Shown here piece after piece: positions 1-64,000 of a DNA stretch of 64,000 nucleotides. The notes beneath the pieces are model-generated. The model did no database searches. It had not been told where the DNA came from and saw nothing but the letters and a program-made list of their open reading frames with translations. The position numbers were made by a program, and so were the translations under genes. Positions within the stretch are counted from its first letter, which is position 1. Each line of letters opens with the position of its first letter. Location of the stretch: contig NZ_JAQGPL010000001.1 of NCBI RefSeq assembly GCF_028826105.1, forward strand, positions 683,501 to 747,500, read 5' to 3'. The DNA comes from Paenibacillus humicola. Its GTDB lineage: Bacteria; Bacillota; Bacilli; Paenibacillales; Paenibacillaceae.

Positions 1-54
1 GGGCGGAACAAGGAATGACATTAAATTTTAACGATAGAAAGGGCTGAAATAAGG

Positions 55-576
55 ATGGCTGCAATCAAACCGAAAGCGTTCGTCGGCAAAAAGGCGCCCG
101 ATTTCACGCTGCCGGCGGCGGATGGGCGGAACGTTTCTTTAAGCGATTTTGCCGGACGGCGGGTGGTCCTGTTCTTCTATCCGAAAGATTTGACGCCGGC
201 ATGCACGCAGGAATCGTGCGATTTCCGCGATGCGTACGCCGAATTCGGCAGGCTGAACACCGTCGTGCTCGGCATCAGCAACGACCCGGCCGAAACGCAC
301 GTCCGCTTCGCCGCGAAATACGAGCTGCCCTTCGAGCTGCTGGCGGATACGGAGCACCGCGTCAGCGAGCTGTACGGCGTCTGGCAGCTGAAAAAGCTGT
401 ACGGCCGCGAATACATGGGGCTCGTCCGCTCGACCTTTCTGGTTGACGAGAAGGGAAAGCTCGTGCGGGAATGGCGCAATTTGCGCGTGAAGGGACATGT
501 CGAGAACGTGCTGGAGACGGTCCGGGAACTGGAAAACGGAAAAGGAAAGCGCGCGGCGGCGCCGGAAAAGAAGTGA
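55..576 (+). CDS. bcp: Thioredoxin-dependent thiol peroxidase (Bcp/PrxQ-type peroxiredoxin)
   Basis: A 173-residue cytosolic peroxiredoxin that reduces hydrogen peroxide and organic hydroperoxides and is recycled by thioredoxin. The AhpC/TSA fold covers residues 9-160. Cys50 in the DLTPACTQESC motif is the peroxidatic cysteine, and Cys55, five residues later, is the resolving cysteine, which is the atypical 2-Cys arrangement of PrxQ/Bcp. The conserved Thr47 and Pro48 precede Cys50. The ATG follows AAGG in the sequence AATAAGGATG. The last ten or so residues are a basic Ala/Lys tail that is probably disordered. It appears monocistronic, with no cotranscribed neighbour. Confidence 0.93.
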   Translation: MAAIKPKAFVGKKAPDFTLPAADGRNVSLSDFAGRRVVLFFYPKDLTPACTQESCDFRDAYAEFGRLNTVVLGISNDPAETHVRFAAKYELPFELLADTEHRVSELYGVWQLKKLYGREYMGLVRSTFLVDEKGKLVREWRNLRVKGHVENVLETVRELENGKGKRAAAPEKK

Positions 577-739
577 AATTGCGGACGGCTCCGGACGGCA
601 AGCGGCTGGACCGGTTGGCAAGATATCCGGGCGGGTGGAGCCGCTCGTTTGGCAAACGATTTTGTGGAGCTGTTCCCGATGTGGCCGGGAACGGCTCTTC
701 GTTTTTCCCGGCGGTCCCGGGATTGTTTCGCTATACCCG

Positions 740-1195
740 TTGATTCAACTGTACCGATACGACAGCAGCGAATTTGACGGCCACATCTTAAACCGCCACG
801 GCCTCTGCTTGTACAAATATTTCGACCATCAGTGGACGGATGAATACCGGCGGCCTTTCCTCGTCCGGGCGGACGGGGAGATCGCGGGCTTCGCGCTGGT
901 CAGTCTCGACATTCCCCAAACCTATATGAAATGGAGCAAGGCGGAAAAAACAAACTCGATATCCGATTTTTTCATTATGCGAAAGTTCCGGCGTAAAGGC
1001 GTAGGCAAAAAAGTAGCATTCTCCATTTTCGACAAGTTTCCAGGAACGTGGGAGGTCAGGCAAACATCCGGCAACCTGCCCGCGTATCAGTTCTGAAAGC
1101 ATGTGATTGCGGCGTATGCAGGTCCGGATTCTTTTGACGAAACGACCCTCCGAGATGAGCGCTGGAACGGCCCCGTGTTCGTTTTTCGCTCCTAA
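740..1195 (+). pseudogene. GNAT-family acetyltransferase interrupted by an in-frame stop
   Basis: The frame reads a GNAT-like protein from about LIQLYRYD at 740 (TTG, no clear ribosome site, so the start is uncertain). The acetyl-CoA loop appears as MRKFRRKGVGKK. The frame hits TGA at 1094-1096 just after PAYQF. The same frame then continues for 32 codons (KHVIAAYAG, later RWNGPVFVF) to a TAA at 1193-1195. That continuation is the normal C-terminal strand of the family, where a Trp usually follows this position. A single TGG to TGA change therefore explains the break. The product would lack the last two strands and is probably inactive. Confidence 0.72.
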
Positions 1196-1530
1196 TATTC
1201 AGCCCGGCACCGATCAAGCTCGCGCTTTGCGAGGCAGCAAGGCGGTCAGGTGCCGGTAATGGCTCCCACAATGCGAAAGAAGCAAATGCAGCGCATCGGC
1301 CGCGAAACGGGCACGGATCCTGGCGCCGCTCTCTGGAAAACAGACACCGCCGCCCCCTCCATCTCTGTTGGACTATTTAAGGATGCCGCTTCCAAATGAA
1401 TCGTTGAAAACGGTCCCCTCATAAATCTCGCTTCCCGTTCTATGAAAAAGGTGTAAACACCCCCCGAAATGGCGAAACTGGTTGATAGATTCGAAGATCG
1501 TTTCGGATTTCGAAAGGACGTGCGAGACTT
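1196..1530. other. Gene-free spacer before the MoxR operon
   Basis: No open frame with a ribosome site, no clear terminator hairpin and no well-matched sigma-A promoter is visible here. The promoter of the MoxR/DUF58/transglutaminase operon must lie in or near this spacer, but I cannot place it. Confidence 0.5.
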
Positions 1531-2556
1531 ATGATGAATGAACCGGTACGGATGGACAGGCCGTCGGACAGGGAGACCGGCTTAGAGCCGGATCTGTGGC
1601 CGGAGGCGGCCGAACGGCTGCTCAAGGCGATGATGGCGCAGGTCGGCAGCGTGCTGCTGGGCAAAACGGAACTTATCGGACAAGTATTCGCGGCACTGCT
1701 GGCCGGCGGCCACGTGCTTCTGGAGGATGTGCCGGGCGTCGGCAAAACGCTGCTCGTGCGGGCGATCGCCCGCGTGATGGGCGGCGAGTTCAAGCGGATC
1801 CAATTTACGTCGGACATGCTGCCGGCCGATGTGGTCGGCGGGCTTGTCTGGGACGGACGGCGGGAAGAGCTCGTATTCCGGCAGGGGCCGCTGATGGCGA
1901 ACGTGGTGCTGGCCGACGAAATCAACCGGACGCCGCCACGGACGCAGTCGGCGCTGCTGGAAGCGATGGAGGAGCGGTGCATCACGGCCGACGGCGAAAC
2001 GATCCGTCTGCCGCAGCCGTTTATGCTGCTGGCTACGCAAAATCCGCTGCGGGACGGCGGTACGTACCCGCTGCCCGAAGCGCAGCTGGACCGGTTTATG
2101 ATGCGGCTGTCCGTCGGTTATCCGTCGGAGGACGACGAGATCCGCATGCTCGCCGGCGGTCCCGGCCGGCCGCAGCCGGAGCAGCTGCGGCCGGTCGTCG
2201 TCCCCGAGGAATGGATGCGGATGCAGCGGGACGCGCAGCGCATCCATGTGCATCAGACGCTGCTTGTCTATGCCGTGCGGGTCGTCCGGGCGACGCGCGC
2301 CGCAGACGAGCTGTCGCTCGGCGCCAGCCCGCGGGCGGTGCGGGACTGGGCTCGGGCGGCGCAGGCTGCCGCGTATTTAGCCGGAAGGCGGTTCGTCGTG
2401 CCCGACGATTTGAAGGCGGTCTGCGAGCCGGTGCTTGCGCACAGGCTCATCGTGCGGGACGAAGCGGCGGCGGACGGCGTCCGTCCCAAGGACGCGCTGC
2501 GGCGCATTCTTGCCGCGGTGCCGGTGCCGGCCGCGGAAGGCGGGAGCCGCCGATGA
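1531..2556 (+). CDS. yeaC: MoxR-family AAA+ ATPase
   Basis: A 341-residue AAA+ ATPase of the MoxR family. These proteins act as chaperone-like ATPases that mature or activate partner proteins encoded next to them. Walker A is GVGKT at residues 69-73, and Walker B with the catalytic acid is LADEIN with Asp129 and Glu130. The sensor-1 region TQNPL follows, and a C-terminal lid occupies about 230-330. The stop codon overlaps the start of the DUF58 gene as ATGA, so the two are translationally coupled. Gene order with DUF58 and transglutaminase genes matches B. subtilis yeaC-yeaD-yebA. The ATG at 1531 is preceded by AAAGGA at some distance; ATG at 1534 is an alternative. Confidence 0.93.
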   Translation: MMNEPVRMDRPSDRETGLEPDLWPEAAERLLKAMMAQVGSVLLGKTELIGQVFAALLAGGHVLLEDVPGVGKTLLVRAIARVMGGEFKRIQFTSDMLPADVVGGLVWDGRREELVFRQGPLMANVVLADEINRTPPRTQSALLEAMEERCITADGETIRLPQPFMLLATQNPLRDGGTYPLPEAQLDRFMMRLSVGYPSEDDEIRMLAGGPGRPQPEQLRPVVVPEEWMRMQRDAQRIHVHQTLLVYAVRVVRATRAADELSLGASPRAVRDWARAAQAAAYLAGRRFVVPDDLKAVCEPVLAHRLIVRDEAAADGVRPKDALRRILAAVPVPAAEGGSRR

Positions 2557-4394
2557 ACGCGAAAAGCGGGGAAGCGGGAGCGGCTGTGCGCGCCGGATGG
2601 GAGCCGGTTCCGGGAAACCGTGCAGCCGGACAAGAAAAAACGGGGCTTCGCGCGAGAACGGGCGAACTCGCATTCGCGGACCCGCCGGCGGTGCGCAAAC
2701 AGGATCAGGCGCGAACGAACCGGGAATCGGGCAGAATGGAGCTGACCGGCAGCACGCGGGAGGTAAAAGGCCGCTTTGCGGCCAGGCTGCTGCTGCTCGG
2801 ACTGCTGGGGCTGAGCGCCATGGCGCTGCAGGCGCGGGGCGGGGCGGCGGAGCGGCTGTTTTTCGGCGTCCTGTCGGCCGTTTCGGTCTGGTGCTGGGTC
2901 GTGCCCTATTTAAGCGTAGGGCGAATTTCGGCCGAACGGTTCGTGACGCCGGACGGCGGAACGGCCGTAGACGGCGGGAGCCTGCGGGTAAAGCTGACGC
3001 TGCGGATGAGCAGGCCGCTTCCGCTGCTGTGGCTGGCCGTGCGCGACGAGCTGGCTTATCCGGATGGCGAGAGCGGGAGGACGCTTGTTTTCCGCTCGCT
3101 CGGTTTGCCCGGGTTCGCCAGGGAGCTTACGATTGAATATGGCGTTTCCGGCCTGCATCGGGGCGAAATTGCCATCCGGCCGGTCCAGGTCGCGGCAGGC
3201 GATCCGCTCGGCCTGACCGTCCGGTCCTTCGTGGTGCCGTGCGAAAGCCGCATGCTGGTCAGGCCGAGTCCGCCCTTGCCCGGCATGCCGGGCGGGATGG
3301 AACGGTCGCTTGTCCCCGGCGGCCAGCGCACATCCGTGCACGGGCCGCCGAGAGGCGCGGCCGGGGCTCCGGCGATAGGGGCGGCTTCGGCGACCTCCAG
3401 ACCGGGGGCCGGCCCCGATTCGCGGATATATGCACCCGGCGATCCGCTGCGGCGGGTCGACTGGCGGGCCATGGCGCGCGGAGCCGGGCTGCAGACGCGC
3501 CTCGACGACCGGGAGCCTCCCGCCGAGGAGGCGGTGCTGCTGGACGTTTCGGCCGGCTCGTACGGCGGCGACCGGCGGCTGTTCGACGCATCCGCCGGCA
3601 GCGCGGCCGGGGCCCTTCAGGCTGCGGCCGCAAGCGGACGCGGCGTATCGCTCCTGCTGGGCGCTCCGGGCCTGCCGAAGCGGTACGTCGGGGCGGGCGA
3701 CCAAGCGGCGTATGGGCAGGCGGTCGACACGCTGGCGCGTCTGCATGCGGAGAAAGAGGCGCCGCTTGCGGACGCGATCGCGGAGGCGTCGCTGGCGCTG
3801 CCGAGAGGGAGCGTCATCGTCTGCCTGACGGCGGGTTTACCGCCGGAGGGCGGCGGGAAAGCGGGTGCGCCGGGGCATGGCGGAACGGGGAACGCCGTAC
3901 CGCAGGTGAACCGCGGGTCGCTGGAAGCGAGAGCGAAAGCGGGCAGCGGGGCTTCGGCGGCGAGAGGAGGAATGGCAGAGAACCACGACGCGCCGGAAGC
4001 GGGAGCAAAAGCGGGCGTCGGGGCTTCGGCGGCGAGTGCAGGAATGGCGGAGAATCGCGGCGCGTTGGAAGCGGGAGCGAAAGCGGGTGGCGGGGCTTCG
4101 GCGGCGGACGCCGGAGCGGCAGTGGATCGCGACGCGGCGGCTGGGTCTCCGGGCGTGGGGTCGACGGACGGACCGTTCGTTCGGGCGCTGAAAATCGCCG
4201 CGCTGCGCGGCGTTCGCCTGGATTTGCGCATATCCTGCAATGCCGGTGACGAGGCGGCAGCGGCCGCGCACTGGAACCGGTTTGTCAAAGGGACAGGCTG
4301 CACGGTAACCGTCCTGCCCGTTCCCGAAAGCTACCGAAGGGAACCGGAAATTTTCGAAGGAGGCGGCGGTTATGCTGGAGTTACGGCAAGCTAG
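2553..4394 (+). CDS. yeaD: DUF58-domain membrane protein
   Basis: A 613-residue protein starting at the ATG that overlaps the MoxR stop; an upstream extension in the same frame lies inside the MoxR gene and is not real. Residues 1-70 are hydrophilic and low complexity. Two membrane segments lie at about 75-115. A beta-rich middle follows, then the DUF58 signature [17 protein letters not shown] at about residue 292, leading into a von Willebrand-A-like C-terminal domain. Residues about 453-524 are three 24-residue tandem repeats that look like an inserted, probably disordered loop. DUF58 proteins are usual partners of MoxR ATPases, and the molecular role is not established. It overlaps the next gene by 23 bases. 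Confidence 0.88.
3909..4124 (+). repeat. Three 72-bp in-frame tandem repeats inside the DUF58 gene
   Basis: Three consecutive 24-codon units share the pattern EAGAKAGxGASAA. The copies differ by scattered substitutions, so the expansion is not brand new. A fourth, decayed start (DRDAA) follows. Confidence 0.85.
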
Positions 4395-6915
4395 CGCAGG
4401 AAAGCCGGGCGCCTGGGAACGGGGGGGCGACGGCACGCTGTTTTTTGCGGGCTTCGGCAGACGGCTCGTCACGTCGCTCCTGCTGTTCGGGCTGATGACG
4501 GAGTGGCTCCTTCCGCTGCGGCAGCTGGCGGCTTACACGGAGCTGTACCGGATCGGACCGCTGATCGCCGCCGTCGGCCTGTTTCTGGCGGTCGGATTGT
4601 TCATGCCGCCGACGCGGGTAACGCTTCCGCTCAGTTTTGTCATCAGTGCCGCCGCCGTCTTGTATCTGTTTGGCGGGGAATCCGGTTCCTTCACGGCGGC
4701 GATTGCGCATTTGGCGGAAGCGCTGCGCGGCGACGCCGAGCGGGCGGCGCACGGCGACTTTCAACTAAGCGGCGAGTCGCGCACACTGCTGCTGCTGGTC
4801 GGGCTCTCCATGATGGCGGCCGCCGTGCAATCGCTCGTATGGCTGCGGCAATGGGGGCTCGGGCTGACCGCCTTGACGGCGGTTTATCTGATGCTGCTAT
4901 ACGGTTTTCTCGGCATCGATGTGCTGCCCGGCCTGCTCCGCACCTGCGCGGAAGGGCTGACGCTCGCCGGCCTGCTGGCGGTTCCGCGCCTGGAACGGCT
5001 GGCCGGCGCTCCGTTTACGCTCGGTTTGCGGGGGGCGCGGACGATAGCCGGCTGGCCGGCCCGCTGGTGGGCGGGAGCCGCCTGGATTGCCGTGCTGGCG
5101 GCCGTTGTCGGTATCGGCGCCGCCTGGGGCGGCGGCTTCTCGAGCGAGCCGGCGCCATGGGCGGCGCAGGCGATCGACTGGGGCAAGGCGGAGCTGGGCA
5201 AGGAGCAGCCGGCTTCCGTCGCGGCAGGCGGCATCGGCGCAGGCGGCTGGCCGTCGCTTGACGTGCCGTCCGGAGGGGCGGGGAGAACGACGGGCTACGG
5301 CTTTGACGACCGGACGCTGGGAGCGCCGATCAAGCCGGACAACAGCGTGCTTTTTACGGTGCAGTCGCCGGAGAAGGAATATCTTCGCGGCGACAGCAAA
5401 TCGTTTTATGACGGCAAGGGCTGGGAGCAGCCCGCGCACCGGCTGGAGGCGCGGACGATTGTGCCGCAGGCGGGCGGCCCGTCCGGCGGCGCCTCGGCAG
5501 TCGACGGAAGCGCAGGCGCAGGCGGGAAGGCCGCCAGCAGAACAGCGGAAGCTCCGCAGCGCATGACGGTCAAGGCGGCCGCCCCGGCGCCCGGCTGGCC
5601 GCTGTTCGCGGCAGGCCCGGAGGCGCGGGTCACGTCGCTGACAACCGCCGGCGGTTCGCGCGCGGACGGTTATTTGACGGACACCGAGACCGGGGCCTTG
5701 TTCCCGCTTGACGGTTCGGACCGCGTGGCGGACTATACCGTCGAGACGGCGGCCCTTGCGGCCGACCCCAAGGCGCTGCAGCAGGCCGCTGCGGCGAGCG
5801 GCGGAGATCCCGCCGGGCTGGCGGCCGCGTACACGCAGCTGCCGGCATCGCTGCCCGCGCGGGTCGGTTCGCTGGCCAGAGACATTATGGCGAAGGCGGG
5901 CGATACCCGCTATGACAAAGTGAAGGCGGTCGAAGCATATTTACGCACGCATTACGCCTATACCCTTACGCAGACGGCCGTTCCTCCCGCCGGTGCCGAC
6001 TTCGTCGACGATTTTCTGTTCGATCAGAAGCAGGGATACTGCGTGCATTTCGCTTCGGCGATGGCCGTCCTGCTGCGAACGCAGGGCATTCCGGCGCGCT
6101 ATGTGAAGGGCTTTGCGCCCGGGGAAACCGTCGGCGCCGCGGGCGGGCGGGATGCCGCCGAAGCGGCAGGCTCGCAGCCGGCGGAGCATGCGTACACCGT
6201 GCGTGCAAGCGACGCGCACGCGTGGGTGGAAGTGTTTTTCCCGGGCGCCGGCTGGCTGCCGTTTGAGCCGACGCCGGGTTTTGCGGCGCCGGCAGGGGAA
6301 CCCGGCGCCGCCGATGCGGCTGCGCCGGCCGCCGTCCCGGCCGGTGCGCAGTACGGCGCGGGTGCAGGCGAAGCCGCCGCGCCCGACGCCGCAGGCGCGA
6401 TCCGCCGCGCGGCGGCGGATCTGCAGGCGGCCGCGGTGCGGGCCGCCGGGGCTGCCGCGCGCGGGGCGCAGGCCCACGCGCGCGAGGCGCGCGGCGCCGC
6501 GGCCGGGCCGTGGGCCTGGGCCGCGCCCGCCGCGGGCGCCGCGGCAGCCGCCGTGCTTGCGGCGGCTGCGCGGCGCAGGCGCGAACGCTTCGCGTTCGCA
6601 GGCGCGCTGCGCAAGTACCGCAGCGCGCTCGGCGCGGGCCGGGGCACGGCGGCCCGCGGGCAATTTCTCGCGCTCGCGGACGGCTGCTGGCGCGAGCTGT
6701 ACCGGCGCTGCGGCGAGCGGCCGCCGCACCGGACGCCGCGCGAATACGCGGCGTCGCTCCGCCTCCCGCCGCCGGCCGCGGGCCTGCTCGCCGACTTCGT
6801 CCGGTGGGACGAAGCCGCGCGGTACGGCGCCGAATGGCGGGAACGGCCCGCGCCGGAGCAAATCGGCGCGCTGCTGCGCGCCCTGCGCGCCATGCCGGAG
6901 CGGCCGCGCCGTTAG
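4372..6915 (+). CDS. yebA: Transglutaminase-like membrane protein (TgpA type)
   Basis: An 847-residue protein. About six membrane helices fill residues 20-260 (DUF3488-like). A long extracytoplasmic part ends in a transglutaminase core at about 520-650. The active-site cysteine is in [15 protein letters not shown] and the histidine is in [10 protein letters not shown], with the acidic residue in PFEPTPGF. After an Ala-rich stretch and one more membrane helix near 710-730, the cytoplasmic tail (about 740-847) looks like DUF4129. Such proteins are thought to act on cell-envelope proteins or peptidoglycan; the substrate is unknown. The start has a strong GAAGGAGG site and overlaps DUF58. The Ala/Gly-rich C-terminal half may be locally expanded. 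Confidence 0.9.
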
Positions 6916-7028
6916 CCGCCGGCGGCGGCAGCCCGACATAGGCTGCCTCGTCCGAGCGCGATGCCGGAGCAGCCACTCCGTTAGCGCCGGCGGCGGCAGC
7001 CCCACATTGGCTGCCTCGCCGGAGCGCC
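6892..7028 (+). repeat. Tandem duplication (about 69 bp) across the 3' end of yebA
   Basis: Two head-to-tail copies begin with ATGCCGGAGC at 6892 and 6961. The first copy contains the yebA stop codon and the second lies just downstream. They are near identical apart from a few substitutions and one indel. Confidence 0.75.
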
Positions 7029-7090
7029 ACACCCGGACCGCCGTCCGCCCCCAAGATTCTGCCCTTGCAGACGGCTGCCTTTTATCCACA

Positions 7091-7130
7091 CCCGCCCGGC
7101 CGAATGTGCGCCTGGCGGGTTTTCCTTTTT
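7091..7130 (+). terminator. Probable intrinsic terminator of the yeaC-yeaD-yebA operon
   Basis: CCCGCC pairs with GGCGGG around a 17-base loop and is followed by TTTTCCTTTTT. Confidence 0.55.
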
Positions 7131-7217
7131 CTCCCTCCCCGAAGATGAAATCGCACTTCGACTTATGCTAAAGTGAGAGAGAAAGCTTTTGCCTTTAGAA
7201 GCATGAGGAAGGGAACG

Positions 7218-7574
7218 ATGAAGATGACAAATGAAATCGAAAACGGCGCGCTGCCGCCGAAAACCTGCTCGATCGACAGGATGGTCACGATGCCCGAAGA
7301 TGTCGCGCGCGTGCTCGCCGGGAAAAAGACGGCGACCCGCCGCAACGGCAGATACGCCGACGTCGGCGAAATTATGGAGCTCGAGGGCAAGCGCTTCGTC
7401 GTCGACCGCGTATACGTGCAGACGCTCGGCGAACTTACAGAGGAGAACGCCCGCCAGGAAGGCTTTGACAGCCTGGAAGACTACAAGCAGTCCATTCTGT
7501 CCATTCATCCCGGCATGCCGTGGCTGCCGCACATGAAAGTTTGGGTGCACGAATTTTCTCCTGCCCGGGACTAA
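7218..7574 (+). CDS. ASCH-domain small protein
   Basis: A 118-residue protein. The motif GKKTATRRNGRYADVGE at about residues 35-51 is the signature start of ASCH domains, a PUA-like beta-barrel that binds RNA or modified nucleosides. The rest (VVDRVYVQTLGELTEENARQ) fits the same fold. I chose the ATG at 7218 because AGGAAGGGA precedes it at good spacing; ATG at 7203 is possible. The next gene starts six bases after the stop, so the two are likely cotranscribed. The specific ligand is unknown. Confidence 0.75.
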   Translation: MKMTNEIENGALPPKTCSIDRMVTMPEDVARVLAGKKTATRRNGRYADVGEIMELEGKRFVVDRVYVQTLGELTEENARQEGFDSLEDYKQSILSIHPGMPWLPHMKVWVHEFSPARD

Positions 7575-7580
7575 CCGCGC

Positions 7581-8027
7581 GTGCTGATCGGGTATCGGCT
7601 TCTTCTTTACCTTCATGTGCTTAGCGCCGTCATGTCGATCGGGCCGTTTTTCCTGCTCATTCCGATGCTCGGCAGGCTGCGGACCGCGGAAGGCCGCGAG
7701 CTGGAAGCCTATATCGGCTCGTTCCGCTTCGCGGCGAGAATGGCCAAGCATGCCGGGCACGTGCTCGTTGCCTCGGGCGTGCTGCTTGCGCTCATCGGGG
7801 GCTATTCGTGGCTGACGCCGTGGCTGGATGCGACCGTAATCGTGCTGGTTGCCTCGCTGCTGTTTCTCGCCCGCGCATTTTCCCCGCACCTGCTCGTGCT
7901 GACGAGCCCGTCCCCGGATCAAAGCCGGGAAGACGCGCTCCGCAGGCTGCGGCGCTCGGTTTGGATCTACCTGGCGCTGCTGCTCCTGATGCTGTGGTTT
8001 ATGGTCGCCAAGCCGGCGCTTTGGTAA
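7581..8027 (+). CDS. Small four-helix integral membrane protein
   Basis: A 148-residue protein with GTG start and four hydrophobic segments at about 5-27, 52-75, 78-98 and 122-145. The loops are Arg-rich. The first helix carries a histidine (YLHVLSA) typical of DUF2269/CopD-like membrane proteins, but I cannot assign it firmly. It follows the ASCH gene closely and is followed by a strong terminator. Function is unknown. Confidence 0.7.
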   Translation: MLIGYRLLLYLHVLSAVMSIGPFFLLIPMLGRLRTAEGRELEAYIGSFRFAARMAKHAGHVLVASGVLLALIGGYSWLTPWLDATVIVLVASLLFLARAFSPHLLVLTSPSPDQSREDALRRLRRSVWIYLALLLLMLWFMVAKPALW

Positions 8028-8118
8028 TGATCCGTCCGTTCGCGGCGGGTGCAGAGCGGGCTCGGCCGGCTCTTTCCTGTACGGCGTCCTTGCAGCCCGT
8101 CGCCGCCGCGGACGAAAA

Positions 8119-8170
8119 CGAAAAAAGGGACAAGCCCCGCGCCTTCCGGCGCTGCTTGTCCCTTTTTTCC
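8119..8170. terminator. Strong bidirectional terminator
   Basis: AAAAAAGGGACAAGC pairs with GCTTGTCCCTTTTTT. The A-rich and T-rich flanks let it serve both the genes to the left and the leftward small gene to the right. Confidence 0.9.
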
Positions 8171-8216
8171 GTACCGTATACCCGATCAAATCCGTATCCA
8201 TATCCGCTGCCGTGTC

Positions 8217-8408
8217 TTAAAGGTAGTTGTTTCTTGTTTTGAAGGAGGCGTACGTCCGGTACGCGAAGGTTGCCGTGCCGACGGCGGCGAGCAGTGCATA
8301 CGTCCGGGCGGGCCGGTCGTGCCCCGCCTTCCACTGCGCGGCGGCCTTGTCGGCGAAATGAAGCGTCAGCAGGCCGTAAACGATCAGAAACAGAATCGGA
8401 ATTCGCAT
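8217..8408 (-). CDS. Small membrane protein of unknown function
   Basis: A 63-residue protein. The start was chosen at MRIPILFL because GAGGTGG lies seven bases upstream on the minus strand; a longer in-frame extension has no such site. It has one clear membrane helix at residues 3-19 and a second weaker one at 36-50, with a basic, aromatic tail. It ends close to the bidirectional terminator. I do not recognise the family. Confidence 0.65.
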   Translation of the reverse strand: MRIPILFLIVYGLLTLHFADKAAAQWKAGHDRPARTYALLAAVGTATFAYRTYASFKTRNNYL

Positions 8409-8636
8409 GGTCCACCTCGTCATTTCACAAAATCGGACTCCGTCCCTTTTTAATACGAACAGGAGCGGAAAAAAGTTTTCTTTCGCTTCCATTTTCCCAT
8501 ACCGCATCATGTTGAACGGGCCGCCCTTTTCGGTCTTTTATCAAACTTCCCGCTTTGCTTTCCCCGAGTGTCTTCGCAGCCAAAAAGGCCGCGCCGGCCG
8601 TTTCTTCTCGTGTGCTTCGGGCCTCCCGGACTCGCC

Positions 8637-8665
8637 TTGACTGGCTTATACGGCACCGCTATAAT
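8637..8665 (+). promoter_or_regulatory. Sigma-A promoter of guaA
   Basis: TTGACT at 8637-8642 and TATAAT at 8660-8665 are separated by 17 bp. Transcription would start near 8672, leaving only about 20 bases before the start codon, so there is no room for a riboswitch. Confidence 0.88.
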
Positions 8666-8694
8666 TATCACATTGATTTGAGGGAGGCTCGGCA

Positions 8695-10233
8695 ATGAAC
8701 AAGCCAAATGAAATGATCGTTGTCCTCGATTTCGGCGGACAATACAACCAGTTAATCGCCAGACGCATTCGGGATCTGGGCGTGTACAGCGAACTGCTCC
8801 CGTACAACACGCCGGCGGAACGGATCCGCGAGCTGCAGCCGAAAGGCATCGTGTTCTCGGGAGGCCCGGCAAGCGTGTACGAGGAAAATGCGCCCAAGGT
8901 CGACCCGGCCGTCTACGAGCTCGGTCTGCCGATTCTCGGCATTTGCTACGGTATGCAGCTGATGTCGCATATGCTGCATGGCAAGGTCGAGCGGGCGGGC
9001 AAGCGCGAATACGGCAAGGCGGACGTCGATTTCATTGCCGGCTCCCGGTTGATTCAGGGGCTTGAACACCGCCAGACGGTCTGGATGAGCCACGGCGATC
9101 ATGTGGTGGAGCTGCCGGCCGGCTTCCGCGTCGAAGCCAGCACGGAGCACGCGCCGATCGCGGCGATGAGCCACGAGGAGCGCAAATTTTATGCGGTGCA
9201 GTTCCATCCGGAGGTGCGGCATTCCGTTTACGGCAACGATATGATCCGGAACTTCCTCTACGAGGTCTGCGGCTGCGAAGGCAGCTGGAGCATGGAGACG
9301 TTCATCGAAGATACGATTCGCGACATTCGCGAGCAGGTCGGCGACCGCAAGGTGCTGTGCGCGCTTTCCGGCGGCGTCGATTCCTCGGTCGTCGCGATCC
9401 TGATCCACAAGGCGATCGGCGACCAGCTGACGTGCATGTTCATCGACCACGGCCTGCTGCGCAAGGGCGAAGCGGAGAGCGTTATGGAGACGTTCGTCGG
9501 CAAGTTCGATATGAAGGTCGTCAAAATCGACGCCAGCGAGCGGTTTCTCGGCAAGCTGAATGGCGTCGACGATCCGGAGCAAAAGCGCAAAATTATCGGC
9601 AACGAGTTCATCTACGTGTTCCAGGAGGAATCCGCGAAGTTCGACGACTTCGAGTTTCTGGCGCAGGGAACGCTGTACACCGATATCGTCGAAAGCGGCA
9701 CGGCGACGGCGCAGACGATCAAGTCGCACCATAACGTCGGCGGCCTGCCGAAGGATATCAAGTTCAAGCTCGTCGAGCCGCTGAAGGCGCTGTTCAAGGA
9801 CGAGGTGCGGAAGGTCGGCGAAGAGTGCGGCCTGCCGGAGGAAATCGTGTGGCGGCAGCCGTTCCCGGGTCCGGGCCTGGCGATCCGCGTGCTAGGCGAA
9901 GTAACGGAGGAGAAGCTGAAGATCGTCCGCGATTCCGATGCGATTCTTCGCGACGAAATCGCCAAAGCCGGATTGGACCGGGAAATTTGGCAGTATTTCA
10001 CGGCGCTGCCGAATATGAAGAGCGTCGGCGTCATGGGCGACGCCCGTACCTATTCGTACACTGTCGGTATCCGCGCAGTCACGTCGATCGACGGCATGAC
10101 CGCCGACTGGGCGCGCATCCCATGGGACGTGCTGGAGAAAATATCGGTCCGGATCGTCAACGAGGTCGAGAACGTCAACCGGGTCGTCTATGACATTACG
10201 TCGAAGCCGCCCGCAACGATCGAATGGGAATAA
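8695..10233 (+). CDS. guaA: GMP synthase (glutamine-hydrolysing)
   Basis: A 512-residue enzyme that converts XMP to GMP using ATP and glutamine, the last step of guanine nucleotide synthesis. The class I glutamine amidotransferase domain comes first (residues 8-200), with catalytic Cys84 in GICYGMQ and the His/Glu pair in FHPEVRHS. The ATP-pyrophosphatase domain follows, with the P-loop SGGVDS at 225-230, and then the C-terminal dimerisation domain ending in KPPATIEWE. Length and end are standard. The ribosome site is GAGGGAGG. It has its own promoter and terminator, so it is uncoupled from the purine operon, as in Bacillus. Confidence 0.98.
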
Positions 10234-10252
10234 GCACGGCGAAACCGGTTAT

Positions 10253-10293
10253 CGGCTGCACGGGAATTCATCTTCCCGGACAGCCGTTTTTTA
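10253..10293 (+). terminator. Intrinsic terminator of guaA
   Basis: CGGCTG pairs with CAGCCG around an inner CGGGAA/TTCCCG hairpin and is followed by TTTTTTAATTT. Confidence 0.85.
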
Positions 10294-10552
10294 ATTTGCA
10301 GGGATCTGTTCCGCTGCTGGCGGAACCGGAACCGGCAGCGCCGAGGGATCCGTTCCGGCTAGCGCAAATCCATTTGTGGCCGCCCGACTGCCGCCCGCTC
10401 TGAAGCTTCACCTTTACCGGCTGCCCGTCTGCCAGCCGCTTTGAAGCCGCTCGTTTACCGGCTGCTCATCCGCCGACCGCACGTCTGCGGTCCCCCGTTC
10501 GGGGCCGCTCGTCCGAGGGCCGGACACGTTAAGCGTTTTCTCGACTTTTCTA
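10294..10552. other. Spacer with a degenerate 41-bp duplication
   Basis: Two loosely matching units containing TTTACCGGCTGC lie at about 10388-10470. No gene is visible before the pbuG promoter. Confidence 0.5.
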
Positions 10553-10582
10553 TTGACCGTGTTGTCGAATCCGCTTTAGAAT
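10553..10582 (+). promoter_or_regulatory. Promoter of the pbuG leader
   Basis: TTGACC at 10553-10558 and TAGAAT at 10577-10582 are separated by 18 bp. They place the transcription start shortly before the riboswitch aptamer. Confidence 0.75.
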
Positions 10583-10611
10583 GGGCTTGTCCATAACGAC
10601 AATCAGCAGCT

Positions 10612-10684
10612 CTTTTCGTATAATCCCGGGAATAGGGCCCGGGAGTTTCTACGAGGTCACCGCAAATGATCCGGCTACGAAAAG
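10612..10684 (+). promoter_or_regulatory. Guanine-type purine riboswitch (pbuG leader)
   Basis: P1 is CTTTTCGTA (10612-10620) paired with TACGAAAAG (10676-10684). The conserved TATAATC, the P2 arm with GGGAATAGGGCCCGGGAG, the core TTTCTACGAGG and the P3 arm all follow in order. The pyrimidine that selects the ligand (position 74 in xpt numbering) is C, predicting guanine or hypoxanthine. The junction reads GGCTAC where GACTAC is usual, an A73G-type change. Ligand binding should stabilise P1 and free the terminator that follows, lowering permease expression when purines are plentiful. Confidence 0.92.
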
Positions 10685-10687
10685 CTT

Positions 10688-10734
10688 GAAAAGGCGCGCA
10701 GCTTCCGGTCCGCTGCGTTACCTTTTCTCGTTTT
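10688..10734 (+). terminator. Riboswitch-controlled terminator
   Basis: GAAAAGGCGCGCAGC pairs with GCTGCGTTACCTTTTC and is followed by TCGTTTTG. It begins four bases after P1, so competition with P1 for the intervening bases is the likely switch. Confidence 0.75.
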
Positions 10735-10911
10735 GTGCGGAACCTGGGAGAATGCTGGAAAAGTCTGTCGTCCCGAACGAATCGAAGCGGCTTGTCATGG
10801 TTTGCCGCCGCTTGTTTTCCGGAGGGACTGACGCGCCGCGATGGGCGGCATTCCGCATTCACCCGGGTTTCGTTTGTTCTGATCACATTTTTTGGGGAGG
10901 GCTTATCAAAA

Positions 10912-12309
10912 ATGGGCGGTTTCTTTCGTTTGAAGGAACACGGAACAACGGTAAGAACGGAAATCCTGGCCGGATTGACGACCTTTATGACGATGGCGTA
11001 TATCCTCGCCGTCAACCCGAGCGTCCTTGGCGAAACGGGGCTTAACGCCTACTCGGTGTTTTTGGCGACGGCGCTGGCGGCCGGCATTTTCACGATCGCG
11101 ATGGGCCTGTTCGTCAACTTTCCGGTCGCGCTGGCGCCCGGAATGGGCCTCAACGCCTATTTTGCGACGACGGTGCTCGCTTCGAAAGCGACAGGCTCGC
11201 CGATTACGCCGGAGGTGGCGCTGACGGCTGTCTTCATTTCCGGTATCATCTTTCTCATTCTGACGGTGACGCAGATTCGGCAGATGCTCATCACGGCGGT
11301 GCCGGACAGCCTGAAGAGCGCGATTACGGTCGGCATCGGTCTCTTCATTACGATCATCGGGCTGAAAAACAGCGGGCTCATGACGATCGCGGTCGAAAAT
11401 ACGGTGACGGACATTCCGAAAGGCGTCTTCGCCGACGTGCTCGGCTTCGAAACGGTGTTTCACATGGGCAGCTTGGAAACGCCGGGCGTCTATTTGACGC
11501 TGATCGGCCTGCTGCTGATCGGCGTCATGATGGTGCTGCGCGTGCGGGGCGCCATCCTGTGGGGCATCCTGGCCACGACGATCATCGCCATCGCGACCGG
11601 CAACGTCGATGTGGACGCCAAGCTGCAGGGCGCCAGCTGGTCGCCGGATTTTGCGCAGCTGAACTTCTGGGATTTCGACTGGAACGGCGTATGGCAGACC
11701 GGGCTCGTGTCCGTGATTGCGACGTTCACGTTCGTCGAGCTGTTCGATACGTTCGGTACGCTGCTCGGAACGGCGAGCCGCGCCGGCATCATGAAAAATC
11801 CGGAAGAAGGCCGCAAACGCGTCGGCAAGGCGATGTTCGTCGATGCGATCGGCGTCAGCGGCGGCGCAATGCTCGGAACGAGCACGGTGACGGCCTATGT
11901 CGAGAGCGCATCCGGCGTCGCCCAGGGCGGCCGGACCGGTCTGACCGCCGTTTCGACGGGCATCGCTTTTCTGATCGCACTGTTCCTTTGGCCGGTCGTT
12001 TCGCTTATCCCCGATGCCGCGACGGCCGCCGCGCTGATCATCGTCGGCGTGCTGATGATGCAATCGGTCAAGGATATCGATTTCGGCGATATGGTGTATG
12101 CGATCCCGGCCTTCCTCACGATCGCGTTTATGCCGTTTACGTACAATATCGCCAACGGCATTTCGCTCGGCATCGTCTCGTATGTCGTGCTGGCCACAGT
12201 GGCGAACGTTACGGGCAAGGGCAACGGCAAGTACAGGGTGCACTGGCTGATGTGGATTCTCGCGGTTCTCATTATCGCGCGCTACGGGTTTATCGGCAGC
12301 CAGGGGTAA
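10912..12309 (+). CDS. pbuG: Hypoxanthine/guanine permease (NCS2, AzgA-type)
   Basis: A 465-residue purine permease of the plasma membrane with about 12-14 membrane segments. It imports hypoxanthine and guanine by proton symport. Family signatures include the N-terminal EILAGLTTFMTMAYILAVNP, GMGLNAYF and ASGVAQGGRTGLTAV. The frame is open for 59 codons upstream, but the ATG at 10912 follows GGGGAGG and starts the family-typical MGGFFRLKEHGT. About 320 bases of leader separate the transcription start from the gene; only the first half is explained by the riboswitch. A terminator at 12350 separates it from the purine operon. Confidence 0.96.
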   Translation: MGGFFRLKEHGTTVRTEILAGLTTFMTMAYILAVNPSVLGETGLNAYSVFLATALAAGIFTIAMGLFVNFPVALAPGMGLNAYFATTVLASKATGSPITPEVALTAVFISGIIFLILTVTQIRQMLITAVPDSLKSAITVGIGLFITIIGLKNSGLMTIAVENTVTDIPKGVFADVLGFETVFHMGSLETPGVYLTLIGLLLIGVMMVLRVRGAILWGILATTIIAIATGNVDVDAKLQGASWSPDFAQLNFWDFDWNGVWQTGLVSVIATFTFVELFDTFGTLLGTASRAGIMKNPEEGRKRVGKAMFVDAIGVSGGAMLGTSTVTAYVESASGVAQGGRTGLTAVSTGIAFLIALFLWPVVSLIPDAATAAALIIVGVLMMQSVKDIDFGDMVYAIPAFLTIAFMPFTYNIANGISLGIVSYVVLATVANVTGKGNGKYRVHWLMWILAVLIIARYGFIGSQG

Positions 12310-12349
12310 CGCGGCATTGGCGCGCCGGACCGGGCACGCCAAACACATG

Positions 12350-12396
12350 AGGAAGTTCCGCCGGCTTGGAAGCAGGCTCTGCGGGACTTCCCTTTT
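12350..12396 (+). terminator. Intrinsic terminator of pbuG
   Basis: GGAAGTTCCGC pairs with GCGGGACTTCC and is followed by CTTTTAAAA. Confidence 0.85.
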
Positions 12397-12552
12397 AAAA
12401 GGTAAGGTATGCTCCCTGCAGATCGGAGCAAGCTATACGAAAGCGTTAAATCCCTGGACCATGGACAAAATGCGGCCGCACCGGCGGTATTGAAGCCGGC
12501 TAGTTTCCGACTGGCGGTTATGGTCGTAAACGGCGGAATTCGATACATGACG

Positions 12553-12599
12553 GAAAAACGAACTTTTATAAAAGGTGGCTCGATAAATGTTCGTATTTA
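12553..12599 (+). promoter_or_regulatory. PurR operator: two inverted PurBoxes
   Basis: The half sites are ACGAACTTTTA (core CGAAC 12559-12563) and AAATGTTCGTA (core GTTCG 12589-12593), inverted, with 25 bases between the cores. In B. subtilis, PurR binds two inverted PurBoxes with central CGAA and a gap of 16-17 bases between the extended boxes, which matches this spacing. The site lies just upstream of the -35 box, also as in Bacillus. PurR repression is relieved by PRPP, so this operator would report adenine nucleotide status. Confidence 0.78.
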
Positions 12600-12601
12600 G
12601 G

Positions 12602-12630
12602 TTGACAGGCGTAGGGCGGTTGAGTAAACT
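12602..12630 (+). promoter_or_regulatory. Promoter of the purine operon
   Basis: TTGACA at 12602-12607 and TAAACT at 12625-12630 are separated by 17 bp. Transcription would start near 12637, eleven bases before the aptamer. Confidence 0.82.
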
Positions 12631-12647
12631 GAATTTGTGCATGAGCA

Positions 12648-12716
12648 GTTCGTATATATTCGGGAATAAGGCCCGGACGTTTCTACCCGAAAACCGCAAA
12701 TTTTCGGACTACGAGC
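12648..12716 (+). promoter_or_regulatory. Guanine riboswitch of the purine operon
   Basis: P1 is GTTCGTA (12648-12654) with TACGAGC (12710-12716). P2 contains GGGAATAAGGCCCGG, the core is TTTCTACCC, and P3 is GAAAACCGCAAATTTTC. The ligand-selecting base is C in GGACTACG, so guanine or hypoxanthine is predicted. Together with the PurBoxes this gives control of initiation (PurR, PRPP) and of elongation (guanine), as in B. subtilis. Confidence 0.93.
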
Positions 12717-12731
12717 GCGAGTTGAAGAGAT

Positions 12732-12858
12732 GAGGTTGCCCCGGTTCGGGGCAGCCTCGGCCTGTCTTTTGGGAGGGATGAAATGACCCTCCTTTACGGC
12801 CGTTCGTGTCCCGCAGCCGTTTTCCGACCGGAAACACCGCTGGCGGGATTTTTATTTT
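12732..12858 (+). terminator. Two leader hairpins, the second an intrinsic terminator
   Basis: The first hairpin pairs GAGGTTGCCCCG (12732-12743) with CGGGGCAGCCTC (12747-12758) and has only a weak T-run. The second pairs TCCCGCAGCCG near 12809 with CGCTGGCGGGA and is followed by TTTTTATTTT. The second is the better terminator. Which one answers to the aptamer is not clear from pairing alone. Confidence 0.65.
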
Positions 12859-12911
12859 CCTGAATATGTCGTTTATTTCCATACTCTCTCTATAGAAGGC
12901 AGGTTTTTGCG

Positions 12912-13397
12912 ATGTCAGCGAAAGTGGGCGTCATCATGGGCAGCAAATCGGACTGGGAGACGATGAAGCTTGCCTGCGATATTCTGGACGAGCTCCACAT
13001 TCCGTATGAGAAAAAGGTCGTCTCGGCGCACCGGACGCCGGACCTGATGTTCGAATATGCGGAAACCGCCGCCGCCCGCGGCCTGAAAGTCATTATCGCC
13101 GGTGCCGGCGGCGCGGCGCATTTGCCGGGCATGGTCGCCGCGAAGACGGTTCTGCCCGTTATTGGCGTGCCCGTCAAGTCGTCGAGCCTGAGCGGGCTCG
13201 ATTCGCTTTTGTCGATCGTGCAGATGCCGGGCGGCATTCCGGTCGCCACCGTGGCGATCGGCAATGCCGGCGGCACGAACGCAGGGCTGCTCGCGGCGCA
13301 AATGCTCGGAGCGTTCGACCCTGAGGTGCAGGCGCGCGTACAGGCGCGGCGCGACCGCATCCGGCGCGAAGTGATGGAAAGCGGCGAGACGCTATGA
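12912..13397 (+). CDS. purE: N5-carboxyaminoimidazole ribonucleotide mutase
   Basis: A 161-residue class I PurE that moves the carboxylate of N5-CAIR to give CAIR, working after PurK. The N-terminal [13 protein letters not shown] binds the substrate phosphate, and the conserved SAHRTP carries the catalytic His. The later [14 protein letters not shown] and PVIGVPV are also typical. It is the first gene of the operon, and its stop overlaps the purK start as ATGA. Confidence 0.97.
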
Positions 13398-14611
13398 GCG
13401 GGACGAACGGGCCGGTCGGAGAACGGTTAGCGCCCGGTGTACCCGGCGACCGCGCAGACGGCGCGAAGGTCATTTTGCCCGGCGCGACGGTCGGTATCCT
13501 CGGCGGCGGCCAGCTCGGCCGGATGATGGCGAATGCCGGCAGCGCGATGGGCTACCGCTTCGTCGCGCTCGATCCGACGCCGGACGCGCCGTGCGGGCAG
13601 GTGGCCGAGCAGATCGTCGCCGCCTACGACGACCGCGAAGCGGCGCGCGAGCTGGCCCGGCGCGCCGACGTCATCACGTACGAATTCGAAAATGTCGATG
13701 CGGGCGTCGCCGCCATGCTCAAGGAGGAATCGTACGTGCCGCAGGGCAGCGGGCTGCTGTATACGACGCAGCACCGGCTGCGCGAGAAGCGGGCGATCGA
13801 GGCGGCAGGAGTGCGCGTAGCCCCTTACGCCGAAATCCGCAGCGCGGACGAGCTGCGCGAGGCCGCGGAGCGCTTCGGCCTGCCTTGCGTACTGAAAACC
13901 GCGACCGGCGGCTATGACGGCAAGGGACAATGGGTCATCCGCAGCATGGACGAAACCGGCGAAGCGTTCGAAACGCTGAGCAAGGCGCGGACGGAGCTCG
14001 TGCTCGAGCAGTTTATCCGCTTCGAGAAGGAGCTGTCCGTCATCGCGGCGAGAAATCCGCAGGGCGAAATCCGGACGTTCCCGGCTGCCGAGAACATCCA
14101 CGTCGAGAACATTTTGCACCTGTCGATCGTGCCCGCCCGCGTGAACGCCGCCGTCCTGGCGGAAGCGGAGAAGCTGGCCGCCCGCATCGCGGAAGGGCTC
14201 GGCGTCGTCGGGCTGATCGCGGTCGAAATGTTTCTGACCGCGGACGGCGGGATCTTCGTCAACGAGCTGGCGCCGCGGCCGCACAACAGCGGCCACTACA
14301 CGATGGAGGCGTGCCGCACGTCGCAGTTCGAGCAGCACATCCGTGCCGTCTGCGGCCTGCCGCTCGGCGACCCGTCGCTGATGTCGCCGGTCGTCATGGC
14401 GAACGTGCTCGGCGAGCATGTCGGCCCGCTGCTGGAATGGATGGCGGCGCCCGACGAGGCTGCCGCGCGGCTCGGCGCCGCGCCGAAGGTGCATTTGTAC
14501 GGCAAGCATGAAGCGAAGCATAAACGGAAGATGGGCCACGTCAACGTGCTGGCGAAGGATACGGACACCGCGCTGGCCTGGATATCCGAAACGAATATTT
14601 GGAGGGTTTGA
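13394..14611 (+). CDS. purK: N5-carboxyaminoimidazole ribonucleotide synthase
   Basis: A 405-residue ATP-grasp enzyme that makes N5-CAIR from AIR, ATP and bicarbonate. A glycine-rich start ([17 protein letters not shown]) lies about 35 residues in; ahead of it is a short non-conserved extension. The ATP-grasp domain contains [12 protein letters not shown] and the metal-binding end [16 protein letters not shown]. It overlaps purE by four bases and is followed six bases later by purB. Confidence 0.97.
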
Positions 14612-14617
14612 TAGGCG

Positions 14618-15913
14618 ATGTTGGAACGGTACAGCAGACCGGAAATGAGAGCGATTTGGACCGAGGAGAACAAATTCAAAGCATGGCTCGAGGTCGAGCT
14701 TTGCGCCTGCGAAGCGTGGGTGGAGCTCGGCGCGATACCGCGCGAGGACGCCGAAGCGCTGCGCAGCGGCGCAACCTTTAACATCGACCGCATCAACGAA
14801 ATCGAGCAGGAGACGCGCCACGACGTCATCGCCTTTACGCGCGCCGTTTCCGAGACCGTCGGCCCGGAGCGCAAATGGGTCCATTACGGCCTGACGTCGA
14901 CGGACGTCGTCGATACGGCGCTCGGCTATCTGCTCCGCCAGGCGAACGCGATTTTGGAAAAGGACATCCTGAACTTCATCGACATTCTCCGCGTCCAGGC
15001 GGTCGCCTACAAGGATACGCCGATGATGGGCAGGACCCACGGCGTTCATGCGGAGCCGACGACCTTCGGTCTTAAGGTTGCGCTCTGGTACGAAGAGATG
15101 AAGCGAAACCTCGAGCGGTTCCGCCATGCGGCCGGCGGCGTCCAGTTCGGCAAAATTTCCGGCGCGGTCGGGACGTACGCCAACATCGATCCGTTCGTCG
15201 AGCAGTTCGTCTGCGAGAAGCTCGGCATTTCGCCGGCGCCGATCTCGACCCAGACGCTGCAGCGCGACCGCCACGCGGAATATATGGCGACGCTCGCCCT
15301 CATCGCGACGTCGCTCGACAAGTTCGCGACGGAAATCCGCGCCCTGCAGAAGAGCGAGTTCCGCGAAGTGGAGGAGCCGTTCGCCAAAGGGCAGAAGGGC
15401 TCGTCCGCGATGCCGCACAAACGCAATCCGATCGGCTGCGAGAACATTTCCGGCCTGGCCCGCGTCATCCGCGGCCATATGATTTCCGCCTATGAGAACG
15501 TCACGCTCTGGCACGAGCGCGACATCAGCCACTCCTCGGTGGAGCGTATCATTTTGCCGGATGCGACGATGCTGCTGAACTATATGCTGAACCGGCTCGG
15601 CAACATTATCAAGAACCTGACTGTATTCCCGGAAAACATGAAACGCAACATGCAGCGCACTTACGGCGTGCCGTTCTCCGGCCGCGTGCTGACGAAGCTG
15701 ATCGACAAGGGCTTCAGCCGCGAGCGGGCGTACGACACCGTTCAGCCGCGCGCGATGCAGGCGTGGGAGGAACAGCGCCAGTTCCGCGACATCATTGAAG
15801 CGTCGCCGGAAATTACGGAGGTGCTGTCGCCGGAAGAGATCGACGACTGCTTCAACCCGGCGTGGCATCTGAAGCATGTCGATACGATTTTCAAACGTCT
15901 CGGATTGATCTGA
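14618..15913 (+). CDS. purB: Adenylosuccinate lyase
   Basis: A 431-residue lyase that acts twice in purine synthesis, on SAICAR and on adenylosuccinate. It carries the signature [12 protein letters not shown] with the catalytic serine loop, the TSTDVVDT region and the [12 protein letters not shown] region with the general acid His. The length is standard. After it there is a 144-base gap before purC, longer than most spacings in this operon, with no terminator seen. Confidence 0.98.
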
Positions 15914-16057
15914 CGCGTCAGCCGCGCCGCCCGCTTTCTTCACGGATTGCCGGGCGGGAAGTGGGTGACGCGGATAAGCATGCCGCAGGTACGGGCTGCG
16001 CCGGACAGGCTTTTCACGAGCCGGTACACGCGGCAGATGAAAGGGAGCGAGATAACG

Positions 16058-16948
16058 ATGACTGCACAAGCGCTGTCCACGGCGGCCGATTATGTGAAAG
16101 CGCCGCTGCTGTATAAAGGCAAGGTGCGCGAGCTGTACGATCTGGGCGAGCATTATTTGATCGTCGTCACCGACCGCATCAGCGCGTTCGATTACGTGCT
16201 CGAACCGGCGGTGCCGGAGAAGGGCAGCGTGCTGAACCGCCTGTCGGCGTTCTGGTTCGAGCAGACGAAAGGGATCCAGCCGAACCACGTCGTCCATACG
16301 GATGTGAGCCGGCTCGGCGATCTCGTGACGGAGCCGGAGCTATTGAAAAACCGCATCATGGTCACGAAAAAAGCGGAGCGCATCGACATCGAATGCGTCG
16401 TCCGCGGCTATATCACGGGCGGCGGTTGGAGACAATATACCAAAACGTCGGCGGTGAACGGCATTCCGCTGCCGGCGGGCATGCACAAGAACGAGCGCTT
16501 CGAGCGCCCGCTCTTCACGCCGGCGGCCAAAAACGACGTCGGCCACGACGAAGATATTTCGTTCGAACGGATGCAGGAGCTGGTCGGCGTCGAGCTGGCA
16601 GAAGAGCTGTGCGACCGCAGCGTGAAGCTGTACGAATTCGCGCGCGCCTACTGCGAAGAGCGCGGCATCATTCTGGCCGACTGCAAATTCGAGTTCGGCC
16701 TTATCGACGGTCAAGTCATTCTCATCGACGAAATTTTTACGCCCGACGCTTCCCGGTTTTGGGCGAAAGAAAACTACGCATACGACATCGAGATCGACAG
16801 CATGGACAAAGAGCCGGTGCGCAGCTACCTGGCCGCATCGGACTGGGATCAGAACAGCAAGCCCGACCCGCTGCCGGCCCGCGTCGTTGAAGAAACGACC
16901 CGCCGTTATCTCGAGATCTACCGCCGCTTGACGGGCGAATCGCTGTAG
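16058..16948 (+). CDS. purC: SAICAR synthetase
   Basis: A 296-residue enzyme joining CAIR and aspartate. The start is placed at the ATG at 16058, preceded by AAGGGAGCGAG. An upstream in-frame extension of 37 codons looks non-conserved. Family motifs are LLYKGKVRELYD, DRISAFDYV, ECVVRGYITGGGW and DCKFEFG. At 296 residues it is of the longer type than the about 240 residues of B. subtilis PurC. Confidence 0.95.
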   Translation: MTAQALSTAADYVKAPLLYKGKVRELYDLGEHYLIVVTDRISAFDYVLEPAVPEKGSVLNRLSAFWFEQTKGIQPNHVVHTDVSRLGDLVTEPELLKNRIMVTKKAERIDIECVVRGYITGGGWRQYTKTSAVNGIPLPAGMHKNERFERPLFTPAAKNDVGHDEDISFERMQELVGVELAEELCDRSVKLYEFARAYCEERGIILADCKFEFGLIDGQVILIDEIFTPDASRFWAKENYAYDIEIDSMDKEPVRSYLAASDWDQNSKPDPLPARVVEETTRRYLEIYRRLTGESL

Positions 16949-17007
16949 CGGAAGCCGCCGGCGGAAAAGCATAAGCTTCACCGGACGGACATGGCAATCA
17001 TTCACGC

Positions 17008-17031
17008 GCGGGGCAAGCAAAGATGCCCCGC
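17008..17031 (+). other. Intercistronic hairpin between purC and purS
   Basis: GCGGGGCA pairs perfectly with TGCCCCGC around an 8-base loop. There is no T-run, so it is not a terminator. It may mark mRNA processing or partial attenuation. Confidence 0.5.
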
Positions 17032-17066
17032 ATCCCATAACCATTTTATCGGAGGCGACCCACCCC

Positions 17067-17309
17067 ATGAAAGCGAAGGTTTACGTGACGATCAAACAAA
17101 ACGTGCTCGATCCGCAAGGCAGCGCCGTCCAGGGCGCGCTGCATTCGATGGGCTTCGGCGAAGTCGGCAGGGTGCGCATCGGCAAATATCTCGAGCTGGA
17201 GCTCGAAACCAGCGATCGCGCGGAAGCCGAAACGCGCCTGAAGACGATGTGCGAGAAGCTGCTGGCCAACACGGTCGTCGAAGATTACCGATTCGAATTG
17301 GAGGGCTGA
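17067..17309 (+). CDS. purS: FGAM synthase subunit PurS
   Basis: An 80-residue protein, the small structural subunit that links PurL and PurQ in the Gram-positive FGAM synthase complex. The start [20 protein letters not shown] is the family signature. It has a good GGAGG site and lies five bases before purQ. Confidence 0.96.
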
Positions 17310-17313
17310 ACCG

Positions 17314-17986
17314 ATGAAGTTCGCGGTACTCGTTTTCCCCGGCTCCAACTGCGATATCGACTGCTACAAGGCGGTGGAAGACACGATCGGCCAGGAGGTC
17401 GACTACGTCTGGCATACGGCAACCGATCTCTCGGCCTACGACGCGATTCTCGTGCCGGGCGGTTTCTCCTACGGCGATTATTTGCGCTGCGGCGCAATCG
17501 CCCGTTTCGCCCCGGTCATGAGCGAGGTGGTCAAAGCGGCCGAGCAGGGCAAATTTATTCTCGGCATTTGCAACGGCTTCCAGATTCTTACTGAGGCGGG
17601 GCTGCTGCCGGGGGCGCTGCTGCGCAACAGCGGCATGCAGTTCCGCTGCCACAGCGCGCTGCTTGAGGTGGTCAACAACGCGACGCCGTTCACGAACCAA
17701 TTCGCGAAGGGCGAAATCGTCGATATCCCGATCGCGCACGGCGAAGGCAATTACTACTGCGACGAGGAAACGCTGGCGAAGCTCGAGGCGAACGGGCAGG
17801 TCGTGTTCCGTTACAAAGCGGGGGCAAACCCGAACGGATCCGTGAACGGTATCGCGGGAATTTGCAGCGAGCGCGGCAACGTCGTCGGCATGATGCCGCA
17901 CCCGGAGCGCGCGATCGATCAGCTGCTCGGCTCGGAGGACGGCAAACGGATGTTTACTTCGATTTTGAACGCATGGAGGGAACGGC

Positions 17987-18009
<23 letters not shown>
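17314..18009 (+). CDS. purQ: FGAM synthase glutaminase subunit PurQ
   Basis: A 231-residue class I glutamine amidotransferase that supplies ammonia to PurL. The nucleophile is Cys86 in GICNGFQIL, and the His/Glu pair is in MMPHPERA. The N-terminal [13 protein letters not shown] is typical. Its last 23 bases overlap the purL start, implying coupled translation of the complex. Confidence 0.97.
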
Positions 18010-20214
<2,205 letters not shown>

Positions 20215-20230
<16 letters not shown>

Positions 20231-21696
20231 AGCAGCTGCCGAAGCTGTGGACCGGCAGCCATTATAACGAAGGCATCGGGCGGGACGACATATTCGACAA
20301 GCTGCGCGAGGAATGCGGCGTATTCGGCGTCTGGGGCATTCCGGACGCCGCCCAGCTTGCCTATTACGGCCTTCACGCGCTGCAGCACCGCGGCGAGGAA
20401 AGCTCCGGCATCTGCACGGTCGACCTCGACAAGGGCGGCCGGTTTACGTACCACCGGGGCATGGGGCTCGTCAAGGAAGTATTCGATAAGCACCGGCTCG
20501 ACGCGCTCGAAGGCAACATGGCGATCGGCCACGTCCGTTATTCGACCGCCGGCGAGAGCCGGCTGGCGAATGCGCAGCCGCTCGTCTTTAAATACCGTTC
20601 CGGGGATCTGGCCGTAGCGACGAACGGCAACATCGTCAACGCTCCCGCCATCCGGGAGGAGCTGGAGGAGCTCGGGTCGATTTTCCAAACAACGAGCGAT
20701 ACAGAGGTTATCGCCCACCTGATCGCCCGTTCGGGCAAAGACTTCGTTACGGCGGCGAAAGAAGCGCTGCAGCGGATTATCGGCGGCTTCGCGTTCCTGA
20801 TCATGACGAACGACATGCTGCTCGTCGCGTCCGATGCCCACGGCCTTCGCCCGCTGGTGATGGGCAAGCTCGGCAAGGGCTTCGTCTTCGCTTCGGAGAC
20901 GTGCGCGCTCGAGACGGTCGGAGCCGAATACGTCCGCGACGTTCAGCCGGGCGAGCTGCTCGTTCTGGACCGCGACGGCCTGCGCGAGGACCGTTTTGCG
21001 GACAATGCGCAGCGCGCGACATGCGCGATGGAATATATTTATTTTGCCCGGCCGGACAGCGACATTAACGGCATTAACCTTCATTCCTCCCGCAAACGGA
21101 TGGGTCAGCAGCTAGCGATCGAATCGTTCGTCGACGCGGATATCGTGACCGGCGTCCCGGACTCGAGCATCTCGGCGGCGATCGGCTATGCGGAGCAGAC
21201 GGGCATTCCGTACGAGCTGGGGCTGATCAAAAACAAGTACACCGGCCGCACGTTTATCCAGCCGTCCCAGGAGCTTCGCGAGAAGGGCGTGAAAATGAAG
21301 CTGTCCGCCGTCCGCAAGGTCGTCGAGGGCAAGCGCGTCGTCATGATCGACGATTCGATCGTGCGCGGCACGACGTCGCTGCGCATCGTGAACATGCTGC
21401 GGGAAGCGGGCGCGACCGAGGTGCATGTGCGCATTTCGTCGCCGCCGTTCGCGAATCCGTGCTACTACGGCATCGACACGCCGGACCGCAAGCAGCTGAT
21501 CGCCTCGCAGAAAACGGTGGAGGAAATCCGCAGGGCGATCAACGCGGACTCGCTTTATTTTCTGAGCGAGGAAGGGCTGGTCGAGGCGATCGGCGGCAAC
21601 GACGGGCTGAAAAATCGCGGCTTGTGCATGGCCTGCTTCAACAACGATTATCCGACCGAGGTCGACGAAAGCTCGGACAAGAGCTGCAGCTGCTGA
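20215..21696 (+). CDS. purF: Amidophosphoribosyltransferase
   Basis: A 493-residue enzyme that starts the pathway, turning PRPP and glutamine into phosphoribosylamine. The ATG at 20215 lies inside purL; further upstream the frame is only purL in another phase. The catalytic N-terminal Cys is expected at Cys34 in [11 protein letters not shown], so 33 residues must be removed, more than the 11 of B. subtilis PurF. The PRPP loop is [14 protein letters not shown]. Cysteines near the end ([14 protein letters not shown]) fit the 4Fe-4S cluster of this class. Confidence 0.96.
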
Positions 21697-21784
21697 CGCG
21701 CACTTTGCGGGCAGCGTTAACCGTGGAGCCTCGGCGGAGCAGGCGCGCACTGGATTTCGCGAATATGCCCCGGTCCGCATAACG

Positions 21785-21960
21785 GTGTGGCCGGGTTTGC
21801 TCCGGCATGCTCGCCGGGGCAAGCCCATCCTCCTAACGGCTGCGGTCGGGATCGCTCCGGCAATGCTTGCTGCGGTAAGGCGACTTACGGCTGTGGCCGG
21901 GGCCGCTCCGGCAATGCTCGCCGTGGTAAGGCGACTTACGGCTGCCGCCGGGATCGCGCC
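21785..21960 (+). repeat. Tandem repeat in the purF-purM spacer
   Basis: Two clear units begin with GCTCCGGCAATGCT at 21854 and 21905 (period 51 bp), and a more diverged unit precedes them near 21790. Each carries AAGGCGACTTACGGCTG or a variant. The spacer is 363 bases, unusual inside this tightly packed operon. No gene or terminator is visible in it. Confidence 0.75.
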
Positions 21961-22059
21961 CGGTTTCTCGCCGCGACGATTCGAACGGGAATATGTGATG
22001 ACATCCTCTTTTTACGGGATGAAGCTTTAACAAGGTGAACGATAAAGGAGCTGAACCAG

Positions 22060-23103
22060 GTGGCAGAAGCGTACAAACAAGCCGGCGTCGATATCGCGGC
22101 GGGCAACGAAGCGGTCGAACGGATGAAAAAGCACGTAAGGAAAACGTTCCGCCCCGAAGTGCTGACCGAGCTCGGCGGCTTCGGCGCACTGTTCGGGCTG
22201 AACAAGGACAAGTACGAGGAGCCGGTTCTCGTCTCGGGCACCGACGGCGTCGGCACGAAGCTGAAGGTCGCCTTTGCCATGGACAAGCACGACACGATCG
22301 GCATCGACGCGGTGGCGATGTGCGTGAACGATATCGTCGTGCAGGGCGCGGAACCGCTTTTTTTCCTCGACTATCTGGCGTGCGGCAAGGTGGTGCCGGA
22401 GCGAATCGAGGCGATCGTCAAAGGCATTTCGGACGGCTGCGTACAGTCGGGCTGCGCCCTGATCGGCGGCGAGACGGCGGAAATGCCCGGCATGTATCAA
22501 GGGGACGAGTACGATATCGCGGGCTTCGCGGTCGGCATCGTCGATCGCAAAAAGATCATCGACGGCAAATCGATTGCGCCGGGCGACGCGATTATCGGCC
22601 TCGCTTCCAGCGGCATTCACAGCAACGGCTTCTCGCTCGTGCGCCGGCTGCTCCTTGAGCAAAGCGGCTACAGCCTGGACCAGGCGGTGCCGGAGCTCGA
22701 AGGCCGGAAGCTCGGCGAGGTCATTCTCGAGCCGACGCGCATCTACGTCCAATCGGCTCTGGAGCTCACGCGCCGCGTGCAGGTGAAGGGCATGGCCCAC
22801 ATCACCGGCGGCGGCTTTATCGAAAATATTCCGCGCGTGCTGCCCGAGGGCGTGAACGCGCACATCGATTACGGCTCCTGGCCGATCCAGCCGATATTCA
22901 AGCTGATGCAGGCAAAAGGCGCCATTACGAATCGCGACATGTTCACGACGTTCAACATGGGCATCGGCATGGTTGTCGTCGTCCCGGCCGAACAGGCGGA
23001 GGAAGCGCTGCGCGCCGCCCGCGAGTTCGGCGAGGACGCGTACAGGATCGGAACGGTGACGGAAGGCAGCCGCATCGTCACCTTTACGGGGGCGGACGTG
23101 TAA
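22060..23103 (+). CDS. purM: AIR synthetase
   Basis: A 347-residue enzyme that closes the imidazole ring of FGAM. It starts with GTG behind AAAGGAG. Motifs are [27 protein letters not shown] and [10 protein letters not shown], followed by [11 protein letters not shown]. The stop overlaps the purN start as TAATG. Confidence 0.97.
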
Positions 23104-23783
23104 TGGGGGCTTTACGCTTCGCCGTATTCGCTTCCGGCCGAGGAACCAATTTCCAGGCGCTGGCGGATGCGGCGGGACAAGACCGGCTCGAGGGCGCAAG
23201 CCTCGAGCTTCTTGTTTGTGACAAGCCCGAATCGCCGGTGGCGGAGCGGGCGAAGCGGGCCGGCATCGACACGCTCCTGTTCCGGCCGAAGGAATACCCG
23301 ACGCGCGAGGCGTACGAGCGGGAAATTTACGCGGAGCTGCAGCGCCGCGGCATCGGGCTGATCGTGCTTGCCGGCTATATGCGGATCATTACGCCGGTGC
23401 TCGTCGAGCCGTATTACGGGCGTATGATCAACGTTCATCCTTCTCTGCTGCCCGCATTTCCGGGCGTGAGCGGCATCCGGCAGGCGCTGGACTACGGCGT
23501 GAAGCTGACGGGCGTTACCGTCCATTTCGTGGACGGCGGCCTCGACAGCGGGCCGATTATCGCCCAACGGGCGGTCGAGGTGCTGGACGGCGACACGGAA
23601 GCGGCGCTTGCGGCACGCATTCATGCGGCCGAGCAAGAGCTGCTCCCCTGGGTCGTTCAGCGGATTGCCGCGGGCGCGGTCCGGCTGGACGGGCGCATCG
23701 TCACGATAACGGATGCCGGAACGGGCGCAGACGCGGATGCCGGCGCAGCTTCGGGCGCAGGGAGCGGGCAAAGCGCAACGTAA
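23103..23783 (+). CDS. purN: GAR transformylase (10-formyl-THF dependent)
   Basis: A 226-residue enzyme that formylates GAR. The start RFAVFASGRGTNFQAL is typical, the catalytic Asn/His are in INVHPSLLPAFPG, and the Asp is in VHFVDGGLDSGP. The last 20 or so residues (GTGADADAGAASG and so on) are an unconserved Ala/Gly extension that adds to the usual length of about 200. Confidence 0.96.
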   Translation: MGALRFAVFASGRGTNFQALADAAGQDRLEGASLELLVCDKPESPVAERAKRAGIDTLLFRPKEYPTREAYEREIYAELQRRGIGLIVLAGYMRIITPVLVEPYYGRMINVHPSLLPAFPGVSGIRQALDYGVKLTGVTVHFVDGGLDSGPIIAQRAVEVLDGDTEAALAARIHAAEQELLPWVVQRIAAGAVRLDGRIVTITDAGTGADADAGAASGAGSGQSAT

Positions 23784-23820
23784 ACGGCCGGCAGCGCCCG
23801 GAGCGGGCAAAACGGCGGCG

Positions 23821-23998
23821 CCCGGAGCATGGGTCGCTACCGGAGTATGGGATAGCATCCCGGGGGCATGTGATAGCATCCGGGGCATAGGTCGCTCCCG
23901 GAATATGGGGTCGCATCTCGGAGCATGGATCGCTCCCGAAGTTTAGGATCGCATCCCGGAGAATGGATCGCTCTCGGAGCATGGGATCGTATCCGGCG
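23821..23998 (+). repeat. Minisatellite in the purN-purH spacer
   Basis: About nine consecutive units of 17-21 bp follow the pattern CCGGAGCATGGGATCGCAT with substitutions. Long and short forms (with GCAT or GCT ends) alternate, suggesting a 38-bp higher-order unit. It fills most of the 265-base spacer and has no open frame. Confidence 0.8.
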
Positions 23999-24048
23999 TT
24001 TTGCATTCGGTTTTCGGCGGCTAAAACCAATTGAGGAGGGTTTCTGAA

Positions 24049-25596
24049 GTGGCAATTCGAAGAGCGTTAATCAGTGTATCGGACAAGACGGGTATTGTGG
24101 AGTTTTCCCGCGCGCTTGCGGGACTCGGCGTGCAAATCATTTCGACGGGCGGAACGGCAAGCCTGCTGCAGAAGGAAGGCGTGCCGGTCGTCGGCATTTC
24201 CGACGTCACGGGCTTCCCGGAAATTCTCGACGGCCGCGTCAAAACGCTTCATCCGGCCGTGCACAGCGGCCTGCTCGCGGTCCGCGACGACGAGGAGCAC
24301 CAGAAGGCGATGAAGGAGCTCGGCCTCGATTACATCGACCTCGTGGTCGTCAACCTGTATCCGTTCGCGGCGACGATCGCGAAACCGGACGTGACGTACG
24401 AGGATGCGATCGAGAACATCGATATCGGCGGTCCGACCATGCTGCGTTCCGCCGCGAAAAATCACGCGTTCGTCACCGTTGTCGTCGACGCGGCGGACTA
24501 TGAAGCCGTGCTTGGAGAAATCCGGGCGGACGGCGATACGACGCTCGAGACGCGCAAACGGCTGGCGGCGAAAGTATTCCGCCACACCGGCGCCTACGAT
24601 GCGCTCATTTCCGATTACCTGTCCAAGCTGCAGGGCGATCCGCTGCCGGAGCGCTATACCGTCACGTACGAGAAGGTTCAGGATTTGCGCTACGGCGAGA
24701 ACCCGCACCAGCGGGCGGCGTTTTACCGCAAGCCGCTGGCCTCGCCCGGCAACATTACGACGGCGGAGCAGCTGCACGGCAAAGAGCTGTCCTACAACAA
24801 CATTAACGACGCGAACGCGGCGCTCGCCATCGTCAAAGAATTCGACGAGCCGGCCGTCGTGGCCGTCAAGCATATGAACCCGTGCGGCGTCGGCATCGGC
24901 AAGGATATCCACGAAGCGTACCAGAAGGCGTATGCTGCCGACCCGACGTCGATTTTCGGCGGCATCGTCGCGGCGAACCGCACGATCGGCGCGGAGACGG
25001 CGCAGCTGCTGAGCGAGATTTTCCTGGAAATTATTTTAGCCCCGGATTTCACGCCGGAAGCGCTCGAGATTTTGACGAAGAAGAAAAACATCCGCCTGCT
25101 GAAGCTCGGCGAGTTCGAATCGGCCCAGGAGCGCAAAGCCGACTGGCTCGTGACGAGCGTCGACGGCGGCATGCTCGTTCAGGAAAGCGACGTGCACAGC
25201 CTGTCCGAAAGCGAGCTGAAGGTCGTGACCGGCCGCAAGCCGACCGAGGAGGAGCTGAAGCAGCTGCTGTTCGGCTGGAAGGTCGTGAAGCACGTGAAGT
25301 CGAACGCGATTTTGCTGGCGAAGGACAGCATGACGATCGGCGTCGGCGCCGGTCAAATGAACCGTGTCGGCGCGGCGCAAATCGCCATTGCCCAGGCGGG
25401 CGACAACGCGCGCGGCGCGGTGCTGGCCTCCGACGCGTTCTTCCCGATGGGCGACACGCTGGAGCTGGCGGCCAAAGCCGGCATTACCGCGGTCATCCAG
25501 CCGGGCGGCTCGGTGCGCGACGAGGAATCGATCGCCGTGGCCAATGCGAACAATATCGCGATGGTGTTCACGGGCGTGCGCCATTTTAAACATTAG
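24049..25596 (+). CDS. purH: Bifunctional AICAR transformylase/IMP cyclohydrolase
   Basis: A 515-residue enzyme for the last two steps to IMP. The GTG at 24049 follows GAGGAGGG at eight bases and gives [15 protein letters not shown]; an ATG-like start six codons earlier is less likely. The N-terminal cyclohydrolase domain has [15 protein letters not shown] and [13 protein letters not shown] motifs. The C-terminal transformylase domain has [11 protein letters not shown] with the catalytic Lys/His and ends in FTGVRHFKH. Confidence 0.97.
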
Positions 25597-25644
25597 GAGC
25601 CGGCCGAGGCTGAAAGTGCGAGTACAATCGGGAGGGTGTTGCAT

Positions 25645-26916
25645 GTGCGTATAATGGTGATCGGCGGAGGCGGCCGCGAGCATGCGATCGTATGGGCGCT
25701 TGCCAAAAGCGATAAAGTGAAGCAAATCTACTGTGCGCCGGGCAACGCGGGCATCGCGGAGCTGGCGGAGTGCGTGCCGATTCCGGTAAACCGTTTCGCC
25801 GATCTGATCCAATTCGCGACCGATCATGCGGTCGATCTCGTCGTGGTCGGACCGGACGACCCGCTGGCGGACGGCATCGTCGATGCGTTCGAAGAGCGGG
25901 GCATTCCGATCTTCGGTCCGCGCAAAAACGCGGCGGAAATCGAAGGCAGCAAAATTTTCATGAAAAATCTGCTGAAAAAATACGGCATCCCGACGGCGAA
26001 ATACGAGACGTTCACCGATTTCGAAACGGCGCTCGCTTACCTGCGCGAGCAGTCCGCGCCGATCGTCGTGAAGGCGGACGGCCTTGCGGCGGGCAAGGGC
26101 GTCACCGTCGCCTATACGATCGAAGAAGCGGAGCAGGCGCTGCGCGACATGATGGTCGGCAAGGTGTTCGGGGAATCCGGCGGCCGCGTCGTCATCGAGG
26201 AGTTTCTCGAGGGGCAGGAAATGTCCATTCTGTCCTTCGTCGACGGGGAGACGGTCCGCCCGATGGTGCCGGCCCAGGATCATAAGCCGGTCTTCGACGG
26301 CGACAAAGGGCCGAACACCGGCGGTATGGGTACTTATTCGCCGCTGCCGCACATCGATCCGGCGATCGTGGAAGCCGCGATCAAGACGATTATCGAGCCG
26401 ACGGCGCGGGCGATGGTAAGCGAGGGCCGCCCGTTCCGGGGCGTCCTGTTTGCCGGACTCATGATAACGAAGGACGGCGGCGTGAAAACGATCGAGTTCA
26501 ACGCCCGCATGGGCGACCCGGAGACACAGGTTGTCCTGCCGCGGCTGAAAACCGATCTCGTGGACATCATACTCGCCGCGCTGAACGGACGTCTGGACCA
26601 GCTCGACATCCAGTGGAGCGACGAAGCTGCGGTATGCGTCATCGCCGCGTCGGAAGGCTACCCCGGCCCGTACCCGAAAGGCCGCGCGATCGAAGGGCTG
26701 GAAGCGGCCAAAGCGCAAGGCGCGCTGGTCTTCCACGCCGGCACGTCGGAGCAGGACGGAGAGGTCGTCACGAGCGGCGGCCGCGTGCTCGGCATCGTCG
26801 GCCTCGGCGCCGATATCGCGGAGGCGCGCGCCCGGGCGTATGAAGCGGTATCCGCGGTCCATTTCGGCGGTATGCACGTCCGCACGGATATCGCCGCGAA
26901 AGCGCTGAAGGGTTAA
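25645..26916 (+). CDS. purD: GAR synthetase
   Basis: A 423-residue ATP-grasp enzyme joining phosphoribosylamine and glycine. The GTG at 25645 fits the GGAGGG site and gives MRIMVIGGGGREHAIVWAL; starts at 25636 or 25639 overlap or crowd the site. Other motifs are FGPRKNAAEIEGSK, KADGLAAGKGV and FNARMGDPETQ. It is the last gene of the operon. Confidence 0.97.
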   Translation: MRIMVIGGGGREHAIVWALAKSDKVKQIYCAPGNAGIAELAECVPIPVNRFADLIQFATDHAVDLVVVGPDDPLADGIVDAFEERGIPIFGPRKNAAEIEGSKIFMKNLLKKYGIPTAKYETFTDFETALAYLREQSAPIVVKADGLAAGKGVTVAYTIEEAEQALRDMMVGKVFGESGGRVVIEEFLEGQEMSILSFVDGETVRPMVPAQDHKPVFDGDKGPNTGGMGTYSPLPHIDPAIVEAAIKTIIEPTARAMVSEGRPFRGVLFAGLMITKDGGVKTIEFNARMGDPETQVVLPRLKTDLVDIILAALNGRLDQLDIQWSDEAAVCVIAASEGYPGPYPKGRAIEGLEAAKAQGALVFHAGTSEQDGEVVTSGGRVLGIVGLGADIAEARARAYEAVSAVHFGGMHVRTDIAAKALKG

Positions 26917-27066
26917 GCTGCGAAGGGGACTTCTACAAGCTGGAGATTTTTCATTCGGTGGCAGCCGGCCCAAACATCGTGAACAGCGGCTTCATCGATT
27001 TATCTTGGCATCATAAAAGCAGAAACGATTCTCAATGAACCTTGCGTTTGACCGTAACTTGCGAAA

Positions 27067-27104
27067 CGCCTCGGTTTGGCAGATTGCCGAACCGGGGTTT
27101 TTTT
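27067..27104 (+). terminator. Terminator of the purine operon
   Basis: CCTCGGTTTGGCA pairs with TGCCGAACCGGGG and is followed by a run of seven T. It lies 150 bases after purD. Confidence 0.9.
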
Positions 27105-27205
27105 ATGAGATTATATGGGTTTTTTTTCGGTTGGAGCCGTATTTTCCGTTATTCGCTTTCATTTGGCGCCCTTGTAAAAAAGTGTGCCCATATCATCACT
27201 GGCGA

Positions 27206-27305
27206 GCCCGCAGCATAAGAATGGCAAGAAACATTACGGGTGAACCCGCCTTAAGAATGGAGGAACATCATGGACGGATTCGCCGCATAAGAATGGCAGG
27301 AAGCC
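27206..27305 (+). repeat. Degenerate 37-bp tandem repeat downstream of the operon
   Basis: Three units share TAAGAATGG(C)A(A/G)GAA preceded by CCGC or CCCGCC. The 575-base spacer 26917-27491 otherwise holds only the terminator and presumably the promoter of the deacetylase gene. Confidence 0.6.
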
Positions 27306-27491
27306 TCAATTTCGGGACAGCGGAGAAACCGGCATGACCTTCATAAGCAATTGCCCGGATTTTCAGGATAAATCGTCTCTTATGCGACTTCATGCCCATG
27401 CGCGTGCGGCACGGCGGTGTTACTCTTTTGTAACGACTTGATCCGGGCGGTTCAGGTACGATAGGTAAAGGTGTAGCAAGGGGAGAGCGGA

Positions 27492-28451
27492 ATGAGAAAA
27501 CGTCGCTTAAAAAGGCGGGCATGGCCCTGGAAAATGCTGTTGTTTATCGTCGGTTTGACGATCCTCTCGGCGGCGGGCACACGGGAGGCGGTTCATGCCT
27601 GGCCGCATCTATGGACGGGATTGTCCGGCAGCGGGCAGCAAGCTTCGCTGCCGAATGGCGGGGAAGCTGCCGCGTCCCAGGCTTCGGGAGCGGCGTCCGC
27701 CATTTCGCGAGGCGGCGCGTCCGCCTCGGACCAAGTCACCGGAAACGCCGGCGCGCCGCAGCAGACGGCCGCGAAGCCCGCAGTGGTACACGCGATCGCC
27801 CGGCTCGACAAGCCGACCGTCAAGCCGGCCGTTTACAAGGCGAAGCCGGGAAGCAAGCTCGTGGCGCTGACGTTCGACGACGGGCCGGATAACCGGTATA
27901 CGCCGCAGATTTTGGACATTTTGAAGAAAGCCAACGTTCATGCGACATTTTTTACGGTCGGTACGCAGGTGAAGAAGTATCCCGCGATCATGAAACGGAT
28001 CATTCAGGAAGGGAATGAAATCGGCAATCATTCCTACCATCATCCCGACCTGTCCAAGCTGCCGGATACGAAAATCGTGAACGAGCTCATGTGGACGGAC
28101 ACGCTGATTAAGCGGTCTGCCGGGATCGTGCCGGATTTGGTCCGCGCCCCGTACGGGGCGGTCTCGCCGAGCCTGAAGGCGATCGCCATGGAGAACGGAC
28201 GGACGCTTGTCGGCTGGACGGTCGATACCCGGGACTGGGCGGGCGATTCGGTGCCGGCCATGCGCCTTAACGTCGACCGGAATACGCATCCGGGCGGCAT
28301 TATTTTAATGCATTGTTTCGGAGGGAAACATATTAAGAATACGCCGGTGCTGCTTCCGCTCATCATTAAAGACCTGCAGAGCAAAGGCTACACGTTCGTC
28401 ACCGTCGACCAGCTTCTGGCGGCGAAGGCGAAAGGCAGCGCGCAGGCGTAG
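27492..28451 (+). CDS. Polysaccharide deacetylase (NodB domain), membrane anchored
   Basis: A 319-residue protein. Residues 12-32 form a signal anchor, and 50-110 are a Ser/Ala/Gly-rich stalk. The NodB domain occupies about 120-310. Catalytic motifs are TFDDGPD at 127-133, HSYHH at 180-184, RAPYG, DTRDW and LMHC. It should remove acetyl groups from peptidoglycan or another N-acetylglucosamine polymer outside the membrane. The class resembles PdaC/PgdA-type enzymes, but the substrate cannot be fixed from sequence. Confidence 0.9.
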   Translation: MRKRRLKRRAWPWKMLLFIVGLTILSAAGTREAVHAWPHLWTGLSGSGQQASLPNGGEAAASQASGAASAISRGGASASDQVTGNAGAPQQTAAKPAVVHAIARLDKPTVKPAVYKAKPGSKLVALTFDDGPDNRYTPQILDILKKANVHATFFTVGTQVKKYPAIMKRIIQEGNEIGNHSYHHPDLSKLPDTKIVNELMWTDTLIKRSAGIVPDLVRAPYGAVSPSLKAIAMENGRTLVGWTVDTRDWAGDSVPAMRLNVDRNTHPGGIILMHCFGGKHIKNTPVLLPLIIKDLQSKGYTFVTVDQLLAAKAKGSAQA

Positions 28452-28738
28452 GTTCGGCCGCTTATGTACAGGCGTGGAGCATAAAGATTGACAGGGGCTG
28501 AAAGCCGGGACAGCCGGAATGAAGGATAGATGAAATGCCCGGAAGGCCGAGAAAGCCGGGAAGCAGGAACGAAGGAAACCCGGAAAGAAGAAATAGAGGA
28601 ATGCCGAAAAGCCGAGCAGGAATGCACGGAAGGCCGCCGGGATGAGTAAGAAAGGGACTAAAAGGGGCGCTAAGCCGCGCTGACGGTTCGTTCGGAGCAG
28701 GAGCCGTTTTCTTTTGCCTTACGGAAGAGGGGACGAGA
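28452..28738. other. Spacer with purine-rich degenerate repeats
   Basis: About 28495-28640 contains loose, irregular copies of GCCGGGAAGCAGGAATGAAGG-like sequence on the plus strand. No gene or terminator is evident. Confidence 0.45.
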
Positions 28739-30145
28739 ATGAGGAGAATGAATCGACTGAAGCGAATCGGGCGCCGGGGGCCGCTCGTGCTTGCAGGGCT
28801 GATCGTGCTGCTGTCCGCAACGGGCTGCGAGTACACGTCGACGCCTTCGGAGCTGCTGATCAACCCTCGGCTGACCCCGGAAAATGCGGAGCTGGCTTCC
28901 GCCGTGCAGGATGCGCTGCCTCCGCGTTCGAAGCTGTCGCTTCCGGACCGGTCGGATACGACCTCGGCGGTAAGCAAGATTGATTTGGACGGAGACGGGG
29001 AGATGGAGGCGGTTGTCACCTTTGCGGGCGAGAACGACAAGCATCAGGTGATGGCGCTGAAGAAGCGGGCGAACGGCTGGAAGCCATGGTTTACGTTTGC
29101 CGAATCGTCTGTGTACGGCATCGATTTTATGCGTACGGAAGATATGGACGGCGACGGCGTCCCCGAAGTGCTGATCGGATGGAACGAATATGGGGAACCC
29201 GAGCATATGCTGGATATTTATCATGTACCGAAGGATGCGTCCGCCGATTCGGTCCCCCGTCCCATAGGCGAACTGCCGTACGAAATAATGAATACGGGCG
29301 ATGTGAACGGAGACGGCCATGATGAGCTTGCCCTCGTCAACCTGAACCGCGACAATTTAAAAGCAGCCGTAACCATTGAAAGCGTGACGGGCTCCACCGT
29401 CCGCAAGCTCGCATCCGCGCCGCTAAACGGCTCGGTGAACGGCTATACGCAGCTTGCGGCGGGCAAAATCGCTCCCGCCCGTTACGGCCTGCTGACCTAT
29501 GCGGGAATCGGGGCGCATTCGACCTCGGCGTCGATGCTTGTATGGAATGACGGCTCGCTGGTTCAGGTGTCCGGCGATCAGGAAGGCTTGACGCCGGAGG
29601 ATGTCGCTTCGGAGACGCCGAATAACGACATTAACGGCGACGGCATTATCGACCTTCATGTCCGCCGGGCCGCGCCCGGCCAGCCCGTTGACATTTCCTT
29701 TGCCGATATGCTCTGGATCGACCGCTATTTGCAGTGGAACGGGGCCGGAAAATTCGAGATTGTCGAAGAACGGTATGAGGACGGAGACAAAGGCTTTTCG
29801 GTGCGGATTCCCGCCGGGTGGAAGGGGCATTATACGGTGCGCCGCCCTACCGATCCGGATGCCGGAGCGATTGCGTTCGATTATTACGATACGGCATCCA
29901 ACCGGCGCGCGGAGCTGTTCCGGATCCGGACCGTCGCGGCGGGGGAATGGAAGGACGCCGAGGAAGACCAGCAGGACCGGTCGGACCGTTATGCGGTGCT
30001 GGCGAAAGCGTCCGGCCTCGTCTACGAAGCGATTTGGGACGAGCCTCCGGCGGACTGGCCGGAAGAGGCGGCAGCGGCGTTTAAACAGATGCAGCCGGGC
30101 GAAGCGGCGCTGCGGCAGCAGTTCGCGCTGCTGCCGGAAACATAA
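28739..30145 (+). CDS. Lipoprotein with FG-GAP-like DxDGDG repeats
   Basis: A 468-residue secreted lipoprotein. The signal sequence ends in the lipobox LSATGC with Cys30. At least four beta-propeller or EF-hand-like motifs are visible: DLDGDGEMEA, DMDGDGVPEV, DVNGDGHDEL and DINGDGIIDL, which would bind calcium. The C-terminal third is different and unassigned. It lies 27 bases upstream of a response regulator and histidine kinase, so it may be an extracytoplasmic accessory to that two-component system. This link is inference from position. Confidence 0.8.
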   Translation: MRRMNRLKRIGRRGPLVLAGLIVLLSATGCEYTSTPSELLINPRLTPENAELASAVQDALPPRSKLSLPDRSDTTSAVSKIDLDGDGEMEAVVTFAGENDKHQVMALKKRANGWKPWFTFAESSVYGIDFMRTEDMDGDGVPEVLIGWNEYGEPEHMLDIYHVPKDASADSVPRPIGELPYEIMNTGDVNGDGHDELALVNLNRDNLKAAVTIESVTGSTVRKLASAPLNGSVNGYTQLAAGKIAPARYGLLTYAGIGAHSTSASMLVWNDGSLVQVSGDQEGLTPEDVASETPNNDINGDGIIDLHVRRAAPGQPVDISFADMLWIDRYLQWNGAGKFEIVEERYEDGDKGFSVRIPAGWKGHYTVRRPTDPDAGAIAFDYYDTASNRRAELFRIRTVAAGEWKDAEEDQQDRSDRYAVLAKASGLVYEAIWDEPPADWPEEAAAAFKQMQPGEAALRQQFALLPET

Positions 30146-30172
30146 TTTTGAAGACGGGAGGCGCGCGAATCC

Positions 30173-31165
30173 ATGCGTATTTTACTGCTGGAAGACGAGG
30201 AATCGATTCGCGGCTTTGTCCGCATTAATTTGAAACGGGGCGGCATGGACGTCACCGAAGCCGCGGACGGCGAAACGGCGCTGGCGCTGGCCGGAGAAGC
30301 GTCCCCGCCGTTCGATATCGCCCTGCTGGACGTCATGCTGCCGACGATGAGCGGCTTCGAGGTATGCAGCCGGCTGCGCGAGCAGTTTCCGCGCATGGGC
30401 ATCATTATGCTGACGGCGAAGTCGCAGGAAGAAGACAAAATCTTCGGCCTCGAGCTCGGCGCGGACGACTACGTGCAGAAGCCGTTCAGCCCCGGCGAGC
30501 TGGTCGCCAGGGTCAGCGCGCTGTACCGGCGCATGATGCCGGGCGGCCTCTCGTGGCCGGAAGGCCGATCGGCCGGCGAAGCCGCCGGCCGCGAGCCGGC
30601 CTCGAGCGAGGCGGCGGGCCCACAGGCGCCGGGGGCCGCGGGGACCGCGCCCGCGCCGGCGAAGCCGGGCATGCCGGGCGCGTCGGGACAAGCCGCCGGC
30701 CGCGGCCCGGCCTCGAGCGAGGCGGCGGGCCCACAGGCGCCGGGGGCCGCAGCAGGGGCGGTGCCCGCGTCGGCGGAGCCGGGCATACCGGGCGCGGCGG
30801 CGGAGCCGACCGCCTCCGGCGAAGCCGGGGCAACGCCGTCGCCGGCGGCCGGGCGCGGAACGGAGCTGCGCTCCGGGCCGTTCCGCTTGTCCGAGGCGCA
30901 GCGGCGGCTGTGGAAGGACGGCGCCGAAATCGTGCTGACGCCGACCGAATGGACGCTCGTGCGGCTGCTGATGGAACGCGCTGGCGAGGGCCTGAGTCGC
31001 GACGAGATTTTGAACGCCGTGTGGGGGCGCCATTTTGTCGGGGATCTGAAAATCGTTGACGTCAACATCCGGCGCATCCGGCAAAAGCTCGAGGACGAGC
31101 CGTCGGAGCCGAAATATATTGAGACGCTGTGGGGTTACGGATACCGGTGGGAACGGAGCGAATGA
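30173..31165 (+). CDS. OmpR/PhoB-family response regulator with an expanded linker
   Basis: A 330-residue regulator. The receiver domain (1-120) has acidic residues Glu7/Asp8, phospho-acceptor Asp53, Thr81 and Lys103. The winged-helix DNA-binding domain is at about 235-328, with IVDVNIRRIRQKLE and YIETLWGYGYRW. The two are normally joined by a linker of 10-20 residues. Here it is about 110 residues of Ala, Gly and Pro, including two 37-residue tandem repeats. The kinase gene starts three bases downstream. Confidence 0.93.
   Translation: MRILLLEDEESIRGFVRINLKRGGMDVTEAADGETALALAGEASPPFDIALLDVMLPTMSGFEVCSRLREQFPRMGIIMLTAKSQEEDKIFGLELGADDYVQKPFSPGELVARVSALYRRMMPGGLSWPEGRSAGEAAGREPASSEAAGPQAPGAAGTAPAPAKPGMPGASGQAAGRGPASSEAAGPQAPGAAAGAVPASAEPGIPGAAAEPTASGEAGATPSPAAGRGTELRSGPFRLSEAQRRLWKDGAEIVLTPTEWTLVRLLMERAGEGLSRDEILNAVWGRHFVGDLKIVDVNIRRIRQKLEDEPSEPKYIETLWGYGYRWERSE
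30581..30800 (+). repeat. Two 111-bp in-frame repeats in the response-regulator linker
   Basis: Copies begin with GCCGCCGGCCGCG at 30581 and 30692. The first 60 bases are nearly identical (AAGRxPASSEAAGPQAPGAA); the rest has drifted. Confidence 0.85.
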
Positions 31166-31168
31166 CCG

Positions 31169-32590
31169 ATGGGCAGCCTTCGCACACGCATGGTATGGAG
31201 CTACGGCGTTCTGATCCTGCTCGTCGTCGTCCTGCTCGGCGGCATGTTTGTGACGCTCGTGTGGAATTACTACTACGGAAGCGCGCAAAGCGCGGTGCTG
31301 CAGCGGGCGGAGACGGAAGCGGCGCTGCATGACCGCAACATCGCCTACGATTCGATGCACGACATGTCCAGCTACATGCTGCAAAATATGACCGAAGGCA
31401 GCTCGCGCCTTCAGCTGCTCGACGCCGAAGGGCATCTCGTCGTGGACAGCGACGGACTCGCGGGCGACGGCAAGCCGCTGTCGACACCGGACGTCGTCCG
31501 GGCGATGAACGGCGACCAGGGCGTCTGGCGCGGCATCAATCCTGCGACGCAGGAGCGGATCGTCGCCGTAACGCTGCCCGTCGAGCGGGACAGCCGCGTC
31601 GTCGCCATGTTCCGCTACACGGCGTCGCTCGAACGGGTCGACGCCATCGTGCGCAGCATGATATGGACGTCGGTGCTGGTCGGCGCCGTCGTCGTGCTCC
31701 TTTTCTTCACGATGAGCGTCTGGCTTGCGGGCCGGATCGCCCGCCCGATCCGCAATTTGACGCGCGTGGCCGAGCAGATGGCCGAAGGCGACTGGACGCG
31801 CCGCGTGAGGATCGCCAACCGCGATGAAATCGGGCGGCTTGCCGAAATGCTCAATACGATGGCATCGGAGCTGACCCGGCGCGAGCAGCTGAAAAACGAT
31901 TTTATTTCGTCGATTTCCCATGAGCTGCGCACGCCGCTCACTTCCATCAAGGGCTGGAGCGAAACGCTGGCCCGCGATCCGTCCGATCCCGAGGAGCTGC
32001 AGCTGGGCCTTACGGTCATCGACCGGGAAACGGACCGGCTGGCCGGGCTGGTGGAAGACCTGCTCGATTTCTCCAAGCTGTATGCCAAAAATATCGTGCT
32101 TCATCCCGAAGCGCTCGACGTCATGAAGCCGGTGCGGGAAACGATGCGCCAATTCGAAGCGAGGGGACAGCGGGAAGGCATCCAATTAACGGCCGTATAC
32201 GGCGAAGGACCGCTGATGGTGGAAGCGGACGCCAATCGGCTGAAGCAGGTGCTGATTAACGTCATCGACAACGCCTTCAAATTTACGCCGGCCGGCGGGA
32301 CCGTGACGGTAAAGGCGGATGAGGAAGCCGGCCGGGCGCGTATCGCCGTGATCGATTCCGGCAGCGGGATCGTACCGGAGGATTTGCCCCACGTGACGGA
32401 TAAATTTTATAAAGGCGAAAGCCACCGTTCGGGCAGCGGACTTGGTCTTGCGATCTGCAAGGAGATTGTGGAGCTGCACGGCGGCGAGCTCCGGATCGAC
32501 AGCCAACTCGGCAAAGGGACGGCCGTCACGGTCCGGCTGCCGCTGATCAACAAGGAGCCGGCCGAACCCATAGCGGAACGTCAGGAATAG
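31169..32590 (+). CDS. Sensor histidine kinase (HAMP, HisKA, HATPase)
   Basis: A 473-residue membrane kinase paired with the regulator just upstream. Membrane helices lie at about 10-32 and 165-187, enclosing an extracytoplasmic sensor of about 130 residues. A HAMP domain follows, then HisKA with the phospho-accepting His251 in SISHELRTPLTSIKGW. The ATPase domain shows NVIDNAFKFTP (N box), DSGSGI and GLGLAICKEIV. The signal sensed is unknown. Confidence 0.95.
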   Translation: MGSLRTRMVWSYGVLILLVVVLLGGMFVTLVWNYYYGSAQSAVLQRAETEAALHDRNIAYDSMHDMSSYMLQNMTEGSSRLQLLDAEGHLVVDSDGLAGDGKPLSTPDVVRAMNGDQGVWRGINPATQERIVAVTLPVERDSRVVAMFRYTASLERVDAIVRSMIWTSVLVGAVVVLLFFTMSVWLAGRIARPIRNLTRVAEQMAEGDWTRRVRIANRDEIGRLAEMLNTMASELTRREQLKNDFISSISHELRTPLTSIKGWSETLARDPSDPEELQLGLTVIDRETDRLAGLVEDLLDFSKLYAKNIVLHPEALDVMKPVRETMRQFEARGQREGIQLTAVYGEGPLMVEADANRLKQVLINVIDNAFKFTPAGGTVTVKADEEAGRARIAVIDSGSGIVPEDLPHVTDKFYKGESHRSGSGLGLAICKEIVELHGGELRIDSQLGKGTAVTVRLPLINKEPAEPIAERQE

Positions 32591-32654
32591 AACCGGCGGG
32601 CCTGAACATGGAACCGGCCGAGCCAAAAGCGGAACGTCAGGAATAGAACCGGCT
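32574..32654 (+). repeat. Duplicated 3' end of the kinase gene (period about 55 bp)
   Basis: GCGGAACGTCAGGAATAGAA occurs at about 32574 (spanning the kinase stop codon) and again about 55 bases later. Further degraded copies with GGCCxGACGTCA follow up to 32760. Confidence 0.7.
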
Positions 32655-32797
32655 TCGGGGTGGCCCTGACGTCATGGGCGGCTCTTTCCGGCAAGGAGCT
32701 GGCTGAGCCCATGGCGAGCGGGGCAAGCCTGACGTCACGAACTGCCCTTTCCGGTGGGAGCGCTGTGGCTCCGGCCGCCAATAATCGGCGCAATCCC

Positions 32798-32811
32798 GGG
32801 GGGGGGGGGGG
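32798..32811 (+). repeat. Run of 14 guanines
   Basis: An uninterrupted G run in intergenic DNA. Its true length is uncertain because such runs are prone to slippage in cells and in sequencing. Confidence 0.9.
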
Positions 32812-32841
32812 CTTTGTACCCCCGATTCATCGTTCTGAAAT

Positions 32842-32872
32842 AAAGGTGTGCCGGCTGCCGGCACACCTTTTC
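32842..32872. terminator. Bidirectional terminator
   Basis: AAAGGTGTGCCGGC pairs with GCCGGCACACCTTTT. It separates the rightward kinase gene from the leftward small gene. Confidence 0.85.
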
Positions 32873-32874
32873 CC

Positions 32875-32994
32875 TTATTCCTTATAAAACAATTGTTTAT
32901 GTTTAACGCTTACATACGCGATGGACGCAGCAAGTCCCGCGAGCAGCACAAAGCCAAGCCAGTGGCGGCCGACCCATTCCAGCCAAAGGGGCAT
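32875..32994 (-). CDS. 39-residue single-helix membrane protein
   Basis: It reads MPLWLEWVGRHWLG and so on, with one membrane helix at residues 13-30 and a basic end KHKQLFYKE. The start is set by GGGAGG ten bases upstream on the minus strand. It ends against the bidirectional terminator. No known family is recognised. The longer frame upstream on this strand is antisense to yerB and is not coding. Confidence 0.6.
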   Translation of the reverse strand: MPLWLEWVGRHWLGFVLLAGLAASIAYVSVKHKQLFYKE

Positions 32995-33186
32995 CGCCGT
33001 TCCTCCCTTTCTGTAGGTGTCATACGAGTAGTATGCGGCGGGCATTGGAAGGCGTACACCCGGTAACATTTGCATCGGCCGACAGCCGTCCTGCGCGCCG
33101 CGAAGGAGACAAGCGGTGCGTATATGTGGTTTAATAGACTGCAGGGCGGAAAAGCCTGACAATCGAAGGCGAAAGGTGGAATGCGC

Positions 33187-34287
33187 ATGGCTCGCCATAC
33201 ACGCATGAAATTCCGGTCTGTGTCCGTAATTGGCATGACCGCGCTTATCCTGTCCGGCCTCCTGGCGGGCTGCAGCGGCGGCGAAACGAATCCGAAGCCG
33301 TCCGCCGGCGATACGAATCCGGCGCCGCCGCTTGTGCAGCCGCAGCATCACAACGAGGAAACGAACGTTACGCCGCCGAAGCCGGCCTATACCGCGCCGC
33401 TGACCGGTCTGCCCTCCCAGCGAGAGGTGACGAACCGGCCGTTTGCGGTCATGATCAACAACCTGAAGCCGGCCCGTCCGCAGTCGGGGCTGCCCCATGC
33501 CGACGTCGTGTGGGAGGTGCTGGCCGAGGGCGGCATCACGCGGCTCGTGGCCATTTTTCAAAGCGACGACAGCTTCACCGGTCCGATCGGTCCGATCCGC
33601 AGCATCCGGCCTTACCTGATCCAGATCGGAGAGTCGTACGGCGGCGTGCTGGTCCATTCCGGCGCGAGCAACGACGCCCTGGCGCTGCTGCAGCATTCCG
33701 GCAAGGCCGACATGGACGAAATCAACAATGCGAGCGCCTACTTCTACCGCGACAAGTCGCGCAAAGCGCCGCACAATTTGTATTCGACGCTGAGCAAGCT
33801 GCAGGAAGGCGCGTCCAAACGGCACTACGACCGGGACGTGAAAGTTCCTGCGTTCTCCTTTGCGGAAGACGGAGCGACGGGCGGAGGGACGCCGGCGGAG
33901 AAGGTGGCCATTCATTTTCTGCTGAAAAGCTACCGGGTTTCCTATACGTACGACCCGGCGACGAAGCTGTATGCCCGTTTTATTAACGGCGAGCCGCATA
34001 CCGATTTGACGACAAATACGCAGCTGACGACGGCCAACATCGCGGTCATCGGCGCCAAGCACCGCACCTATGACGATTACGGGCGGCTTGACATCGACCT
34101 CGACTCCGGCGGACCGGCCATGCTCATCCAGCTCGGCAAAGCGGTGCAGTGCGAGTGGAAGCGCGGAGCGGACGGCGCGATCCATCTGATGAAGGACGGC
34201 CGGGAGCTGTCGATGGTGCCGGGCAAAACGTACTATCACGTCGTGCCGATGACGCCGACTTTTGCCGGGCATATCGAGATCACCTGA
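33187..34287 (+). CDS. yerB: DUF3048-family lipoprotein (YerB-like)
   Basis: A 366-residue lipoprotein with lipobox LLAGC near residue 29 and a Thr/Pro-rich spacer to about 65. The DUF3048 N-terminal part shows NRPFAVMINNLKPARPQSGL and GPIGPIRSIRPYL; a C-terminal DUF3048 part follows. ATG at 33187 suits the AGGTGGA site better than ATG at 33181. The biochemical function is unknown. Its position upstream of yerC and dgkB-like genes agrees with Bacillus gene order. Confidence 0.88.
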   Translation: MARHTRMKFRSVSVIGMTALILSGLLAGCSGGETNPKPSAGDTNPAPPLVQPQHHNEETNVTPPKPAYTAPLTGLPSQREVTNRPFAVMINNLKPARPQSGLPHADVVWEVLAEGGITRLVAIFQSDDSFTGPIGPIRSIRPYLIQIGESYGGVLVHSGASNDALALLQHSGKADMDEINNASAYFYRDKSRKAPHNLYSTLSKLQEGASKRHYDRDVKVPAFSFAEDGATGGGTPAEKVAIHFLLKSYRVSYTYDPATKLYARFINGEPHTDLTTNTQLTTANIAVIGAKHRTYDDYGRLDIDLDSGGPAMLIQLGKAVQCEWKRGADGAIHLMKDGRELSMVPGKTYYHVVPMTPTFAGHIEIT

Positions 34288-34329
34288 TGCCTGCGTTTGC
34301 TCCAACCCGATAGAAAGGCTGTTTTCACC

Positions 34330-34393
34330 AAGAAGCCGGTCCGGCGGCTGAAGCGCCAATTACGCGCTGCCGGGCGGAAGGCTTCTTTTTTTC
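34330..34393 (+). terminator. Terminator of yerB
   Basis: AGAAGCC pairs with GGCTTCT around an imperfect GC-rich arm and is followed by TTTTTTT. Confidence 0.8.
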
Positions 34394-34600
34394 GACTCTT
34401 CGGGCGGTTAAAAACGGGGATCCCGGAAAAGAATAGAACTGCCGGAGCGGTCCCCCGCCTGCTTCCGTGAAAATAATTCAAAAAGTTGCAGAACATTTTA
34501 CAATGCCATAACAATTGACCTGTAAACTATGGTAAGATATTGTCGGTTTACAGGACTGGCGACCTGCGTTAAATTATGGCAACAAGCGAAGGGGATACCG

Positions 34601-35212
34601 ATGTTCAAGAAAAAAGACGTGTTTTTTACGACGCTGGAAGCGATGGCGGACACGATTCTGGAGGCCGTGGGCTATTTCGAGCAGAACGTCTCGAATCTGG
34701 AAGATCTGACGGCATTCGCCAAAACGATGAAGGAATACGAGAACAAAGCCGACCGCCACGTCCATACGATTTTGACGGAGCTGAACAAAACGTTCATCAC
34801 CCCGATCGAGCGCGAGGACATCATGGCGCTGACGACTTCGCTCGACGACGTGCTCGACGGCATCGAAGCCTGCGCTTCCCGTTTTGAAATGTATAATATC
34901 CAGGCGCCGGACGAGTACATTCGCCTGTTCGCCGACAACCTGCTCCGCTGTGCGCAGCAGATCAAGAAGGCGATTTACCTGCTGACCGAGAAGAAGCTGC
35001 TGGCGATCCGCGAGCCGGCCATTCATATCAACGAGCTGGAGAACCAGGCGGACGACCTGCTCCGCGTCTGCATTACCAGCCTGTTTGCCAATGTGGTCGA
35101 TCCGATCGAGCTGGTCAAACGAAAAGAAATTTACGAGCGTCTCGAGCAGACGACCGACTACTGCGAAGACGTCGCGAACACGCTTGAAACGATCATCATG
35201 CGCAACAGTTAA
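34601..35212 (+). CDS. DUF47 (PhoU-like) phosphate-transport partner
   Basis: A 203-residue helical protein of the PhoU-related DUF47 family, usually encoded beside PiT transporters and thought to regulate them. It starts MFKKKDVFFTTLEAM behind GAAGGGGA; a longer upstream frame is not conserved. Motifs include ENKADRHVHTILTELN and TPIEREDIMALTTSLDDVLD. The pit gene follows after 20 bases with its own AAGGAG. Confidence 0.93.
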   Translation: MFKKKDVFFTTLEAMADTILEAVGYFEQNVSNLEDLTAFAKTMKEYENKADRHVHTILTELNKTFITPIEREDIMALTTSLDDVLDGIEACASRFEMYNIQAPDEYIRLFADNLLRCAQQIKKAIYLLTEKKLLAIREPAIHINELENQADDLLRVCITSLFANVVDPIELVKRKEIYERLEQTTDYCEDVANTLETIIMRNS

Positions 35213-35232
35213 GGAGTAGGAGACAAGCGGTT

Positions 35233-36228
35233 ATGGACATATACGTGCTCGTCGGCATCGTTATCTTTCTCGCGCTCGCGTTCGATTTTATCAACGGCTT
35301 TCACGATACGGCGAACGCGATCGCCACCTCGGTCTCCACACGGGCGCTTTCGCCGCGGGTGGCCATCATCGTCGCATCCATCATGAACTTCGTCGGCGCG
35401 ATGCTGTTCACCGGCGTCGCCAAGACGATCGGCGGCAAGGTGGCGGATCCGGCCAAGCTGGAGCACGGCGTCGAGATCGTCATCGCGTCGCTCCTGTCCG
35501 CCATTCTGTGGAACCTGGTTACCTGGTGGTTCGGCATTCCGTCCTCCTCCTCCCATGCGCTGATCGGCTCTCTAGCGGGAGCGGTCGTCAGTGCGGAAGG
35601 CTTTGGCGGCATCAATTACAGCGGATTTACGGATATCATCAAAGGACTCATTTTTTCGCCGCTCATTGCGTTTACGATCGGCTTCATCGTCATGTGGCTG
35701 TTCAAGCAGATATTCGCCAAGTCGAGCCCGCACCAGATCAACAAAGGGTTTCGGACCGGCCAGATCATTACGGCGGCTTTCCAGTCGTTCACGCACGGCA
35801 CGAACGATGCGCAGAAAGCGATGGGGATCATCACCTTCGCCCTCGTGGCGGCCAATTTGCAGTCCACGCTCGACGTGCCCTGGTGGGTCAAGGTGGCGGC
35901 GGCTAGCTCGATGGCGCTCGGCACCTCGATCGGCGGCTGGAAAATCATCAAGACGATGGGGACGAAAATTTTCAAAATCGAGCCAATCAACGGCTTCGCG
36001 GCGGATATTACCTCGGCGTCGGTCATCCTGACGGCGACGCTTACGAAGCTGCCCGTCAGCACGACGCACGTCATCACGTCGGCCATCCTCGGCGTCGGCA
36101 GCGCCAAGCGCTTCTCGGCCGTCAAATGGGGCCTCGCCGGGCGGATCGTGATTTCGTGGATCATCACGATTCCGGTAACGGCCATTATCGCGGCCTTGAT
36201 CTACCGCGTCATTGCGCTTTTTATGTAA
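35233..36228 (+). CDS. pit: PiT-family inorganic phosphate transporter
   Basis: A 331-residue membrane transporter with about 8-10 helices that imports phosphate by cation symport. The two inverted PiT signatures are visible: FDFINGFHDTANAIATSVSTRAL near the start, with GIPSSSSHAL, and the second-half counterpart AFQSFTHGTNDAQKAMG with KLPVSTTHVITSA. It is cotranscribed with the DUF47 gene. Confidence 0.95.
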   Translation: MDIYVLVGIVIFLALAFDFINGFHDTANAIATSVSTRALSPRVAIIVASIMNFVGAMLFTGVAKTIGGKVADPAKLEHGVEIVIASLLSAILWNLVTWWFGIPSSSSHALIGSLAGAVVSAEGFGGINYSGFTDIIKGLIFSPLIAFTIGFIVMWLFKQIFAKSSPHQINKGFRTGQIITAAFQSFTHGTNDAQKAMGIITFALVAANLQSTLDVPWWVKVAAASSMALGTSIGGWKIIKTMGTKIFKIEPINGFAADITSASVILTATLTKLPVSTTHVITSAILGVGSAKRFSAVKWGLAGRIVISWIITIPVTAIIAALIYRVIALFM

Positions 36229-36235
36229 CGGCCCG

Positions 36236-36297
36236 AAGGCCGGCTGCCACGCACGCCGCTCACGAAATAGCGGCCGCAGGGCAGCCGGCCTTTTTTG
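36236..36297. terminator. Strong terminator after pit
   Basis: AAGGCCGGCTGCC pairs with GGCAGCCGGCC and is followed by six T. Confidence 0.9.
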
Positions 36298-36349
36298 GGG
36301 CCGAGTGCGGTTTGAGACGGCGCCCGGCGTTTGCGGGCGTAAGGCACGC

Positions 36350-36580
36350 GGCTTAAGCCGCGCCTGGCGCAGCGCGGCCAGGGCATGGCGCGCCGCAAGC
36401 GGCGTTTGCGTGCCGCGCCTTGAGCTGCGCGGCCAGGGCAGGGCGCGCCGCAAGCGGCGTATGCGTGCCGCGCCTGGCGCTGCGCGGCCAGGGCGGGCTC
36501 GCCGTTAACGGCGTATGCGTGCCGCGCCTGGCGCTGCACGGCCGAGGCAAGACGCGCCGTTAACGGCGTTTGCGCCGGCG
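36350..36580 (+). repeat. Four 55-bp GC-rich tandem repeats
   Basis: The element GCGCGGCCAGGGC recurs at 36372, 36427, 36482 and, as GCACGGCCGAGGC, at 36536. Each unit contains an inverted pair such as GCCGCAAGCGGC or GCCGTTAACGGC, so each can fold. The last unit runs into the 3' end of the leftward gene that follows. Confidence 0.85.
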
Positions 36581-37102
36581 CGCTCTGCGGCGCTGCTGCG
36601 ACGATGCGCCGGTACGGCGCTTTCTGCGCCGCGGACGCGCCGGCACGAGGTCGTCGTCGGCGCTTGCGGCGGCTTTCTTTTTCCCGAAGGAATCGGCGAG
36701 CACCTTCAGGAGCGGGGCCATCTGCTGGAGGCTGCCGACGACCTTCTGCACCTTCTGCATCGTATTCACAATGCCGTCGACCCCGCCAAGGCGGTCGATC
36801 ATGCCTTTCAGATCGTTCAGGCTGTTCGCGAGCTTGGAGCCGCTTTTGCCGGAAGAGCCGGAGCCGGCGACGGACTCCACCAGCTCGGAGCCGGCAGGGA
36901 GAAGCCCCGATGCGGGCTGGATGACAATCCCCGGCGTAGTCGATTGCAAGGGGGAGATTTCGAACGGACCCGCGCCCCCGGAAGTATTCGGAAACCCGCC
37001 CTGAAACGGATCGGAAATGCCCGGGTACGGGCTCTGACCCTGACTTTGGCCGCCTAACGGCTGGGCGAAGCTGCGGTAAGGCGGGCTGTAGCGGTATTTC
37101 AC
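36560..37102 (-). CDS. Basic-tailed protein of unknown function
   Basis: A 180-residue protein with GTG start and a weak AAAGG site. Residues 1-75 are rich in Pro, Gly, Ser and Gln and probably unstructured. Residues 85-140 form an amphipathic helical part (NDLKGMIDRLGGVDGIVNTM and so on). The last 30 residues are almost all Arg, Lys, Ala and Gln. The overall plan resembles some spore or coat-associated Bacillota proteins (VrrA/YqfQ type), but I cannot assign it. The Arg-rich tail is partly encoded by the 55-bp repeat tract, so the true C terminus may vary. Confidence 0.6.
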   Translation of the reverse strand: MKYRYSPPYRSFAQPLGGQSQGQSPYPGISDPFQGGFPNTSGGAGPFEISPLQSTTPGIVIQPASGLLPAGSELVESVAGSGSSGKSGSKLANSLNDLKGMIDRLGGVDGIVNTMQKVQKVVGSLQQMAPLLKVLADSFGKKKAAASADDDLVPARPRRRKRRTGASSQQRRRARRRKRR

Positions 37103-37355
37103 GCGGAATCACAACCTTTGGCTTTTTCTAACAGTCTATGGGCTGGGCAGTCATACGGATTGGACGAATGCCCGTATCGGGCCAAATTTTCTCCGCGACT
37201 GTCCGGTTGGACCGGGACGTTCGTCCTTCATGACAGGCCTCATAGGGCGCCAAGCGCACTCGCTTTCGTTTATGAGGCTATGAGAAAGCCGGCGAAAACG
37301 TGAATCTTTTGCCGAAGCGGTTCTTCTGTCCTGTAAAGCTTGAATGCGGTAATGC
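37103..37355. other. Spacer between divergent genes
   Basis: No gene, terminator or repeat is visible. It must contain the leftward promoter of the basic-tailed gene, which I cannot place. Confidence 0.4.
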
Positions 37356-37384
37356 TTGAAAATTCGGCGCCGAACCGATACAAT
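37356..37384 (+). promoter_or_regulatory. Promoter of yerC
   Basis: TTGAAA at 37356-37361 and TACAAT at 37379-37384 are separated by 17 bp, 34 bases before the start codon. Confidence 0.75.
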
Positions 37385-37417
37385 GAGACTATTAGTTCTT
37401 GCAGAGGTGACGGGCAA

Positions 37418-37708
37418 ATGCAGCTGAAAAAGCTGAACGACAAGGCGATCGACCAGCTGTTTGAAGCGGTTTTGACGCTGAAAACGGTCGAGGAGTGCTA
37501 TATTTTTTTCGACGATTTGTGCACGGTAAACGAAATCCAGTCGCTGTCGCAGCGGCTGGAGGTGGCGCGCATGCTGGGCAAAGGCTGCACGTACAGCCAG
37601 ATCGAAGCGGAGACGGGCGCAAGCACGGCGACCATTTCACGCGTGAAGCGGTGCCTCAACTACGGCAACGACGGGTACAAAATGGCGCTGGAGCGCGCGG
37701 GGCGCTGA
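37418..37708 (+). CDS. yerC: YerC/YecD TrpR-family DNA-binding protein
   Basis: A 96-residue TrpR-superfamily protein. Helices with LCTVNEIQSLSQRLEVARML and CTYSQIEAETGASTATISRV form the DNA-binding helix-turn-helix. The start is MQLKKLND behind AGAGGTG; an upstream extension is not conserved. The target genes are unknown. It is followed four bases later by the CbiX-like gene. Confidence 0.93.
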   Translation: MQLKKLNDKAIDQLFEAVLTLKTVEECYIFFDDLCTVNEIQSLSQRLEVARMLGKGCTYSQIEAETGASTATISRVKRCLNYGNDGYKMALERAGR

Positions 37709-37712
37709 CGGT

Positions 37713-38783
37713 ATGAAGCCGGGCGTTCTGGTCATCAGCCACGGCTCGCGCGAGGCGGAATGGGTACGGCTCGTCGAAGAAGCGGTCGCAGCCGCCGCCG
37801 CGCAGGCGGAAGTGTTTTGGCTCACCGGCCTGGCGGGTGTTGGCGGGCAAACGGGAGATGGCCGTACGCCGTCGGTTGGCTCCCGGCCGCCGGTTACCGG
37901 CTGCGAGCCGGGCATTGGCGTGCAAACGGGAGACGGCCGTACGCCGTCGGTAGACTCCCGACCGCCAGTTACCGGCAGCGAGCCGGGCATTGGCGTGCAA
38001 ACGGGAGACGGCCGTACGCCGTCGGCTGGCTCCCAGCCGCCGGTTTCTGGCAGCGAGCCGAGCATCGGCGGGCAAACGAGTAACGACCGGCGTCTGCCGG
38101 TCGTCTCGTCGTTTTTGGAAATTGTCGAGGGCCGTCTCATTCAAGACGGGCTCGACCGGCTGGAAGCGGAAGGCGTAACGGAGCTTTACGTCCTTCCGCT
38201 CTTTGTGTCGTCCGGCAGCACGCATGTGGACGACATCGCGCAGGCGTTCGGCCTGCCGCCGGTGTCGCCGGCGCGGGCGGGGGAGCTTGAGCCGCTGCGC
38301 TGCGGCGGCATGCGCGTGCATTTCGGGCAGCCGATCGACGATGATGCGGACATTGCCGAGCTGCTGCTCGCGAATATCCGCGAGCTGTCGGAGGCGCCGG
38401 AGCGCGAGCGGCTGCTGCTGGTCGCGCACGGCTCGCGCGAAGCCGGCTTCTTCGCGCGGTGGCGCGGCGGCATGACGCGGCTCGCGGAGCGGATGCGGCA
38501 GGGAGGCGGCTTCGCCGGCGCGGACACCGCGATGCTGCTGCCGGACCAGGCGGCCTGCAAGCTGCGCGCGCTGCAGCGGAAACGTCCGGGGCAAAACGTC
38601 ATCGTCGTACCGCTTTTCCTGAGCGTCGGCTATTTTACGCGTACCGTGATCCCGTCAAGGCTGTCAGGCCTCCAGTACCGCTACAACGGGCGGGCGATGC
38701 TCCCGAGCCCCTATATCTCACAATGGATGGGCGGGCAGATTGCCGCGTGGCTTGAGAACCGGGATCCGAATAGAATAGAATAA
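37713..38783 (+). CDS. CbiX/SirB-like chelatase with a repeat insertion
   Basis: A 356-residue protein. Two CbiX half-domains are visible, each starting with a Ser/Ala-His-Gly-Ser motif: VISHGSREAEW at residues 7-17 and LLVAHGSREAGF near 230. Metal-binding LPLFVSSGSTHVDDI follows in the first half and VPLFLSVGYFTRTVIP in the second. The family inserts cobalt or iron into sirohydrochlorin-type tetrapyrroles. The first half is split at about residues 44-118 by three 25-residue repeats. No other tetrapyrrole genes are near, so the substrate is open. Confidence 0.78.
   Translation: MKPGVLVISHGSREAEWVRLVEEAVAAAAAQAEVFWLTGLAGVGGQTGDGRTPSVGSRPPVTGCEPGIGVQTGDGRTPSVDSRPPVTGSEPGIGVQTGDGRTPSAGSQPPVSGSEPSIGGQTSNDRRLPVVSSFLEIVEGRLIQDGLDRLEAEGVTELYVLPLFVSSGSTHVDDIAQAFGLPPVSPARAGELEPLRCGGMRVHFGQPIDDDADIAELLLANIRELSEAPERERLLLVAHGSREAGFFARWRGGMTRLAERMRQGGGFAGADTAMLLPDQAACKLRALQRKRPGQNVIVVPLFLSVGYFTRTVIPSRLSGLQYRYNGRAMLPSPYISQWMGGQIAAWLENRDPNRIE
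37842..38074 (+). repeat. Three 75-bp in-frame tandem repeats in the chelatase gene
   Basis: CAAACGGGAGA starts units at 37848, 37923 and 37998, and a fourth partial unit starts at 38073. Each encodes QTGDGRTPSxxSxPPVxGxE. The copies are about 90 percent alike by eye. Confidence 0.9.
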
Positions 38784-39058
38784 AAGGACGACACTATAGA
38801 GGAAGCAATTGGCAGGAAAGGCGGCAGGCCGTTTCAGCCGTTTTCGAGACCGAGGCGTTGCAACAGGAAAATCGTTCCACGAAAGTAGAGCCAAGCGCCG
38901 GCCTTTCGTTCAAGTACGAACCGGGGATTGGGCCGAATACGTCCGGCCTCGCATCCGTGCCGGCTGCGCTGCAACCGACGCGCCGCGATGCGGGGCTCCT
39001 TTTGGCGTTCGGGCTTCGGTTTTGCAGGCGGGTTGAAACGTGCCGGAGGTGGCAGGTA

Positions 39059-39973
39059 ATGGACATTAAACGGGCAAGACTGATCTATAACCCGACATCG
39101 GGCAGGGAAGAAATCAAACGGAGGCTGCCGGATATTTTGCAGCGGCTGGAGCGGAGCGGCATCGAAACGAGCTGCCATGCGACGATGAGCGAAGGCGACG
39201 CAACGCTCGCCGCGGCGGAGGCGGCGGACCGCGGCTTCGATATGATCATCGCGGCGGGCGGCGACGGCACGCTGTACGAGGTGATTAACGGCCTGGCGGA
39301 AAAGGAATACCGGCCGCCGCTCGGCATTTTGCCGCTCGGTACGACAAACGATTTTGCGCGGGCGCTCGGCATCCCGAAGCATTGGGAATACGCGGTCGAC
39401 CTGATCGCGCAGCAGTACGTGCGTGCGATCGATCTCGGTCGGGCGAACAACCGCTATTTTATCAACATCGCGGGCGGCGGTTCGCTGACGGAGCTGACGT
39501 ACGAGGTGCCGAGCAGGCTGAAGACGATGATCGGCCAGCTCGCTTACTATATGAAGGGCCTGGAGAAAATGACCCGTCTCCGCCCGACCGAGCTTCGGCT
39601 CCAGGCGAGCGAAGTCGGCGAAATTCACGACGAGATCATGATGTTCCTGATCTGCAACAGCAACTCCGTCGGCGGCTTCGAGAAGCTCGCCCCGGACGCG
39701 CGGCTGGACGACGGGCTGTTCGACGTGTTGGTGCTCCGCAAATGCAACCTGGCGGAGTTCATCCGGCTGGCGTCGCTGGCGCTGCGCGGCGAGCATTTGA
39801 ACGACCCGCACATCATCCATTTTCGGACGAGGGAGATGCTCGTCACGACGCCGGATTACGTGCAGCTCAACCTGGACGGCGAATACGGCGGCACGCTGCC
39901 GTGCACGTTCACGGTGCTGCCCAAGCATTTGCGGATTTTTGTCGACGAAGCGGGCGAATCGACATATCGATAA
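39059..39973 (+). CDS. dgkB: Diacylglycerol kinase (DgkB type)
   Basis: A 304-residue soluble lipid kinase. It returns diacylglycerol from lipoteichoic acid synthesis to phosphatidic acid. The nucleotide site is AAGGDGTLYEVINGL, followed by GILPLGTTNDFARALGIP and later DDGLFDVLVLRK. ATG at 39059 follows GGAGGTGG; the open frame upstream is not conserved. The 275 bases before it hold no visible feature. It precedes rlmCD, as yerQ precedes yefA in B. subtilis. Confidence 0.94.
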   Translation: MDIKRARLIYNPTSGREEIKRRLPDILQRLERSGIETSCHATMSEGDATLAAAEAADRGFDMIIAAGGDGTLYEVINGLAEKEYRPPLGILPLGTTNDFARALGIPKHWEYAVDLIAQQYVRAIDLGRANNRYFINIAGGGSLTELTYEVPSRLKTMIGQLAYYMKGLEKMTRLRPTELRLQASEVGEIHDEIMMFLICNSNSVGGFEKLAPDARLDDGLFDVLVLRKCNLAEFIRLASLALRGEHLNDPHIIHFRTREMLVTTPDYVQLNLDGEYGGTLPCTFTVLPKHLRIFVDEAGESTYR

Positions 39974-40019
39974 GAAACGACATTTTAACGGACGGACAGA
40001 AAGCGGGCGGGTTTAAACG

Positions 40020-41690
40020 ATGAAAAGCAGCAGCGGCGTGCCAGTCGCGAAAAACGATGAAGTCGTCGTCGATATCGTCGGCTTGACGCATGAAGGCGAA
40101 GGGGTAGGCCGCGCAAGCGGCTTTACCCTTTTTATACAGGGAGCGCTGCCGGGCGAACGCGTCCGGGCCAAGGTGCTCAAGGTGAAAAAGCAGTATGGCT
40201 ACGCCAAGCTGCTGCAAATCGAGACGGCCAGCCCCGACCGCGTCGACGCGCCGTGCACGATCTACAAGCAGTGCGGCGGCTGCCAGCTCCAGCACATGGA
40301 CTACGCCGCCCAGCTCCGCTGGAAGCGGCAGCACGTCGTGGATAACCTTGTGCGGATCGGGAAACTGACCGTTGCGGGGGAGGACGGAAGCGATGCGGCG
40401 GCTGCAGGCAGGTTGAAGGACAAGGCAGCTGACGGCGGCGATGCGGCGGCTGAAGGCAGGCTGAAGGACAGGGCGGCTGATGGCGACGATGCGGCAGCTG
40501 CAGGCAGGCTGAAGGACAAGGCGGCGGACAGCGTTGCTGCGCCATCTGCAGGCGGCGGACCGGATCGCACCGAAAACGACAGGAATGCGCCATCCGTTAA
40601 CCACCAAAATGGTCGCGTCGCGAGCCGAAGTGTCGTCGTCCATCCGACCATCGGCATGGACAAGCCTTGGCGCTACCGCAACAAGGCGCAGGTACCGATC
40701 GGCATGGCGATGGCGGACGTCAACGACGGCGCTGGCGGCTCGCTGGTCGGCGGCTTCTATGCGCGCGGCTCGCACCGCATCATCGACATGGACGCCTGCC
40801 TGATCCAGCATGAGCGCAACGACGAAGCGGTGCGGCGGGTCAAAGCGCTCGGCTCCCGCCTCGGAATCACCGCTTACGACGAAGAGAGTGGCCGCGGCCT
40901 GATTCGCCACGTCGTCGTCCGGACCGGTTTTGTCACCGGCGAGACGATGGTCGTCTTGATCACCAACGGCAGGAAGCTGCCGCAGACGGAGGAGCTTGTC
41001 GAAGGCATCCGCTCCGCGCTGCCGGACGTGCGAAGTATCGTGCAGAACGTGAACACGAAGAACACCAACGTCATTTTCGGCGAGGAAACGCGCGTCCTAT
41101 GGGGCAGCGACGTCATTTACGACGAGCTGGACGGCATCCGCTTCGCCATCTCCGCCCGCTCCTTTTACCAGGTCAATCCTGCCCAAACCGTCGCGCTCTA
41201 CCGAAAAGCGGTCGAATACGCAGGCTTGACCGGCACGGAGACGGTTATCGACGCCTACTGCGGCATCGGCACGATCTCGCTCTTCCTCGCGCGCCAAGCA
41301 GGCCAAGTCTACGGCGTCGAAATCGTCCCCGAGGCGATCGAGGACGCGAAACGCAACGCCGCGCTGAACGGCATCGCCAACGCCTCGTTCGAAGCCGGCG
41401 CAGCCGAAACCGTCATCCCATGCTGGCGCAAGGACGGCATCGTCCCCGACGTCATCGTCGTCGACCCGCCGCGCAAAGGCTGCGACCCAGCGCTGCTGGA
41501 CACCATCCTCGCCATGCGCCCAAAGCGCGTCGTGTACGTCTCGTGCAACCCGTCGACCCTCGCGCGGGATTTGCGTGTGCTGGAGGACGGCGGGTATTCC
41601 ACCGTCGAGGTGCAGCCGGTGGATATGTTTCCGCATACCGTTCACGTAGAATCGGTGGCTTTGTTAGTGAGTAATGGTACAGATGGCTGA
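40020..41690 (+). CDS. rlmCD: 23S rRNA m5U methyltransferase (RlmCD/RumA family)
   Basis: A 556-residue SAM-dependent enzyme that methylates uridines of 23S rRNA. An N-terminal TRAM domain (10-70) is followed by the 4Fe-4S cysteines Cys79, Cys85, Cys88 and Cys260. The catalytic domain has DAYCGIGTISLFLA (SAM binding), DPPRKGCD and the nucleophile Cys509 in YVSCNPSTLARDL. Between the cluster cysteines and the central domain lies an insertion of about 75 residues (120-205) with three 16-residue repeats. The family is normally about 460 residues, so the excess matches this insertion. Confidence 0.94.
   Translation: MKSSSGVPVAKNDEVVVDIVGLTHEGEGVGRASGFTLFIQGALPGERVRAKVLKVKKQYGYAKLLQIETASPDRVDAPCTIYKQCGGCQLQHMDYAAQLRWKRQHVVDNLVRIGKLTVAGEDGSDAAAAGRLKDKAADGGDAAAEGRLKDRAADGDDAAAAGRLKDKAADSVAAPSAGGGPDRTENDRNAPSVNHQNGRVASRSVVVHPTIGMDKPWRYRNKAQVPIGMAMADVNDGAGGSLVGGFYARGSHRIIDMDACLIQHERNDEAVRRVKALGSRLGITAYDEESGRGLIRHVVVRTGFVTGETMVVLITNGRKLPQTEELVEGIRSALPDVRSIVQNVNTKNTNVIFGEETRVLWGSDVIYDELDGIRFAISARSFYQVNPAQTVALYRKAVEYAGLTGTETVIDAYCGIGTISLFLARQAGQVYGVEIVPEAIEDAKRNAALNGIANASFEAGAAETVIPCWRKDGIVPDVIVVDPPRKGCDPALLDTILAMRPKRVVYVSCNPSTLARDLRVLEDGGYSTVEVQPVDMFPHTVHVESVALLVSNGTDG
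40386..40529 (+). repeat. Three 48-bp in-frame tandem repeats in rlmCD
   Basis: Three consecutive 16-codon units read GxDAAAxGRLKDxAAD. They lie in the insertion between the iron-sulfur region and the central domain. Confidence 0.9.
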
Positions 41691-41808
41691 GATTGCAATA
41701 GTGGAGCGGGTTTGGGGAGTAGTACAGATGAACTAATAGTGTGAAACGGAGGCGAGGAAATAGTAGAGTTGACTGATTGTTGACGAATTAATAGATTAAT
41801 TGGGAGAT

Positions 41809-41833
41809 GCCTGATTCTTGAATCGGGCGTTTT
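41809..41833 (+). terminator. Possible terminator after rlmCD
   Basis: GCCTGATTC pairs with GAATCGGGC and is followed by GTTTTC. The stem is good and the T-run is short. Confidence 0.45.
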
Positions 41834-41839
41834 CAATTA

Positions 41840-41874
41840 TTGGGACAGGGGTTCAAATCCCCTCGCCTCCACCA
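41840..41874 (+). other. tRNA-like or tmRNA 3' half with CCA
   Basis: It has a canonical T-arm AGGGG-TTCAAAT-CCCCT, then CGCCTCC, discriminator A and CCA. The 3' strand CGCCTCC-A is what a tmRNA of the G3-U70 alanine type would carry with a GGGGGCG partner. No tmRNA body precedes it: only about 150 bases separate it from rlmCD. A perfect partner GGAGGCG occurs at 41748-41754, but the 110 bases between do not fold into a normal tRNA. The best reading is a 3'-end fragment left at an integration site. A highly unusual tRNA-like gene is the alternative. Confidence 0.6.
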
Positions 41875-41876
41875 TG
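41863..41876 (+). other. Left attachment-like direct repeat
   Basis: TCGCCTCCACCATG occurs here and again at 44272-44285, 2,409 bp apart. It covers the acceptor and CCA end of the tRNA-like sequence, the usual crossover region for integrases that target tRNA or tmRNA genes. Confidence 0.65.
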
Positions 41877-41877
41877 T

Positions 41878-41915
41878 AAATCCACTACCGCTTGAGGTAG
41901 TGGATTTTTGCTTTT
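41878..41915 (+). terminator. Terminator directly after the CCA end
   Basis: AAATCCACTACC pairs with GGTAGTGGATTT around GCTTGA and is followed by TTGCTTTT. Confidence 0.85.
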
Positions 41916-42230
41916 CCTCGGAATAGATCCAAGCCTCCGAAAGACATACATAACCACGTATCTCATATACTTGCAGCCTATGGTTATTAACAAACACTTT
42001 GGAGGCAAATGGAATTCAAAAACATGATCATTCTAGCAAAAAATTCGGCCCGCTGGGTTTGATTTTATACATGGGCCTAGCAGTGCTTTCCTAACACAAC
42101 AACGTCCAAAGTAATGAACAGCAAACTACTTTGGTGGATTAATTTCCCAAAAACATATTCCATAAAGTGTAGTACTAATGTAGAATGTATTAAAGTGACT
42201 ATTTGATCGATTAAAGGTGCGGGGGAAAAG

Positions 42231-42776
42231 ATGGCGGAGATGACGATTCGTAAAATTGTGGAGTGTGACGCATTTACTGAATATAAGGAACTATTTAGTA
42301 TTAGGCCACCCGACTTGCAGCGCAAGAAATATGATGATGAATTACAGCAATTGCAGCCAGAGGATGGACTTATTGAATTTTTGTACCACGAAATGGAGAT
42401 AATTGAGGCAGGTTCACCACCTGTAAGTTACGATGAGTTTAATGGTGTTAATAAATATCTATGGGTTATTACCGAAGAAACTGTACCATTAATACTCGAA
42501 AATGGCGAGACAGGTCAAAAGTTAACAAGAAATAGTGTTTCCCATACAAACTTGACAGGTGGTAAGGATGCGTACTGTGGCGGAGAGGTTTGGTTTGATG
42601 GTAGTAGCAATGTCATATGGATTTCCGGAGGTTCAAGCAGATATAGAGCTAGAAATAAAGATGAACTAGATAAGATTGCTGAGTGGTTCTCAAACTGTAA
42701 TTACGAAGTCGTTAATTTTGGCTGGGATGAAGATATTGATGGTCCGGTGAGGTTATTTAGAGGGAGATCAAGGTGA
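42231..42776 (+). CDS. Unknown protein, first gene of the islet pair
   Basis: A 181-residue soluble acidic protein. The C-terminal half has a block with SHTNLTGGKDAYCGGEVWF, then NVIWISGGSSRY, followed by a helix and a beta-strand. This layout (His-x-Asn-Leu, Gly-Gly-Glu, Ser-Gly-x-Tyr) resembles the S-H-x-x-L, A-G-E, S-G-H-Y pattern in some polymorphic-toxin C-terminal domains, but I cannot name a family. Codon use is AT-rich, unlike the core genes. The stop overlaps the next start as GTGA, so this and the metallopeptidase form a coupled pair, like an effector with its regulator. Confidence 0.7.
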   Translation: MAEMTIRKIVECDAFTEYKELFSIRPPDLQRKKYDDELQQLQPEDGLIEFLYHEMEIIEAGSPPVSYDEFNGVNKYLWVITEETVPLILENGETGQKLTRNSVSHTNLTGGKDAYCGGEVWFDGSSNVIWISGGSSRYRARNKDELDKIAEWFSNCNYEVVNFGWDEDIDGPVRLFRGRSR

Positions 42777-44212
42777 TATCTATGGATTGGTTAGATAAAG
42801 CTAAACTTGTATTTGGTGATGGTTTGGAAGGTAAGAATCTCAAAGAATATGCTTTATATTCGAGTGTTAAATTCGTTAGAAGTCAGGATCATCTTGCTGT
42901 TTTAGGTGATTGGAATTCCGGAGCAAAAGGCCAAATTCTAACAGCTTTCGAAGCGTTGGATATTTTTGGGATTGAGAAGTTACTGAAGGCTATTGATGAA
43001 AAAGTGATATTTATTGCCCACGATATTGAGGAGCCAGCAAGAACTTTTAAGGAAAGACGTGAGAAATTAGGCTTAGAATTTTCGGATATTACTAGGTATT
43101 TGGAGGTTTCTTTGGAACAACTGGTTAACTTAGAGGATCCGGAATTTAGAAGTCCGATAAGTATAATAAATAAGGTTGCCCAAAAACTTGGCTTGGATGA
43201 CAAGAGAATATCTTTGTCCAATGAGCAAAGTGGGGAGCGGCTAGCAATACGCTTAAAAACAATAGCTGCTGAATCAGCAACAAGACTAAGTCGTAAAGAT
43301 ATCCTGACTTTAACTGAGGCTAGTTGGGTTATCAAGAGGCAAACAGAATTAGTAAAACTGCTTAAAGATAAAAATGAGTTGATTTGGGAGAGGGTTGAAA
43401 AAAGTAGTAATTATGGATCACCAGGCTATCCTGCATGGCAACACGGATATTATCTTGGTGGACATCTCAGAAAAACCTTGAATATTAAAGGGATAGAAGT
43501 TCCTTCACTAAGAGGATTATGCGAAGGGTACTTTGAAATTCCACTAATTCAAGCCAGCCTATCTCCATCCATCGCAGGCGCAATTTTATCAGTTGAAAAT
43601 TGTAGGGGAATAGTTATTAATATTAATGGATTAAACACATCTAATGTATTCTCTAAAAGGTTAACCATTGCACATGAATTAGGTCATCTTCTTTGGGATC
43701 CTGATGATTTTTTAGAGGATTTGCGTTTAGATGAATACTCTTCATTTGAACAAAACTGGAAAGAACTTGGTGATTATGTGGAACAAAGGGCTAATGCTTT
43801 TTCAGTTGAGTTTTTAGCCCCGCAAGCATTGGTTTCTAAGGTTTATAGGCAAAATGGTACAGGGGAACAAGGCTTGAGGAGTGTTGTTGAAACATTTGGA
43901 ATTAGTGTAACAGCTGCTAAATATCACTTGCGAAATTATGGAGAGCTTGTCCCAAATTCAAATATCCAATTTAGACCTTCAGATCATTGGTTGGCAAGTG
44001 AGAACTATATGACTGATTATTTCCCTATTCATGAAACGCCTAGCCATAAAAGAGGGCTTTTTGCGGGATTGGTCGCCCTAGCTTACAAAAATAACTACAT
44101 CTCAGATTGCACCGCAGCACATTATCTAAATACTGATATTGATACCTTTAAAGCTCAATATGGTAATGTACTAGATTGCTACTCCGAAGAGCTAAAAGAG
44201 TTTAAAATTTAG
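42773..44212 (+). CDS. XRE-HTH/ImmA-IrrE metallopeptidase
   Basis: A 479-residue protein. Residues 1-85 are an unassigned domain. A Cro/CI-type helix-turn-helix is at about 88-150 (TFKERREKLGLEFSDITRYL). The zinc peptidase domain has HELGH at 301-305 and the downstream acidic ligand in EQRANAFSVEFLAP. Proteins of this design cleave or inactivate repressors in mobile elements (ImmA type) or act as regulators of toxin modules. It is coupled to the 181-residue gene. Confidence 0.85.
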   Translation: MISMDWLDKAKLVFGDGLEGKNLKEYALYSSVKFVRSQDHLAVLGDWNSGAKGQILTAFEALDIFGIEKLLKAIDEKVIFIAHDIEEPARTFKERREKLGLEFSDITRYLEVSLEQLVNLEDPEFRSPISIINKVAQKLGLDDKRISLSNEQSGERLAIRLKTIAAESATRLSRKDILTLTEASWVIKRQTELVKLLKDKNELIWERVEKSSNYGSPGYPAWQHGYYLGGHLRKTLNIKGIEVPSLRGLCEGYFEIPLIQASLSPSIAGAILSVENCRGIVININGLNTSNVFSKRLTIAHELGHLLWDPDDFLEDLRLDEYSSFEQNWKELGDYVEQRANAFSVEFLAPQALVSKVYRQNGTGEQGLRSVVETFGISVTAAKYHLRNYGELVPNSNIQFRPSDHWLASENYMTDYFPIHETPSHKRGLFAGLVALAYKNNYISDCTAAHYLNTDIDTFKAQYGNVLDCYSEELKEFKI

Positions 44213-44271
44213 GCCACGTTACCCCAAAGTTGCTATCGTGGCGGCGAATTGTGGTTTTGAAGAGCCGCGGT

Positions 44272-44285
44272 TCGCCTCCACCATG
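44272..44285 (+). other. Right attachment-like direct repeat
   Basis: A second copy of TCGCCTCCACCATG. It is preceded by GCGGT instead of the T-arm, so only the acceptor end is duplicated here. Confidence 0.65.
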
Positions 44286-44318
44286 AAAAGCCCGACCTCA
44301 TGCGGTCTGGGCTTTTGT
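44286..44318 (+). terminator. Terminator after the right repeat
   Basis: AAAAGCCCGACC pairs with GGTCTGGGCTTTT with one bulge. That both repeat copies are followed at once by a terminator suggests the original RNA gene ended here. Confidence 0.75.
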
Positions 44319-44329
44319 TATGTCTAAGT

Positions 44330-44402
44330 TCGTAGACTACCGTAGACATCAGCTTTTTTGTGGGAGTTCGCAGTGACTTTCTCGTAGACATTTTGTCTAC
44401 GA
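44330..44402. repeat. CGTAGAC repeats and a perfect palindrome
   Basis: CGTAGAC occurs directly at 44331 and 44341 and again in TCGTAGAC-ATTTT-GTCTACGA (44382-44402), a perfect 8-bp inverted repeat. The layout resembles a recombinase or repressor site more than a terminator, as no T-run follows. Confidence 0.55.
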
Positions 44403-44545
44403 CGTACATTTTGTGGGTTATAACGTTAATGATGACTTGCTCTATTTTTATCTTGAGGAATGCTTAGAACCCCTACATATATGATCTTGAGTAATCAGTC
44501 CTATCAAGGTAACATGCAACAAACGTGTTCCTGGGAGGTTTTTAA

Positions 44546-44722
44546 ATGACGTCCGTTGTTCAAACTTGTCATAATGTAAGTCAATCTTACTGTACTTCTC
44601 TAATCGGTCTTGAACTGGACGATATGCAGACGCAAATGTTTTTATCTATCACAAGACTTCACTGCAAGCTCGGTGTAGAACAGGAAAAGCCGGAACGACA
44701 TCGGAGCGGCGCCAGGAAATAG
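44546..44722 (+). CDS. Small unknown protein (58 residues)
   Basis: It starts MTSVVQTCHNVSQSYCTSL behind GGGAGG at six bases. It has four cysteines in its first 41 residues and a basic end. No family is recognised. It lies 57 bases before the split gene that follows, and both have strong ribosome sites, so they are probably cotranscribed. Confidence 0.6.
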   Translation: MTSVVQTCHNVSQSYCTSLIGLELDDMQTQMFLSITRLHCKLGVEQEKPERHRSGARK

Positions 44723-44779
44723 TTAAAGAAATTCAGAGCTTATGATTAATACGCGATGACCTTATCGCGGGAGGGGATT

Positions 44780-45073
44780 ATGTTGCCACAGCTACCTTTG
44801 CCAGAATGGATGACTCCTGCATTTGACGAGCGCTTTTTAGAGAAAGCAAGGGAAGCTGGGTATTTGGATGAGGTAAAGGCGTTTCAAAAAAGACAGAATG
44901 AGATTGAAGAGAAACTGAAACAAGTACTCCCGCGAGAGGCATTTCAATGGGTTCTCGAATAGGAAGAAGTTATGAATTATAGGCTCACAGTAGAGCGTCA
45001 ATGGCTGTATTACGCCGGAATTAATGATGGGTTAGGAATATGGAAGCATCTCCTAAAGAACAATCCGACATGA
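44780..45073 (+). pseudogene. Small unknown gene split by an in-frame TAG
   Basis: From ATG at 44780 (strong GGGAGGGG site) the frame reads 60 residues, MLPQLPLPEWMTPAFDERFL to AFQWVLE, then TAG at 44960-44962. The same frame continues EEVMNYRLTVERQWLYYAG to a stop at 45071-45073. As I recall, related small proteins near Bacillota mobile elements read VLEWEE across this point, so TAG would replace TGG. The second half has its own ATG and a weak AGGAAG site, so two short peptides are also possible. Confidence 0.6.
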
Positions 45074-45075
45074 AA

Positions 45076-45112
45076 GAAAGCCGCCATGCTTATTACGCAG
45101 TTGGCGGCTTTC
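45076..45112 (+). terminator. Inverted repeat, possible weak terminator
   Basis: GAAAGCCGCCA pairs with TTGGCGGCTTTC. Only TCGTCATT follows, so termination would be weak. Confidence 0.45.
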
Positions 45113-45119
45113 GTCATTA

Positions 45120-46840
45120 ATCTTTAGACATTGTAAATAAGTTTGTAGATTGCGGAGCAGGCTTTAAGCCTGACGGGAAACGTTAGCATTCCTGTAAATG
45201 GATTAATTTCGTCTTTGAAAAAAGAAGAGCACCTCGGTACGATGGGAGTACGCAACGGGTCATAGCCCTTAAAATCCCATCATCCAGGAGGACGCTCTAC
45301 TATGAAGTTTAAAGCGCAGGACAAACAAAATCAACTCATTGAAAAAATTACCGCTCATCATCTGGTCGTCGGGATCGACATCGCCCAGCAAACACATGTC
45401 GCGCGTGCTGTTAATTTTCGTGGAATTGTAGTTGGTAATCCACTTTCCTTCTCAAATGACGAAGAAGGATTTCATAACCTTCATCGGTGGATGCTCTCGC
45501 TACAAGCCGCGCATGGCCTAACAGCAGCCATTGTTGGCATGGAACCTACCGGGCACTACTGGCTGAACCTTTCTAGGTGGCTCTCAGAGCGCCAATTTGA
45601 AGTCGTTCTCGTCAATCCACATCTTGTGAAAAAGAACAAAGAAAACCGTGACAATACGCCATCCAAGAGCGACAAAAAGGATGCTCTCGTCATCGCGGAC
45701 ATGGTCAAAAACGGTTACTACTCGTTTATTCGCAATACACCCGAGACCTTTGAAGAATTGCGTGTCTTTCTCTCCAATCGCGACTCTGTCGTGACGAGGC
45801 TGGTCAGTGCCAAGAATCAAATCCATCGGTGGGTCGACGTTGTTTTCCCAGAGCTGCGGCAAGTCTTCAAGAACCTTATGTGCGTCGGTGCACTGGCCAC
45901 ACTACGTCTTTTCCCAACACCCGATGAACTGAGTAAATTACAGCCCTTAGACATCGTACGAGGCTGGAAGTCCCTTATGAAACGGCATTCTGGCGAACGA
46001 AAAGCTCGAGCGCTTATCTCGCTTGCACGCAACTCTGTTGGTACGAACCAAGCCGCCCATGCCTACAGGCTACATCTGAAGCAGTTACTCGATGAGTACG
46101 ATCTTGCCTGCATGCAGCTAAAAACTGTAGAAACGGAGATCATTTCTGTTTTAGAGCGGATTCCATTTGCAAAATCCCTGCTTGCTGTTAAAGGGATAAG
46201 TGCCATTTCACTTGCCGGTATTCTAGGCGAGGCAGGCGACCTGAGCGGCTTTGTTCACGGGAATGCCTTGCTGCGGCATGCTGGCCTTAACCTTGCGGAA
46301 GCAAGCTCAGGCAAATGGACCGGACAGATGAAGATTAGCAAACGTGGACGATCTCGTCTCCGCCGTTTCATCTTCATGATGACCATAAGTTTGGTCGCAA
46401 ACAATCCGGAATTCAAAGCCTTGCATGCTCGTAATGTGCAAGTGAAGAAGATGAAGAAAATGAGGTCCATCATGAAACTGTGTGGTAAGTTAGCTCGAAT
46501 CTTAGTTGGAATGGCCCGCCGTGGAGAAGCTTACGACCCTCATAAGACGATGCCAATGCTGCTAGCAGCTTAACTTCTACCTACCGCTTCAATTTACGAA
46601 TAGTGGCTTATTCGCGGGATTTCAAAGAAAGCACGAAGTACCGGATGTATTGAACCAAAGGGCACCGACCCGTAACGATAGCAAGACCGGCCTCCACCCC
46701 TTGGAAAGGCGTAACGAAGGAATGAGAGGGCATAGACCCGTTGAGACATGGGAGTGAAAACCTCCAGGGGCGGCGTGGAGAACGCGTGCAGTATATGGAA
46801 GGATATGGGGTGGCAACCTCCCCCTTTCTTTCCTCACGCC
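45120..46840 (+). mobile_element. IS110-family insertion sequence (ends not fixed)
   Basis: The element comprises one DEDD transposase and structured flanks. IS110 elements lack terminal inverted repeats, so the boundaries are estimates. The left flank contains GATGGGA/TCCCATC (45240-45286) enclosing GGGTCATAGCCC. The right flank (46600-46835) is a dense series of hairpins ending in GGGGTGGCAACCTCCCC. One of these flanks should encode the bridge RNA known for this family. Confidence 0.7.
45302..46573 (+). CDS. IS110-family transposase (DEDD recombinase)
   Basis: A 423-residue intact transposase. The RuvC-like DEDD domain has Asp26 in VVGIDIAQQTH, Glu in GMEPTGHYW and the last acids in KSDKKDALVIADM. 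The C-terminal Tnp20 domain has the helix-hairpin-helix LLAVKGISAISLAGILGEAGD with the serine-region RHAGLNLAEASSGK. It starts behind AGGAGG. The gene is complete, so the element could be active. Confidence 0.95.
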   Translation: MKFKAQDKQNQLIEKITAHHLVVGIDIAQQTHVARAVNFRGIVVGNPLSFSNDEEGFHNLHRWMLSLQAAHGLTAAIVGMEPTGHYWLNLSRWLSERQFEVVLVNPHLVKKNKENRDNTPSKSDKKDALVIADMVKNGYYSFIRNTPETFEELRVFLSNRDSVVTRLVSAKNQIHRWVDVVFPELRQVFKNLMCVGALATLRLFPTPDELSKLQPLDIVRGWKSLMKRHSGERKARALISLARNSVGTNQAAHAYRLHLKQLLDEYDLACMQLKTVETEIISVLERIPFAKSLLAVKGISAISLAGILGEAGDLSGFVHGNALLRHAGLNLAEASSGKWTGQMKISKRGRSRLRRFIFMMTISLVANNPEFKALHARNVQVKKMKKMRSIMKLCGKLARILVGMARRGEAYDPHKTMPMLLAA

Positions 46841-46963
46841 TTCATGTTGTCCAGGTCTATTACGAGGTTCCTCATACTCTCTTTCTGTATTTCTTGCAAG
46901 GGTGAAATCCTGCGAATAAGCGAGTATCGTGAGAAAACTAAATCGTACCGAGGGAGTTCAATA

Positions 46964-47023
46964 AAACAGCAGCAGTATAGGACTTTATTTTCTCGTCCAT
47001 AGCTGCTGCTGTTTCGTTTTTTC
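46964..47023. terminator. Long-stem terminator
   Basis: AAACAGCAGCAG pairs with CTGCTGCTGTTT, with an inner GAC/GTC pairing, and is followed by CGTTTTTTC. No gene ends just before it, so the gene it served may have been displaced by the IS. Confidence 0.8.
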
Positions 47024-47143
47024 GGGTCAGTCTAATACTTATTTCTCGGAGTCTGACGGTTTTGCAATTCGAAAAACCGCGCGGACTTAATACATCCAGT
47101 CAATACTTTATATTTATGCGGACCCTCTAGTAGACAACAGAGC

Positions 47144-47839
47144 TTAGAGAGCGACCAGCTCTGCGAGCTTGGCCGCGACGTCTGCCATTGGCTCTTCTGC
47201 AGTGTTCAGGCCGCTTCGTGATCCGAGCAAGGGACTGACTTCGCGGAGAGCTTCATAAGTTGTCTCATGCACAATCGGAACGAGCCGTTCACCAGCGAGG
47301 AGTGCCGAAAGTTCTTTGTCGGCGATGCCCTCTGCTGGCAGACGTTTTAGCAGCGCAGGGGTCACCAGCACAATCCCAACTCGCGAGTTCGCCAAGCCCT
47401 TGTCGATGGCGCGAAGCAACGGCACGCCGAGGCCAACGTCCTTCTCGCTGAACCAGACGGAGACACCACGTGACTCAAGCAGATCGTGCAGCTCCTTGGC
47501 GGCCCCCCGCCGGTCGTCCCACGCATGGCAGAGGAAGACGTCCCGAAGGTCCTTCTCTGCCAGGTATTCGACGCTGTTGCGGACTGGTGTGAGTGCCCGA
47601 ATTTCTGCAAGCGTGTACGACACGGACGAACCTACTTTCGACCAACGCGGCTTTTCACTGCGGCCGGAACCTCCGCCGCTGCTTCCGCCTCCCCCACTTC
47701 TCAGGGACGGGGAGTATGAAGGGGGCGAGTACCCGTAGCCACCACCACTATAGCGGCCATAACGCCCACTGCACGCTGGGCAGTTGGCTGCGGCACTCGC
47801 TGAGCTATGTCCCCTTACTGGAGCCGTGCATCTAGCCAT
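47144..47839 (-). CDS. TIR-domain protein with Cys/Gly-rich N terminus
   Basis: A 231-residue protein. Cys4, Cys20 and Cys23 may form a small metal site, followed by a Gly/Ser/Tyr-rich linker (24-60). The TIR domain occupies 99-225: DVFLCHAWDD at 100-109, VSVWFSEKDVGLG, and a candidate catalytic Glu176 in DKELSAL. Bacterial TIR proteins cleave NAD or make cyclic ADP-ribose signals in anti-phage defence. No Thoeris-type partner lies beside it. A strong AGGAGG precedes ATG. It is GC-richer than its neighbours, suggesting separate arrival. Confidence 0.9.
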   Translation of the reverse strand: MARCTAPVRGHSSASAAANCPACSGRYGRYSGGGYGYSPPSYSPSLRSGGGGSSGGGSGRSEKPRWSKVGSSVSYTLAEIRALTPVRNSVEYLAEKDLRDVFLCHAWDDRRGAAKELHDLLESRGVSVWFSEKDVGLGVPLLRAIDKGLANSRVGIVLVTPALLKRLPAEGIADKELSALLAGERLVPIVHETTYEALREVSPLLGSRSGLNTAEEPMADVAAKLAELVAL

Positions 47840-48221
47840 GTTCTCTACCTCCTAATTGAATGAAGTCTTTGGACGAGAAATATAGTCCCAGGCTGCATGT
47901 ACTGTGATCAATGTGTATGATATCTTGTTCTTCTTCAAGTGAACAGGGTGTATGTATTACGACCAAGTGTTGCCGGCTGAAAGGAGCGATTATTTTTAAT
48001 CTTCTGAGTCAGCAGCTGGTTCTCCAAGGGTTCTGTGAAAACCAGCTAATGGTTGTCAAGCCCTCTAGTATAGACAAATTTTTAAAACCCGGTATACTGT
48101 TTTTGAGCATGACAAATAATCCTTCATTGGCGTGAAGGTAATGGGTAATTTTGGTTTTTTAGTTCTGGTGTCAACATCAGTTGAAAATTCCCCAAAACAA
48201 TCACTCGAAAATTCCCCAAAT

Positions 48222-50326
<2,105 letters not shown>

Positions 50327-50331
50327 TCACA

Positions 50332-51466
50332 CTGGTAGGGTTGGCCTTGCTGAGGATGGCGTATACGTGATGGAGAAGCTTGTTGGCGCAAGCGATCACG
50401 GCCACCTTGTAGGGCTTACCCTCTTTCTTTTTCTTAGTGTAATAATCCTGAAGTCGTTGGTTAACACCGCGTCGTAATCCACATTGAACCGCCAGATACA
50501 GCGCTCTTCGAAGTCTTTTGGAACCTCGCTTCGTAATTCGGTTATGGGAGGCGACAAACTTTCCCGAGCTGAAGACACCTGGATCCAGTCCCGCATAGGC
50601 CACCAACTGTTTCGCGCTCACAAATTGACGAGCATCTCCAATCTCCGCCAAAATTGTGGCTGCAAGTTTATCGCCTATTCCTGGAACGGTCTTCAATAAC
50701 GATACCTCCGGTAGTGTCGCTGAGCATCTGTTGGCATAACTGGTTTTGAAATTCAAGCAAGAGAGAGACCATTCCAGCCAAGACCGTACTTTGGGAAGAA
50801 CTCTTATCGTTGGATGTATTCTGTAGAGCTTGTCTCAGCTGTTCGGTTTTCTCTCCGATCCAAACCTTTCAATGGGATTTACCTACCTGTTCTCGAATAA
50901 CGTCTTCCACCTTTTCTATCCCGCTGCTCAAACATTCCTGCAAGACCTTAAGGGCCATAGCGGAAAACAGCTGACTAAATACCTTTTCGTACGCAGGAAA
51001 CACCTGATCCAGCAAGACTCTTGCGTTTAACTTCGCCTGAACATACATAGAGGTGATGAACGCATGTGGACGCGTCACATGCTGCAACTCCGTATACACC
51101 TCCTTCCACGCACGGTGTGGCGTTACATCGCCTCGGTAATACATGTTCGCTAAGTGCCAAGCATCAGCTGCGTCCGTCTTTACTTTTCGAAGCTGCGCAC
51201 TCCTCGCGCGTTTGAATTGCAGGGGATTGATCACAACATGATGATATCCCTCGCGTACGAGATAGGCGACCAATCTGCGATGATAATGACCGGTTGCCTC
51301 CAAAACAACAACCGGCCTTCAGTTCGTCCAGTACTTCTCCCAACCGTTCAAAACCGCCCTCATCATGCATGAGGGTTTTCAATGCCCCATAGGGTTCATC
51401 CCGCCTTACAAAGGCCTGAACCACACTCGATCCTTTGGCCACATCGATTCCTACAACTGGTTTCAT
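50332..51466 (-). pseudogene. Decayed IS110-family transposase, split by IS21
   Basis: The minus strand starts MKPVVGIDVAKGSSVVQAF at 51466. It changes frame near 51310, continues MEATGHYHRRLVAYLV to a TGA near 50866, stays readable in the same frame past it, shifts again near 50710, and goes on with LLKTVPGIGDKLAATIL to KANPT at the IS21 junction. Its last 35 codons (RTKKPKLPITFTP and so on) lie on the other side of IS21 at 48065-48168. At least two frameshifts and one stop show decay apart from the IS21 insertion. Confidence 0.88.
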
Positions 51467-52071
51467 CCTATGCTCCTTATTTACCGTTTTGCCGGTTCTC
51501 CCACGATGGTTCCAAACCCATAGCTTCGCTTGTGATACGAGATCGCGGTCTCTACCAGCTCAAACATGGTCATTGGGGTAGTGGGAGAACTGTTTTCACT
51601 ACGGGGTTTGCCCCAATAAAGTTTACGTTCTCCCGGCTACCGCCATCATATGATGCCTAAGCAAAAAGGCCAACCAGTAATCAACTGGCTGACCTAATAA
51701 TACGAAATAAAGTTTTAGACCACGAAAACCAAGATCCACTTCAAGTTGCGAATTAACCAGCTCATTGAGACGATGAGCGGCGATATTGGGAATAAATGGA
51801 TGTGGACAAGACATTTGTGTGAAATTGGGATGAACCCCTGCATTTGGCAGAGGCTATTGTCTTAATTGGGAATTGTTTGTGGAATTTGAGATGGAAATAG
51901 GATATTCTTGAGATAGGAATATTGTACTAGATAAACTCTATTACATGTGCTCTTCACCGAGTGATGGGAAATATCGAACACAGATCCAAAGAACACATTG
52001 CACTCCGCGATTTCTTTGGTCCTGCTCTTGACTGGTGACGACAAGCGAAGCCTAAGAAATGGGGTAAACAA
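51467..52071. other. Remnant spacer upstream of the helicase gene
   Basis: The first 180 bases are the non-coding end of the decayed IS110 and can fold (GGGAGAAC with GTTCTCCC). At 51663-51700 a leftward terminator-like hairpin GGTCAGCCAGT/ACTGGTTGGCC with T-run lies within a 63-codon minus-strand frame that looks like a gene fragment. A possible promoter for the helicase is TTGAGA then TAAACT near 51910-51945. Confidence 0.45.
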
Positions 52072-54828
52072 ATGACCACCGATCCCGAAACAATTCGTAA
52101 AATTGACGAGCAAATTCACAGAAGTGATGCCGCAATTTGTCGTCATATTGAGAACCTAGACGCCTTGGGTAGAGGGGCGGTTTCGCAGGATATCCTGTCC
52201 AATCTACGGACGTTTGTCGAGCATGCGATGTTCAAAATCTATGCCCATGCCAATGTTACTACATACAATTATCAGAACATAGAGCAGGCTATCAGCTTTG
52301 TGAAGACCAAGGGACAACTGAAATTCCTATCGAGGTTTCACGCCTATTTGCAAAGTGTTGTTTCGCACTATACGCTTGACCCCGAAGATTCAGAGCGTGT
52401 GATGCTGAAATACTATGAGTTTATGCTGAAAATCAAAGCTTTCCTGAAAACTAAGCATGGGCTTGATGTGCTTGCGAATCTGGACAAATTCCCACTAAAT
52501 ACAGATAGAAACCTACAGGAGTATTACGAGAGAATAGCCGAGAGGTTAAACAGCAGAAATCATAATGCGGATATGGCCGCATCCACTAATCTGCGATATT
52601 ATATCCACAAAGTTAAGCCTTTCTTTGTGAATCAACGAATTTACTACGAAGTCACCTTCATCCCCGCAATCGGAAAAGCGAGCAAATTTGACCGCATAAT
52701 CGCTTTTACTGAATGGGACATCTCGAAATACTACGCCGTAAAGCTTTGGACGGTCGCAGACAATATCACTATCCTCGGCAAGACAATGCCCATTTTCATC
52801 ATTGTGAGTTGGGAAGTGGCAATTCGGCCGATTGAAATAGAGAAGTTCTCTAATATTCTCGGAGAGCATTTGCCAGGCTATGCGGGCTCTGCCGAGGGGC
52901 GAGGATTGATGCAGTTCTTGACACAGACTGGGTTTAACCTTGTGGAACTGCTTTGTTTTGAAGATGCGCATTATAGGCAAATCCGTTCAAGAGTTCTCGC
53001 GGCCTTCAATGCGAAGGTTAGTCATCTCTTTGACTTGTTCGACCGTAGCCGCGAGATTATTAGCAGCAATAGCACCGGTTGCAATGTTCTTCGCTATCTA
53101 CTCTATCATATGAATAACAAGGTGATTGAGGATCAGCTTGGAGATTCCAACCGCTTTCTTTCACAGCTTCGTTTGGCCTATGGCTGTATTCCCTTTGAGC
53201 AGATGCCGTTTAGTACCTCGCTTTTGCATCACAACCCGAGGCTTGTTGATTTGTTTGACTGTCTTGATACGACGAACAGGATGCACGAGATGCTTGCCCG
53301 ATATGTACTCAAAAATACAGAGAGGAACGGACAGCTCTATACTCCGCGAGCGGAGCTTGAACGGTTTGGCGATATCGATGCGCTTGTAAGTACCTTCAAC
53401 AGAAAACTATACAAGAATGAGCGGCATCAGGCTCGCCGCTTAAAAGAACGTAACGGTCATTTTTACATAGTTGGCTATGAAAATGACACGGTAGGGATTA
53501 TTCAGAGACTGATCGAATTGTCATCTGGTGGCGTTCAAAACTATATTAACTATGTGGACGGTTGGCTCACTTCGGCAGTTCACCCAGTGGACTGTGAAGA
53601 GAAAAAAATCTCTTTGCGCCAGATGTTCACCCAGTCATCTGTTGCGCTTATCTATGGTTCGGCTGGTACAGGGAAATCCACACTTATCAACCATATTTCA
53701 AATCTATTTATGCATCAGAGTAAACTATACTTAGCAAATACAAATCCTGCCGTTGATAACATGAAACGCAGAGTTACAGTTCAAACAGACAATACGGATT
53801 TTATGACTGTTACAAAGTTTATTAAGAAACAGAGCATACGTACAAAGTATGATATCGTGGTCATCGATGAGTGCAGCACGGTTAACAACGGTGATATGAA
53901 AGATATCTTAGTAAAAGCTGAGTTTGAACTGCTTGTTTTAATAGGTGATATTTATCAAATTGAAGCTATTCAGTTCGGAAATTGGTTTAGTGCTGCAAAA
54001 GGCTTTTTACAGACATCCTCCATCAATGAGCTTACTAAACCATACCGAAGCCACAATGAGGAGCTGCAGACGTTATGGGATAGGGTTCGCAGTATGGATG
54101 ACAGAATAGTCGAAACAATAGCTAGAAACCAGTATTCAGCATCGCTGGATGCTTCGATATTTATACCCGCAGAACCAGATGAGATTATTTTATGTCTCAA
54201 CTATGACGGTCTCTATGGGATAAATAACATTAATCGTTTCCTTCAACAAGCTAACCCTAACCCCGCTGTACCGTGGGGACTCCAACTGTATAAAATCGGC
54301 GACCCGATACTGTTTAACGAATCTGATCGTTTCACGCCCGTGATTTACAACAATATAAAAGGTTGGATAGCGGGCATCAAACTTGTTGATGACAAAATCC
54401 AGTTTGATATCGAAGTGGATAAGTCGATTAACGGACTGGAGGCTCGGAACTGTGATTTTGAACTTCTGCCGAATTCAGCGTCGGGACGTTCAGTAATCCG
54501 CTTTACAGTTGATGATCATAGAAAAGTTGATGAAAACCGTGAAGTTCCAATAACAGCTGTTGTGCCATTCCAAGTTGCCTATGCGGTATCAATCCATAAA
54601 GCACAGGGATTGGAATTCAATTCTGTAAAAATTGTTATCACGGATGAAATCGAAGACCACATAACTCATAGCATTTTTTACACAGCCATTACTCGAGCTC
54701 GAGAAAAACTGAAAATATACTGGACACCTGAGGTCGGACACAGAGTTCTCGGCGCGATTAAGCCGAAAGACATCAAGCGAGACATTGCATTTTTAAAAGC
54801 TGCATTAACTGAACATACAACCACATGA
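52072..54828 (+). CDS. Large SF1 helicase with an unassigned N-terminal half
   Basis: A 918-residue protein. The C-terminal 400 residues are a superfamily 1 helicase core: motif I GSAGTGKST at about 529-537, motif II VVIDECS with Asp599 and Glu600, motif III GDIYQIEAIQFGNWF, and motifs V/VI in SIHKAQGLEFNSVKI and YTAITRAREKL. The order and spacing resemble RecD2/UvrD-like enzymes. Residues 1-520 match nothing I recognise and are mostly helical. It stands alone on this strand in an accessory region with TIR and ImmA genes, so defence or element maintenance is plausible. Confidence 0.82.
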   Translation: MTTDPETIRKIDEQIHRSDAAICRHIENLDALGRGAVSQDILSNLRTFVEHAMFKIYAHANVTTYNYQNIEQAISFVKTKGQLKFLSRFHAYLQSVVSHYTLDPEDSERVMLKYYEFMLKIKAFLKTKHGLDVLANLDKFPLNTDRNLQEYYERIAERLNSRNHNADMAASTNLRYYIHKVKPFFVNQRIYYEVTFIPAIGKASKFDRIIAFTEWDISKYYAVKLWTVADNITILGKTMPIFIIVSWEVAIRPIEIEKFSNILGEHLPGYAGSAEGRGLMQFLTQTGFNLVELLCFEDAHYRQIRSRVLAAFNAKVSHLFDLFDRSREIISSNSTGCNVLRYLLYHMNNKVIEDQLGDSNRFLSQLRLAYGCIPFEQMPFSTSLLHHNPRLVDLFDCLDTTNRMHEMLARYVLKNTERNGQLYTPRAELERFGDIDALVSTFNRKLYKNERHQARRLKERNGHFYIVGYENDTVGIIQRLIELSSGGVQNYINYVDGWLTSAVHPVDCEEKKISLRQMFTQSSVALIYGSAGTGKSTLINHISNLFMHQSKLYLANTNPAVDNMKRRVTVQTDNTDFMTVTKFIKKQSIRTKYDIVVIDECSTVNNGDMKDILVKAEFELLVLIGDIYQIEAIQFGNWFSAAKGFLQTSSINELTKPYRSHNEELQTLWDRVRSMDDRIVETIARNQYSASLDASIFIPAEPDEIILCLNYDGLYGINNINRFLQQANPNPAVPWGLQLYKIGDPILFNESDRFTPVIYNNIKGWIAGIKLVDDKIQFDIEVDKSINGLEARNCDFELLPNSASGRSVIRFTVDDHRKVDENREVPITAVVPFQVAYAVSIHKAQGLEFNSVKIVITDEIEDHITHSIFYTAITRAREKLKIYWTPEVGHRVLGAIKPKDIKRDIAFLKAALTEHTTT

Positions 54829-54865
54829 ATTTGCTTGATCAAGATATTGTTAACTTGGTGAATAT

Positions 54866-54900
54866 TAAAAGAGCCAACCATTAATTATTGGCTCTTTTAT
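54866..54900. terminator. Bidirectional terminator between convergent genes
   Basis: TAAAAGAGCCAA pairs with TTGGCTCTTTTA. It overlaps the end of the leftward ImmA gene. Confidence 0.88.
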
Positions 54901-56095
54901 CTTTCTTACGATCAGCAAGATAAAGCAAGACCTCGTCCTCACTCTGACCACTCTTATTAAGCGTACCACTTTTTAAACCCAGCAATTCCTCGACCATCTC
55001 TTGAGAGAGATTCAGCCCACCTGCGTTCATTATTTCCCTTGAAGTGGCAATTTTATTTGCAAGAAGAAGATCAATTGCTTTGGGCAAAACCATAGGCTGA
55101 GGAACCGGAATCTTTTCGTCCAACGGCTCACGTATTTTCATGCCCTTTGAGTTCATTTGTCTCATTAGGTGCTGATACTGATTGTAGGTAATAACCTCAA
55201 GTTGAAAAGCTCTTACAATCATCGCGGAAATTGCAACGTTCCACTTCTTCTTCAACTCAACGTAAAAATTAAGGTTGATGGGGTAGAGGAGGTCTTTAAT
55301 AAAGGCTTCTTTAGGCAGTAGAAGAGCGCCAGCAAAACTATCTGCTTGCTTTTCGACTAATCGATGCTCTTCATAATATTCCTCGGTATCGGTGCTCCAA
55401 TTGTGCAGGATAATGTGAGCTAACTCATGAGCAGCGGTGAATTGTCTTCTAACCGCTGAATGTGTATCGTTGCCTAGAACAACAATGTACCGTTCACGAT
55501 TTCCAATCATTTGGCACTGGCTAAAAGCATCGATCTTCTCGGAGTTAGTTCCAAGTGATGTTACAATCAAACCGTTTTTCTCTAGTAAATGAACCATATT
55601 GCCTATCGGCTCGGTTCCGATACCCCAGTGATTGCGAAGAGTAAGTGTGATCTTTTCGATGTCATCAGATTTAATTGACCTAAGATCATCAAATTTTTCA
55701 GCGTCACTCTCTAGAAGGTCATGGACAGAAGGGAGGTTAAGGGTCGGGAAGTTGATGAAGTTTTCAAGGTAATCACAAATGGCAGAGAGATATTTGGTTT
55801 TCTCAATTTGTGAGAGTCTTGCCTTTTTCGTGGCACTGACCAACGAACGGAAGAAGGTATTGCCAATCTCGATATCCTTGACTAGATCCTTCTCATAGAA
55901 AAACTCCATTGGGAATTTCAGCATTGGGAGAAAGCTCATCATGGTTTCAAGAGTAGGCTTGGCTTTGCCGTTCTCAAATTGAGATATCGCTTGTTTGGAT
56001 ATGTTCGATTGTTCGGCTAGCTCTGATATGGTATATCCCGCGTAGATTCTTGCTGACTTGAACCGATCTTTATTAAAGCTGTTCCCGCGAGCCAT
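54881..56095 (-). CDS. XRE-HTH/ImmA-IrrE metallopeptidase (second copy type)
   Basis: A 404-residue protein. The helix-turn-helix at 8-65 reads YTISELAEQSNISKQAISQF. The zinc peptidase has HELAH at 223-227 and the later ligand region EKQADSFAGALLLP. The C-terminal third is an extra helical domain. It differs clearly from the 479-residue ImmA at 42773, which has its HTH after another domain. It lies 16 bases after the 258-residue gene, with which it forms a two-gene operon. Confidence 0.88.
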   Translation of the reverse strand: MARGNSFNKDRFKSARIYAGYTISELAEQSNISKQAISQFENGKAKPTLETMMSFLPMLKFPMEFFYEKDLVKDIEIGNTFFRSLVSATKKARLSQIEKTKYLSAICDYLENFINFPTLNLPSVHDLLESDAEKFDDLRSIKSDDIEKITLTLRNHWGIGTEPIGNMVHLLEKNGLIVTSLGTNSEKIDAFSQCQMIGNRERYIVVLGNDTHSAVRRQFTAAHELAHIILHNWSTDTEEYYEEHRLVEKQADSFAGALLLPKEAFIKDLLYPINLNFYVELKKKWNVAISAMIVRAFQLEVITYNQYQHLMRQMNSKGMKIREPLDEKIPVPQPMVLPKAIDLLLANKIATSREIMNAGGLNLSQEMVEELLGLKSGTLNKSGQSEDEVLLYLADRKKDKRANN

Positions 56096-56111
56096 GAACG
56101 TGTCCCCTGAC

Positions 56112-56888
56112 TTATTTGTTTTCTTCTATTTTAATATTTGGCTTAATACCCATGAGCAGATCAAGCTCTTTACTTTGTTCCCTGGTTGCTTCTTCGATTG
56201 AGAAGGTGGAGGAGAACTCAGTGTTTGGTGCGACGGAATAATCGACCAAGAGCTCGCTCCAGTTTTCCTTATACCCAGCGTCTTCGATGAAGTTAGGTTT
56301 TAAAATCCTTGCATTGAGCATTATAACTTCGCCCTTATTGTTGATGTCGTATGTGATGAGAATTACATCCTTAATTTCCGTGATGATACCCACAACATCG
56401 GAAACTCTATTGCGTATTTGTTGTTTCCTGAAGGCCGTTTGGCTGGATTCGTCATCGAACAATGTGAGTTGTCCGAATTGAGGTGACGGTGATGATTTGG
56501 ACTCTTCTTCGATAGTAGAGCTTTCGAAATATATGGTGTTGGCATACCCGAATAAGTAATGAATACCCGAATCTTTGTTGCCATCAGCTTCTTTAACTAC
56601 ATTCAAATATGTACCTTCTCGCAACAACACGTATAGAACTTGCTCCTGTTTGGCATATAGGCGAATATGAGCATGTCCGTTCTCTTCGTGGGTACTAATA
56701 TGGTAATTAGGATTTGTGCTGAAGAAGCTAAACACTTCTTGATTAACCTCATCTGAGTTTGATCCGCGAAAACGATTTGCTGTAATCATGGTGTTTTTTT
56801 CTCTGTTTTCATTGTTTCTAAGTGTACCAATTGCGATGCTTTCGGCAAGACGTTTTCTTTCTTCGAGCAACATTGGGATCAAACTCAT
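56112..56888 (-). CDS. Unknown protein with a sliding-clamp-like motif
   Basis: A 258-residue protein, first gene of the operon with ImmA. An N-terminal region up to about 125 contains HIRLYAKQEQVLYVLLREGTY, followed by an acidic linker with QLTLF at 140-144. QLxLF is the consensus by which proteins bind the bacterial DNA polymerase sliding clamp. The C-terminal part (155-240) has alternating strands. No family is recognised. ATG at 56888 has a weak site. Confidence 0.7.
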   Translation of the reverse strand: MSLIPMLLEERKRLAESIAIGTLRNNENREKNTMITANRFRGSNSDEVNQEVFSFFSTNPNYHISTHEENGHAHIRLYAKQEQVLYVLLREGTYLNVVKEADGNKDSGIHYLFGYANTIYFESSTIEEESKSSPSPQFGQLTLFDDESSQTAFRKQQIRNRVSDVVGIITEIKDVILITYDINNKGEVIMLNARILKPNFIEDAGYKENWSELLVDYSVAPNTEFSSTFSIEEATREQSKELDLLMGIKPNIKIEENK

Positions 56889-57383
56889 TGGTCACCATCC
56901 TAACTATTATATTATTTTATTATTTGTATGTTAGTTTACAAATTTTATGTAATTTCGTCAAGTAAAAAACGGATTGGTTTGTTGATTGGAAAGTAGGGTG
57001 CTCGATATTGAGATAATTGACTCTGTAACTTCCAGAAGTCTTCGTTTAAGGTTTCAACATTCACCTTATTTAATAATTACCCGCCATTACACAACCCGCT
57101 TCTCTAGAAATCGTAACATTCTCTATTTACTATGGAAATTCCGACTTCTGGAAAGCTCGAACGGCCTGAGGTCACCAATCTTTAAATCCTTTAGCAGAGA
57201 GTAGTTAAAAAGAAGTTTGGTTAAAAGTTGATTAAAATGGGCATGAATGCTTATTGGAATTGAAAAAAATCTATAAATCGTAGCTTGAATTTATCTCTAA
57301 AATCACTGTTTCGCAAAGAATTATGATCGGCAAATAGGAAAATTGTAAGGGCTTTGAAGTTAAATAAACTGAGGGGCGAAATC
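56889..57383. other. AT-rich spacer with a long inverted repeat
   Basis: CTTCCAGAAGTC near 57030 and GACTTCTGGAAAG near 57142 form a 12-bp inverted repeat 100 bases apart. Open frames here are short and lack ribosome sites. It presumably contains divergent promoters for the 258-residue gene and the excisionase-like gene. Confidence 0.5.
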
Positions 57384-57719
57384 ATGAAAACTGATGATCT
57401 GTTGCGAGTAAAATTATTAAGACTTTTATTGGAATTAGAAGAGGAGCGGGTTGTCAACCTTAATCTCGACAATCAGAATAAATATGAAGCAAATTCTTGT
57501 GAAAATGAGATAGAAGAATTTGTTCATCATAAAGCAAATAGCCAGGAAAGATCCGTTTTTTCAGTAATCGAATTGTCCAATTATCTTGGCGTCTCTACTG
57601 ACTGCATTTACACGATGGTGCGCGAGAAGCAGATTCCCCACGTGAGGATCCGAAGAAGGATATTGTTTCATAGAGACGCAATTGATTCATGGATTCAAGA
57701 GAGTACAGTAAAATCCTAA
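57384..57719 (+). CDS. Excisionase-like helix-turn-helix protein
   Basis: A 111-residue protein starting MKTDDLLRVK behind GAGGGG. The C-terminal 55 residues are a MerR/excisionase-type winged helix-turn-helix: FSVIELSNYLGVSTDCIYTMV, then RRILFHRDAIDSWI. The N-terminal half is a charged helical region. No integrase gene lies next to it, so it may be a remnant of a lost recombination module or a small regulator. Confidence 0.82.
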   Translation: MKTDDLLRVKLLRLLLELEEERVVNLNLDNQNKYEANSCENEIEEFVHHKANSQERSVFSVIELSNYLGVSTDCIYTMVREKQIPHVRIRRRILFHRDAIDSWIQESTVKS

Positions 57720-57926
57720 TATTGAGGGGCATATGGCTATGGCTTGCATAGAACAGGTCCCTTGTGGATTTTTATTCATTTCGAAAGAGGCTGGTTGGGT
57801 GTATTTATTGTGGTTTCATTGCATCCGGAGCAAATTCCACGCTTAGTAGTGCCTTTCATTGACGCCCAGAGATAGCTTTTATATGGTAAGATGGTTTGAA
57901 AGTATTTTGTGAAAGGAGACTGTACC

Positions 57927-58274
57927 TTGTACAAATCGGTAGTCAGAGACGATAAGTTTCTTGTTCTTGTGGCTGACGGCGTTTTCGATAAGCAGTTAAT
58001 GGAATTACCGACAGAAGAACTTGCGGATAAAGTAGCATATGAACTCCAAAGGGCTTGGGAACAAGGTATTGCTTGGGGAGTTCATCAAAAGCGGAAAGAG
58101 CCTAATGGTAGCGGGGAAGATGAAGATATCAGCGAAGTAATTCAAAAGCTAAGGACCATGAGTCCCGCGGAGCAAGAAACTTATCGTCAAAGGGTTAATA
58201 GGCGCAATGAAAGAATTCAAAGGTTCGAGGAAGTCAGAAGATGGAGGAACGTTTTAAGCTGGAAAAGTAAGTGA
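57927..58274 (+). CDS. Unknown small helical protein
   Basis: A 115-residue protein. TTG at 57927 follows AAAGGAG at ten bases; the GTG 18 bases earlier overlaps the ribosome site. A short N-terminal beta part (SVVRDDKFLVLVADGVFD) is followed by charged helices with many Arg and Glu. No family is recognised. Confidence 0.55.
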   Translation: MYKSVVRDDKFLVLVADGVFDKQLMELPTEELADKVAYELQRAWEQGIAWGVHQKRKEPNGSGEDEDISEVIQKLRTMSPAEQETYRQRVNRRNERIQRFEEVRRWRNVLSWKSK

Positions 58275-58424
58275 GGAATTGGAATCAAACCACTATATTA
58301 GAACTAAGCAGTGGTATCGAGGTTTCCGTAATTCGGGGTAAAGTATCGGGGTTGAAAGGACGTGAGTGATGAGGAAAAGGAATTAATTTAGTATCTCATT
58401 GAGTATTTTGAAAGCTATTGCTCG

Positions 58425-58534
58425 CGGAGTAGAATGTATGATTCTTCACGGAGTAGAATGTATTTTTCTTCGCGGAGTAGAATGTATGATTCTCCACGGA
58501 GTAGAATGTATGTTTCTTTGCGGAGTAGAATGTA
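58425..58534 (+). repeat. 24-bp tandem repeat, nearly five units
   Basis: CGGAGTAGAATGTAT recurs at 58425, 58449, 58473, 58497 and 58521. The frame stays open (repeat peptide GVECM-I/F-x-x), but its only start is TTG at 58399 without a good site, so coding is doubtful. The spacer 58275-58593 holds nothing else. Confidence 0.88.
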
Positions 58535-58593
58535 TGGAAACTACGATATGTAAAATTATTGATAGTAATGTGCCTGGAATTGGTTCAGGTTCA

Positions 58594-58848
58594 TCACTTC
58601 TTAATATAACTTTCAATATATTCGGATGCATCGAGAAAATCCTCAAATTTCATACTATTAAGTATTAGCGTTGTGACAAACGAATTACTAAAAAATCGAT
58701 AATGATTGCGATCGACTATACAGTATTCTTGTGATTCCATCGAACCGTATCCGTCATCTATGTAAACGGTTCTGCCACATATAGGGCAAGTAGCATCCTC
58801 GAGAAATATGCTTTTATTAACCCGCTTATTTTCATTTTGAGAGTCCAT
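58594..58848 (-). CDS. Small zinc-ribbon-like protein
   Basis: An 84-residue protein with ATCPICGRTVYIDDGYGS near residue 20 and a later single Cys/His region (EYCIVDRNHY), which could bind one zinc. The remainder is acidic. GGAAGGGAAG precedes ATG. Function is unknown. Confidence 0.6.
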   Translation of the reverse strand: MDSQNENKRVNKSIFLEDATCPICGRTVYIDDGYGSMESQEYCIVDRNHYRFFSNSFVTTLILNSMKFEDFLDASEYIESYIKK

Positions 58849-58921
58849 GTTATCATCTTCCCTTCCTAATTCATCTTTTCCTTTGCGATACCTTCTTTAT
58901 TTGTCCAGCGATACCCTAATG

Positions 58922-59125
58922 TCATTCTGCTAATTCTTCGAACCAAGTAGATGGATCACCTGAAGGATAGGATCGTTTTAGATAATCTCGGCCTCCGTCA
59001 ACTGAAACATTTCCACATCTGCAGGTATTGTGATCATGTCTTGTTGTAGATTCTATTATTTCATTACATGTTAAGCAGCGTATTTGCGTATGATCCGGAG
59101 CTGCATGTGAGTATACCCCTTTCCA
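58922..59125 (-). pseudogene. Small zinc-knuckle protein lacking a start
   Basis: The minus-strand frame ending at 58922 reads QIRCLTCNEIIESTTRHDH, NTCRCGNVSVDGGRDYL and so on to FEELAE. The cysteine pattern C-x2-C ... C-x-C-G and the VDGG-DYL motif look like a conserved small protein. No ATG, GTG or TTG opens this frame before the stop at 59126. An ATG with a good GGAAAGGGG site (59105-59107) lies in the neighbouring frame, so one base has probably been lost or gained just after the start. Confidence 0.55.
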
Positions 59126-59132
59126 TTAATAA

Positions 59133-59435
59133 TCAAACCATTTCACCTTCTAATCGCAAATATTTCTCTCGAAGCTCGAGCAGATCAAAAAGACTTAACT
59201 TTTCAATTTCATGTAGTTCCAATGGGGAATAAATTTCACTAACGATGCCTTTTACATGCAGCTCACGGGAAACCAAATGCCTCCATTTTTCAAACATTGA
59301 AGCAAGAATCTCTTGATCCTTACGATCTGGACCGCCAATGATCATTCGATCCAGTGCATATCTTCCCTGAATGTCATCCAAAATGGTTTTTACTATTTTG
59401 AAAGCCAGATCGTCGGATGGCTTACTGTTTTCCAT
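59133..59435 (-). CDS. Unknown acidic small protein
   Basis: A 100-residue, mainly helical protein starting MENSKPSDDLAFKIVKTIL behind AAAGGAG. It contains GGPDRKDQEILASMFEKWRH. No family is recognised. It lies 65 bases downstream of the macro-domain gene on the same strand. Confidence 0.6.
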   Translation of the reverse strand: MENSKPSDDLAFKIVKTILDDIQGRYALDRMIIGGPDRKDQEILASMFEKWRHLVSRELHVKGIVSEIYSPLELHEIEKLSLFDLLELREKYLRLEGEMV

Positions 59436-59499
59436 CGTTTAGATCAACTCCTTTAATTTGAATAAAAAATTAATAATTCCATATTAAAGCACTGCCCAA

Positions 59500-60060
59500 T
59501 CATAAAGCATTAAGGAGTTTATTACGATATATATTAAAATTCTCATCATCGAAGCAGGCAAAATAAATCTTCTCGATTGTTGCTTGCTCGACACTCACAG
59601 GGTTTAAATAATCAAACACAGCCTCAAGTGCAGTTTCAGCTGCGAGCTGCTTGGGGAAACGGTAAATCCCCGTGCTGATATTTGGAAAAGCAATGCTCTT
59701 GGCTTTATATTCCGAGGCAAGGCTAAGGGAATTTCTGTAGCAGCTCTTGAGTTTTTCAATTTCGTTTTTGTTACCACCGTTCCATACAGGACCTACCGTA
59801 TGTATAACATGGGAAGCGGGAAGGTTGCCTGCCGTAGTAATGACTGCCTCACCGACAGCGCAGCCTCCTTGTCGTTCTCTTATCTTTACGCATTCTTCGA
59901 GAATGCTTTTGCCGCCTGCTTTATGAATTGCACCATCCACGCCACCGCCACCAAGTAAGCTTGTGTTCGCGGCATTAACTATCACGTCGGCCGTTACTTT
60001 CGTAATGTCTCCTTGAATCAACGTAATGATTGTTTGATTGAACTTTATGTAGTCCTCCAT
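59500..60060 (-). CDS. Macro-domain ADP-ribose-processing protein
   Basis: A 186-residue single macro domain. Key motifs are [33 protein letters not shown] (the catalytic GGVDGAIH loop) and ISTGIYRFP. Such proteins remove ADP-ribose from proteins or nucleic-acid ends, or deacetylate O-acetyl-ADP-ribose. It overlaps the WYL gene upstream by 16 bases, so it belongs to that operon. Beside RNA-repair genes, a role in reversing ADP-ribosylation of RNA or tRNA ends is possible; this is inference. Confidence 0.92.
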
Positions 60061-60917
60061 ATTTCCCCTTCAACAGCAAAATTCATTACCAACTGCGAAG
60101 AAAGTTCCTCGTCGGCCGGAATGACCCCGTAGCGTTCTAAAGCCTTCGTCGATGATTCCAACATACGTCTTTTCAAATAATCGCCTTTAACAACCCGAAC
60201 CCGCTTCCCCAGAAAACGGATCTTGGAAAGTAAATACTCCATTTCATCTCCAAGCAAAGAAACCCCGACTCGATAGGTATCGTTCTCCGAATCGTACTCA
60301 ACGTTTTTTTCAAAGCTGGAGAAGGCGTACAGGATACGGGACAACTCTGCGTTATAAACAGGGACAATTTCAATAATCACTTCATTTTTACGCGATTCAA
60401 GCGTTTTTCCGATCCTTTTTAGAATGCTTTCGGCTGCTGACGGCTCAATAGGTTCTGGTGTGACGGAATGAACCTTTTTCAGCCGGGTGCTCATAAAAGC
60501 ATGAGGCCGTGTGCGATGCCAAAGCAAATACCACTCTCTTTTGACCATGGAGTATTCCAGCTTATACGGAATCCCGGAATGGTCTGTATTTACACGCCCG
60601 CCCTTGACCTCGTAGGTTATACGGATGCCCGTCTTATTCATGATGTGGCGGCGCAAAGGCCGCAGGAGCGGGTGGTAGACCTGCTTTTCCATTGTACGGG
60701 CTTTTTCAATCAAGTGATGGGATATATCCATCACTTGATCAGATTCGAGAACTGAACGTAGCATGTCCAAAGTGTCTGCAGTGAAAGCATCTGCCGCCGC
60801 GGGATGCTCCAGCATGGTCTTTAGCCAAGCCCGTTCATGCGAAGTGACCATGAAGGTACCGGAATCCTCCAACCGGGAAATGATCTGGTGATTGAATATT
60901 TTCTCAAACAGATTCAT
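60045..60917 (-). CDS. WYL-domain protein (second of a pair)
   Basis: A 290-residue protein. The middle contains the WYL-like core: [10 protein letters not shown], later [19 protein letters not shown] and the C-terminal [20 protein letters not shown]. The N-terminal 100 residues lack a clear helix-turn-helix, unlike its neighbour. I place the start at ATG 60917, after AAGGAG that lies inside the upstream gene. WYL domains are ligand sensors, often of nucleic-acid fragments. Confidence 0.82.
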
Positions 60918-62250
60918 AGTAGGACTGAATCTCCTTCCATTCGGCAATCATTTCCCGGCGAAAATGAGCGGGTTCAAGAACCTCACAGCTGGAACCAAAA
61001 CTCCGCAGCCACGGCTTGATTTCGGTAGTACCGTTTACGGTAATCTCATAAATAAAAGAATGTTCATCTTCGAACACAATCTGTCCCCACTGTCCCTGCA
61101 GCATGACCCGTTCTTTGACGAAGTTAGGTTCAGAACCTTCAGGATTATAAAATCGGGCGCGCACCGTAACCGGTCGTCCGGTATCGATCAGCCAACTGTA
61201 GCGTATTTTCTCAGTAAGTTCGTTTTTCTTTTCCTCATACCAAACCTCGTCAACGGATTCGTCCTCTTCAATTTGCGTGATACCTTCCATACGGTATTTT
61301 CGAATCCCCTCTCGGCCATGAGAAAGCAGGTACCATCTTCCATATTGATGATCATAGACAATCTTAAGCGGCAGCGTCTTTTCAGCTTTGCCCTCCGTAT
61401 CCCGTTCAAACAAGGGATTGGTGTTTTTAGAGGCGTAGCTTTTTTCCGACTTCGGTGAGAAGTATAGAAAACGGACTTTGCGGCGGTGACGGATGGCATG
61501 GAGGAGTGTGAACAGATGTGCCTCATCCAGGATCCGCGAGTAGTAATGATATTTATATAAAAATGGCTCTACAGCATATTGCTCGACTTGATTGCGCAAA
61601 AGATGCTTCTTGAGCCCATCACGCAGCAGATATCCTTGAACGGAAGGAACCTGTGTGTTCGCCATCACATCTACAAAATCATATAAATCTAGAAGCTCTT
61701 CATCCGATAAGCTGCGAATCAAGTCGTCTTGAATGCGATACCGGAAGGGGCGAGGACCAAGCTCCCTCTTGATGACTCCGACCTCTTCCAGGTATTTGAG
61801 ATCGGACCGAATCGTTTTTTCGTCAGGCAGAGGAAGATCGGACGGCAGACTGCTGCAGTACATATCCAAGAGCTCCATTGTAGTCAAAGACTGCTCATTC
61901 ATCGCGGCTAATAACAGCGTGATTCGTTGGCTTTCGGATTCCTTGACCGATTTGGCGCGAAATAGAAACAAGAGCAGCGGGTCAGTGGAGTCATAATAGC
62001 TGAACCGAATGGTTTCAGAAAACTCTTTGCTCTGTTCCTGCGGCAAATGCTGGTGCACGGAGCTGATGACCTCTTTGAGCCTCCGGATCGTTTTATCGAA
62101 AGTGTGGACGGAAATGCCCAATCTTTCTGCAAATTGTTGTCTGCTAAACGCCCCGCTTGTCAGCACCAGCATACGCAGGAATTGAATTTCTTTATCAAAG
62201 CTTTCCTTAGCCAAAGAGATCCCCCGTTCAAATGATGCAGCTTCTTCCAT
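60904..62250 (-). CDS. WYL-domain transcriptional regulator (first of a pair)
   Basis: A 448-residue protein. A helix-turn-helix near residues 33-65 (FSRQQFAERLGISVHTFDKT) and a second winged helix near 110-160 precede the WYL domain at about 265-345 (VRFLYFSPKSEK, then YGRWYLLSHGREGIRKYRM) and the C-terminal extension. ATG at 62250 has no Shine-Dalgarno; TTG twelve codons in follows GGGGGAT and is an alternative. It reads away from the tRNA-like RNA and slipin, in the position of a regulator of them. Confidence 0.88.
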   Translation of the reverse strand: MEEAASFERGISLAKESFDKEIQFLRMLVLTSGAFSRQQFAERLGISVHTFDKTIRRLKEVISSVHQHLPQEQSKEFSETIRFSYYDSTDPLLLFLFRAKSVKESESQRITLLLAAMNEQSLTTMELLDMYCSSLPSDLPLPDEKTIRSDLKYLEEVGVIKRELGPRPFRYRIQDDLIRSLSDEELLDLYDFVDVMANTQVPSVQGYLLRDGLKKHLLRNQVEQYAVEPFLYKYHYYSRILDEAHLFTLLHAIRHRRKVRFLYFSPKSEKSYASKNTNPLFERDTEGKAEKTLPLKIVYDHQYGRWYLLSHGREGIRKYRMEGITQIEEDESVDEVWYEEKKNELTEKIRYSWLIDTGRPVTVRARFYNPEGSEPNFVKERVMLQGQWGQIVFEDEHSFIYEITVNGTTEIKPWLRSFGSSCEVLEPAHFRREMIAEWKEIQSYYESV

Positions 62251-62330
62251 TGTAGCAGGGGAGGGAACTGGACGGAATGGAAAACTTTATGCCCAGTCGT
62301 AATACTTTCGCCATGTTCGGTTCCCGTGGA

Positions 62331-62553
62331 AAGTGCGATTATAGTACCTGTAAGACACCTGGTTCTTATTTGGACGGTCGTAACGAGGCGGGGATATCGT
62401 ATTATCCCGCAGTGCCGTGCCTGTTAGGCTTCGGTATCCTGTACGATCGGATCGGTAAGAATCCACTATTTGGGGTTCGATTCCCCAATCGCCATGGGAG
62501 CGATTCTGGTAGAGCACACTCGACTTTCAATCGAGCGAAAATCTAATCAAAGG
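62331..62553 (+). ncRNA. tRNA-like non-coding RNA region, permuted (Y-RNA-like candidate)
   Basis: In order on the plus strand: a hairpin GGAT-CGGTAAGA-ATCC like a D-arm (about 62448-62464); a perfect T-arm TTGGGG-TTCGATT-CCCCAA (62470-62488); AATCGC (62487-62492) pairing with GCGATT (62500-62505) around a 7-base loop, like an acceptor stem closed by a loop; GGTAGAGCAC like a D-loop; and CTCGA-CTTTCAA-TCGAG (62519-62535) like an anticodon arm. The T-arm precedes the D-loop, so this is not a standard tRNA. Bacterial Y RNAs contain such a tRNA-mimicking module. Upstream, 62331-62435 holds more tRNA-like and hairpin pieces. The exact RNA ends are unknown. Confidence 0.55.
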
Positions 62554-62803
62554 CCAAAGGAGAGAATCCCTAGCGGCTAGCATAAGCGCACTGCAGCTCA
62601 GCCATGTAATCTGTGGATACCGATGAGCGGAACACCGAAGACTTTTGCAGGGTGGAAGAGGAACAAGGCTGGCTGAATGAGGGCCAAACTTCTGAACCGG
62701 ATATCCTTCAAAAGCACCGGCTGACCGCTTATCTCAAACGGATTCCGCCGGAACTCCAGGGGGATTCTTCATCCAATGGTCGAACCATGAGGAGGTAATA
62801 AAG

Positions 62804-63919
62804 ATGTTGAAACAAGTAACCATTCAAGCCGACCAGCGCGGTTTACTTTTCCATAAAGGAAGCTATGTAAAGAAGCTCAATCCGGGGACCTACCGGTATG
62901 TATCGTGGTCGCAACATACCGTTGTCGTGCTGAGTCTCGCGAAGCCGTTCGTTGTAGAGGGAAAAGAGCTGCAGCTGTTCCTTCAAGATGAAGACCTGGT
63001 GCGAGAGCTCGATATCGTACAGGTACAGGACCACGAGTACGTACTGCATTATGAGGACGGCCAATTCGTGCAGCTGCTCAAGCCTGGCACCTACGCCTAT
63101 TGGAACATCTTGAAGAAACACACGTTCCTGTATGCGGATATCCGGAATCCTGAGCTGCCTGCCGAGGTAGACCGCTCGATTCTGGCGAAGCTAGCCATTC
63201 ATGTGCAGTCTTATGAGATCGCAAGCTACGAGTCCGGTTTTTTGTTTTATGATCATGTTCTGCAACGGCAGCTTGCACCCGGGAAATACTACTTCTGGAA
63301 AGGGCCCGTTTCGGTTGTCGTCAAGTCGGTTGACGGAAGACAGCAGCAAATGGATCTTATCGGCCAGGAAATTATGACGGAGGATAAGGTCACACTGCGC
63401 CTGAACTTCGTCTGCCAATACAAGATTGTAAACCCGATGCGTTGCTTGGAAATGAAATCGTTCGACGAGCAGATTCACATCCAGCTTCAGCTCATGCTTC
63501 GGGAGTATGTCGGAACGCTGAAACTGGACGATCTCCTGAAGCGGAAGGAGGACGTAGCCTCGTTCGTCCTGTCCCGTTTACGCGAGAAGGGGGAGGCGTT
63601 CGGAGCACAGTTCCTAAGTGCGGGGGTTAAGGATGTCATTTTACCGGGGGAAATGAAGGAGATCCTAAACACGGTCCTGCTGGCGGAGAAAAAGGCCCAG
63701 GCGAATCTCATCACCCGCCGAGAGGAAACGGCCTCGACCCGAAGTCTGCTGAATACCGCTAAGCTGATGGATGAGAACCAGACGCTGTTCCGTCTGAAGG
63801 AGCTGGAATTCCTCGAGAAAATATGCGAGAAAATCGGGTCTATCTCTGTAACGGGCGGCGGAGACCTGTTGGAACGGCTAAGCTCTCTCATTGGGGATAA
63901 GAAGGCGGCAAGCAAATAA
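62804..63919 (+). CDS. Slipin (band-7/SPFH domain protein)
   Basis: A 371-residue protein. The N-terminal 150 residues form two beta-rich repeats with RGLLFHKGSYVKKLNPGTY and SGFLFYDHVLQRQLAPGKY. The SPFH core follows, with MTEDKVTLRLNFVCQYKIV and a C-terminal coiled helix (LAEKKAQANLITRREETAS). There is no clear membrane helix. This slipin type recurs next to RtcB, Ro60 and other RNA-repair genes. It starts behind GAGGAGG, directly preceded by a small hairpin ATGGT-CGA-ACCAT. Confidence 0.9.
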   Translation: MLKQVTIQADQRGLLFHKGSYVKKLNPGTYRYVSWSQHTVVVLSLAKPFVVEGKELQLFLQDEDLVRELDIVQVQDHEYVLHYEDGQFVQLLKPGTYAYWNILKKHTFLYADIRNPELPAEVDRSILAKLAIHVQSYEIASYESGFLFYDHVLQRQLAPGKYYFWKGPVSVVVKSVDGRQQQMDLIGQEIMTEDKVTLRLNFVCQYKIVNPMRCLEMKSFDEQIHIQLQLMLREYVGTLKLDDLLKRKEDVASFVLSRLREKGEAFGAQFLSAGVKDVILPGEMKEILNTVLLAEKKAQANLITRREETASTRSLLNTAKLMDENQTLFRLKELEFLEKICEKIGSISVTGGGDLLERLSSLIGDKKAASK

Positions 63920-63967
63920 CGGACATGAAGTTGAAACAGCCAATCAGATTGACAAGGAGGGAATCCT

Positions 63968-64000
63968 ATGAGCCGTTACCATCAAGAAATCTTGACTGCG
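63968..64000 (+). CDS. Start of a further gene, cut by the window
   Basis: ATG at 63968 follows AAGGAGG. Only MSRYHQEILTA is visible, too little to identify. Its spacing of 48 bases from slipin indicates the same operon. Genes expected here in RNA-repair operons include a nucleotidyltransferase, RtcB or a Ro60 (TROVE) protein. Confidence 0.6.
   Translation, partial: MSRYHQEILTA

What the first reader, a model, noticed from the sequence alone, without database searches (positions are those of the whole stretch)
62331..62553. Permuted tRNA-like RNA between WYL regulators and slipin
A perfect T-arm, an acceptor-like stem closed by a 7-base loop, a D-loop-like GGTAGAGC and an anticodon-like hairpin occur in the order T, acceptor, D, anticodon. 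That is a circularly permuted tRNA order, as in the tRNA-mimicking module of bacterial Y RNAs, although here with a complete anticodon-like hairpin added. It lies where a Y RNA or guide-like RNA would be in an RNA-repair operon. No gene explains this conserved structure.
Basis: partly seen in the sequence, partly recalled or inferred. Interest (0 to 1): 0.85.

Follow-up and report, generated by a model that had tools for sequence, protein, structure and literature searches.

The report
Permuted tRNA-mimic RNA beside slipin
Just before a gene for a ring-type (slipin) protein in an RNA-repair gene cluster lies a long, strongly conserved RNA that contains a tRNA shape with its parts in rotated order; relatives occur in several bacterial phyla, and a weaker version in about three in ten complete E. 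coli genomes offers a way to test it.

Summary
Window 62471-62535 reads T arm, capped acceptor, D loop, anticodon arm: a circularly permuted tRNA. Put back in tRNA order, ARAGORN accepts 36 of 95 such modules; native order 0 of 95; shuffled 1-3. The module lies inside a ~430-nt structured RNA (about 62345-62770) ending 34 nt before slipin. In 46 relatives an 81-pair structure has 90.1% paired cells and 64 pairs changed on both sides (39.4 shuffled). Of the matches above 55 bits found with a model of the RNA alone, all 44 loci inspected (10 from training genomes) have slipin downstream. By record titles it reaches Clostridia, Spirochaetota, Bacteroidota and, weakly, E. coli. It is not a Y RNA: no YrlA match, no Ro gene in the genome. 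Slipin is predicted to have three beta repeats, SPFH and a long helix; among listed solved structures only some major vault protein chains align over nearly the whole model. Best reading: RNA partner of a slipin particle in RlaP/RtcB RNA repair; a cis-acting leader is the main rival. From recall only: Burroughs and Aravind (2016) already mention a tRNA-like RNA with Band-7 proteins.

The parts
62297..62319 (+). conserved block TCGTAATACTTTCGCCATGTTCG, likely regulator site and -35 region
   Evidence: Found with at most 5 mismatches in 53 of 114 upstream regions (regions cut at 640 nt), 42 of them with a -10-like hexamer 14-24 nt later; no shuffle control was run for this. No second exact copy in the genome, only two 3-mismatch sites. 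Promoter role inferred.
62337..62342 (+). -10-like hexamer GATTAT, 17 nt after the block
   Evidence: inferred, start site not mapped; the sigma-70 consensus scan lists no + strand promoter here.
62345..62770 (+). whole structured RNA (ends approximate)
   Evidence: 46-sequence alignment A5 and 81-pair structure; GU cells 298 against AC 100, which favours the + strand. The stretch before 62366 is not in A5.
62371..62454 (+). 5' domain: closing helix 62371-62382/62442-62454 around two hairpins (GGGAT..ATCCC and CAGTGC..GTATCCTG)
   Evidence: Helices 1-5: 29 pairs, 23 with a change on both sides.
62471..62487 (+). T arm
   Evidence: helices 6-7; model R1 match 62386-62541 at 149.4 bits (this window is one of R1's 15 training sequences).
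62488..62504 (+). acceptor stem closed by a 7-nt loop
   Evidence: Helix 8: 97.8% paired, 4 of 5 pairs with a change on both sides.
62505..62518 (+). reduced D arm (TGGTAGAGC)
   Evidence: Full D arm TAGCTCAGTGGTAGAGC in relatives such as L072 and L122.
62519..62535 (+). anticodon-like arm, triplet TTC, not conserved
   Evidence: Helix 9 (95.6% paired); 20 different triplets among 51 arms, none found in 44 modules.
62562..62769 (+). 3' domain closed by a long-range helix (AGAATCCC 62563-62570 with GGGATTCT 62761-62768); conserved GGATACCG at 62615-62622
   Evidence: Helices 10-16; GGATACCG exact in 87 of 114 upstream regions against 0.55 in mononucleotide shuffles.
62804..63919 (+). slipin / Band-7 protein, 371 aa
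   Evidence: PF01145; structure model and fold search.
63968..64000 (+). start of RlaP nucleotidyltransferase gene (cut by the window end; RtcB follows)
   Evidence: L032 ORFs; PF10127 and PF01139.
60904..62250 (-). divergent WYL-WCX regulator
   Evidence: PF13280, PF25583.
60045..60947 (-). second regulator-like ORF, called WYL2 here (no Pfam family at E<=1e-3)
   Evidence: the name is mine.

Best explanation
A ~430-nt structured noncoding RNA, transcribed with slipin, is the RNA partner of the slipin ring or cage. It shows a tRNA elbow (T and D loops) in permuted form: the acceptor end is sealed as a hairpin and the variable-loop side opens into two further RNA domains. The elbow draws tRNA-handling or tRNA-cutting enzymes, or damaged tRNA, to a slipin scaffold where RlaP and RtcB act in genomes that carry them. 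Shown: sequence, consensus structure, permutation, constant gene pairing with slipin. Predicted: protein architecture. Inferred: transcription, processing, slipin binding, repair role.
For: RNA-only search: all 44 inspected loci above 55 bits have slipin downstream on the same strand (truncated in L071); 10 of the 44 are from genomes used to train the model, 34 are not. 13 inspected loci at or below 45 bits have no slipin and sit in clusters of three or more tRNA genes. Covariation. Among 80 named slipin loci an RNA match at E<=1e-3 lies upstream in 66, while RtcB is in the held flank of only 25, so slipin is the constant partner. In L006, L011 and L024 the RNA lies between an RtcB-type gene and slipin and the promoter-like block was not found. 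The anticodon triplet varies while T arm and acceptor stay; 14 loci carry two tandem modules. Slipin has no strong hydrophobic segment (19-residue maximum 1.12) and a layout like major vault protein. RlaP and RtcB next door.
Confidence: 0.5

Rival explanations
1. Cis-acting leader: the permuted tRNA domain senses tRNA cutting or free tRNA enzymes and controls slipin-rlaP-rtcB expression.
For: Directly upstream of slipin in the loci inspected, usually about 36 nt before the start codon; no + strand terminator found between them in the window; promoter-like block upstream.
Against: Size and three-domain build are unusual for a leader (recalled); the consensus structure models no pairing with the ribosome site, though only one structure was modelled and RNAalifold's own first version did pair the T arm with it; expression control could already be served by the WYL regulators.
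Confidence: 0.3
2. Decoy for anticodon nucleases or other tRNA-binding toxins, independent of a slipin particle.
For: tRNA shape with varied anticodon triplets; RNA-repair setting; a zeta-toxin-family gene beside the E. coli islet.
Against: No 5+7+5 anticodon arm found in 44 of 95 modules; a pure decoy needs neither the two other domains nor a constant slipin partner.
Confidence: 0.15
3. A permuted tRNA gene whose transcript is cut and circularised to give a working tRNA.
For: tRNA geometry after rotation; RtcB ligase nearby.
Against: Acceptor closed by a loop with mostly 5-6 pairs (93 of 113 modules), no constant anticodon, arm not found in 44 of 95 modules; the flanking domains are themselves conserved.
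Confidence: 0.04
4. Chance or a decayed tRNA piece.
For: Tandem tRNA genes do score about 30-45 bits with the model.
Against: 64 pairs with compensatory changes against 39.4 shuffled; slid controls at most 45.1% paired.
Confidence: 0.01

Closest known systems
Bacterial Y RNA (YrlA, RF02553) of rsr-yrlBA-rtcBA operons
   Same: tRNA mimic in circular permutation (Y RNA 6CU1 against tRNA: PMC11472068, passages); sits in an RNA-repair operon (PMC7790460, passages). Whether the break points of the permutation agree I could not read.
   Different: No YrlA match, no Ro/TROVE gene in the genome, about 430 nt against the 114 positions of the YrlA model, partner is slipin.
Band-7/SPFH-linked tRNA-like RNA mentioned by Burroughs and Aravind 2016 (abstract recalled; paper not held)
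   Same: SPFH/Band-7 module with a cognate tRNA-like RNA in RNA-repair operons; probably the same object.
   Different: Could not be compared. Whether the permutation, the ~430-nt fold, tandem modules or the vault-like slipin were described there is unknown to me.
Eukaryotic vault (major vault protein plus vault RNA)
   Same: Beta repeats, SPFH shoulder and long helix in one protein (predicted); small RNA partner by analogy.
   Different: Three repeats instead of nine (nine is recalled); no shared RNA structure shown; no TROVE gene in the genome.
tmRNA
   Same: tRNA-like domain embedded in a larger RNA.
   Different: Acceptor end is sealed here; ARAGORN finds no tmRNA in the window; the genome's tmRNA gene is elsewhere.
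Permuted tRNA genes of algae and archaea (PMC3978253, search listing only)
   Same: 3' half of the tRNA encoded before the 5' half (recalled).
   Different: Here embedded in a conserved larger RNA with no constant anticodon.

Membership tests
Bacterial Y RNA | match to the YrlA covariance model | tested here: not met
   No match of any Rfam family up to E 5 over 62200-62850; no YrlA match at E<=1e-3 in the genome.
Bacterial Y RNA | Ro/TROVE partner gene | tested here: not met
   Own genome 0 matches; 8 of 59 genomes searched match, over profile positions 280-365 of 442 only.
Bacterial Y RNA | circularly permuted tRNA mimic | tested here: met
   rotated 36 of 95, native 0 of 95, shuffled 1-3 of 95.
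Bacterial Y RNA | binding to Ro | not testable with these tools
   Needs experiment.
Functional tRNA | constant anticodon and open acceptor end | tested here: not met
   20 triplets among 51 arms, arm not found in 44 of 95 modules; acceptor closed by a loop.
Band-7-linked tRNA-like RNA (Burroughs and Aravind 2016) | tRNA-like RNA encoded with a Band-7 protein | tested here: met
   the definition itself is recalled, not read.
Major vault protein architecture (slipin) | beta repeats plus SPFH shoulder plus cap-like helix in one chain | tested here: inconclusive
Vault ribonucleoprotein | assembles a cage containing an RNA | not testable with these tools
   Needs electron microscopy and RNA co-purification.

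The most novel reading that the evidence does not exclude
A bacterial vault-like ribonucleoprotein: slipin, built like a shortened major vault protein, forms a cytosolic cage that carries a ~430-nt RNA displaying one or two permuted tRNA elbows, and the cage gathers cut tRNAs with RlaP and RtcB. It would be a bacterial counterpart of the vault, whose function is still unclear.
Probability: 0.2. Interest if true: 0.92.

Novelty: new variant of a known kind. Interest (0 to 1): 0.72.

Why it matters
It gives an RNA with no Rfam family found a covariation-backed consensus structure and a constant protein partner, suggests that permuted tRNA mimicry is not confined to Y RNAs, and may tie bacterial RNA repair to a protein built like the vault shell. 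A weaker version precedes slipin in an islet held (at least 80% of the RNA-slipin stretch) by 1621 of 5426 complete E. coli genomes and absent from that site in K-12 MG1655, so gain-of-function tests in laboratory E. coli are direct.

Tried and rejected
Rfam at gathering threshold found only two purine riboswitches in the window and with E up to 5 nothing over 62200-62850. ARAGORN finds no tRNA or tmRNA in the window. An 89-codon + frame overlaps the RNA (62277-62546); the same frame is open over 222 nt in 8 of 90 relatives with a placed T arm, the other two frames in 6 and 5, so it is not a conserved gene. Taking every R1 match at E<=1e-3 as a member was rejected: 293 of 295 family genomes match, but the lower-scoring loci inspected are tRNA gene clusters (13 of 13); I used 55 bits as the line, which leaves 116 of 295 (counted from the listing). 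RNAalifold's first full structure paired the T arm with the slipin ribosome site; I replaced those pairs by hand with the T arm. Rows dropped: L007 (RNA body deleted), L022 (too diverged) and L023 (no RNA) from A1; L012 and L017-L020 (no clear anticodon arm) from the model alignment A2; 123 upstream regions (80 named, 43 from the RNA search; L071 left out) collapsed to 114 after identical ones, some of them from the same species as the training set; 46 close ones kept for A5. Of 16 loci with two or more module hits I judged two spurious by eye (L119, L161) and one hit each in L159 and L184, leaving 14 loci. Viral contigs gave one slipin locus (L190, 35% identity); tblastn against phages gave none, against plasmids 10 records.

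Literature searches for this RNA: whose listings were capped (for example 30 of 147 papers, 20 of 100). No listed title or abstract start named a slipin-linked RNA. The key paper, Burroughs and Aravind 2016, is not held; its title I saw only in reference lists and its abstract is from recall.

Full report
WHAT IS THERE. Neither ARAGORN nor Rfam explains them, and the + frame that overlaps them is not conserved (open in 8 of 90 relatives, other frames in 6 and 5). Past the window edge the operon continues with RlaP (PF10127, described in Pfam as RNA repair pathway DNA polymerase beta family) and RtcB (PF01139); a WYL-WCX regulator, a second regulator-like ORF and a macro-domain protein lie on the other strand upstream.

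CONSERVATION. A slipin search of 59 related genomes, the window's own included, gave 36 with a match. Of the 23 loci that I read (L002-L024), 21 carry a long conserved stretch upstream of slipin; L007 keeps only its 5' end and L023, with a 35%-identical slipin, has none. Twenty of the 21 were aligned (A1; L022 left out as too diverged); RNAalifold found 31 pairs, 14 with compensatory changes. With 46 close sequences (A5) an 81-pair structure scored 90.1% paired cells (79.9 shuffled), 64 pairs changed on both sides (39.4) and 397 doubly changed cells (128.3), no shuffle of 500 reaching any of these; sliding the partner by 1-3 columns gave at most 45.1%. The structure was derived from a different alignment of the same sequences, so the slid control favours it, and the shuffle control ignores relatedness. 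GU cells outnumber AC cells 298 to 100, which favours the slipin-sense strand as the RNA.

ANATOMY. The RNA has a 5' domain (a closing helix around two hairpins), the permuted tRNA module, and a 3' domain closed by a long-range helix and holding the motif GGATACCG (exact in 87 of 114 upstream regions, 0.55 expected in mononucleotide shuffles). The module is a circular permutation: re-ordered, ARAGORN accepts 36 of 95; in native order 0 of 95; with the 5' part shuffled 1-3 of 95. Searching for acceptors of 5-7 pairs and loops of 3-12 nt, 93 of 113 modules have 5-6 pairs and loops run from 3 to 11; a crude D-loop pattern is found in 63 of 113; triplets at the anticodon position vary (20 kinds in 51 arms) and a 5+7+5 arm was not found in 44 of 95. 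Fourteen loci, after discarding spurious hits by eye, have two tandem modules, for example in Herbivorax, Petroclostridium, Kroppenstedtia, Pelosinus and Fulvivirga. A conserved block about 25 nt before the presumed RNA start is followed by a -10-like hexamer in 42 of the 53 regions in which the block was found (of 114; no shuffle control), and looks like its promoter; the generic sigma-70 scan lists no + strand promoter there. In L006, L011 and L024 an RtcB-type gene precedes the RNA and the block was not found. The RNA ends 34 nt before slipin here and 32-115 nt (median 36) in the 46 relatives.

DISTRIBUTION. A covariance model of the 5' hairpins and module (R1, 15 sequences) was run over 295 family and 398 class genomes. 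Most genomes match at E<=1e-3 (293 of 295; 352 of 398), but the 13 loci inspected at or below 45 bits lie in tRNA gene clusters, where one tRNA's T arm and the next one's D and anticodon arms imitate the permuted order. Above 55 bits there are 116 of 295 family genomes, and ten class genomes outside the family, counted from the listings. The 44 of these loci that were fetched all have slipin downstream; 10 of them are from training genomes, which had been picked by slipin, and 34 are not. Conversely, among 80 named slipin loci found by protein (best 80 of 591) the model matches upstream in 66 at E<=1e-3; by eye, T arms occur in several of the other 14. By record titles, with class names partly recalled, the hosts include Paenibacillus, Thermoactinomycetaceae (Kroppenstedtia, Seinonella, Shimazuella), Clostridia, Pelosinus, Erysipelotrichaceae, Spirochaetota and Bacteroidota. 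In E. coli a slipin-RlaP islet between yjbD and lysC carries a weak but well-placed match (19.3 bits, E 3.2e-5 in 35 kb) with a T arm (4 of 5 pairs) and a 7-bp capped acceptor; 1621 of 5426 complete E. coli genomes hold at least 80% of the RNA-slipin stretch; K-12 MG1655 has no slipin at that site, and no RNA feature is annotated there in the one RefSeq genome read. Subdoligranulum and Burkholderia loci gave weaker matches (15.4 and 14.7 bits). RtcB is in the held flank of 25 of 80 named loci, WYL1 of 28, RlaP of 12, so slipin, not RtcB, is the RNA's constant companion.

MECHANISM. Shown: consensus structure, permutation, gene pairing, operon context. Predicted: protein layout. Inferred: the RNA is kept as a stable species, binds slipin, and uses its tRNA elbow to attract tRNA enzymes or damaged tRNA to a scaffold served by RlaP and RtcB. 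Supporting context from papers (passages only): in Anabaena a slipin-family gene and rtcB are both raised without the repressor TrcR, whose repression is relieved under translational stress (PMC10272220; whether that slipin is of this family was not tested); in Pseudomonas aeruginosa an SPFH gene lies inside the rtc locus (PMC13086221); [quoted passage not shown] Band-7 proteins are described as implicated in complex assembly, citing Burroughs and Aravind 2016 among others (PMC11237479). The main rival is a cis-acting leader, since no + strand terminator separates RNA and slipin in the window.

KNOWN OR NEW. It works like a Y RNA in shape but is not one by the two tests made. From recall, the abstract of Burroughs and Aravind 2016 names SPFH/Band-7 modules with a novel tRNA-like RNA; the paper is not held, so I cannot say how much of the anatomy it gives. 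I therefore rate it a new variant of a known kind and keep the vault-like ribonucleoprotein as the boldest reading.

Noticed in passing
window 41848-41874: Perfect 27-nt copy of the 3' end of the genome's tmRNA gene (the full gene is at G000:C1 about 233.9-234.2 kb), the kind of duplicate left at an island attachment site.
   Followed up: partly
L032:3286-4467 (-), downstream of rtcB: Tyrosine-integrase-like ORF, with two DNA cytosine methylase-like genes 6-12 kb further on (L032:10421-11494 and 15213-16931), suggesting a mobile or defence island next to the repair operon (reading by eye).
   Followed up: no
window 10596-10697 and 12630-12731: Two purine riboswitches (Rfam RF00167).
   Followed up: no
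L201:6490-7416 (-): A zeta-toxin-family gene next to the E. coli RNA-slipin-RlaP islet.
   Followed up: no
L180, L184, L185, L188: All four Bacteroidota slipin loci scanned have tRNA genes (ARAGORN) 0.9-3.5 kb upstream of slipin.
   Followed up: no
L199:4600-4760: Upstream of a Burkholderia slipin two T arms occur, one apparently in a complete tRNA in normal, unpermuted order (by eye): a possible link to the ancestor of the permuted form.
   Followed up: no
window 59500-60060 (-): Macro-domain (ADP-ribose) protein beside the regulators; vaults carry an ADP-ribosylating enzyme (recalled), so the pairing may be worth a look. Found in the held flank of only 1 of 80 named loci.
   Followed up: partly
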